From: Haloquadratum walsbyi J07HQW2
GTDB taxonomy: Archaea > Halobacteriota > Halobacteria > Halobacteriales > Haloferacaceae
Assembly (NCBI RefSeq): GCF_000415985.1
Contig: NZ_KE356561.1
Location: 763,043 to 797,620, forward strand
DNA length: 34,578 bases
Reading direction: 5' to 3'
The notes below the pieces were generated by a model. It searched no databases. It was given only the letters and a program-made list of their open reading frames with translations, and was not told the origin of the DNA. The position numbers and the translations under genes are program-made. Positions 1-34,578 of the stretch are shown here, in pieces (within the stretch, counting starts at the first letter, position 1; every line of letters begins with the position of its first letter).

Positions 1-39
1 GAAGAAGCTCTGAAAACTATCCTTGACGCTGCACGATGA
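1..39 (+). CDS. C-terminal end of a gene cut by the window edge
   Basis: Frame 1 is open from the first base and reads EEALKTILDAAR before a TGA at 37-39; the other two forward frames stop within the first 30 bases. The tail looks like an ordinary helical protein end. No family can be named from 12 residues, and the open frame could be chance. Confidence 0.35.
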   Translation, partial: EEALKTILDAAR

Positions 40-244
40 CTCACCAACAATCTCCGCCACGAGAGCGGTTCAGATACTGATAAGTAGGCAATGAAATCTA
101 TACGGACCAGTTTTGTAATTTTCTCGTTAACACACTCACTGGTCTGCGAGTCTGAAATACTTAAACCGACATCAACATTCATAAAAAATATCTGAACTCA
201 CACACTTCGTACGGTTTTAGTGACTGGTGAATGTATAATCAGAC

Positions 245-955
245 ATGTCACACCGAGTCCTTGTTCCGCTCGAACTACCAGATGCCGACTCGGTTCCAGC
301 GGCGTTAGCAAAAAGCATCACATCAATGGAAGTGGTGTTACTTGGTCACTACGGACTGCCGGAACAGACACCACCATCAGCGGCCCGTGATCAGTTTGGA
401 GATGACGCCCGTGCAGAGCTCACGACGCTTGCAGAATCCTTCGAGGATGCAGAAGCATCGGTTACCACTCGAGTTGTATTCGGTAAAGCCCGTGATAAAA
501 CAATTAATCGCGTTGCGGTTGAAGAAGAATGCGACGTGATCTTGACCTCAGGTGATGCAGATGAAATTACACAGGTTCTCGTTCCTATTCGTGGTGAGAG
601 GAACTTTGACCGGATTCTCTCATTCAGCGAAGAACTGTTGACCGCAACAGAAGCGACCGTTACGCTGTTTCATATGGGCGAGGATTCAGACCAGATACCA
701 GGTGAAGAAATACTCTCAGATGCGACTGATCAATTAATTCAGGCAGGTATCGATTCTGACCGTATTACTCAACGATTGTCCGAGGATGATGATACAACTC
801 AGACCATCATCGACCTTGCTGAATCATTTGATGCTCTAATATTAGGTGAAACTGAGCCATCACTGCGCGACCAGATTCTCGGAAACGTCCCTGCACAGGT
901 GACTATTGACACAGATAATCCTGCCTTTGTCGTCCGAGATGCTGAAGAAGCATAA
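245..955 (+). CDS. UspA-family universal stress protein, tandem-domain
   Basis: This is a 236-residue acidic soluble protein. It starts with the UspA-like beta strand HRVLVPLEL, and a second such strand (QVLVPIRGERN, near residue 110) begins a second alpha/beta unit with VTLFHMGE, so two Usp-like halves are likely. The C-terminal half ends with an FDALILGETEPS segment, which resembles the Usp nucleotide-loop region, but the classic G-x2-G-x9-G(S/T) ATP motif is not clear. Such proteins often sit near amino-acid permeases in haloarchaea, and an APC permease lies 1.2 kb downstream on the other strand. A role as stress sensor or transporter regulator is inference. The ATG at 245 follows an AT-rich stretch; no strong Shine-Dalgarno is seen, which suits a leaderless or short-leader transcript. 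Confidence 0.75.
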   Translation: MSHRVLVPLELPDADSVPAALAKSITSMEVVLLGHYGLPEQTPPSAARDQFGDDARAELTTLAESFEDAEASVTTRVVFGKARDKTINRVAVEEECDVILTSGDADEITQVLVPIRGERNFDRILSFSEELLTATEATVTLFHMGEDSDQIPGEEILSDATDQLIQAGIDSDRITQRLSEDDDTTQTIIDLAESFDALILGETEPSLRDQILGNVPAQVTIDTDNPAFVVRDAEEA

Positions 956-1178
956 TTGAATATCTGCTGCTTCGCTTGTCCAGATGTCTCTGAGATATCT
1001 GAGATCTATTCATGTAACGAAAAGCTGAGCCTAATAGCGATGTGTGGTCGCTGATAATTGGGTTAGGTCCACTACTGTTGTGTTTGCTAATAATAATAAG
1101 CTGGGTATATTTCAGTGCAGTAATATCGTATATACGACTCTTCAGTGAAATTTAGAAATAACTAGTCGTTCAGATGCG

Positions 1179-1481
1179 CTATGACCCGCGAACAGAATAA
1201 TAAATGCTTGCTAATCCAAGTCCAATCAGGAGCGATTCAATTGTATAAAGAATGAGTAGTGAAGACCCAGATATATCATAAATCCCAATTACAGCAGGTG
1301 AGTAAATCACTTCGGCAATGGTGCTGAGTGTGACAAACCCGAATCCAAGTGTTGCGTACTTTAGATTTGGCTTACCAACGCGACGCTGTGCTCGGAATCC
1401 ATAGTATGTAAGACTCCCGCCAATGACAAAGACGAAAATGTTACTAAACACTAACATCCAGAGTGTCGGGTCACTACTCAT
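1179..1481 (-). CDS. Small membrane protein, DUF7521-like, partner of the HTH gene
   Basis: This 100-residue protein has three likely membrane helices: about residues 8-28 (MLVFSNIFVFVIGGSLTYYG), 43-63 and 73-95. A short basic loop (RAQRRVGKPNLK) after the first helix suggests a cytoplasmic side. It lies 14 bases downstream of an HTH regulator on the same strand, so the two are probably cotranscribed. Haloarchaeal genomes often carry this pairing of a short HTH protein with a three-helix membrane protein. The function is unknown; a membrane-linked signal to the HTH partner is a guess from context only. Confidence 0.65.
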   Translation of the reverse strand: MSSDPTLWMLVFSNIFVFVIGGSLTYYGFRAQRRVGKPNLKYATLGFGFVTLSTIAEVIYSPAVIGIYDISGSSLLILYTIESLLIGLGLASIYYSVRGS

Positions 1482-1495
1482 AATTCCATATTAGT

Positions 1496-1861
1496 CTAAT
1501 TATTCTGTCTCTCTGACTGCTCAAGATCTTCAATGAGTTCAGCGAACCGGTCCACGGTGTCTTTTTCAATATTAATGTTGATATCAAGCTGTCCTTCTTC
1601 GACGCTAATCGTAATTTCATTCAATTCGCTCCTGTACTCACTGTATTGTGTTCCATCAGCATCTCTTGTGATCTCCTCAGAAAGCAGATTATAATTTTCC
1701 ATAGCCCCGATACGTCGATAAATAGTCGCCAGTGATCGATCACAGATATCAGCTAATTCCTTAACAGACATCGGTCGAACGTTCGTAGCAACCAAAATAC
1801 GACGGACATCCTCGCTTGCCAGCACGTCAAATATATCATCTGGGTCCCATGCTTTACTCAC
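1496..1861 (-). CDS. Winged-helix HTH transcriptional regulator (ArsR-like)
   Basis: This is a 121-residue protein. The N-terminal part (VLASEDVRRILVATN) fits helix 1 of an ArsR/HTH_20 fold. MSVKELADICDRSLATIYRRI (about residues 31-51) is the helix-turn-helix, with ATIYRRI as recognition helix. The wing and a predicted amphipathic C-terminal strand/helix region (NEITISVEEGQLDININIE) follow. It heads a probable two-gene unit with the membrane protein 14 bases downstream. A related regulator lies near the other end of the window (32071-32421), sharing the xATxYRRI recognition helix. The effector and targets are unknown; autoregulation is plausible but not shown. Confidence 0.75.
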   Translation of the reverse strand: MSKAWDPDDIFDVLASEDVRRILVATNVRPMSVKELADICDRSLATIYRRIGAMENYNLLSEEITRDADGTQYSEYRSELNEITISVEEGQLDININIEKDTVDRFAELIEDLEQSERQNN

Positions 1862-2160
1862 GTTTGATTAATCACAGACCTGCAGTCGCTATCACTGGGG
1901 TGCCTAAATGAATTAACCTTATTCTAAGAAACGCATGAGCTGAATATAACTGTCAAATATTTTATATACGATGCTATCTAGTTCCATGCAATTGTTCAAT
2001 CATAGCTTGTGATGAATATTGACAGTATTATAGATACAAAACACAACATCTCATGTCATGGGCATACGAAGTCCGCCATCAGATGAAATCAATATAATGA
2101 CCACTGAGTATACTTATCTCAGTTGTCACGATTTGTACCTCTAACGTGAATATAAGCAAT

Positions 2161-3528
2161 TCAGTCGCTGCTAGCGGCTTCTCCCTCCTGTTGTCGCTGT
2201 TCGAGAATTGTGCCCAACGCCCCATCACGACTGGTTCGAGAGCGACCATATATTAGATACCACCCGACGCCACCAACGATGATACCAGCTGCGCCAAGGA
2301 TTGGAAACATCCCCATCTGAGTGAGTAACACCAGTCCACCAATAAACCCAGCAAATTGGACGTACGGATAGCCTGGCGATTCAAATGATGGTTGATATGA
2401 GTCGACTCCACTCGTGCGGAACACGATCAGGGCGACATTCACAATCGAAAACACAAGAATCTGGAATGCACTAGCCAACTTTGCTAACTCAACGACTGGT
2501 ACAAACGCAATAAGCATCAAGAGGAGAGCACCAGTAATCAAAATTGAGTTTCTTGGGGTGCTGAACCGCTTACTTACCCGGGCAAGTTGACTGGGTGCAA
2601 GTGAGTCTCGGCTCATCGCCAGTGGGAACCGCGAAGACGCCAATACTCCAGCATTAGCCATACTAGTCAATGCCAGTATTGCAATTAATGCGATTGCGAC
2701 AACACCAACCCCGCCAAGTAGTTGACCTGCGCCGTCTGCCATCGGGGTCAATGATGGTCCACCATTTGGACCACTCGTCGTCAGGGTACCTGGGTCATTG
2801 AGTCCAACTATAGCTGCGACCACAAGCGTATACAGTAACATCATCGCCCCCATTGAGATAAGAATGCCAAGCGGTAGGTTCCGATCAGGATTTTCAATCT
2901 CCTCAGCGACGCTTGCAATTTTTGTTACACCCGCGTAGGAAACGAACACGAATGCCGCTGCAGTCACGATTCCGCTTGCTCCCTTATCAGTAAAACCCTG
3001 GAATCGGGTTGGCTCGATAACAAACCCTGAGTTGAGAACGTACGCTGCGAGTGCAAACACAACAGCAGTGACGATAATCGACTGCGCCTTCCCACTTTGC
3101 TCTGTACCGACGATATTGAGTACAATAATAAGTGCTGCGAGTCCAAGTGCAACAATCTTGACTAATCCATCCGATATTGGAACGAGTAATAATAGATATG
3201 CGCCTAATCCGACCAGTGCGAAAGAGCTCTTAAATACGAGCGAGAACCAAGCTCCGATCCCAGCAATTGTTCCAGCCAGTGGTCCCATTGCGCGGTCGAT
3301 ATAAAGATACGTGCCACCAGACTCAGGCATTGCAGTCGCCATTTCCGCTTTCGATAGCGCAGCTGGTAGTACAACTAATCCAGCCAGAATATAAGCAAGG
3401 ATTACTGCCGGTCCAGCTTTCTTTAGACCTAGCGCAGGGAGTACAAAAATGCCACTTCCAATCATCGCGCCCATACTGATTGTGACTGTCGCATAGAGAC
3501 CGAGGTCTCGTTCAAGATCGTTTTTCAT
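2161..3528 (-). CDS. APC-superfamily amino-acid permease
   Basis: This 455-residue polytopic protein has about 12 hydrophobic helices. The first helix carries the APC signature GAMIGSGIFVLP (about residues 20-31), where the G-S-G turn binds the substrate carboxyl group. Helix 6 has the conserved FVFVSYAGVTKIASVAEEIENPDRNLP region, typical of cationic amino-acid and related APC transporters. The C-terminal 30 residues are hydrophilic, and there is no fused UspA domain, which some haloarchaeal homologues have. It probably imports amino acids by proton or sodium symport; the substrate cannot be read from sequence. The ATG at 3528 starts MKNDLERDLG, the usual short hydrophilic N-terminus. The upstream gene on the same strand is a TrkA-type protein, 498 bases away. 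Confidence 0.88.
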   Translation of the reverse strand: MKNDLERDLGLYATVTISMGAMIGSGIFVLPALGLKKAGPAVILAYILAGLVVLPAALSKAEMATAMPESGGTYLYIDRAMGPLAGTIAGIGAWFSLVFKSSFALVGLGAYLLLLVPISDGLVKIVALGLAALIIVLNIVGTEQSGKAQSIIVTAVVFALAAYVLNSGFVIEPTRFQGFTDKGASGIVTAAAFVFVSYAGVTKIASVAEEIENPDRNLPLGILISMGAMMLLYTLVVAAIVGLNDPGTLTTSGPNGGPSLTPMADGAGQLLGGVGVVAIALIAILALTSMANAGVLASSRFPLAMSRDSLAPSQLARVSKRFSTPRNSILITGALLLMLIAFVPVVELAKLASAFQILVFSIVNVALIVFRTSGVDSYQPSFESPGYPYVQFAGFIGGLVLLTQMGMFPILGAAGIIVGGVGWYLIYGRSRTSRDGALGTILEQRQQEGEAASSD

Positions 3529-4026
3529 TTATTAAGTATCTCTGAGAGAGTAGCAAGCAACTCATTTCGACTATGAGGGGTATGGTTATGACTGTGCTCC
3601 GATTGATCTCGGGGCATCACTGTGCAGCTAATATCGTTATTTGATAGTATGATCATGACTATTATGTTGTAATTGAAATTATAGTAACGAATTCATACCA
3701 ATCGTCAAGAGAAGTGACTGCAACGGGAATAATAATATTGAGTTAATACTTCTGATTCCTGCGGTATCGGTCTGTTCAGTGGGGTATTCAATGGACGTTG
3801 TGATATATGTCACGATTTATTTAAGATATTTAATAAACGGTATTTAGCTAATTATACTGATAAACATTAGATTGGTTGACGTCTCAGTGTATCTAAATTC
3901 TCCCCGTGTCATCAGCCAAATAATTCTCATGTTTACCTCGCTGTCGTCTATTCATGATACGCCTCACCCACACAGGGTAGCCAGTATTGTGATGAGTTAC
4001 CCCGGGTTTCGTCGCTGTTATCTGAA
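3529..4026. other. Non-coding gap between permease and TrkA gene
   Basis: These 498 AT-rich bases contain no gene I can support. The stretch must hold the permease promoter (minus strand) and the end of the TrkA-type transcript. A candidate forward frame beginning near 3872 only runs antisense into the TrkA gene and lacks any protein-like composition. Confidence 0.5.
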
Positions 4027-4716
4027 TCATCCAATCAGTAGTTTCTGCGCATCATCAACAGTATTGGGCTCTGCGGCGCTAAGATATCGACGACTCCGAT
4101 CAAGCGTTGTCTCAGGGCGGGCAACTTCGGTTCCATCAGCATCCGAGATCACATGGCACCCGTCAGGGAGAAGTATCTCATTCAGTTGCTTACCAGCTGC
4201 AGGAGATTGTGGATGAACTCGAATATTGAGAATATTGATATCCTTTGTAACATCCTCTAATACCCGTATATTTTCTCTTTGGATCCGATTGACTGTTGCG
4301 TTCGACCCTGTCCGTTCAGGATACACAATCTCGTCAATAAACGCATTGCTCATGTTCTCTCGATTAGGATCATTGACTCGCGCAATAGTCCGAATGCCTT
4401 TGCTAAGATGTTGCATCTCCGCACAAATTGCGAAGTTGATCGTTGCATCACCAGTCAAGGCGGCAAAGACGTCTGCCTGTGATGGGTCTGCCCGTGAAAG
4501 AACCTGTGGGTCCTCAGCATCACCCTCAATCACGACCCCGGTCCATCCGCCAATTATCCTCTCGACAGTCTTAGGATCGCGCTCAATCAGATATACCTCG
4601 TGACCGCAATCGGTGAGCACCTGAGCTGTTTGGTACCCGACTCGCCCTGCACCTGCGATAACAATATGTTGTTCTGGTATTTGATCGGTCTGTGCGTGTG
4701 AATCGGATACCTTCAT
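4027..4716 (-). CDS. TrkA-type K+ transport regulator (TrkA_N + TrkA_C)
   Basis: This 229-residue cytosolic protein has a Rossmann TrkA_N (RCK) domain at about residues 16-135. It opens with HIVIAGAGRVGYQTA, a clean G-x-G-x-x-G nucleotide loop, and an acidic residue ends strand 2 (YLIERD), which fits NAD(H) binding. A TrkA_C-like domain follows (ILNIRVHPQSPAAGKQLNEI to the end). RCK proteins gate Trk/Ktr transporters or other cation and amino-acid carriers by nucleotide binding. No trkH/ktrB gene is adjacent. The nearest transporters are the APC permease downstream and the broken channel gene that diverges from it. Regulation of either is inference. Confidence 0.82.
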   Translation of the reverse strand: MKVSDSHAQTDQIPEQHIVIAGAGRVGYQTAQVLTDCGHEVYLIERDPKTVERIIGGWTGVVIEGDAEDPQVLSRADPSQADVFAALTGDATINFAICAEMQHLSKGIRTIARVNDPNRENMSNAFIDEIVYPERTGSNATVNRIQRENIRVLEDVTKDINILNIRVHPQSPAAGKQLNEILLPDGCHVISDADGTEVARPETTLDRSRRYLSAAEPNTVDDAQKLLIG

Positions 4717-5249
4717 TAATTATTGGTATCTGTTATGTATATAAAAGACAATTGAGTATTTGCGGGCTCCGCAAACCGATGACTCCACAAAATGCAATAG
4801 TATAGATCCTCGGATCTCTCACAGAAGCCCCCGCACAGAATGTAGTATTGGTATGGTAGTAGTCACGAATACTCGCGGTCATTACGCACCCAGAGTGGTC
4901 AGTTGTTTGCGCTCCCCGAAAACACATGAGAGGCTCACAGGTAACTATTGGAATCGGTGTATGATTTTTATATTACATGCCAATGTTGCAGAATATGACT
5001 TATGAACTGGACCGCTATTCTTACCGAATTATCATGCAATGAAAAGAGCCCATCATTTGGGGTCGCCGTAAACGACCACGGGTCGGGTGATCCGTGGGAC
5101 TCTCGCTGAAATCTTCAGACTCCAGTAGATCATGTACTGACAAACTGGACAGACTATTTTTAAAATAACCTCACTGACTTCAAGAATCTAAAGCGAGTCA
5201 GAGGGGCATAAAGAAGCCCTCATTATTCTTTAAGAATTAGTGTAACTGC
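4717..5249. other. Long divergent intergenic region
   Basis: These 533 bases separate two divergent RCK-family genes. I find no convincing protein. There is an AT-rich block near 5155-5168 and a TTTAAG box at 5229-5234 just before the channel start codon. A more GC-rich patch at about 5060-5130 stands out and could be a mobile-element scrap, but I could not match it to the other element ends in the window. Confidence 0.4.
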
Positions 5250-6886
5250 ATGACAGACCCCGGCTGGAGACGACGATTTGTGTTATCGTTATTTGCTGTA
5301 GCACTGGTCGTGTTTGTCTACTCACTTCTGTATCAATGGGCAATATTTAGATTTGAAGGGGTCACTATCACAATTTTTCAGTCATTGCAGACTGTCATTG
5401 AGATATTCACAACAGCTGGATTTGGTGGGGATACTCAATACTGGAATACAGCTCCTATGAACCTTCTCGTGATTGGCATGAATCTCACTGGCGTTCTTCT
5501 CGTATTCTTAGCGCTGCCAGTGTTTGCTATTCCACTTTTCCAACAAGCATTCGAAAATAACCCGCAACGATCAACGAGATTACCGATCATATCATTATTT
5601 GCTCATATAGTTCACGTGAGACTGTGCTTCAATCAGAACTTGAAGCGGCAGATGTCCCATATGTCATTATTGATACTGACGCTGAAACAGTCTTAGAATT
5701 AAACGGTCAGGGAGTTGAGGCAATCTGTGGTGACCCAGAGAAAGAGCAGGTACTTGAAGCTGCAAATATATCTGCAGCTCAAGCGCTCGTAACTGATGTT
5801 TCTGATACAGGAAACATCCCGGTAATCTTGACTGCAAAAGAGCTTCAAGAGAATTTGAGAATTATCAGCGTTGCCGAGAATAAACAGGATGCAGAATATC
5901 ATCGGTATGCAGGTGCTGATCGAGTCATTCGACCTCGACAGGCTCTTGGAAACGCACTCGGTAGCAGAGCGACATTACCGATTACACAAAAGCTTCTCCA
6001 GACAGTCGAATTGAGTGATGAGTTTAATATTTCAGAATTCCGCGTTGAGCAGGATAGTGAACTCGCCGGACAGACACTCGCAGAATTAAATCTCAAAGAA
6101 CGAATTGGAGTTACCGTTATTGGTGTGTGGTCCAACGGAAAGTTTATTTCTGCACCAGGACCGGAAGTTCGAATAGAGGAGAATACGTTTTTATTGGTCG
6201 CTGGTAGTTATGAAGCTCTTACAGAGGTAACGACGCAGACAGTGTCTCCAAAGCTTTCTGGGAACGATCAGGTTATTGTTGCAGGTTATGGTGTCGTTGG
6301 TCAATCAACTGTTGAGACATTAGAGGAAAACGGTATTTCACCTACTGTGATAGATATGAATGACGATGATGAGAGAGTCGATGTCGTTGGTGATATTACA
6401 GATAGAGACACGTTTCTCAGAGCCGGGATTGAGGAGACTCGATTCGTTGTTTTGGCAGTCGATGATGATTCGACAACAATGTACGCAACTGTCGCTATCA
6501 AGGAATCTGCACCGAATACTGAGATGATTGCGCGAGCGAATAGCATTGAAAACACAGCCAAACTGTATCGAGCTGGTGCTCAGTATGTACTGTCGCTTTC
6601 AACAGTCACTGGGCGGATGCTCTCGTCGGTTCTGCTCAAGGATGAGGAGATATTGACATTAGAGACACAGTTCGATATTGTACGGACGAGTGCGCCCGAA
6701 CTCGGTGGCGAGACTCTCCAGGGGGCAGCTATTCGTGATAGAACCGGGGCAACAGTCGTGGCAATTGAACGGGATGGTGAGTTGTTGACGAACCCAGAAC
6801 CCGATTTGCGAATGAGAGAGGATGACCGCTTCATCGTCACAGGTAGTAATACTGTAATCAATAATTTCACTCAGACGTTCAAATAG
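5250..6886 (+). pseudogene. Two-helix K+ channel with double RCK domain, frameshifted
   Basis: The 5' frame (5250 to about 5576) encodes helix 1 (residues 11-31), a pore helix, the filter-like T-A-G-F-G-G-D (55-61) and helix 2 (70-98). The channel reading then fails. The protein resumes in the -1 frame at about 5576 with [15 protein letters not shown], the start of an RCK Rossmann domain, and runs intact to 6886. Restoring one base near 5576 would give a channel-RCK-RCK protein of about 545 residues. The first RCK has a degenerate glycine loop (CSYSSRE), while the second has a good one (VIVAGYGVVGQ). Two TrkA_C-like segments follow the RCK domains. The downstream frame could also start alone at a GTG at 5624. 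No slippery heptamer is seen, so an indel or a sequencing error is more likely than programmed shifting. Confidence 0.78.
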
Positions 6887-7062
6887 CAGACAGGTCTGTG
6901 TCAGGGTGAGTTTGCAGATGATATCTGTTCTACTCTTGGGTTTAAATCATTTTGACCTGGAATCTTATAAATTAACAGTTCATAATACTGGTCTATACCC
7001 TCATGTCTGCACAGCATCGCTATCAACAATGTGTCGAATGTATGTGAACTGACAGTGCGATA

Positions 7063-8603
7063 TTAGATATAGCTTCTCAAGATAGCAACCAGTTGCAGCA
7101 ATATGATATGGATTCGTATGAAATATTCCACCAATTCGTGTCGATTAACATCCTCCATCCGCCTGAAGGCGGAGGAATCCCACGGCACCACACCACTGCG
7201 CTCCGCTGGATTGGGATCTGAGAGTTTGCAGTCTACTTGTTCCCTCGGTGAGAATCCGTGGGACAACTCATGAAGATAGACTGCTGGCTGTGCCAACCAG
7301 CCGGTACTCCTGTGTCCACACAAATCGGGTGCAGACTCGGAGTTGCGTTCGTTGATATCGAGACGGATATTCTCCGCTCCCGCTCCATTCACGTCCGCAT
7401 TGAACGCGGCCTCACACTCCTCGCAGACGGACAGACCACAGTCAACACGTCACGCTGACTCTCGTCTTCTCTCCCTCTCCCACACATACAACACGTCATG
7501 TCTTGCTCGTGTCGCGCTCAGACACTTCGATGCCTTTCACTTTCGCCTTGTATGTGAGAATCTTGCTGAAGCGACCGAACACCCACGCCCACCCGTGCAG
7601 ATCAACATTAAGATTCCCGTGCTTCCCCCAGTTCTTCGACTTGCCGTTCTCATCCTCACGGACGCCTTCCAAGTCTCCGACAGTGATTTGACTAACTCCC
7701 TTCTCAACACATCGTGAAGCGATGTGTTTCGCTATGGAGTGGAAAAAGTGCGTACGGCGTTCTGACCACTCCACTTCTTGTGTAATTTGGTGGCTCGGGT
7801 CCCACCAGCATCGTCGCAGGTGGCGATCTCCTGTGGGAAGGAGTAACCGTCCCGTCCTGTTTCAGGCGGTTGCCGGGGTACAGGTACAGGTCCAGGTTAG
7901 CGTCTTCTGTACCATAGGCGACAGCAACGAAGTTACTGATGCCAAGATCGATGCCTGCTGTCTTGTTGCCGGGTGCGGTGGGTATCTCGATGTCGTCCTT
8001 GCAGACGAGGTGTACCTCCCACCGCTCTTTCTGCTGGTCGGAGACGACCCTGACTTATTGTAGGTTTTTAACCTCTACGCCAGGGCGTGGCTCGTATTCG
8101 ACAAGGATGTACTCGCATGCGTTCGGGTTCGGGTGTTCCTTGTGAGTCGCGCCCTGTGAGAGTCGAATACGGTTGTTCTTGGTGTCGTGTTTGAAGCCGT
8201 TTTGTTTCCACGTCACCGTACCGTACTGCGCGGATGTTCCTCGTGGACACGACGACCCTCGTCGTCGGAGTAGTTTTCTTTGCGGTAGTCGGGCGGATTG
8301 TCTCGGTCGTCTTCCGAGGAGTACCACGACACGAGTTGAAGCTTTCAGCGAGTTCCTCCAGAACCCGCTGACTGGACTGTGAGTGCAGTCGCTTGTAGGT
8401 TGGGAGATCTTCAACTCGCGTTTCAACTCTTCGTGATCAGGAATCTCGCCCGTCTCTTCCGAGACCTCGCGGGAGCGGGAGTAGTAGTGATAGTTGGCGA
8501 CGTTCCAGAGTTTGCTGGCGCTCCACCCGTGACGGTCAAGAGACTCTGCAACCTGTGGGTGGTTACGGACTTTCGCTTGATGGGTGCGGTGGATCTACAG
8601 CAT
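7063..8603 (-). pseudogene. tnpB: Decayed TnpB (IS1341-type) gene
   Basis: Reading the minus strand from the ATG at 8603 gives recognisable TnpB pieces in order. These are an N-terminal stretch with RHGWSASKLWNVANYH; a middle part with WKQNGFKHDTKNNRIRLS; RuvC-I with AGIDLGISN (near 7950); RuvC-II with QITVGDLEGV; two zinc-knuckle pairs (CCMC and CEEC, near 7400-7480); and RuvC-III with FNADVNGA. The gene is dead: the third codon is TAG, a TAA interrupts it near 8055, and at least three frame changes are needed to join the pieces. The RuvC-II site has Gly where many TnpBs have the catalytic Glu. The last open frame runs to 7063, past the likely element end at about 7140, so its final 25 or so codons are flank. 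Confidence 0.85.
7150..7182 (-). ncRNA. 3'-end hairpin of tnpB element (candidate omega-RNA scaffold)
   Basis: A perfect 6-bp stem (TCCGCC/GGCGGA, 7158-7163 with 7168-7173) closes a TGAA loop inside the 3' end of the tnpB relic. In IS200/IS605 elements this position holds the subterminal hairpin and the sense-overlapping / omega-RNA. Whether this dead copy is transcribed is unknown. Confidence 0.45.
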
Positions 8604-8746
8604 TCTAAACCGCTATGTAACCGCTTATAATTACTTCTGTTCTAACAGTTGTGGTCATGGTCATACCGTGGAATATCTGGTCATGCTATTTTTGTGTAGA
8701 TGTGACTCGCTCATGTCGGTTTCATCACCCACGTGTTCGTCGCTCG

Positions 8747-8769
8747 GTTCCGACCGTCGCGGTCGGAAC
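8747..8769. repeat. Perfect 10-bp inverted repeat, 3-base loop
   Basis: GTTCCGACCG (8747-8756) and CGGTCGGAAC (8760-8769) pair perfectly around TCG. Outer CACCC/GGGTG blocks could extend the structure. The architecture (outer stem, 'CTCGTTCCT' strand, inner hairpin) resembles the TnpB 3'-end hairpins elsewhere in the window, so it may be a nested element end inside the region upstream of the dead tnpB. Confidence 0.6.
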
Positions 8770-8830
8770 GCTCGTTCCTCACGGGAGGGCGGGTGTATTC
8801 ACCTTGCCCTTCTATAAACGAGGCGAGTAT

Positions 8831-8849
8831 CTCAGGGCTTGACCCCAAG
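8831..8849. repeat. 19-base stem-loop, copy 1 of 3
   Basis: CTCAGGGCTTGACCCCAAG. On the minus strand it can fold as a 7-bp stem with G-U pairs and a UCAAG loop. Near copies lie at 10243 and 12670. Here it marks the probable tnpB-proximal end of the decayed element. Confidence 0.55.
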
Positions 8850-8907
8850 GCAGTTCACAAAGTCTCAAGTTTTTTGCTTTCAGTAGTAAATCATACGTGA
8901 CATGTAG

Positions 8908-9690
8908 ATGTCTGATATAAAAGAACGCCCTGAGACATGGTTGGTCGACATGGATGGTGTGTTGATACGTGATGACGTTGCTCTCCCAGGAGCCACGGAT
9001 TTCATTCACCGACTCAAAGAACAAGAGTGTCAGTTCCTTGTATTGACTAACAACTCAATTTACACACGACGCGATTTGGCTGCTCGGCTCTCGGAAGCTG
9101 GACTCAGTATACTGGAAGACCAAATTTGGACTTCAGCCGTGGCTACGGCACGGTTTGTATCGAATCAAATGCCAGATGCGTCAGCGTATGTGATTGGTGA
9201 GGCTGGATTGAAAACAGCGCTTCACAATGTGGGATACAGGCTTACTGATACAGACCCAGACTTTGTCATTCTCGGTGAAAGTCGCACATACTCATTTCAG
9301 AATATCACCGAAGCTGTCCAGCTGGTTAATCAGGGTGCACGTTTCATTGTGACAAACCCGGATGCGACAGCTCCCTCAACTGAGGGTCCGCTTCCAGCCA
9401 CTGGCTCTGTCGCCGCCCTCATCACCGAAGCTACTGGTGCGGACCCATATTTCATCGGCAAACCTAATCCGATCATGATTCGTGGTGCTTTGAACCAACT
9501 TGGTGCTCATTCCAAGTCTACGGCGATGGTCGGCGACCGCATGGACACAGATGTGGTCGCCGGCATTGAGGCTGGTTTAAGAACATATCTTGTGTTAACG
9601 GGGTCAACTCATCGCGAAGAAATATCAGAGTATGCGTATCGACCAAACGAAGTTGCTGAATCGATTGCTGATCTGACAGACATCATCTAA
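8908..9690 (+). CDS. HAD-superfamily IIA (NagD-like) phosphatase
   Basis: This 260-residue soluble enzyme has all HAD motifs. Motif I is WLVDMDGVL, with nucleophile Asp14 and acid/base Asp16. Motif II is LTNNS (46-50). The motif III lysine is in IGKPNP (Lys185). Motif IV is MVGDRMDTD (Asp210, Asp213/215), which binds Mg2+. The C2-type cap between residues about 75 and 180 places it with NagD/PNPase-like phosphatases, which hydrolyse small phosphate esters such as nucleoside monophosphates or glycerol phosphates; the real substrate is unknown. The ATG at 8908 gives a normal N-terminus. The presumed IS end is 50 bases upstream, so transcription may depend on sequence brought by or left from the element. 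Confidence 0.88.
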   Translation: MSDIKERPETWLVDMDGVLIRDDVALPGATDFIHRLKEQECQFLVLTNNSIYTRRDLAARLSEAGLSILEDQIWTSAVATARFVSNQMPDASAYVIGEAGLKTALHNVGYRLTDTDPDFVILGESRTYSFQNITEAVQLVNQGARFIVTNPDATAPSTEGPLPATGSVAALITEATGADPYFIGKPNPIMIRGALNQLGAHSKSTAMVGDRMDTDVVAGIEAGLRTYLVLTGSTHREEISEYAYRPNEVAESIADLTDII

Positions 9691-9787
9691 TCTCCAGAGG
9701 AGATATACAGAATCTTCCACAGGGCGCTGAATATCAATTTGAGCGTATTACAAGCATTTTCATACCACACGTCATTAGATAGAACAT

Positions 9788-10171
9788 ATGGCTGCGGATG
9801 TGCCTGCTGATGTTGAGGCAGTACTGACACAATTACTGACAGCCAGTCACGAGGCAGCACTCACAATTGCCGCTCGTACGGACACAGATGATGTATATGA
9901 AGATACTGATAGTATTTCTCACACTCACTATACTTCATCAATTGAATCCGAGACATCACCAAGGGTCGGTGAAGTGCGGACAATACGGTCGGCGATCGAT
10001 ACTGTCGAAACCGTATCCACCAATAAGCTACCAGCTGGATCACTTCAGAATCGACTTCAGCATGGGTGTGAGCGGGTCCGTGTTGCAATTGAATCCGACG
10101 CAACGACAGATATCCAACCATTTCTGGCTGCAGCGTATTTGAATTCGATGTTAAGACAAATCGAAGAGTGA
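9788..10171 (+). CDS. Small acidic protein of unknown function
   Basis: This is a 127-residue, soluble, acidic protein that I do not recognise. The N-terminal 30 residues and the C-terminal 50 are predicted helical (ADVEAVLTQLLTASHEAALTIAA and LQNRLQHGCERVRVAIES). A Ser/Thr/Asp-rich linker lies between, at about residues 33-60. There are no membrane helices and a single Cys. It follows the HAD gene by 97 bases on the same strand and may be cotranscribed. Its composition and codon use match the neighbours, so it is probably a real gene confined to haloarchaea. Confidence 0.6.
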   Translation: MAADVPADVEAVLTQLLTASHEAALTIAARTDTDDVYEDTDSISHTHYTSSIESETSPRVGEVRTIRSAIDTVETVSTNKLPAGSLQNRLQHGCERVRVAIESDATTDIQPFLAAAYLNSMLRQIEE

Positions 10172-10242
10172 CGTCCCCACTTGTCTGATGACTTTGAGTA
10201 AATCTATTCATCATTACGTCTACGAGCAAGGAAGCCGGGTAC

Positions 10243-10261
10243 CTCAGGGATTGACCCCGAG
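10243..10261. repeat. 19-base stem-loop, copy 2 of 3
   Basis: CTCAGGGATTGACCCCGAG. Compared with copy 1, a G-U pair in the minus-strand stem becomes G-C, and the loop is UCAAU. The pairing is kept, which suggests a selected structure. Confidence 0.55.
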
Positions 10262-10291
10262 TATTTTAGACAATCCACTGATGATGGTCCA

Positions 10292-10362
10292 AGTGAACTC
10301 CCCCCGACCTACTCACTCACGGCTCGTCGCCGGTCGGTCCTCACCGACGGGGACGGGGCTTC
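10292..10362 (-). ncRNA. TnpB-element right-end hairpin (relic)
   Basis: The stretch begins GTGAACT and ends GGGGCTTCC, as the intact copies at 33192 and 31976 do (the latter in reverse). It holds two internal hairpins: CGGC/GCCG (10320-10323 with 10329-10332) and a perfect 6-bp GTCGGT/ACCGAC (10333-10338 with 10343-10348). The outer stem has decayed to about 5 bp. Confidence 0.5.
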
Positions 10363-10575
10363 CAGCGAAGCCGAATTTTCCGTCAATGTCTGCCCAGATG
10401 CAGATGTAGATCCAGATACACGCTCAGGCTCAGAGAGGTTTCTTCATCGTGGGGCGTGGTGTGGGTCCACGGCCCGCTCTCCTCGACTCGACACCCTCCT
10501 CCGAGTCGAACAACTCAGAACTGAATTGGGCTTCCCTATGCTCTGTTGGGCATATGTGTCATATGTTAGACTATT
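10292..10575 (-). pseudogene. TnpB 3'-terminal relic
   Basis: On the minus strand this stretch reads as a TnpB-like C-terminal tail. The last codons, AGSPVPVGEDRPATSRE then TGA, line up with the tails of the other TnpBs (GSPTLKDRTANAVNE; SPTLKERTAKAVSE). Upstream there are only fragments with stops in all frames. No RuvC or zinc-knuckle coding remains. It is assigned from the tail and the hairpin; the interior is not recognisable. Confidence 0.5.
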
Positions 10576-10600
10576 CGTTATCGTGTGTGTTCTCGGGCGT

Positions 10601-10665
10601 ATCCCCTCTCCTCCCTACTCGCTACTCGCTCACTTCGGTCGCTCCTTGAGGAAGGGGTCTTTCCC
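10601..10665 (-). repeat. Second, right-end-like hairpin next to msrA
   Basis: A CCCCTCTCC block near 10603 can pair (with one bulge) with GGAAGGGG at 10650-10657. Between them lies the CTACTCGCTCACTTCGG...CTCCTTGAG pattern shared by the TnpB right ends. Two right-end-type hairpins within 400 bases suggest nested insertions. It ends about 20 bases from the msrA stop codon. Confidence 0.45.
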
Positions 10666-10686
10666 TTGAATTTAAACAAAAGTCGA

Positions 10687-11304
10687 TTAGTGACGCAAGG
10701 TATCAGCTACTGTCTCCGTAATATCAGTATCATGACCTGCAGCATCAGCGTTCAATATCGCTGCGGCTGGTGATTCTCGTAATGCTTCTTCATCGTATCC
10801 AGCATCATCAAACGCCTCAATCGCCCAGCGCTTTGAGCGAAGATGATATTTTTGATGATAATCTTCGGCATGGTAGAACGGCGATGGCGATGAGACAACT
10901 CGTGTTGCTATTGAATCAACATCAAGCCCTTGTGAATCGAGGACTGTCTGTACTGTCTTTTTTTGCGATGCCGTTGGAAATAAAATATTTTGATACTGTC
11001 GTTTTGCCGGCTGTCGATGTAGATCATGGCTATCAAGCGCCATCATTAGAAGTGTAGTATATGTTGTTTTGTCTGGATCATAGGTCACTTGCACTGCCTC
11101 AGTATGTTCACCAAGATCATGATATGTTGGATCCTCAACCGTCCCACCAGCGTACCCGACTCGTGTGCGGATAACGCCGTCAACTGAACCGAATCGTGCG
11201 TCTGGACCCCAGAAACAGCCAAGACCGAACGTCGCTGTCTCCGTTTGTGCAGGTGTTGGAGCTGACTCGTCATATTCTTCGATACCCGCGGGTGTTATCT
11301 CCAT
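10687..11304 (-). CDS. msrA: Peptide methionine sulfoxide reductase MsrA
   Basis: MsrA reduces methionine-S-sulfoxide in oxidised proteins. The catalytic signature GCFWG is present at about residues 29-33, with Cys as nucleophile. GYAGGTVEDPTYHDLGEHTEAVQVTYDP and the ILFPT and FYHAEDYHQKYH segments, all MsrA core motifs, follow. I chose the ATG at 11304 (MEITPAGIEEYDE); an in-frame start at 11367 would add 21 residues unlike the family. The protein is about 205 residues, normal length. The C-terminal 40 residues past the core (EALRESPAAAILNADAAG) are of the type found in haloarchaeal MsrA. The gene's 3' end abuts IS relic sequence. It is a cytosolic oxidative-stress repair enzyme, relevant in bright, aerobic brines. 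Confidence 0.92.
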   Translation of the reverse strand: MEITPAGIEEYDESAPTPAQTETATFGLGCFWGPDARFGSVDGVIRTRVGYAGGTVEDPTYHDLGEHTEAVQVTYDPDKTTYTTLLMMALDSHDLHRQPAKRQYQNILFPTASQKKTVQTVLDSQGLDVDSIATRVVSSPSPFYHAEDYHQKYHLRSKRWAIEAFDDAGYDEEALRESPAAAILNADAAGHDTDITETVADTLRH

Positions 11305-11581
11305 GCTTGATTCATGTCGCCAACATGAATATACACGTCGTACGTCGCCAGAATGAAACTCTATCATCTAAGCTCAGCTCTGAGCGTTTCAAGAACATAT
11401 GATCAGAAGCTGAGTGATCACATAAGCGCGAGATTGGTGCTTTAATCTCCTAAACTGTTCGATTATTACTACCTCAATATGGAAGAACGCCGATGGTCGC
11501 CATATGAAAGACGACATTCAATCGATGAGAGCAAGATTACGATTTTGATTCGAATATGTCACAGAAACTGAATTGTCTTCT

Positions 11582-12586
11582 TCAGAAGTCACCGAGAGTT
11601 GACTGGTTTGATTTCAATGCTTGTGTACGGTACCCGTATTCACGAGCAAGTTCTGTTGCGAACGTTTCAGTGAATCCATGCTGAGTGTAAACACGCTCTG
11701 GGTCAACAGCCGTGACAAGTTCAGTAAGTTCATCATAATCGCAGTGATCCGAAAGAACAAATCCCTCATCGACTCCTCGTTGATAAATAAATGAATCATC
11801 AACCGCCCACCCAGAGAATCCGGCGGTTATTGCATCAGTCTCATCAACGAGCGATTCAATCCATCCAAGACGTGTTGTCTGCATTGGTAACACAACCGCA
11901 TCACCAGCTTGAAGTGTTGTGTCTTCATGATACCGGTACGAATTAAACGTAATCTCACGATGTGACTCAATGACGCTGTTCAGTTCTCCAATTGCATCTG
12001 TGATGAACACACGTGAGCGCTCGGTTGATTCAACTAATTTTTGAAGCTTTTGTGCCCGACCTAGTGCATAGCCGAATAAGATCACGACATCGTCCATTGT
12101 CTCGTTAAGCCAGTCACAAATTTGCTGATGTGTCTTTGTGGGCGATGGAAAGCGATACCTTGGGTCACCATACGTTGTTTCAAGAATCAAAACATCTGCA
12201 TCGACTGGGTCGAATCCGTCAAGATACAGTCGGTCGGATAACCGGCAATCACCGGTGTAAAGATATCGACGATCGGTCTCAGGGTCAGTGAGAAGGACTG
12301 CTCGTGACCCAACAATGTGACCAGCCGGAATCAACTCAACTGCTGGATGCGTTGTTGTTTCAGGCTCACATTCTGATTGACGGACAGATGCCAGTGCAGC
12401 GGTAAGCTCAGAGGCAACAATTTCACTTGCATTGCTATTATCAACTAAATGATCACCATGCGCGTGAGTTACGGCCGTCGTTACCTCTGCTGTGGATACT
12501 CCCGACGATACCCCATCACAGACAATCCGCTCACCACTTGCAAATTCAATTTCAACACCGTCATGAAGATGAACACCGGGAGCCAC
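11582..12586 (-). CDS. Ligase-associated metallo-beta-lactamase (beta-CASP-like) exonuclease
   Basis: This 334-residue metallo-hydrolase of the COG1236 / mRNA 3'-end-processing-factor-like group has the metal ligands HAHGDH (residues 41-46), His90 in AGHIVGS, Asp113 in YTGDCRLS, and a late His in LSDHCDYDEL. LETTYGDPRY and GFSGWAVDD are further family segments. It starts at a GTG (12586), giving MAPGVHLHDGVE. The DNA ligase gene lies 107 bases upstream on the same strand. This pairing matches the ligase-associated exonuclease family of bacteria and haloarchaea, so a role in DNA end processing before ligation is likely; RNA processing is the alternative. Confidence 0.85.
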   Translation of the reverse strand: MAPGVHLHDGVEIEFASGERIVCDGVSSGVSTAEVTTAVTHAHGDHLVDNSNASEIVASELTAALASVRQSECEPETTTHPAVELIPAGHIVGSRAVLLTDPETDRRYLYTGDCRLSDRLYLDGFDPVDADVLILETTYGDPRYRFPSPTKTHQQICDWLNETMDDVVILFGYALGRAQKLQKLVESTERSRVFITDAIGELNSVIESHREITFNSYRYHEDTTLQAGDAVVLPMQTTRLGWIESLVDETDAITAGFSGWAVDDSFIYQRGVDEGFVLSDHCDYDELTELVTAVDPERVYTQHGFTETFATELAREYGYRTQALKSNQSTLGDF

Positions 12587-12669
12587 GTATATTACAATAT
12601 TTGTGTTGCGTGTATCTATTGGTTTCTCTGATTGTCATTCATGCCTCTACAAATAATCAAGACGAATGT

Positions 12670-12688
12670 CTTGGAGCGTGACCCCGAG
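12670..12688. repeat. 19-base stem-loop, copy 3 of 3
   Basis: CTTGGAGCGTGACCCCGAG lies alone in the 107-base gap between ligase and nuclease genes. It shares the GTGACCCCGAG / TTGACCCCGAG core with copy 2. There is no room for an element, so it is a solo end or an independent element of the gap, perhaps now acting in transcript processing. Confidence 0.45.
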
Positions 12689-12693
12689 ATAGT

Positions 12694-14538
12694 TTAGCTC
12701 TCATCAACTGATTGTTGTTCATACAGCCGTTCAACTCGCTCCAATGAATCTGCCTGTGATGGATCACAGTCATGTCGAATTTGTTTTAATCGAGGGAATC
12801 GAAGTGCATACCCGGAATCATATGTCGATGAGGTCTGTATTTCCTCATACTCAACCTCAAGAACGACAGTGGGTGTGAGGATCGCTTCTCTACCATCAAC
12901 ACGCTCGATCAGTGGTTCAACACGTTCTGTGAATGTCGCAAGCTGCTCATCACTGAACCCGGTGTGCATCCGACCAACTTCTACAAAATCATCATCAGCG
13001 GTCCGACATGCGAGATATGGTCGACCGAGAAAGTCACTTTTGCGACCCTCACTCCACTTTGCCCGGGTAACAACAAGATCGAGTGGCTCCATCATCGGCT
13101 TCACTTTCCGCTGATATCCAACCCGAGACCCAGGTTGATACGGTCGAGCCGGATTCTTCACCATCACCCCTTCATGACCAGCAGCAAGTGCAGTATCGTA
13201 GAACTCTGTTGCTGCGGTATGTGTTGTCACCCAGTTATACTGCGCCCGTCTTAGTGATGAGAGAGACTCAGTATTATTTGTGCCTGTCATAAGCGTTGAG
13301 CGAGAAGAAGTGGACTCGATTGTCGGATCAGGTTCAAGTTCAGTCTGTGACACAGATTCTGTTGTGATGATTGAATTAAGACGTCGTAATCGCATCTCAA
13401 GTTCGTCTTCTAACAGCGATTCGCCATCGAGAGCAAGCAGATCAAACACGTGCGCTGTAACTGGAATCGATTCAGCAGTGGCTGCGATATCTTCCGTTCG
13501 TTGAATACGCTGTGCAAGTGTCTGGAATGTTACCGGACCATCATTGTCATGCTGTGGGTCATATCCAACAAGTTCTGCTTCAATAATATACTGCTCAGCA
13601 TCAATATGCTCACGTGCTGCTGAGACAACATCCGGAAATTGTGTTGTCACATCAGAAAGCCGCCGCGTATATACTCGGATGTCATCACCATTGCGGTGTA
13701 TTTTGGCACGAATGCCATCATATTTGAACTCAACGAGGACTGCTTTTCGAGGTGATGACTCTGTGTTATTAGTATCCCCAATAGCTTCCAGATCCGCAGC
13801 AAGTTCATCAACCGCAGTTTGAATACTCTCCGCCTGTTTTGCGAGCATCGGCTTGATTGGACGGAACAACTCAAGATCAACATCATCTAATCCGGGTCGT
13901 CCCTGCTCGGCAACACGCTGTGCAACAACAGCAACATCATTCGTCAGATCAATCGCCCGTTGGACAGCATCTGCGGCATCATCAGACATATCAAGAAATG
14001 CCCTTGCAAGCGAATTACGGACGATTCCCTCACCAACACCGAGGCGCATTGCCCCCGTTATGGTTCGGACAATGTATCGAGCAGTAAGTGGTGATGCATC
14101 AGATATCAATCCGGCAATTTCATCGATCTGTTTTTGCTGACTACCTGAGCCTTCATAGCTGGCAACCTCACGGAGTGTTTCATACACACGGGTGACTGTC
14201 AGCGGTGTTGTAGTGAGTGTCCGTTGTACACGGTCATCGACAGCATATGCAGCAGCATCACCAAGATCACCTTCTTCTCGCCACCATGTCTCAATCTGCT
14301 CGCTATCGACACCGGTTGCTTTGTTGATTGCGCTTGCGGCACCAGCAGTTGAAACACCGATTTCTGCTGCTTCCCACCGAGCAAATACACGACCTCGGAC
14401 AAGTCGAACAACGGTTGGAAGTAGTGATGTTTCATCGTGGACACGTGAGAAACAGTCAGCAAGAAGTATCTCTTTTTCAGTTGTTGCTGATGTCGCGGCA
14501 ACGTCGGTGTATACTTCAGTAAGTTCACGATACTGCAC
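12694..14538 (-). CDS. lig: ATP-dependent DNA ligase
   Basis: The enzyme seals nicks in replication and repair using ATP. The N-terminal DNA-binding domain (about residues 1-225) is followed by the adenylation domain with motif [10 protein letters not shown] (Lys272 becomes adenylated), [13 protein letters not shown] (motif IIIa area), EGVMVKN (Lys461, motif IV area) and YQRKVKP (motif V). The C-terminal OB domain has [12 protein letters not shown] and [11 protein letters not shown]. At 614 residues it is somewhat longer than usual. A Ser/Thr-rich insert at about residues 391-428 accounts for much of the excess and sits on a surface loop of the adenylation domain. It probably shares a transcript with the downstream nuclease. 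Confidence 0.94.
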
Positions 14539-14612
14539 GGCTTATCTAGCTATTAGTGGCAATTTTGATATTGATATCAACGTTAATATGCTATATTTCC
14601 GATCCAAATCGA

Positions 14613-15038
14613 TTACTCTCGAAGAACACGGTCTGTGAGCCAACAATCTGGCTCTGGTATGGTCTCATTATCGGGTGCTGACTCATATTTTGAGACGCCG
14701 AAGCGGTACGTGACAGTTTCACCATCCGTTCCTGTGAGCGTCACTCGCTGTTGTGCGCTGTCACCATCGCGCTCAAGTGGTCCCGTAACTGCCTCGTTAT
14801 GATCGATCATCGGTGCGTACCGTCGGTTCTGTACCATCTGTCGGAACTGATCGAACGGACCAGTCGCACGACGATTTGCCGGCGACGCAAAATTATATGC
14901 TGTTTTAATTCCAGCATCCGGTACCGGAGAATCGTTATCTGCAAATGCAGATAGTTGGATTGAAATGATTTCTTCAGCATCATACGCTGATTCTGGGACT
15001 GTAACTGCAGTAATCGGGTAAGTATGTTCTGTTGTCAT
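14613..15038 (-). CDS. DUF4864-like protein
   Basis: This is a 141-residue soluble acidic protein. The pattern YNFASPANRRATGPFDQFRQMV, then YAPMIDH, then QQRVTLTG resembles DUF4864 (a small NTF2-like fold in which a FASP...F..MV..YAP core is typical). The C-terminal TYRFGVSKYESAP...CWLTDRVL would be the last strands. There is no signal peptide. Its function is unknown in the family. The family match is from memory of the pattern and is moderate. It lies 74 bases upstream of the ligase gene on the same strand and could be the first gene of that unit. Confidence 0.6.
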   Translation of the reverse strand: MTTEHTYPITAVTVPESAYDAEEIISIQLSAFADNDSPVPDAGIKTAYNFASPANRRATGPFDQFRQMVQNRRYAPMIDHNEAVTGPLERDGDSAQQRVTLTGTDGETVTYRFGVSKYESAPDNETIPEPDCWLTDRVLRE

Positions 15039-15131
15039 GTGGTTATGAGGAGTTGATATTCATGTTGACATTGATGTTTATCTGTCTATACTTTGTGATT
15101 GCAGAGTTATTGATTATCAGTGATATGATGG

Positions 15132-15821
15132 TCATATCTCACGTTGAGCACGTGTTGATGAGGAATTATTTATTTTAAGTAATCGCATACGACCAGCGAG
15201 CAGTCCGATTGCAAGCCCAGCTGCGTGCCCGACAAGGGCAGTTCCTGGACCGCTTAGGAGGATTGCCATGACAGCAGCAAGAACAATCAGCGCTGCAGTC
15301 ACGACCCAGGAGGCATCAGTCAGCTGGTCGACCGTGCTAATAAGCGTATCTGCAATTGCGTTACTCGTGATAAGGTATCCTAATAGCGCAAACACTGCCC
15401 CAGAGGCACCAAGCACAGCTCGAGGACTAAACGCAAGCAGGCTTCCAAGTGTAATCTCCGCTACGCCGGCAAGCGCACCGGTAAGAATGAAGAACGTGTG
15501 AAAACGAAGTCGTGTTGTCGTTCGTTCAACAAATGCACCAAGAAGAATCAGACCGATCAGATTGCTGATGAGGTGACCAACGCTACCATGAGCGTATGTA
15601 CTCGTTATGAGCGTCCATGGTTCGATAATGACAATTGGACTTAATGCGAATAATCCAACGAGACCAATCGCAGACAGTGGGTATTGGATAAGAAAAAATC
15701 CACAGAGAAGTACAACTGTCTCAGCAGTTGGACTTCGTCCACCGCGGGCTGTGGTCCGTGGAAGGATCGTATCACCATCGTTCCCGGACGTTTGTGACTG
15801 CCGCGGTTGTCGATTGTCCAT
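15132..15821 (-). CDS. Rhomboid-family intramembrane serine protease
   Basis: This 229-residue membrane protein has about six helices after a 30-residue hydrophilic N-terminus. The catalytic dyad is clear: Ser140 in GASGAVFALLGY (GxSG, helix 4) and His199 in VGHAAGLAIG (helix 6). The oxyanion helpers His83 and Asn87 sit in HGSVGHLISNLIG (helix 2). It cleaves membrane proteins within or near their helices; the targets are unknown. The length and layout fit the minimal six-helix rhomboids. The start ATG at 15821 gives MDNRQPRQ. Confidence 0.9.
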   Translation of the reverse strand: MDNRQPRQSQTSGNDGDTILPRTTARGGRSPTAETVVLLCGFFLIQYPLSAIGLVGLFALSPIVIIEPWTLITSTYAHGSVGHLISNLIGLILLGAFVERTTTRLRFHTFFILTGALAGVAEITLGSLLAFSPRAVLGASGAVFALLGYLITSNAIADTLISTVDQLTDASWVVTAALIVLAAVMAILLSGPGTALVGHAAGLAIGLLAGRMRLLKINNSSSTRAQREI

Positions 15822-15942
15822 GTATAATGTATGTTACTCAGACTAAAAAACACTCGTATAGATATCGGACTTGCTTGATTAACAGGCAGATGAGCCGTTC
15901 TTCTGAGATATTAGCCATCGCATGATATCATATTTCTCACCG

Positions 15943-16233
15943 TCAATCCACACGACGAGCTGCGATCCGAGATGCAGCAACACCGGCGATGATGATGAAA
16001 ATCGCTAATCCAGTGAGTGATGCCACCTGAGGAATGTTACCGTTACGATATGCGATCCAAATAAACGGTGTCACAGCAGCAGCCGTTAAGAAATGGATTC
16101 CACCAACGAGTTGTGTGAGTGAGAACGGACCTGGAAGTGGTTTATCATCACGCCCTGATCTTGTTGAGTTGAGATCCGAATCGAGATCAGAGTCGAGATA
16201 TTCTTCGATGTTATCACTCTGTTCATCCGACAT
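15943..16233 (-). CDS. Small two-helix membrane protein
   Basis: This 96-residue protein has an acidic, Asp/Ser-rich N-terminal 35 residues, including a tandem DSDLDSDLNS. Two hydrophobic segments follow: about 43-62 (GGIHFLTAAAVTPFIWIAY) and 70-90 (ASLTGLAIFIIIAGVAASRI). I do not recognise the family. It diverges from the Cys-rich gene at 16360 with a 126-base shared promoter region. Confidence 0.6.
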   Translation of the reverse strand: MSDEQSDNIEEYLDSDLDSDLNSTRSGRDDKPLPGPFSLTQLVGGIHFLTAAAVTPFIWIAYRNGNIPQVASLTGLAIFIIIAGVAASRIAARRVD

Positions 16234-16359
16234 ACAGAGTAATTATATCTGCATCCGTGAGTACTTTACCCTGCGACGAAGGCTATCAATAATTAATAGC
16301 AACATAATACCGCATCGTACCATACAGATTGAAGTTCATTCCCCACAAGTGTAGAACAT

Positions 16360-17151
16360 ATGGCAGGGCCGTCTCCGGCCGAATTACAACAGGCTGTCGA
16401 CCAATTTCCAGCACCACCTGATACTGAACAGTTTGCTGAAGCAGACGCACTGCTCAACGGGACATATACTATGATAGCTGACTCATGGTATGATACGCTT
16501 CAAGAATATGTTGAAGCATATAAATCAGGCACATGTCTTCGAGAGGACGTGCTTGAACATATTGAATCAATCCCCTCATTTTATCTCTCTGATGGTGCGG
16601 CACCGCTTCGGGAGCGTAAACGACAACTCATTGATGCCGCAGAAAAAACTGAGGTAGTGACTGCAGTAAGTCAGTGGTATCATCAAGTTCGATCGCTGCT
16701 TGCAGATACTCCCCGAGATTTGACACGGTTTGAGCGCATGCTTCATGATTTCGGCTATGCACTCGCACATGTGCTCTTTCTCGGAGCACGTACACCGGAA
16801 GCTGTCGCACGTCGACTCCGAATTGCATATCAAGTTGTTGGAGTTCAAATCGATGAAACAGTGCGTGATGGAGAGGCTGAGCGTACCCGATTCACATGTC
16901 CATATCGGGATATCGCAGCTGAACAGCGTGGTGACCGCTGGGTATGTCATGAGAAACTTGACCGCGTTGATGATGGCTATGTAACATATCTAGGCGAGCG
17001 TGGAATTGACTACCAACGTCCACGAGCATGCGACAACGCAACCCAATGTCACTCAACTGTTGCCCGTGAGAGTCCAGAACGAAAATGGCCGCATATGCCA
17101 CCAGAAACAGTCGCTGCTGCAATGGATATCGAGACACCATTGTTGCCCTAA
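16360..17151 (+). CDS. Unknown haloarchaeal protein with C-terminal Cys cluster
   Basis: This 263-residue soluble protein is helical through residue 170. The last 90 residues carry four closely placed cysteines: FTCPYR, RWVCHEKLDRVDDGYVTYL, and ACDNATQCHS. The C...C...C-x5-C set, with nearby His, could bind Zn2+ or an Fe-S cluster. No enzyme family is recognised. It starts at the ATG at 16360 (MAGPSPAELQQAVDQ). The next gene on the strand is a methyltransferase, 206 bases further. The gene has haloarchaeal composition and is very probably real; its function is unknown. Confidence 0.65.
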   Translation: MAGPSPAELQQAVDQFPAPPDTEQFAEADALLNGTYTMIADSWYDTLQEYVEAYKSGTCLREDVLEHIESIPSFYLSDGAAPLRERKRQLIDAAEKTEVVTAVSQWYHQVRSLLADTPRDLTRFERMLHDFGYALAHVLFLGARTPEAVARRLRIAYQVVGVQIDETVRDGEAERTRFTCPYRDIAAEQRGDRWVCHEKLDRVDDGYVTYLGERGIDYQRPRACDNATQCHSTVARESPERKWPHMPPETVAAAMDIETPLLP

Positions 17152-17357
17152 TTCGCAGAACACACATTCTCATGAAATAAATAATATATTATGTCTGCGT
17201 TCGTTTTCTCTGAGACATTGATATATTCCTGACAATCGTGGTATGAAATGATATAGAGAGGTATCACATAATAGCTCAAAAAAATCACAGATGAAAGCAA
17301 CAGATACGAACGTTAAGTGGCTAGAACTGGTGTTTACGATCATTAAGGTACCGCATT

Positions 17358-18047
17358 GTGAGCGAAAATAATATCTCGCGTCTAGAGCGTATTCGCACAG
17401 ATTATGGCGCATGGGCACCCGTATACGATTGGTTCGCACGAGCAACAGCATCTATCGGTGGTATCCGGGCAGCGTGTGTCGACCAGCTTGATATTGAACC
17501 TGGATCAACAGTTGTCGAGTTTGGTTGTGGACCGGGTGTGAATTTCCCAGCACTTCGAGCAGCTGTCGGTGCGACTGGGCGCGTCATCGGCATCGATGTG
17601 ACAACACAAATGATTGACCGTGCTCGTTCACTGGTTGCCCGTCGTGGTTGGGACAATGTTGAACTTATTTGTGCTGATGCAACAACACCACCGATTGCGT
17701 CCGTTGATGCAATTGTCTCGACGTTTGTGACATCATTATTTCATAACCCACGCATGGTCGTTACTGAGTGGTGTAATACTGCTGATACGGTTGTAATTGC
17801 AAATTTTGTCCCAGGTGAGAACACTATTGCTAACGCTGGGCTATGGGCATTCACACAATTGAATGCACGATTGTTTGATCTTGCAAGTGACGCTGGCGAT
17901 GCACTCACACAGTTAGATACACGAACAACAGCATCAAAACAAGCGCTCACAGCACAGATGGACTCGGTTGTAACGACACGGCACCTCTTTGGAACGATTG
18001 TCGTGCACGCTGGGCGAAAAAACAAGCACGAAAACTCTGAGAAGTAG
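17358..18047 (+). CDS. Class I SAM-dependent methyltransferase
   Basis: This is a 229-residue Rossmann methyltransferase. Motif I is VVEFGCGPGVNFP (about residues 51-63), motif II is VIGIDVTTQMIDRAR (an acidic residue binds the SAM ribose), and motif III contains ELICADATTPP. The layout is that of the Methyltransf_11/25 (UbiE-like) group; the acceptor is unknown. It starts at a GTG (17358, MSENNISRLERIRTDY); no ATG in frame gives a complete N-terminal helix. The C-terminus is Lys-rich (RKNKHENSEK), unusual for this acidic proteome. Confidence 0.85.
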   Translation: MSENNISRLERIRTDYGAWAPVYDWFARATASIGGIRAACVDQLDIEPGSTVVEFGCGPGVNFPALRAAVGATGRVIGIDVTTQMIDRARSLVARRGWDNVELICADATTPPIASVDAIVSTFVTSLFHNPRMVVTEWCNTADTVVIANFVPGENTIANAGLWAFTQLNARLFDLASDAGDALTQLDTRTTASKQALTAQMDSVVTTRHLFGTIVVHAGRKNKHENSEK

Positions 18048-18169
18048 TACGATGGCTCACAATAAGAGCTAAATCGCTCATGTGGATATATAACGGATTA
18101 TACCGTTCCCCCGATTACCCGATTAATATCGTAAGCGACGTGCTATTGTGCCTGTTTTCAGTATTATCA

Positions 18170-18307
18170 CTAAGTTGCTGGGGTCCACCGAATTCCGCAC
18201 TCATCACAGGTAACGCGGAATCGCTTTGACCGCCATTCATCAATATCATTCTGATGTCCGTTCGGACAGGTAAGCTCTGTTTGTCCTGCCGACTCATCTA
18301 CTATCAT
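18170..18307 (-). CDS. 45-residue zinc-ribbon protein
   Basis: The protein is only 45 residues: MIVDESAGQTELTCPNGHQN for its first 20, then a basic stretch (EWRSKRFRV), then TCDECGIRWTPAT. Cys14 with His18 (CPNGH) and Cys34-x2-Cys37 (CDECG) form a plausible single zinc ribbon. It opens with an ATG at 18307 and stops at 18170. A longer overlapping frame on the same strand (18115-18297) has no such pattern and is rejected. Small zinc-finger proteins of this size are common in haloarchaea and often act as regulators, but no role can be assigned here. Confidence 0.72.
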   Translation of the reverse strand: MIVDESAGQTELTCPNGHQNDIDEWRSKRFRVTCDECGIRWTPAT

Positions 18308-18423
18308 GGACATATATTATACATTTATTATCATAACTGTTCCTCATATCAAATATATTAATTGTCATAGTAGTATCATAGCCGACGTGCGTGACATATA
18401 CGCTATTTGATTATTCTGAGATT

Positions 18424-19461
18424 TCATACAGTTCTCAATATTCCAGTTACACCAGCTGATTCGGCAATAATCCAGATGATAAACACAGCGTATGCAACTC
18501 CGAGAATGTATGCTTCACGTTGTGTGAGTGTGAGGTCAGTCCGCAGGACGGTGAAGAGCAATACAGTTGCGAGTGTTAATATGCCGAACATTGGAACGGC
18601 TGTTGCAAAATTAACCGGAACGGTCCCGACAATCAATACGCCAATAGGGATGACAACAAGTAGATCAAACGTATTTGATCCTAAGACATTTCCAAGACTT
18701 GTTGTCCCATCTCCACTTCGTGCTGCTCGGACACTCACAAGTGTGTCGGGTAAACTCGTCGCTGCAGCAATAATCGTCACACCAGCGAGAAACTCAGGGA
18801 TTCCAATAATGGAGCCTAACCCTTCAACAGCTCCGACCATCTGCTCAACAGCAATCAAAATCGCGACTAATCCAGCAATTAATCGCCCCCACTGTTGTCC
18901 TACAGCGATTGACTCTGTTGCTGTGTTATCTGTATAATCGCTCACTTCCTGCCATTGAATAAATAAATACAGCACATACACAAACAGCGGAATTGCTGCA
19001 AGGGGACGGGTGATCATCCCGACAAATGCCCCACGGTCTGGTGCTGGAATGTAGATAACCGCAAGTGCAAATGTTATAACAAGCGCTGAGACAGCAATCA
19101 TGTAAAATTGTGCTTCTTTATACACAATATCTCGATTTGACTCAACACCCTGCTGTGCAAGCATTCCAGATAACGCAGGAATGACAAGAATATTGAATAT
19201 TGCGGATCCGACAATAGCGCCGATGCCCATACTAAAGACACCGTTCGAAGCGGTGACGACAACACTCGCAAACTCAGGAAAACTCGAACCAATAGCAACA
19301 ACAACTGAACCCTGGACGACAGGTGGGAGACCATAATGCGTCGAGAGGCGTTCTGCTGCCCCCTCAAGCCATCCTGTCCCGACCCATACAAGTCCGGTCG
19401 CTCCCAAGATAACAAGAATAAATACGGACGGTGTCTGTGGCACCACACCTGCGAGAACCAT
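18424..19461 (-). CDS. CaCA-family Na+/Ca2+ (cation) antiporter
   Basis: This is a 345-residue membrane protein of about 10 helices built as two inverted repeats. Alpha-1 has the signature GSSFPEFASVVV plus GAIVGSAIFNILVIPALSG. Alpha-2 has AAATSLPDTLVSVRAAR plus GNVLGSNTFDLLVVIPIG. The Glu in alpha-1 and the Asp in alpha-2 are the ion-binding acidic residues. It exchanges Na+ for Ca2+ or a similar cation across the cell membrane, using the sodium gradient of a halophile. A hydrophilic central loop (about residues 165-190) links the halves. It is the only gene in its unit. Confidence 0.9.
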   Translation of the reverse strand: MVLAGVVPQTPSVFILVILGATGLVWVGTGWLEGAAERLSTHYGLPPVVQGSVVVAIGSSFPEFASVVVTASNGVFSMGIGAIVGSAIFNILVIPALSGMLAQQGVESNRDIVYKEAQFYMIAVSALVITFALAVIYIPAPDRGAFVGMITRPLAAIPLFVYVLYLFIQWQEVSDYTDNTATESIAVGQQWGRLIAGLVAILIAVEQMVGAVEGLGSIIGIPEFLAGVTIIAAATSLPDTLVSVRAARSGDGTTSLGNVLGSNTFDLLVVIPIGVLIVGTVPVNFATAVPMFGILTLATVLLFTVLRTDLTLTQREAYILGVAYAVFIIWIIAESAGVTGILRTV

Positions 19462-19739
19462 TACGATACAACATGAGGACTGCCCTCCTGAATCCCCCGG
19501 ATATAATTTGCGCGGGAAATATCTATAACTTTAATTCAGAGTAAATCTCACGACCCGTTCCAGCATCAACATCAATGTCATCATTAAATAAAGCACAGTT
19601 GTATGCTGATCACTTCTCTATGTTCATATAAAGAAGGTCACACAATATATCGAAACATCGACCATTGATAATCAAGACGTCAGGTGACTTGCTCGTCCGT
19701 CATACAACAACTGATACGTGTGCGGTTATAATCATATGT

Positions 19740-20624
19740 ATGAAAGTCCTCGTTGCAGGGGCGACCGGATTTGTTGGTCGTCGCTTGGTCCGCGCTCTTG
19801 ACGACCAAGATCATGATGTTGTTGCTTTTTCTCGAAGCGCTAGCGAGGCTGGGTTCCCTCCAAGTGTCGAGCCATTTGAAGGTGATCTCGGTGATCCCGC
19901 ATCGCTTGAGGGAATGTGTGATGACATTGATGTTGCATATTATCTTATTCACTCATTGACTGCGGAGAATTTTGCTGAACTTGACCGTACGTATGCACGC
20001 CGCTTTCGTGAACGGGCATCAGAGGCTGGTGTTGACCGTGTTGTCTATCTGAGTGGGATTAGTGGTGACGAGAGAGACCTCTCACCACATCTTGCGTCAC
20101 GACGAGAGGTTGAAGCCGTCTTAGAATCAGGTGAGTATGAGCTGACAGTTCTTCGAGCAGCCGTAATCATTGGTCGCGGAAGCGCGAGTTTCCGCATTGT
20201 CGATGACCTCACAGACCGTCTTCCGCTGATGGTCGTTCCGACATGGGTCCGAACACCAGGAAATCCAATTGCTGTTGATGATGCCGTTACGTATCTTGTA
20301 GAGCTACTCAATGTACCGGAGACCCGAGGACAAATCTTCGACATTGGCGGTCCAAGTGTGCTTTCATATGAAGAACTTCTCCAGATGACTGCCAAAGTCA
20401 AAAGTAAACGCGTATTTATCATTCCAGTTCCTGTATTAACTCCTGAGTTGTCCTCACATTGGCTTCGACTCACAACTGATGTACAGTATCGCATCGCGAG
20501 ACCACTGGCGAAAAGTATGCGACATCCAGTGACCGTCGATGATGACCGTAATCTGCAAAATATCGTTCCGATCGATCAAACTCCAATTAAGACTGCAATC
20601 AATCAAGCACTTACAGCAAACTAA
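19740..20624 (+). CDS. NAD(P)-binding epimerase/NmrA-like protein
   Basis: This is an atypical short-chain dehydrogenase of about 294 residues. The N-terminus MKVLVAGATGFVGRRLVRAL is the G-x-x-G-x-x-G Rossmann loop. YYLIHSLTAENF and RVVYLSGISG follow, as in the complex-I-NDUFA9-like/YwnB-type SDR proteins, which often lack the full Tyr-x3-Lys catalytic pair. I chose the ATG at 19740; an upstream in-frame start would add 25 residues with no family resemblance. It lies 98 bases before the ferredoxin gene on the same strand, so a shared redox role is possible. Substrate unknown. Confidence 0.85.
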   Translation: MKVLVAGATGFVGRRLVRALDDQDHDVVAFSRSASEAGFPPSVEPFEGDLGDPASLEGMCDDIDVAYYLIHSLTAENFAELDRTYARRFRERASEAGVDRVVYLSGISGDERDLSPHLASRREVEAVLESGEYELTVLRAAVIIGRGSASFRIVDDLTDRLPLMVVPTWVRTPGNPIAVDDAVTYLVELLNVPETRGQIFDIGGPSVLSYEELLQMTAKVKSKRVFIIPVPVLTPELSSHWLRLTTDVQYRIARPLAKSMRHPVTVDDDRNLQNIVPIDQTPIKTAINQALTAN

Positions 20625-20722
20625 TCGAATTTCTATCTGTAAGAAACAGTTTATTATTGTAAGAAGGATATACGCAGTTTCAATCATTCTGAATCAAACG
20701 GTGAATACTTTTGAGTGTAAGC

Positions 20723-21214
20723 ATGTCATCTGATATGCCGACCGTCACGGTTGGAACAACAACTATTGAGTGTGACCACGGGGCGGTCCTCCGTGATGTG
20801 CTTCAAGACCACGACCTTGGTATTAATCCACACAACGGCGCTGCATCAATTATTAATTGTCGCGGTCATGGAACCTGTGGAACCTGCGCGGTTGAGATAC
20901 ATAGACACGAGGATAATACTGAAAATGAAACACAAACCTCCGATGAGAGTATTGCTTCGACCAATACTGAAGATTCCAGTGACATAACTACCGATACCGA
21001 CACATACGCTGGTTCGGGCTCACCCGATAATCAGCTGTCCAATGAGACATCCACTCATATTAGTTCACACACAGCTATCGAGCGCGTTCGATTGACAGTT
21101 CCGCCGCATACATCCTCCTCAAAGCTACGACTTGCGTGTCAAACACGCGTATATGACGATATTACAGTAACAAAGTATGACGGATTATGGGGACATCACA
21201 CTGATGATGATTAG
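20723..21214 (+). CDS. 2Fe-2S ferredoxin with 50-60 residue acidic insert
   Basis: This 163-residue protein has the beta-grasp 2Fe-2S fold. Cluster ligands are Cys46, Cys52 and Cys55 in INCRGHGTCGTCAVEI, and Cys139 in LRLACQTRV. C-x5-C-x2-C is the spacing of adrenodoxin-type rather than plant-type ferredoxins. Between the third and fourth ligand there are 83 residues, where about 30-36 are usual. The extra part (about residues 62-118) is Ser/Thr/Asp/Glu rich and looks disordered. The ATG at 20723 is preferred over a TTG 12 bases upstream. It could carry electrons for the preceding SDR-like protein or a ferredoxin reductase. Confidence 0.8.
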   Translation: MSSDMPTVTVGTTTIECDHGAVLRDVLQDHDLGINPHNGAASIINCRGHGTCGTCAVEIHRHEDNTENETQTSDESIASTNTEDSSDITTDTDTYAGSGSPDNQLSNETSTHISSHTAIERVRLTVPPHTSSSKLRLACQTRVYDDITVTKYDGLWGHHTDDD

Positions 21215-21282
21215 AACAAATCCTGATCATGAGGTAGTATATCAATAATTTGAAAGTTAGTTAGTATTGTAGATATTCGAGG

Positions 21283-21955
21283 AGAATCCCTGCGACTTGA
21301 GCCGCAGGACAGGATAGGATAGGATAGGATGAATCCGACAACCGGGCGACTATCCAACTCCAACTTCAACTTCGATGACCACTCTGAGAGTTCTCATCAG
21401 TCGTGGTAGTAGTCGTGTTAATTAGTGGGCGACCCTCGAAATGCGTAGGAAACAGGCGAGACCAGAGTGATTGTGCCGTAGTCCGACGATGGCGGTCAGC
21501 CGCCCCAAGCCAAGCAACCAAGCAGTAATCGAACCCACTCTGGTGACCGGTCGGGTCGGTGTCGGGTCCGAGACTGACCCGATGCAGTGCAGTGCCCTGC
21601 CCTGCCCTGCCCGACTGCTGGCAAGTACTTCCAAGTCTGTCGAAGTCTGCTGGAGTTCCCGAGGCAAACCAAACCCACCTCTGGAAGCCCATATCCGACC
21701 GAAGATACGAGAGGAGTCCAGTCCCGGGGGGCGGGGCTTTGGCTTGGCACTCCCAGCGCCAGCAGTCCAGTCCTGTCCCACTACACTCCACTCTCCCCGC
21801 CACAGTCCGCGAACCCTGCACAGATTCTCACCATGTCAGGGTTCGGTGGGGTGGGGTGGCATGGGATTGAACTGCAACCCTGCAATCTCCTCTCCACTGC
21901 TTTTGCTTACGCTCAGGATTCCTCCGAGTTCACGCAGAGGAGGATGTCAATCTAA
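21283..21955. repeat. GC-rich island with 5-base periodicity; possible mobile-element relic
   Basis: This stretch of about 670 bases is far richer in G+C than its surroundings and full of short tandem duplications of unit 5. Examples are (AGGAT)x4 at 21311-21330, GCAGTx2 then GCCCTx3 at 21584-21608, CCAAGx2 at 21505-21514, CAGTCx2 at 21763-21772 and TGGGGx2 at 21847-21856. It opens with a CCTGCG/CGCAGG inverted repeat (about 21291-21308) and closes with a CCTC...GAGG pair near 21927-21948, like an element with structured ends. Open frames exist on both strands but are low-complexity artefacts, because 5-base units shift the frame. Confidence 0.6.
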
Positions 21956-21977
21956 CTATTGGTATTGATTGACCAGA

Positions 21978-22310
21978 TTATCCCTTTTTGAATCCAGCGA
22001 GAAATCCCCCAGTAAAGCCAACAGATACCGAGAGTGTGGAGAGAATTGTTGAGATCCACCCGGGCGGCGTTCCATCAGCCGCGCCTTGTGTTGTCTCAGC
22101 AAAGCCAGCAGTTAATCGGCTCCAATCAACGATGATGATTTCTCGTGATTCGAGAAATTTGAATATTGCTAGTTCAATCCCGACAAGCAATGCGATCAAC
22201 TTTGCAACCTTTTTTGCTGCAAACCCAATTATTGCCCCAATAACTGCTCCGCTGCCGAACTCAATCCCAAGTTGGGTTGGGTTTAATGACAACTGCAGTG
22301 GGTCAACCAT
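21978..22310 (-). CDS. FUN14-family membrane protein
   Basis: This 110-residue protein has the FUN14 pattern. A glycine-rich first helix (GSGAVIGAIIGFAAKKVAKLIALLVG, about residues 19-44) is followed by FKFLESREIIIVDWSRL. An amphipathic linker with GTPPGW and a last helix (STLSVSVGFTGGFLAGF) follow. In eukaryotes FUN14 proteins sit in the outer mitochondrial membrane. The archaeal role is unknown. It ends close to the GC-rich island and diverges from hflX. Confidence 0.82.
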   Translation of the reverse strand: MVDPLQLSLNPTQLGIEFGSGAVIGAIIGFAAKKVAKLIALLVGIELAIFKFLESREIIIVDWSRLTAGFAETTQGAADGTPPGWISTILSTLSVSVGFTGGFLAGFKKG

Positions 22311-22608
22311 GCTACGTCTCTACTGTTTGAATATAAATCGTTTGTGTAATGACATAGATACATATCAGTTCACACGGGCACTATTGTGTGACATCAATCG
22401 ATGTGGAGGAGAACGCTGGTAGTGTTCAAGTATCTTGACCATTTAGATATGATGAAACAGTGCAGGAATCAGATACGCATCGGCGGAAACCGCACAACTC
22501 AGATTGCACAGCACGGGAAATGTATGCTGGGACCGCCTTTACTGTAATCACTGTTAAGAATCATATGATCCAGTCTATCGCATTGACAGAGGCGACTGGG
22601 GTGATATC

Positions 22609-24021
22609 ATGACGGCAACACCAGTTGTTGTTGCACAACGAGTTGACCCCGACTCAGAAGCTAATTTGAGTGAGATCGCTGACTTAGCCAGAGCGGCTGG
22701 ATATGATGTGATTAATACGCTTACCCAGTCACGCGAGGAGGATGCTGCATATCATTTTGGTGAGGGGAAAGTCGAAGCACTTGCTGGATTGGTCGCACGG
22801 ACTGGCGCAGAGGCAGTTATTGTCGACAATCGTCTTGGACCATATCAAACGTACAATATCGGTGGGAAATTCCCGACTGGAGTTGAAGTTATCGACCGAT
22901 TTACACTTATTTTAGAGATTTTCGGGCAGCGAGCGAACACTCGAAAAGCACAACTCCAAGTCGAACTTGCTGAATTGCGGTATGAACTTCCACGAGTCGA
23001 AGCAAAATCATCGCTTGCACAACGCGATGAACGACCAGGGTTCATGGGACTCGGTGAATACGACCAGAGCCGTGAACGAGATATTAAAGCACAGATCTCA
23101 CGGATCAGTCAGGAACTGGATGCAATTGCTGAAAAAGAGCAGACACGCCGCGAGCAACGTCGTGAGTCTGGATTCGATCTTGTCGCACTTGCAGGATATA
23201 CAAACGCTGGAAAATCAACATTGCTTCGCCGACTCGCTGATGACCTAGATATTTCTGAGAATGAAAATCAACATCCAGATTTAGAGCAGACCGCTGAATC
23301 TGAGGATCGACTGTTCACCACACTTGGGACGACAACCCGACGAGCTGATACTGGACGTCGAGACGTGTTACTGACCGATACTGTTGGGTTTGTATCTGAC
23401 CTTCCACATTGGCTCGTTGAATCATTTGAGTCAACACTCGATTCGGTATACCGAGCTGACCTTGTTTTGCTTATCGTTGATGCATCAGAGTCGATTGATG
23501 CAATGCGGGAAAAACTCATTACCAGTCATGATACCTTATATGAGCGCAATGAGGCTCCAATTGTTACTGTATTGAACAAAACTGATTCTGTTGAGGAGGG
23601 AGCACTCAACCGAAAGATGCGATCACTCGATGCGTTAGCACCGAACCCAGTTGCCGTTTCAGGACTTACTGGTGAAAATATTGATCAACTGACCGATCGG
23701 ATTGAGAGTGAACTCCCATCATGGCATGATGAACGACTTCTCTTACCGTTATCAGATGATGCAATGAGTCTCGTCTCATGGTTATACGATCATGGTCACG
23801 TTGAAAATGAAGAATACACTGACACTGGCGATTCGGTCCTCATCGAGTTCTCCGCTCGATCGACGATTATCAAGCGAGCACGCGCGAAGGCAGCCGCACT
23901 TGAGGACTCTGAATCAGAACCCCTATCAGATGAAAGCATACAGGAGCATGATTCAAAACGAATGGGTGCTCAGACCCAAACACAACTGAATGAGCGCGGA
24001 GATGATAGTAAAGTACTGTAG
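22609..24021 (+). CDS. hflX: GTPase HflX
   Basis: This is a 470-residue ribosome-associated GTPase. An N-terminal HflX domain (residues 1-140, with YHFGEGKVEAL and NIGGKFPTGVEVIDRFTLIL) is followed by a coiled-coil linker (150-185). The G domain has G1 GYTNAGKST (196-204), G3 DTVGF (257-261) and G4 NKTD (323-326). In bacteria HflX splits stalled ribosomes under stress; a similar role in archaea is likely but unproved. The C-terminal 50 residues after the G domain are acidic and variable. It converges with moaC (93 bases between stops) and diverges from the FUN14 gene. Confidence 0.95.
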   Translation: MTATPVVVAQRVDPDSEANLSEIADLARAAGYDVINTLTQSREEDAAYHFGEGKVEALAGLVARTGAEAVIVDNRLGPYQTYNIGGKFPTGVEVIDRFTLILEIFGQRANTRKAQLQVELAELRYELPRVEAKSSLAQRDERPGFMGLGEYDQSRERDIKAQISRISQELDAIAEKEQTRREQRRESGFDLVALAGYTNAGKSTLLRRLADDLDISENENQHPDLEQTAESEDRLFTTLGTTTRRADTGRRDVLLTDTVGFVSDLPHWLVESFESTLDSVYRADLVLLIVDASESIDAMREKLITSHDTLYERNEAPIVTVLNKTDSVEEGALNRKMRSLDALAPNPVAVSGLTGENIDQLTDRIESELPSWHDERLLLPLSDDAMSLVSWLYDHGHVENEEYTDTGDSVLIEFSARSTIIKRARAKAAALEDSESEPLSDESIQEHDSKRMGAQTQTQLNERGDDSKVL

Positions 24022-24114
24022 TCAGAATCAAAAAAGAGTCAAAATGGACGTAATAAGTCGAGAAACCCTACCGGACGGTGACTTTAATTCTGAATCTGAA
24101 TATAGATAACGAGT

Positions 24115-24690
24115 TTATTCCTGTTTCTGTTTCTGTTTTTGTTTTTTTACAATCTCAACATCAGTAACCGCGGTTTCGGGATATTGTCCCGAGTTATCCT
24201 TTTCAGTGGCTTTCACCATATCCCAGATTACATTCAACCCTGTCGTGACACCCTCCAGTGCTTCCATTTCACACCCAGTTTTACCAGTTGTCTCAACAGT
24301 GACACGTAACTCAATTGCAGTTTCATGAATGCGAAGTGCTGTATCAACGTTCGTGATTGGAATTTGATGACACATTGGGATTGTCTCCCATGTATGTTTG
24401 ACTGCCTGTATAGCACCTATCCGAGCAGTCGAAAGCACATCGCCTTTAGCGATTGTATCATTACGAACTGCGTCGATGGTTGTCTGTGTAAGCTTGATTT
24501 CCCCCCGAGCGACTGCCCGTCGATTTGTGTCCGGTTTTGTCCCGACATTAACCATCTGTGCATCGCCATCACTGTCGACATGCGTCAACTCATCTGTCGT
24601 TGCACTCTCAGTGGATAACTGTTCATCGATATTTTGATCCTCATTATCAGAATGGCTATTATCCGCTTGAGTGTTGATATCTTCAGTCAT
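24115..24690 (-). CDS. moaC: Cyclic pyranopterin monophosphate synthase MoaC
   Basis: MoaC makes cyclic pyranopterin monophosphate in molybdenum cofactor synthesis. Its conserved core is MVNVGTKPDTNRRAVARGEI, then KGDVLSTARIGAIQAVKHTW, PMCHQIPI, and GKTGCEMEALEGVTTGLNVIWDMVK, which holds the catalytic lysines. An acidic N-terminal extension of about 35 residues precedes the core. The C-terminus ends in a (KQ)3-type tail encoded by a CTGTTT hexamer repeat near 24121-24138. Its start codon overlaps the last 8 bases of the upstream nnr gene, so the two are translated from one transcript. Confidence 0.93.
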   Translation of the reverse strand: MTEDINTQADNSHSDNEDQNIDEQLSTESATTDELTHVDSDGDAQMVNVGTKPDTNRRAVARGEIKLTQTTIDAVRNDTIAKGDVLSTARIGAIQAVKHTWETIPMCHQIPITNVDTALRIHETAIELRVTVETTGKTGCEMEALEGVTTGLNVIWDMVKATEKDNSGQYPETAVTDVEIVKKQKQKQKQE

Positions 24691-26188
24691 TTGAACTCGC
24701 TTTTGTTGTCATGTCCTTTGGATCTTGTAGTGCAGTCGGCAATATATCAAGAAGGTCTGTTGCAAGCAATCCGTTTCCACGCTTCTCAACGACAATATCG
24801 CCAGCCCGGCCATTGGCGTATGCACCAACCGTCGCTGCCTGAATCGGATCAAGAACGCACGCAAGTGCACCTACAGCGCCTGCAAGAACATCGCCCGTGC
24901 CGCCTACCGTCATCCCTGGATTGCCAGTTTGATTAATTCGTGTTGTTTCACCATTGCTGATAATATCAATTGCCCCTTTCACCAGCAATGTGTGTGTCTC
25001 GTCAAGTTCTGAAATGAACGCTGCTATCTTCTCTACTCGACGCTCCCAGTCATCTGCCGTTTCACCTCCCATTGCTGCTAGCTCACCTTGATGCGGTGTA
25101 CAGATTATCTCACCGGTAGGGTCAACCGACGGAACGACTGACAGTGCATCAGCATCAACAACAACCTTCCCAGTGTGCGCACGGAGAAACGAAGCCACGA
25201 CTGACAGTGTCTTTTCGTTATCCCCAAGCCCTGGACCAAGCACTGTAACATCATGATTTGCGGCGAGTGATTGCACATGATCAAGTGCCGTTGGCGTGAG
25301 TCGCTCTCCGGGGTATGATTTAATAATTAAACTCTCCTCACAATTCTGGATTTCATCAGCAATTGCCACTGGACATGCAACACGGACGAGGTCAGCACCA
25401 GCCCGTAATGCTGCTTGTGCAGTTAATGCAGGAGCACCAGTGTACGGACCGCCACCAACAACGAGCACCTCGCCAAAATCACCTTTGTGGCTTTGTGTCG
25501 GTCGTGATAATAACTGCAGATCACCAGGTCCAGCAATCTGCTCGGCTGCTCGTGGAATACCGATATCTGCAACCGTTACATCTGCGTCGATTGTCTCGAG
25601 TCCTGGCTTTTGATCATGAAACGTAACTACATGATCAGCGTCAACCGAAACATCTGTAGATGAACCTGTATCAGCATCAACGCCTGAGGGCACATCAACT
25701 GATAGAACAGGCGCATCGGTATTGTTGACCTGTCTAGCTGCTGTTGCCTCTGGTTCACGGAGAGCACCGGTGACACCTGTTCCGAGCATGGCGTCAACGA
25801 TTAAATCCGGTTGCTCACCGTCAGGTCCAGCAATTTCGATAGCTGATGCATCTCGAACAACTGTTGTATCGTATCCGCTTGTTGTAACTGCCTCCCAATT
25901 CTGCTTTGCAGTTGCTGTCCGAATTGTCTCTGGACGACCCAATAACGAAACAGAGACTGTATATTCATCGAGAAATCGCGCTGCAACAAAGCCATCACCA
26001 CCATTATTCCCGCGCCCTGCAACGATAGCAACGACTGGCGTTGCCTGTGATTCCGAGTCTATATCAACCAGCGACCGCACTGTTTGTGCGACAGCGTTAC
26101 CACCTGATTCCATCAGTTGCTGTGGGGAGATCCCTAACGCCTCAGCGTTACGATCGACAGCTGCCATTCGTGCGCTCGTGATCATCAT
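24683..26188 (-). CDS. nnr: Bifunctional NAD(P)HX epimerase/dehydratase (Nnr)
   Basis: This roughly 500-residue repair enzyme restores NAD(P)H from its damaged hydrates. The N-terminal YjeF epimerase half has GRGNNGGDGFVAARFL and AMLGTGVTG. The C-terminal ADP-dependent dehydratase half (ribokinase-like) has LVVGGGPYTGAPAL, VLGPGLGD, CTPHQGELAAM and MTVGGTGDVLAGAVGAL, with the catalytic GTGD. I chose the ATG at 26188 (MMITSARMAAVDRNAEAL); the longer frame to 26248 adds 20 residues that are not family-like. It overlaps moaC by 8 bases. The decayed TnpB element's last reading frame runs over its start region by chance. Confidence 0.93.
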   Translation of the reverse strand: MMITSARMAAVDRNAEALGISPQQLMESGGNAVAQTVRSLVDIDSESQATPVVAIVAGRGNNGGDGFVAARFLDEYTVSVSLLGRPETIRTATAKQNWEAVTTSGYDTTVVRDASAIEIAGPDGEQPDLIVDAMLGTGVTGALREPEATAARQVNNTDAPVLSVDVPSGVDADTGSSTDVSVDADHVVTFHDQKPGLETIDADVTVADIGIPRAAEQIAGPGDLQLLSRPTQSHKGDFGEVLVVGGGPYTGAPALTAQAALRAGADLVRVACPVAIADEIQNCEESLIIKSYPGERLTPTALDHVQSLAANHDVTVLGPGLGDNEKTLSVVASFLRAHTGKVVVDADALSVVPSVDPTGEIICTPHQGELAAMGGETADDWERRVEKIAAFISELDETHTLLVKGAIDIISNGETTRINQTGNPGMTVGGTGDVLAGAVGALACVLDPIQAATVGAYANGRAGDIVVEKRGNGLLATDLLDILPTALQDPKDMTTKASSND

Positions 26189-26314
26189 TTCATTCTCGCA
26201 TGTCAGTCGCGAAAAACCCAACGTCGAACAAAGCTCTCGTATCCTCATAGTGGAAATATAAGACCGACCCCTGGCAGATTGGATATTTTGTTATAGAGAA
26301 ATACAATGTTCGCA

Positions 26315-27913
<1,599 letters not shown>

Positions 27914-27990
27914 TCTTATATTGGGTAACCAAATCGAAAACTGTTATTCCGTATTGCGTTTCTGTGGTTGTATCGGAATAGCGTACGGTT

Positions 27991-28045
27991 GTATCCCCGC
28001 CGTACTCACTCGCTTCGCTCGTTCCTTGAGGAAGGGGACTTAGCC
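27991..28045. repeat. Solo right-end-like hairpin upstream of MFS gene
   Basis: TATCCCC and GGGGA can pair across a CGTACTCACTCGCTTCGCTCG...CCTTGAGG strand that matches the TnpB right-end pattern. Its orientation is that of an element lying to the right, where none remains. It may be a leftover end or the left end of the adjacent tnpA-tnpB element. It ends 125 bases before the transporter frame opens. Confidence 0.4.
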
Positions 28046-28214
28046 TGCAATAGTTAAAATCTCCAGAATAGCTAAATAAGAGGGTCCATCCTGACAAAAT
28101 TATATTATGACGCACGGTTTTACTCTGGAAGTAAATTAGTTTTGAATAAACAATTTTTGTACATGAACATTGAAATTCGGAAGCCTTCTGTCGGAGCCAG
28201 CCCAATGTACCACT

Positions 28215-29399
28215 GTGACGCGACGGCTCTTTGGAACTCTTTGTGGATTGGTTCTTCTCGTTAATTTTGGGCGGACTGTATTTGCGCCACTCGTTGAACC
28301 GCTTCAGACAGCTTTCAGCGTTGGTCCAGCAACAATTGGATTTGTGACAACACTTGTCTGGGTTGGCAGTGCGCTCCCGCGTATTCCAGTTGGATATGTA
28401 CTTACTCGTGTTCCACGGCATCATGTTGTTATCGTAGCCGGTGGTTTACTCTCTACAGCGGCAGCATTTACTGCAAGTGCAAGTTCCGTTTGGATGCTTC
28501 AAGTGGGTGCGCTCGTGATTGGTATTGCCTCTGGCGGATACTTTGTTGCTGCCATCCCATTAATTGGTGAACTTCGACCGGATCAGGTTGGTCGGTCAAT
28601 CGGAATCCACGGCACCGCCGCACAGATCGCAGCCGTCATCGCCGCACCTGTCGCCGTTGCTGCGGTAACAGCATTTGATTGGCGTGTAGCGTTTTGGGCA
28701 CTCGCAGTGACTGCAGCTGTGACAACAATACTAGTTGCCATCACAACTCGTTCTATTGAAGAGCAAATTGGCACTGGACCTGACCGAAACTTCTCTGCAG
28801 TGCTTACACACTGGCGTGTCGTCGTAGTTGGACTCATTATGATCACCGTTGCTGGGTTTGTCTGGCAAGGTGTATTCAATTTTTATGTCTCATATCTTAT
28901 CAACGCCAAAGCGATACCTGCTGCACAAGCCGGTGGATATCTCACAGTCATATTTGCGGCTGGGGTTCCTGCATTTTGGCTCTCAGGAGAGCTTGTTGAT
29001 CGGTTCGCACCAGTTCCATACATTCTTACAATGCTTGGTGTGTACACCACATCATTGTTCATGCTTACCCGCGTCTCTGGTATTATCGGCATTCTTGGCT
29101 GCTCAATACTCATTGGATTCGCGATTCATAGTCTCTTCCCGGCATTAGATACATGGTTGCTTGGTGTTCTTCCGTCCGAGGTTCGTGCAAGTGCATATGC
29201 AGTTTTCAGTGGCATTGCATTATTAATTGAAGCAACAGGAAGTAGTGTTGTTGGATTATTAACTGCTGCCGGATATACGTTTGATACTGTCTTCACCTTC
29301 TTCGCTGCCGGAGTTGCTGTTGTGTTGATAGCACTACTTATTGCGTTTCGTGGTGGGTCAATTCCACAACCAGCAACGGTTGAGCCGACCGGAGAATGA
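28215..29399 (+). CDS. MFS transporter
   Basis: This major facilitator protein of about 395 residues has 12 predicted helices. Helix 1 carries LVLLVNFGRTVFAPLVEPL. The motif-A-like loop after helix 2 is reduced to PVGYVLTRVPRHHVVIVAG. A GELRPDQVGRSIGIHGT segment lies before helix 5. The open frame begins just after a TGA at about 28164; a TTG at 28170 is possible, but the GTG at 28215 (MTRRLFGTLCGLV) begins right at helix 1 and is preferred. Substrate unknown. Solo element-end sequence lies just upstream and may have changed its promoter. Confidence 0.86.
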   Translation: MTRRLFGTLCGLVLLVNFGRTVFAPLVEPLQTAFSVGPATIGFVTTLVWVGSALPRIPVGYVLTRVPRHHVVIVAGGLLSTAAAFTASASSVWMLQVGALVIGIASGGYFVAAIPLIGELRPDQVGRSIGIHGTAAQIAAVIAAPVAVAAVTAFDWRVAFWALAVTAAVTTILVAITTRSIEEQIGTGPDRNFSAVLTHWRVVVVGLIMITVAGFVWQGVFNFYVSYLINAKAIPAAQAGGYLTVIFAAGVPAFWLSGELVDRFAPVPYILTMLGVYTTSLFMLTRVSGIIGILGCSILIGFAIHSLFPALDTWLLGVLPSEVRASAYAVFSGIALLIEATGSSVVGLLTAAGYTFDTVFTFFAAGVAVVLIALLIAFRGGSIPQPATVEPTGE

Positions 29400-29518
29400 G
29401 CGTGTGCGGTCACTCTTTCAGTGAGAATTATACTATATCTAGAAGTCAGGAATATACAATCGGGAGTGAGAAGAACTCAAAAAATTGCTGCCTGTGATTA
29501 GTTGGTAACTCAGTCTGA

Positions 29519-29752
29519 TCAATCCTCAGCGGTGGAATTAGACTCAAATTCAGCATAACATGCCTCTGAACAGAAATGTCGATGTTGAGCAGTTCCGTCC
29601 TCGATCCAAGTGACAACGCGGTGAGTTGGCAACTGCACGATTGCTTCACTGCAGGTCGCACATACTGATGCATTAGACTCGTCGACATCCTCTCCAAGAT
29701 CCGAGGTCGGTTCTACCATCTCTTTAGATACTGTTGGGCGACCGCACTTCAT
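29519..29752 (-). CDS. Small zinc-binding protein (DUF7576-like)
   Basis: This 77-residue protein has a Cys-x2-Cys (VCATCSEAI) and a later FCSEACYAEFE in a TRASH/MYM-like treble-clef arrangement, with HRHFCSEAC giving Cys-x3-Cys. The acidic N-terminus ends in a GEDVDESN stretch. Proteins of this size and pattern are frequent in haloarchaea with unknown role, perhaps metal or nucleic-acid binding. It converges with the MFS gene and diverges from the reductase gene. Confidence 0.75.
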   Translation of the reverse strand: MKCGRPTVSKEMVEPTSDLGEDVDESNASVCATCSEAIVQLPTHRVVTWIEDGTAQHRHFCSEACYAEFESNSTAED

Positions 29753-29968
29753 TCCGTCTCAGGCGGCGGAAATTGCCTCAGCGTAATAGTGAGTGAATCG
29801 TGACTGGCAGTTATTCTCCACTGTTGATATTAACGAGGACACTGTGATAATTCCATCATACGGCATAGTGTAATTAAAATAGAATATGCCCAGTATACTG
29901 TGACTATTCTTTTAACAATTTTCACTCAACGAGGGGTTTACACCCATCAAGACCCTAATATAGATATA

Positions 29969-30658
29969 ATGGCTTTTTCTGAGGCAACAATCACGAGCGT
30001 TAGTGAAATCAGTCCAGACTGTAAGCAATATATTGTCGAATTGAATGATGGGAGCTTTGACGGTAAACCAGGACAGCATACAGCGATTCAAACTGATAAC
30101 GGAGTGAAACCATATAGTGTTCTTGCCGTTGATGACACACAGATTGGTCTCATGCTTCGTGCATATGGGACCGATGGTGTCGCCGATTATATGGATGCAC
30201 GGTCAGCTGGAGATGTCATTCAGGTAAAACCAACGTTGACTGGGAGTCTTACACTTCAACAGACAGACCGACCAGCAGTATTCATTGGCACTGGCACCGG
30301 TATCACACCACTCATTGGGCTTTTAGAAGAATACCTCGCCAATGGTGGTTCACAGGCAATATTCATGTTCGGCGAGAAAACACAGGATCAACTGCTGTAT
30401 AAGCCGCTATTAGAGCAATACGAAGTGACGTATCCGGTTGACACGCGGTTTTCACTTTCTCGCGAGGAGTGGCATGGTCACACTGGATATATTCAAGAAC
30501 AGCTCCCGAGTGTAATCGATTCACTGACGGATGATGCGGATTATTATATCTGTGGTGTGCCAACGGCAGTCGTTGCTGCAAAGAAACGATTAGATGAGTT
30601 GGGTATTCCATCTGACCAAGTTCATACAGAAGGCTGGGAAGACGCACAAGTGGCGTAA
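29969..30658 (+). CDS. Ferredoxin-NADP reductase-like FAD/NAD(P) oxidoreductase
   Basis: This is a 229-residue two-domain flavoenzyme. The FAD-binding beta barrel covers residues 1-95, with KPYSVLAVDD as a degenerate R-x-Y-S/T motif (Lys for Arg). The NAD(P) domain opens with FIGTGTGITPLIGLLEEY (a G-x-G-x-x-P pattern) and has ADYYICGVPTAV near the end, the C-G-x-P hydride-transfer motif. The ATG at 29969 (MAFSEATITSVSEIS) is preferred; the frame is open to 29900, but the extra residues do not fit the fold. Electron partners may include 2Fe-2S ferredoxins such as that at 20723. Confidence 0.87.
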   Translation: MAFSEATITSVSEISPDCKQYIVELNDGSFDGKPGQHTAIQTDNGVKPYSVLAVDDTQIGLMLRAYGTDGVADYMDARSAGDVIQVKPTLTGSLTLQQTDRPAVFIGTGTGITPLIGLLEEYLANGGSQAIFMFGEKTQDQLLYKPLLEQYEVTYPVDTRFSLSREEWHGHTGYIQEQLPSVIDSLTDDADYYICGVPTAVVAAKKRLDELGIPSDQVHTEGWEDAQVA

Positions 30659-30804
30659 CGAGTGATAGAATGACGTTGACTGTGGTATATGCTAGTAAAT
30701 TTTAGCTGCATATAGTAACCCAAGTGGTGATCATACATCCAGGTCACGATGTTTAAGTTGTGAATATCAGCCAAATCATAAAGCAAAATTAGTTTAGCTG
30801 ATCC

Positions 30805-30882
30805 TAGGCGGTAAGCCCCTTCCTCAAGAAGCAACGCAGACCGGTGATCGAGTAGCGCAGTAGGGAGCGGATACACCGCCGT
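30805..30882 (+). repeat. Right-end-like hairpin, opposite orientation
   Basis: GGCGGT (30807-30812) pairs with ACCGCC (30875-30880), and inside lie CCCCTTCCTCAAG and a CGAGTAGCGCAGTAGGGAG strand, the reverse complement of the CTACTCG...CTTGAGGAAGGGG right-end pattern. It is likely the end of an element that lay to the left and is otherwise gone. Confidence 0.42.
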
Positions 30883-30980
30883 CATCATTTACATACACTG
30901 TTCTCTATCACTACCCCCTACTCCACACCCGGCGTACCGACATCTTTAGCTCACGTTGAAACAATATCTAAATGCAGCTG

Positions 30981-31123
30981 ATGGATAGACATGAAATCGA
31001 AGGTCAGGAACTCATCGAGGACAAAGTGAAACCGAGACCGGCAACGGCGCACACGTCCTCGTTCCGAAACGGTGGCGTGGCGCAGACGTGAAAATCGTCC
31101 GAACGTCCGAACCTGACGAATAG
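30981..31123 (+). pseudogene. DUF2080 transposon-associated small protein, frameshifted
   Basis: From the ATG at 30981 the frame gives MDRHEIEGQELIEDKVKP. After a one-base shift near 31035 it continues GNGAHVLVPKRWRGADVKIV..SEPDE and stops at 31123. The combined 47-residue protein is the DUF2080 family, which is encoded just upstream of haloarchaeal tnpB genes. The tnpB relic starts 9 bases later. The KRWRGADVKIV part looks like an AbrB-like DNA-binding strand pair; its role is unproved. Confidence 0.78.
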
Positions 31124-31132
31124 CTACCACCA

Positions 31133-32022
31133 ATGCACTACACCGACAGATTCCAGCTTGACCCAACGCCTGAACAGCGTGAGCGGCTGGATTATCACCG
31201 TGATACCTGTCGGCAACTTTACAATCATGCACTCAATGAGTTTGAGCAAATCCCTGAACCGGTCGGGACACTCAACCAATGTGTGCGAGAGGTTCGCCTC
31301 ATTCGCCGTCGACGGCAAACAGACACCCGAAAAACCCAGCTACCCCCGAGCGATGTGTCGAGACGGAATCAACGTTGGCATACTCAAATACGCCCACGGT
31401 ACCGATGAAACTGCTGTCGGATCGCTTGAATTGTCGGACGAACGCGACCGGTTGGAACGTGCCCAACGTGATCTCTCACGGAAAGAGCACGGCTCACACA
31501 ATTGGGAGAAACAACAGAAGGTCGTTGCCCAACGCCATGCTGACCTGAAACGAAAACGCCGTGAGTTCTTGCAGAAACTGTCGAACTACTACGCCACTGA
31601 GTCCGATCTCGTGGCTGTTGAGGATCTAGATGCGAGGGGGCTGGTTGCTGGTTGAACTCACTGGCAACTCTCGAACCCGAGCGTCGGAGGCGTGGGGAAT
31701 GGTCAAGCGGATGCTCGAATACAAATGCGACTGCGAAGGCACGCACTTTGCGGCGGTCGACCCGAAGTATACGACCAAGCAGTGTGGTAACTGCGTCGTG
31801 AAAACTGAGAACCCACCATCATGTGGGTTTGAAGTGGATCGGAACGCGAACGCGGCGATCAACATCCTTGCTCGCGGTCTGCAACAATGAGAAGTGGGAC
31901 ACTCCAAAGAAACGCCTGTGGAGATTGTGCTCCCTGTGAATACATCCATCTCTGCAAAGCGTGTCGTTGAAACAGGAAGCCCCACCCTCAAGGATCGAAC
32001 GGCTAACGCCGTGAACGAGTAG
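31133..32022 (+). pseudogene. tnpB: TnpB gene with deletions and frameshifts
   Basis: Recognisable parts in order: N-terminal MHYTDRFQLDPTPEQRERLDYH and CRQLYNHAL; after a shift, a shortened RuvC-I part (GINVGILKYAH, Asn for the usual Asp); LSRKEHGSHNWEKQQ; RuvC-II with LVAVEDLDARGL (Glu kept); then a further shift. The zinc ribbon has lost one arm (CGNC...PSCGF with the middle missing), and RuvC-III is DRNANAA. A TGA at about 31888 interrupts the tail, which otherwise ends GSPTLKDRTANAVNE then TAG at 32020-32022, inside the right-end stem. About 300 bases of the middle are missing compared with the copy at 33208. Confidence 0.85.
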
Positions 32023-32036
32023 GGTGGGGTAGTTCA
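31976..32036 (+). ncRNA. TnpB-element right-end hairpin (candidate omega-RNA)
   Basis: Outer stem of 9 bp: CCCCACCCT (31980-31988) with AGGGTGGGG (32021-32029). Inner stem of 5 bp: ACGGC (31999-32003) with GCCGT (32008-32012). Sequence and layout mirror 33192, with two base pairs swapped on both sides. It ends in TAGTTCAC, and the tnpB stop lies in the stem. Confidence 0.65.
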
Positions 32037-32070
32037 CACGGCACTGAGATACACTTCCAGTGGAATTATC

Positions 32071-32421
32071 TCAGATGATACGCGAGTTACGTCTCGAGTT
32101 ATGCTGTCGCACTCGGCTGAGTTGTGAACTGTGTTCCGACCGATAGGATAGATCCATCTCCATGTTTTCCCTGTTAAACTGTATCGTGATTTTATCGACA
32201 TTACGTTGGTATACCTTCCTGTGTCGGCGTTGATCAGAGAGAGCATCATCATGAAATTCGAGGAGACTAGCATCAGTAAGCTGGTCAATCCGACGATAGC
32301 ATGTTGCAATTGGAACACCGAGTCTTTCGCTCAGTTCCTGCGCAGATTGTGGCTGATTGCTCACACGAAGGATATCCGCATTATATTTGCTTCCAATTGC
32401 AGCCAGAATTTCTTTATTCAT
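32071..32421 (-). CDS. Winged-helix HTH regulator (ArsR-like)
   Basis: This 116-residue protein shows EILAAIGSKYNADILRVSN (helix 1), SAQELSERLGVPIATCYRRIDQL (helix-turn-helix, about residues 26-48) and a wing plus a strand (KVYQRNVDKITIQFNRENMEMDLSY). It is similar in plan to the regulator at 1496-1861. The C-terminal 25 residues (SEHSSQLSRVRQHNSRRNSR) are basic and unlike the acidic family tails. The IS right end is only 35 bases beyond the stop, so the original 3' end, and perhaps a membrane-protein partner gene, may have been lost to the insertion. Confidence 0.7.
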   Translation of the reverse strand: MNKEILAAIGSKYNADILRVSNQPQSAQELSERLGVPIATCYRRIDQLTDASLLEFHDDALSDQRRHRKVYQRNVDKITIQFNRENMEMDLSYRSEHSSQLSRVRQHNSRRNSRII

Positions 32422-32597
32422 ACTTGAATTCTTTTTGATACGTATTTTAAGATATCGATTAGTACGTCCAAATATAACATTAAAACACTAAATATTCTAA
32501 TATCGATGGACATTTATAGATAATTATGGAATATATCGATTATTATATCTAATTTATATTGAGGATAGCAATACTATCTTGACCGGAAATTACCCAC

Positions 32598-32607
32598 TAT
32601 ATATAAA
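32598..32607 (+). promoter_or_regulatory. TATA box for the UspA gene
   Basis: TATATATAAA centred about 33 bases before the ATG at 32635. Archaeal TATA boxes lie 25-27 bases before transcription start, so the transcript would start 5-8 bases before the ATG and be nearly leaderless, in line with no Shine-Dalgarno. Confidence 0.6.
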
Positions 32608-32634
32608 CCGGTTGATGATGAATAACGTCGGTAT

Positions 32635-33078
32635 ATGTACGATCATATACTTGTTCCAACGGATGGTAGTGAATGTGCAGACGAGGCAGTCACACATGCG
32701 TTTAATCTCGCAACACAGCACGACGCGGAAGTTCACGTACTGTCAGTCGTTGATGCAAGAGATATTAGTCATGGCGCCCCAGCAGTTAGTCCCGCACAGA
32801 TTGAATCAACCCTCCGTGAGAACGCACACGACATGACTGATGCAGTTGAGGACCGTGGTGCTGATACTGGAGTTAATGTCACGCCAGCAGTTGAAGCCGG
32901 CATTCCTGACGATGCCATTGTTACATACGCTGAGGAACATGATGTTGATCTCATTGTTATGGGAACGCACGGTCGGACCGGACTGGAGCGATACCTTCTT
33001 GGAAGTGTCACCGAACGCACTGTCAGACGGTCCTCGGTTCCAGTGCTGACTGTACGCACAGATACTGATGCCGCATAA
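32635..33078 (+). CDS. UspA-family universal stress protein, single domain
   Basis: This is a 147-residue Usp protein. MYDHILVPTDGSECADEAV is the N-terminal strand and loop, with Asp10 in the nucleotide site. The ATP-binding motif G-x2-G-x9-G-S is complete in GTHGRTGLERYLLGSVTERT (about residues 112-131), so this copy probably binds ATP, unlike the tandem protein at 245. Such proteins act as stress or energy sensors and often regulate transporters. The gene stands alone between an HTH gene and a TnpB element. Confidence 0.93.
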   Translation: MYDHILVPTDGSECADEAVTHAFNLATQHDAEVHVLSVVDARDISHGAPAVSPAQIESTLRENAHDMTDAVEDRGADTGVNVTPAVEAGIPDDAIVTYAEEHDVDLIVMGTHGRTGLERYLLGSVTERTVRRSSVPVLTVRTDTDAA

Positions 33079-33085
33079 TTCCTAG

Positions 33086-33109
33086 TCTGAGCTCCCAATA
33101 GGACTCAGA
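33086..33109 (+). terminator. Inverted repeat after the UspA gene
   Basis: TCTGAG (33086-33091) and CTCAGA (33104-33109) pair with a 12-base loop just after the stop codon. There is only a weak T-run after it. It may be a transcript end or a stability element; the evidence is thin. Confidence 0.28.
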
Positions 33110-33191
33110 TCGTTGGATTTCTTCGAGAGAATACTCAAGTTGGGTGTTTCCCTGATTTTAAGAGATTTCGTGCGGAAGATCAGCTATTGTC

Positions 33192-33254
33192 AGTGAACTA
33201 CCCTACCCTACTCACTCACCGCTTTCGCGGTTCGCTCCTTGAGGGTAGGGCTTC
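33192..33254 (-). ncRNA. TnpB-element right-end hairpin (candidate omega-RNA)
   Basis: Outer 8-bp stem CCCTACCC (33201-33208) with GGGTAGGG (33243-33250), and inner 5-bp stem ACCGC (33218-33222) with GCGGT (33227-33231), loop TTTC. The tnpB stop codon (33208-33210) lies at the edge of the outer stem, so the last 14 codons are also RNA structure. This is the only copy whose tnpB is intact. Confidence 0.68.
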
Positions 33255-34569
33255 TGTGCTCTCGCATTAGATTTTCTGCTTCTATAGCCAAATTAACGGC
33301 AGTATTTGAAAGTAGTGCATCACGGTGATGACTACCCTCAGAGATACCAGCCTCCACAGACATTGTGTTACTGCTGTACTCGGACTGTCCCAGCCCTAAC
33401 TCTTCCTTCTCAAACTCCACTCCCAATTTCTTTAATCCAAGCTGTTGAACTTCCAAAGACGAATTATAATCTCTATCTACTGTAAATCCACAGCTTGGAC
33501 AGGAATGTTCTCTCACCCATAATGGTTTGTCAGACCCAACACCACACTTCGCACATCGCTTTGTTGTTCCTTCTGGTGGTACTTTCACTATATGACATCC
33601 ATTCTTGTTTCCATGTCGCTCAAATGCTTGGATTGTCGCATACCACGACATTGCGGAGATATTCCGAGCGTTCCTATCCTGCTGAGTCATCGAAGCCACA
33701 TCCAAATCTTCAAGAAACACAGCATCGTATTCTTGCGTGTACCAGCAGGCGAGCTTCTCACGATAATCTTCTCTTCTGTTTCTCAATCTTTCATATGCTC
33801 GTACCAGCGACTGTCGGGCTTTATTCCAGTTCTCGGATTCGTATTGCTTGCGAGAAAGTGAGCGGTGTCGTCTCTCGACTCGCTCACGGTCTTTCTCCTC
33901 GTCCAGTCGGGCAAACGCCCGATTATCTGAATCGTGAATGAACTTGGTAATACCGAGGTCGATTCCAACAGTATCCTCTATAGAAATATTCTCGACAGTG
34001 GGCTTTTCTGGATAGTCAGCGTCGTATTTGACCACAATACTTACTGTCCAGTCGCCCGTTTTCTGCTTTTTGAGTATAACCTCAGTAATTTTAGCGTTTT
34101 GATTTTGTTTGGTTGGGAGTGGTCGATGGTAGTCCAAGTTGAAATTACCAATCTTCGAGAGGTTCACGATAGCGTGACCATCCTGACCCGTGTTATTATC
34201 CACGTCAAAGCCAGACTGGTTGTACTTTATGCTACGGTATTCTCGTGGTGATTTCCACTTGAGACGACCAACATCGAATCCACGTTCTTCGAGCGAGTCG
34301 AGGACACTTTCGCTATTTTTGATACGGCGAACTGCCATTTGAAGGCATTTTGAGTACACTCCTTTCCACTCAGACCATTCTCGCTTCCATTTGGGAAGCA
34401 TATTCTGCATCGTGTTATAAGACGGTTTGTTATGATCTGGTGCAGGTCTGTACTCTTGTGTGAGTGCGTGATTGTATACCTCTCGACAAGTCTGAATGGC
34501 ATTCCAAGCACTCTCAGCAGTAGTGGTGTCCTCTGGCACTGCTCGATATTGGAACGCTTCTTTTACCAC
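33208..34569 (-). CDS. tnpB: RNA-guided nuclease TnpB, apparently intact
   Basis: This 453-residue TnpB is the ancestor type of Cas12: a nuclease that uses an RNA from its own 3' end as guide. The N-terminal helical/wedge region (1-195, with CREVYNHAL) is followed by RuvC-I GIDLGI (Asp204), a long helix (RRHRSLSRKQYESENW), RuvC-II VFLEDLDV (Glu287), four zinc Cys (339, 342, 357, 360) and RuvC-III DRDYNSS (Asp367). All catalytic residues are present. The C-terminal 80 residues overlap the right-end hairpin. The start is a GTG at 34569, but the frame is open to the window edge, so a few N-terminal residues may be missing. No tnpA is seen. Confidence 0.92.
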   Translation of the reverse strand: MVKEAFQYRAVPEDTTTAESAWNAIQTCREVYNHALTQEYRPAPDHNKPSYNTMQNMLPKWKREWSEWKGVYSKCLQMAVRRIKNSESVLDSLEERGFDVGRLKWKSPREYRSIKYNQSGFDVDNNTGQDGHAIVNLSKIGNFNLDYHRPLPTKQNQNAKITEVILKKQKTGDWTVSIVVKYDADYPEKPTVENISIEDTVGIDLGITKFIHDSDNRAFARLDEEKDRERVERRHRSLSRKQYESENWNKARQSLVRAYERLRNRREDYREKLACWYTQEYDAVFLEDLDVASMTQQDRNARNISAMSWYATIQAFERHGNKNGCHIVKVPPEGTTKRCAKCGVGSDKPLWVREHSCPSCGFTVDRDYNSSLEVQQLGLKKLGVEFEKEELGLGQSEYSSNTMSVEAGISEGSHHRDALLSNTAVNLAIEAENLMREHRSPTLKERTAKAVSE

Positions 34570-34578
34570 TAATTCTGT

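Follow-up and report, generated by a model that had tools for sequence, protein, structure and literature searches.

A GC-rich island with a five-base rhythm

The DNA considered here (the window) is a stretch of 34,578 nucleotides from the archaeon Haloquadratum walsbyi J07HQW2. Its positions 21283–21955 had been singled out in a preliminary description as a GC-rich island in AT-richer DNA, pervaded by a five-base periodicity, and both parts of this description hold. The GC content of the island is 56–58%, compared with ~43–48% in the flanking DNA, and its match fraction at lag 5 is 0.358, compared with 0.256 ± 0.017 in dinucleotide shuffles (z = 6.0, a value reached by 0 of 2000 shuffles), so the excess over shuffled sequence on which the description had staked its case is present. 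Lag-5 runs of at least five account for 46 positions of the island against 0.79 expected (reached, again, by 0 of 2000 shuffles), and the excess persists at z = 4.5 when the AGGAT and GCCCT arrays are collapsed. The rest of the window, scanned as 673-bp stretches, contains nothing near the island's lag-5 level. The signal is accompanied by an echo at lag 10 and by a weaker signal at lag 6 (z = 2.5), and the unit is therefore better described as five, sometimes six, bases.

The 5-mer arrays named earlier were recovered by Tandem Repeats Finder and by alignment of related copies: AGGAT at 21306–21330 (+ strand), with five units here and a unit number that differs among copies, and GCCCT at 21593–21612 (+), inserted inside the RNA discussed below. 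To these can be added a GGTGG array at 21845–21859, taken from the tandem-repeat listing, and, from the preliminary description, the in-phase pentamers CAGTC/CACTA at 21763–21797 (+), 5-bp units that likewise differ among copies. The earlier assertion that the island is non-coding is upheld: we reject protein coding because the tested ORFs of the island contain no convincing protein family and because gaps between copies favour lengths of 5 and 6, not multiples of three. Clear protein homology across the island, listed at the outset as evidence that would count against the description, was not found.

The island belongs to a family of dispersed elements

A search of the organism's own genome (3,594,539 bp in one contig) with the island returned 72 places, ranging from near-full-length copies 80% identical to it to matches of one end only. 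Eleven full-length copies can be aligned end to end, and the element is one of ~25 copies in this genome (25 matches to R2, the covariance model built from the 5′ half of the RNA introduced below). Alignments of 25 copies place the boundaries of the whole element, which is an inflated copy of 680 bp, at 21271–21950 (+). The structured and precise ends reported previously are thus real as structures, being subterminal palindromes, while the limits of 21283 and 21955 are to be replaced by those just given.

Directly before the element stands TTAT in 22 of the 25 aligned copies; the corresponding target-site position in the window, defined from the 5′ flanks of the same copies, reads TTGT (21267–21270, +). 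No target duplication was detected, the 5′ flank not being repeated after the right end in any of the 25 aligned copies, and inverted terminal repeats are absent, the start AGATATTC and the end GATGTCAA not being complementary. A palindrome common to all copies, in the window CCTGCG…CGCAGG (21289–21308, +), sits ~18 bp inside the left end and is kept and covarying in 28 copies (pairs 1–20). The right end (21909–21950, +) consists of a CCTCC…GGAGG hairpin followed by the terminal GATGTCAA and is again common to all copies; it is shared with TnpB-bearing elements and occurs also 3′ of TnpB relics. The palindromes and the TTAT flank, combined with the lack of inverted repeats and of a target duplication, lead us to assign the element to the IS200/IS605 type and, within it, to the PATEs. 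Judged from its sequence, the segment 21271–21950 is a putative non-autonomous element of this kind carrying an omega-RNA-like RNA.

PATEs are palindrome-associated transposable elements of Haloquadratum walsbyi, and the accessible passages of the paper by Dyall-Smith et al. 2011 (PMC3119063) characterize them as non-coding and usually degenerate. In the features that could be compared with those passages, the predicted element agrees with them throughout: it lacks inverted terminal repeats and a target duplication, has near-terminal palindromes related to those of IS605-type transposons and a short conserved terminal oligonucleotide, carries no transposase gene (and is too short for one), and exists in many diverged copies. 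It departs from them in having a specific RNA interior, the same passages describing no conserved RNA, and in extending to many other haloarchaeal genera. The statement in the preliminary description that no family like it was known can therefore be replaced by a definite placement, as far as those passages go: the element is a PATE with an omega-RNA-like scaffold that is a relative of the Rfam family RF02656. The mini-element also proposed there is borne out by a family of copies sharing both ends.

The suggested search of haloarchaeal genomes found copies with defined ends both in the own genome and in several families. Compact relatives of ~500 bp are present in several haloarchaeal families, over which the interior of the element is 66–88% conserved, and 78 of 292 genomes of the class match at E ≤ 1e-12, some of these through no more than the right end. 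The copy number and the spread of the element family lead us to infer that it is, or has been, mobile. A genome of the same genus (G012) has a very high load, with 45 matches to the 5′ module and 82 to the 3′ module in 3.3 Mb. At six loci (L159, L163, L165, L175, L176 and L177) this RNA interior is joined to another left end (GGCGCAATACCACGG..CCGTGG..GCGCC), so that transposon left ends of two types have become associated with the RNA module.

A conserved RNA with and without tnpB

A consensus structure of 145 pairs, 48 of them changed on both sides, was obtained from 28 copies. An alignment of 16 sequences over the 3′ half has 95.7% of its cells paired and 62 double changes, compared with 16.6 in shuffles and 2–13 when the partner strand is slid. 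The 5′ half is 95.4% paired, compared with 24–52% in slid controls; it is more conserved than the 3′ half, and with conservation being so high its covariation is modest (double changes in 7 of 25 pairs). A compact copy folds better than its shuffles (z = −4.4), as does the island (z = −3.1). The compact relatives are thus predicted to fold into a conserved, covarying RNA of ~500 nt. In the window, the 5′ module lies at 21427–21599 (+; model R2, cmsearch 52.9 bits, E = 3.8e-11) and the 3′ module, an omega-RNA/sotRNA scaffold disrupted by tandem units, at 21624–21854 (+; R1, the covariance model of the 3′ half, 65.1 bits, E = 3.1e-16). The latter score is low, 65 bits compared with about 200.

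When the island itself was searched against Rfam, no known RNA family was found and sot0042 was not among the matches, but four compact relatives do match sot0042 (RF02656), the best with E = 1.8e-10 over the full length of the model; its 44.9 bits are below the curated Rfam cut-off of 88 bits. The family sot0042 is the transcript that overlaps, in sense orientation, the tnpB genes of haloarchaeal IS1341-type elements, and RNAs of this sort are today considered to be TnpB omega-RNAs (PMC12558985). The 3′ half is accordingly homologous to the haloarchaeal TnpB omega-RNA: its alignment covers sot0042 in full, both RNAs stop at the same right-end hairpin, and the flank would serve as guide. The island-type RNA differs in not overlapping tnpB, the place of which is taken by the 5′ RNA module, in having an extended internal hairpin, and in staying below the Rfam gathering score. 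Because both the curated score and adjacency to tnpB fail, the putative TnpB-less RNA is not filed here as sot0042.

Sites immediately 3′ of tnpB are recovered by model R1 as well, in many cases at a distance of exactly 9 or 19 bp from the match to the TnpB domain. Among the TnpB matches listed, the R1 matches of the own genome are preceded by R2 in 22 cases, by TnpB in 23, by both in none and by neither in 10, and the corresponding numbers for eight further genomes are 25, 36, 0 and 7. Pooling the nine genomes gives, among the TnpB matches listed, 47 omega-RNA-like matches with the 5′ module, 59 after tnpB and none with both, so that tnpB lies directly upstream of 0 of the 47 module-bearing matches; these counts are to be read with R1 recovering only sufficiently similar TnpB-linked RNAs, as it was trained on the TnpB-less form. 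Most module-bearing copies have no TnpB within 2 kb. The matched scaffold, measured in the eight further genomes, is ~174 nt in the TnpB-less form, reflecting the extended hairpin, and ~123 nt in the TnpB-linked one. The mutual exclusion of R2 and TnpB points to one guide-RNA scaffold existing in two architectures, with the 5′ module belonging to the TnpB-less one; the 5′ half is thus a predicted conserved RNA module that, among the TnpB matches listed, is found only without TnpB. No description of the long TnpB-less form was found in the openly readable literature.

These results bear on the reading of the element as an ordinary PATE, i.e. a dead element derived by internal deletion from a TnpB element, with a functionless RNA, kept merely as DNA that TnpA can move. 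PATEs arising by core deletion are documented in Haloquadratum, according to the accessible passages of PMC3119063, and the inflated window copy with its low R1 score would suit such an origin. The interior conserved over several haloarchaeal families with strong covariation, and a specific 5′ module that is never beside tnpB among the TnpB matches listed, are difficult to reconcile with it. As dead DNA is not expected to stay so conserved, we regard this explanation as improbable.

Several other identities were considered for the island or its relatives. A tRNA/tmRNA search of the island was negative, and its matches to IMES-5, snoRNAs and CRISPR repeats were discarded as being at chance level; a weak HgcC match of the compact copies was mostly due to the right-end hairpin. 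An IStron or intron was rejected, the compact copies having no match to group I or II introns, and so was a TnpB relic in the 5′ half, since tblastn with the TnpB proteins of the same genome detected nothing inside the element copies. Among RNAs of related systems, the reRNA of the ISDra2 TnpB, ~150 nt long and overlapping tnpB (PMC8612924), likewise comes from the right end of an IS200/IS605 element and has a flank-derived guide, as would be predicted for the island family, which differs in lacking a protein gene and in an RNA of ~500 nt. The HEARO (IscB omega-RNA) is likewise large and structured and is carried by an IS605-like element; neither the island nor the compact copies match the HEARO model of Rfam, and the island RNA, at the right end, resembles the TnpB type.

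Origin of the five-base rhythm

In the 11 copies from the own genome, five-bp tandem units number 62 against 5.4 expected and six-bp units 27 against 1.2, and 20 copies from other genomes contain one five-bp unit (7.8 expected) and one six-bp unit, counts that are not independent over related copies. The window copy alone has 14 five-bp units against 0.5 expected. Gaps of more than four bases between the own-genome copies peak at lengths 5 (103, of which 77 repeat the neighbouring sequence) and 6 (87, of which 39 do), with 24 each at lengths 7 and 8. Compared with a compact reference, 176 bases of the window copy are additional, and 162 of these are in tandem context (151 in 5-bp and 11 in 6-bp units), which fits the slippage-type product that was among the possibilities raised in the preliminary description. 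Slippage is most simply invoked as the mechanism of the 5- and 6-bp duplications.

Readings close to the other possibilities raised there, in which the island would be a satellite of pentanucleotides or DNA under selection for a period of half a helical turn, with no relation to an RNA, would find some comfort in the strong lag-5 signal and its lag-10 echo. They are already contradicted, and we deem them barely credible: the compact copies are essentially without 5-bp repeats, the units are not the same sequence everywhere, and those of 6 bp are in excess too. The core is the conserved ~500-nt RNA, no single unit runs through the copies as it would in a satellite, and selection on the helical turn is rejected because the period is missing from the compact copies.

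In a 400-kb sample of the own genome, the two other places richest in such units are the 16S–23S rRNA spacer and an unrelated non-coding region. The spacer has nine five-bp units in the own genome against 0.6 expected, 3–6 in two sister genomes and 0–4 in the other haloarchaea tested. In the own genome it lies at ~2222045–2222760 and abounds in tandem units of 5 and 6 bp (TGTAT, CTATA, GTCCGT). The non-coding region at ~616400–618600 includes, besides many 5-bp tandem units, a duplicated segment of ~1.1 kb. TnpB relic loci display little pentamer excess (43 compared with 31), and a general slippage bias alone is for this reason insufficient to account for the denser non-coding stretches. Since the spacer shares the rhythm and the compact copies do not, we consider it a habit of the untranslated DNA of the genus, not a feature of the element. 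The periodicity is thus secondary in our reading, a conserved RNA having been later inflated by tandem duplications.

Could the pentamers instead be scars of staggered double-strand breaks that were filled in and rejoined, with TnpB as a possible agent? TnpB cuts 15–21 bp from its target motif and leaves 5′ overhangs (PMC8612924), the fill-in of an overhang duplicates exactly its length, and the element is related to TnpB. The occurrence of the same units in the rRNA spacer and in the unrelated non-coding region, the meagre enrichment of the TnpB relic loci and the fact that many units form multi-copy arrays, as slippage would produce, make this highly unlikely in our view.

A possible mode of existence of the element

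We hold it highly probable that the locus represents a degenerate, omega-RNA-only element of the IS200/IS605 type overlaid by a lineage-specific habit of 5–6 bp duplications. The end structure, the copy family, the covarying RNA, the omega-RNA homology of the 3′ half, the absence of tnpB and the mutual exclusion of the 5′ module and tnpB are directly supported. We give about even weight to a broader proposition, that there is a widespread haloarchaeal class of protein-less elements in which tnpB was replaced by a 5′ RNA domain, yielding a stand-alone guide RNA of ~500 nt that uses the TnpB and TnpA of other elements in trans, and that Haloquadratum has, besides, an unusual habit of duplicating 5 bp in tandem in its untranslated DNA.

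For its movement, an intact copy would depend on a Y1 transposase (TnpA) that is supplied in trans and acts on the end hairpins. The transcript of the copy would be processed to an omega-RNA, with the DNA 3′ of the right end providing the guide, and loaded on TnpB made elsewhere in the genome; TnpB might then cut next to the TTAT motif at the donor site left empty, which would favour retention of the element. The last ~16 nt of a TnpB reRNA derive from the flank (PMC8612924), and by analogy the candidate guide flank in the window, if the RNA is read as an omega-RNA, is 21951–21970 (+). In parallel, the untranslated DNA of the genus would gain tandem duplications of 5 (and 6) bp, ~160 such bases having presumably been added to the window copy. 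This copy looks worn out and inactive, as tandem units break its scaffold. Both partners that would act in trans exist in the own genome, which has 116 TnpB-domain matches, several of them inside frames longer than 400 aa, together with 11 matches to TnpA.

Cas12 traces its ancestry to TnpB and its guide RNA. If the broader proposition is true, a guide RNA was kept while the nuclease gene was lost and an RNA domain gained, which would show a separation of guide and nuclease, a step also needed for the origin of CRISPR. The 5-bp duplication habit, if confirmed, would mark one archaeal genus with a clear mutational signature.

The window contains further traces of TnpB elements. An apparently intact TnpB ORF of 453 aa with a nuclease domain, a possible partner in trans, lies at 33208–34569 (−), and a TnpB-domain match at 26517–27874 (−) adjoins two TnpA (Y1) fragments, the remains of a TnpA–TnpB element. 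At 7228–7347 (−) and 7445–7579 (−), a second omega-RNA-like match (50 bits) and, upstream of it, a weak TnpB-domain remnant form a putative decayed TnpB element.

What the first reader, a model, noticed from the sequence alone, without database searches (positions are those of the whole stretch)
33192..33254. Covarying nested hairpin shared by TnpB-element right ends, with the tnpB stop codon inside it
Three copies (26315-26380, 31976-32036, 33192-33254) have the same layout: GTGAACT/TGAACT, a G/C stem of 8-9 bp, a CTACTC strand, an inner hairpin where preserved, and GGGCTTC. Between copies the outer stem changes CCCTACCC/GGGTAGGG to CCCCACCC/GGGTGGGG, and the inner stem changes ACCGC/GCGGT to ACGGC/GCCGT; both changes keep pairing. 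The last codons of tnpB are read through the structure. IS605-group right ends carry TnpA-binding hairpins, and haloarchaeal sense-overlapping RNAs lie here, so the RNA may be the guide scaffold. The protein tail and the RNA are then under joint constraint.
Basis: partly seen in the sequence, partly recalled or inferred. Interest (0 to 1): 0.72.

Follow-up and report, generated by a model that had tools for sequence, protein, structure and literature searches.

The report
TnpB transposon right-end hairpin, archaeal omegaRNA
The hairpin is the right end of an archaeal "jumping gene": by sequence comparison the same bases mark where the transposase cuts the DNA, form part of the guide RNA of the TnpB nuclease and (in one lineage) spell the last amino acids of TnpB, which makes it a new example of a known type of system with unusually clear signs of overlapping constraints.

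Summary
The three copies carry the described hairpin; its motif occurs 75 times in this genome, and a model of it hits 248 of 292 sampled genomes of the class. It is the right end of IS200/IS605 (IS1341-type) elements. Left ends obey the IS608 pairing rule in 127 of 138 distinct sequences. The element stops sharply at TTNAC; unique flank follows. Upstream, several hairpins covary, and a loop complementary to TTNAC is present in all three TnpB clades (UUC:GGA, UUU:AGA, UUG:CAA), as in the ISDra2 omegaRNA pseudoknot. So the hairpin is both a TnpA DNA site and a terminal omegaRNA stem; RNA production and guide use are inferred from published cases, not shown. The tnpB stop inside the hairpin belongs to one TnpB clade: the TTTAC clade stops upstream, one window copy reads through and one is broken. 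In the coding clade the inner stem switches mainly at the one pair where both bases are third codon positions (13 changes on the TnpB tree), so coding and structure are jointly constrained. Verdict: new members of a known kind.

The parts
33193..33258 (-). Right-end hairpin unit of copy 3 (model hit): GR GAAG 33254-33251, 5' outer strand 33250-33243, inner stem 33231-33227 / 33222-33218, 3' outer strand 33208-33201, spacer TAGT, CR TCAC 33196-33193
33208..33210 (-). tnpB stop codon TAG; its last base is the first base of the 3' outer strand
33173..33192 (-). Flank directly after TTCAC: presumed 20-nt guide TGACAATAGCTGATCTTCCG; no second site in the genome with fewer than 3 mismatches (18-mer searched)
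   Evidence: guide role inferred from PMC11043419
33208..34569 (-). tnpB of copy 3: Pfam OrfB_IS605 and Cas12f1-like_TNB, NCBIfam guided_TnpB; the three RuvC motifs (GIDLGI, LEDL, DRDYN) and the zinc finger can be read in the translation
33193..33396 (-). Predicted omegaRNA scaffold of copy 3: upstream stem GGGCTGGGACAGTCC (33396-33382), candidate pseudoknot strand GTGGA (33357-33353), right-end hairpin, TTCAC (33197-33193)
   Evidence: extent inferred
31972..32037 (+). Right-end hairpin unit of copy 2: GR GAAG 31976-31979, outer strands 31980-31987 and 32022-32029, CR TCAC 32034-32037
30794..30870 (+). Left end of copy 2: cleavage site CL TTAG 30794-30797 (within TTTAG; part of the flank), guide GL AAGC 30813-30816, left hairpin to 30870
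   Evidence: obeys the rule measured
31158..31890 (+). Broken tnpB of copy 2 (OrfB_IS605 fragment, then a disrupted frame)
26315..26380 (-). Right-end hairpin of copy 1: outer strand 26330-26323, CR TCAT 26318-26315; GR/CR mismatch at guide base 1
26190..26891 (-). C-terminal tnpB fragment of copy 1, whose frame reads through the hairpin
27472..27789 (-). tnpA fragment of copy 1 (Y1 transposase, profile positions 33-121 of 121)

Best explanation
The hairpin is the subterminal right-end structure of IS200/IS605-family (IS1341-type, TnpB-carrying) elements, and it is used twice. As single-stranded DNA it is the TnpA site: the tetranucleotide GAAG at its 5' foot (GR) pairs with TCAC (CR) four bases past the stem, and the transposase cuts after that C. 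As RNA, transcribed through the tnpB 3' end, it is the last stem of the omegaRNA (reRNA); UUNAC pairs with an upstream loop as a pseudoknot, and the flank directly after it is the guide that would lead TnpB to the empty donor site next to TTTAN or TTCAN. In one TnpB clade, to which copies 2 and 3 belong, the 5' strand and inner hairpin also encode the tail GSPTLKERTASAVSE, and the stop is in the outer stem. Shown here: anatomy, element end, stem covariation, guide/cleavage complementarity, upstream loop complementarity, and the coding restriction. Inferred: TnpA binding and cutting, RNA synthesis and processing, guide use.
For: Outer-stem pairs 4-6 and inner pair 29:38 change 13-23 times on a TnpB tree and stay 93-99% paired. 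GR1:CR2 is G:C 78, A:T 35, C:G 4, mismatched 7. Left-end guide base 4: cleavage base 4 is complementary in 127 of 138 distinct ends with all four pair types, shuffled means 22 and 29. Conservation drops from 1.73 to 0.14 and then about 0.01 bits right after TTNAC over 219 loci. Upstream stems covary, and the loop base matches CR2 in three clades: C with G 93 of 100, T with A 29 of 29, G with C 14 of 14, as in the ISDra2 omegaRNA pseudoknot (PMC10097598). An archaeal TnpB whose right end is UUCAC uses the sequence immediately after it as guide (PMC11043419). Haloarchaeal RNAs at this place are known (PMC12558985).
Against: No transcript, TnpA or TnpB data for these loci. Relatives were gathered with a model that includes the stems, which favours paired sequences. 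CR2 changed only about twice on the TnpB tree, so the right-end and pseudoknot matches rest on few independent events. In the TTTAC clade the pseudoknot shows no compensatory change. Copy 1 has a GR/CR mismatch. The two Rfam sot models do not hit these copies.
Confidence: 0.85

Rival explanations
1. Only a DNA structure: the hairpin is a TnpA substrate and any RNA folding is a by-product, since left ends and short PATE elements carry the same kind of hairpin without a guide.
For: Left ends share the TCAAG and GAGTA motifs and the guide rule; palindromes near both ends of Haloquadratum elements are published (PMC3119063).
Against: Stems upstream of the right end covary although they are not part of the TnpA hairpin, and the upstream loop base follows CR2 in all three clades.
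Confidence: 0.1
2. Only an RNA structure: the hairpin and its GAA/UUC extension are an omegaRNA stem, and the match to TnpA guides is coincidental.
For: RNAalifold pairs GAA with UUC as an extension of the stem.
Against: Left ends, which carry no guide RNA, obey the guide 4: cleavage 4 rule with all four pair types, and that cleavage base lies in the target flank.
Confidence: 0.02
3. An intrinsic transcription terminator of tnpB.
For: It is a strong GC-rich hairpin at the 3' end of the gene.
Against: No T tract follows the stem, the bases after the element are unconserved flank, and the conserved bases outside the stem obey the TnpA guide rule.
Confidence: 0.02
4. A domesticated copy: TnpB and its RNA act as an RNA-guided repressor (TldR-like) at a chosen gene.
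For: Many tnpB copies here are disrupted, so some RNAs may have outlived their nuclease.
Against: The three RuvC motifs are readable in copy 3, and the guides of copies 2 and 3 have no second genomic site with fewer than 3 mismatches.
Confidence: 0.01

Closest known systems
ISDra2 right end and reRNA/omegaRNA of Deinococcus radiodurans TnpB (PMC8612924, PMC10097598)
   Same: RNA from the tnpB 3' end plus right end; guide taken from the flank; terminal UUC pairs with an upstream loop as a pseudoknot although sequence alone predicts pairing with a GAA nearer the end
   Different: Here the pseudoknot is inferred from sequence, three terminal variants (UUCAC, UUUAC, UUGAC) exist, the hairpin is longer, and in one clade it contains the tnpB stop
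Saccharolobus islandicus IS605-type TnpB7 (PMC11043419)
   Same: Archaeal element whose conserved end is UUCAC, with the guide starting immediately after it; TAM TTTAA with no preference at the last base
   Different: Different organisms and TnpBs; function tested there, not here
IS608 TnpA ends of Helicobacter pylori (PMC5934647)
   Same: Subterminal hairpin with a guide tetranucleotide at its 5' foot that pairs with the cleavage tetranucleotide
   Different: Natural left-end guides here cover all four bases at position 4, with matching targets; TnpA recognition is not tested
Haloarchaeal sotRNAs/omegaRNAs, Rfam RF02656 and RF02657 (PMC12558985)
   Same: Same place at tnpB 3' ends, with a right-end hairpin and a loop:TEM pseudoknot described in Halobacterium salinarum
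   Different: These models do not match the three window copies; one matches another tnpB end in the window below its gathering score
PATEs and IS605-type elements of Haloquadratum walsbyi (PMC3119063)
   Same: Near-terminal palindromes shared by both ends; repeat-mediated loss of the core
   Different: That paper does not name the palindromes as guide/cleavage units or omegaRNA parts in the passages read

Membership tests
IS200/IS605 element end (TnpA site) | Subterminal hairpin near a sharp element end | tested here: met
IS200/IS605 element end (TnpA site) | Guide tetranucleotide at the 5' hairpin foot complementary to the cleavage tetranucleotide at both ends | tested here: met
   Right ends 117 of 124 at guide 1: cleavage 2; left ends 127 of 138 at guide 4: cleavage 4; copy 1 of the window is an exception
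IS200/IS605 element end (TnpA site) | Binding and ssDNA cleavage by a Y1 TnpA | not testable with these tools
   Only a tnpA fragment lies in the window, in copy 1
TnpB omegaRNA (reRNA) | Located at the tnpB 3' end and right end, with flank directly after it | tested here: met
TnpB omegaRNA (reRNA) | Conserved secondary structure with compensatory changes | tested here: met
TnpB omegaRNA (reRNA) | Pseudoknot between the terminal motif and an upstream loop | tested here: inconclusive
   Loop base matches CR2 in three clades, but CR2 changed only about twice on the tree and the TTTAC clade shows no compensatory change
TnpB omegaRNA (reRNA) | Transcribed, bound by TnpB and used as guide | not testable with these tools
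   No RNA or protein data for these loci
Rfam sot0042 / sot2652 (RF02656, RF02657) | Covariance model match at the three copies | tested here: not met
   No match at the three copies at E up to 1; genome-wide hits lie at other loci
PATE (short non-autonomous element) | Near-terminal palindromes without a transposase gene | tested here: not met
   The three window copies carry tnpB or remnants of it; some other copies look like short derivatives or left/right-end chimeras

The most novel reading that the evidence does not exclude
The right cleavage site is frozen because it has two pairing partners: GR in transposon DNA and the pseudoknot loop in the omegaRNA (plus codons nearby in one clade). 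This would explain why CR2 changed only about twice on the TnpB tree and why CR4 is almost always C, while left-end guide and target, which have no RNA partner, run through all four bases. The guide RNA of TnpB would then limit how TnpA specificity can evolve at the right end.
Probability: 0.4. Interest if true: 0.5.

Novelty: new member of a known kind. Interest (0 to 1): 0.33.

Why it matters
It supplies a class-wide right-end and omegaRNA family that the two Rfam sot models do not cover at these loci, places presumed guides and TAM candidates (TTTAN, TTCAN) for many archaeal TnpBs, and gives a natural case in which DNA recognition, RNA folding and protein coding share the same bases and their limits can be read from sequence variation.

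Tried and rejected
An R-scape-like test with simulated null alignments on the mixed TTTAC set gave no pair at E < 0.05; the set mixes divergent subfamilies, and I replaced it by a cleaned alignment and tree-based counts, so this negative result should be weighed. A plain k-mer search for sites complementary to TTNAC was inconclusive. A first regular expression for the TTGAC loop picked wrong sites and the one for TTTAC forced the tested base; both were redone with that base free. Exact empty sites for copies 2 and 3 could not be aligned: the intergenic flanks are not conserved and 20 masked bases lie at copy 3's left border. A terminator was rejected for lack of a T tract. A TldR-like repressor was judged unlikely.

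Full report
Observation. The three copies are real and fold as described. The motif of the 3' strand occurs 75 times in the genome with up to 3 mismatches, against 6 for the reversed control. The genome has 116 matches to the TnpB zinc-finger domain, in keeping with the roughly 90 tnpB genes reported per Haloquadratum walsbyi strain (PMC3119063). A covariance model built from 23 right ends of this genome hits 248 of 292 sampled genomes of the class.

What the flanks are. In IS608 a guide tetranucleotide at the 5' foot of each hairpin pairs with the cleavage tetranucleotide (PMC5934647; PMC6006769). In 124 distinct right ends of relatives, guide base 1 and cleavage base 2 are G:C 78, A:T 35, C:G 4 and mismatched 7. 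These classes follow TnpB clades and need only two changes of CR2 on a TnpB tree, so this alone is few events. The left ends are the stronger test, because there the cleavage tetranucleotide is the target that stays in the flank. With patterns that leave both tested bases free, cleavage base 4 is complementary to guide base 4 in 55 of 60 distinct TTTA ends and 72 of 78 distinct TTCA ends (shuffled means 22 and 29). Window copy 2 has such a left end: TTTAG at 30793-30797 and guide AAGC at 30813-30816.

Element end. Over 219 distinct loci conservation falls from 1.73 bits at the C of TTNAC to 0.14 and then about 0.01 bits. In two congeners the genes on either side of copy 3 are neighbours with about 155 bp between them and no element, and in one of them the genes around copy 2 are also neighbours without it. 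The exact joints could not be aligned.

RNA evidence. In the TTTAC clade, stems upstream of the right-end hairpin and the hairpin itself covary: 12 pairs with changes on both sides, 53 such cells against 15.5 shuffled and 1-11 in slid controls. In the TTCAC clade the stem before the loop is exchanged wholesale with pairing kept, though stems of that length are not rare in control windows, so the variety of compensated sequences is the argument and not the length. A loop complementary to the terminal UUN is present in all three clades with the variable base matched: CR2 C with loop G 93 of 100, T with A 29 of 29, G with C 14 of 14 (the search anchors were drawn from the clades themselves, with the tested base free). 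The ISDra2 cryo-EM structure has this arrangement: the terminal UUC pairs with an upstream GAA and not with the GAA that sequence alone predicts (PMC10097598). In that reading the terminal bases pair with the hairpin foot in transposon DNA and with the loop in RNA. Within the TTTAC clade the pseudoknot shows only one-sided changes. In Saccharolobus islandicus TnpB7 the guide begins directly after UUCAC and the last TAM base is not selected (PMC11043419), which fits the variable last base of TTTAN here. Haloarchaeal RNAs at tnpB 3' ends are published (PMC12558985).

Coding overlap. In the TTCAC clade the tail GSPTLKERTASAVSE ends at a TAG 18 nt before the element end in 78 copies; a second frame uses the TAG nearer the end. 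In the TTTAC clade the stop mostly lies 17 nt upstream of the modelled region, and 26 copies have no detectable tnpB. So the hairpin does not depend on coding. Where it is coding, inner pair 29:38, the only pair with both bases in third codon position, switches between G:C and C:G (13 changes on the TnpB tree; 50 of 51 paired against 26 by shuffling), while the other four pairs change little (1, 1, 4 and 6 changes); non-coding copies vary at all five.

State of the window copies. Copy 3 has a tnpB with all three RuvC motifs and a complete predicted scaffold, but no left-end hairpin is visible before a masked stretch. Copy 2 has both ends and a broken tnpB. Copy 1 has a tnpA fragment, a disrupted tnpB whose frame reads through the hairpin, and a GR/CR mismatch. 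None is shown to be active.

Limits. No transcript or protein data were available. Relatives were gathered with a model that includes the stems, which inflates pairing percentages but does not model the guide/cleavage or loop pairs.

Noticed in passing
window 7155-7348 (-): Match to Rfam sot0042 (RF02656), 55 bits against a gathering score of 88, at the 3' end of another, degenerate tnpB: a fourth element in the window with a different right-end family.
   Followed up: partly
left ends: Very similar left ends differ in the last base of both guide and target (TTTAA, TTTAC, TTTAG, TTTAT), so the matching TnpBs would have to tolerate any last TAM base.
   Followed up: partly
L045, L063, L251 right ends: Hairpins whose 5' half looks like a left end (CCCCTTCC TCAAG) and whose 3' half is a right end, as expected from recombination between the two ends of an element.
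   Followed up: no
   Followed up: no
L266, just beyond window position 34578: A 20-base run of N at the left border of copy 3, opposite the start of the neighbouring gene in two congeners; the element may have entered the 5' end of that gene.
   Followed up: partly
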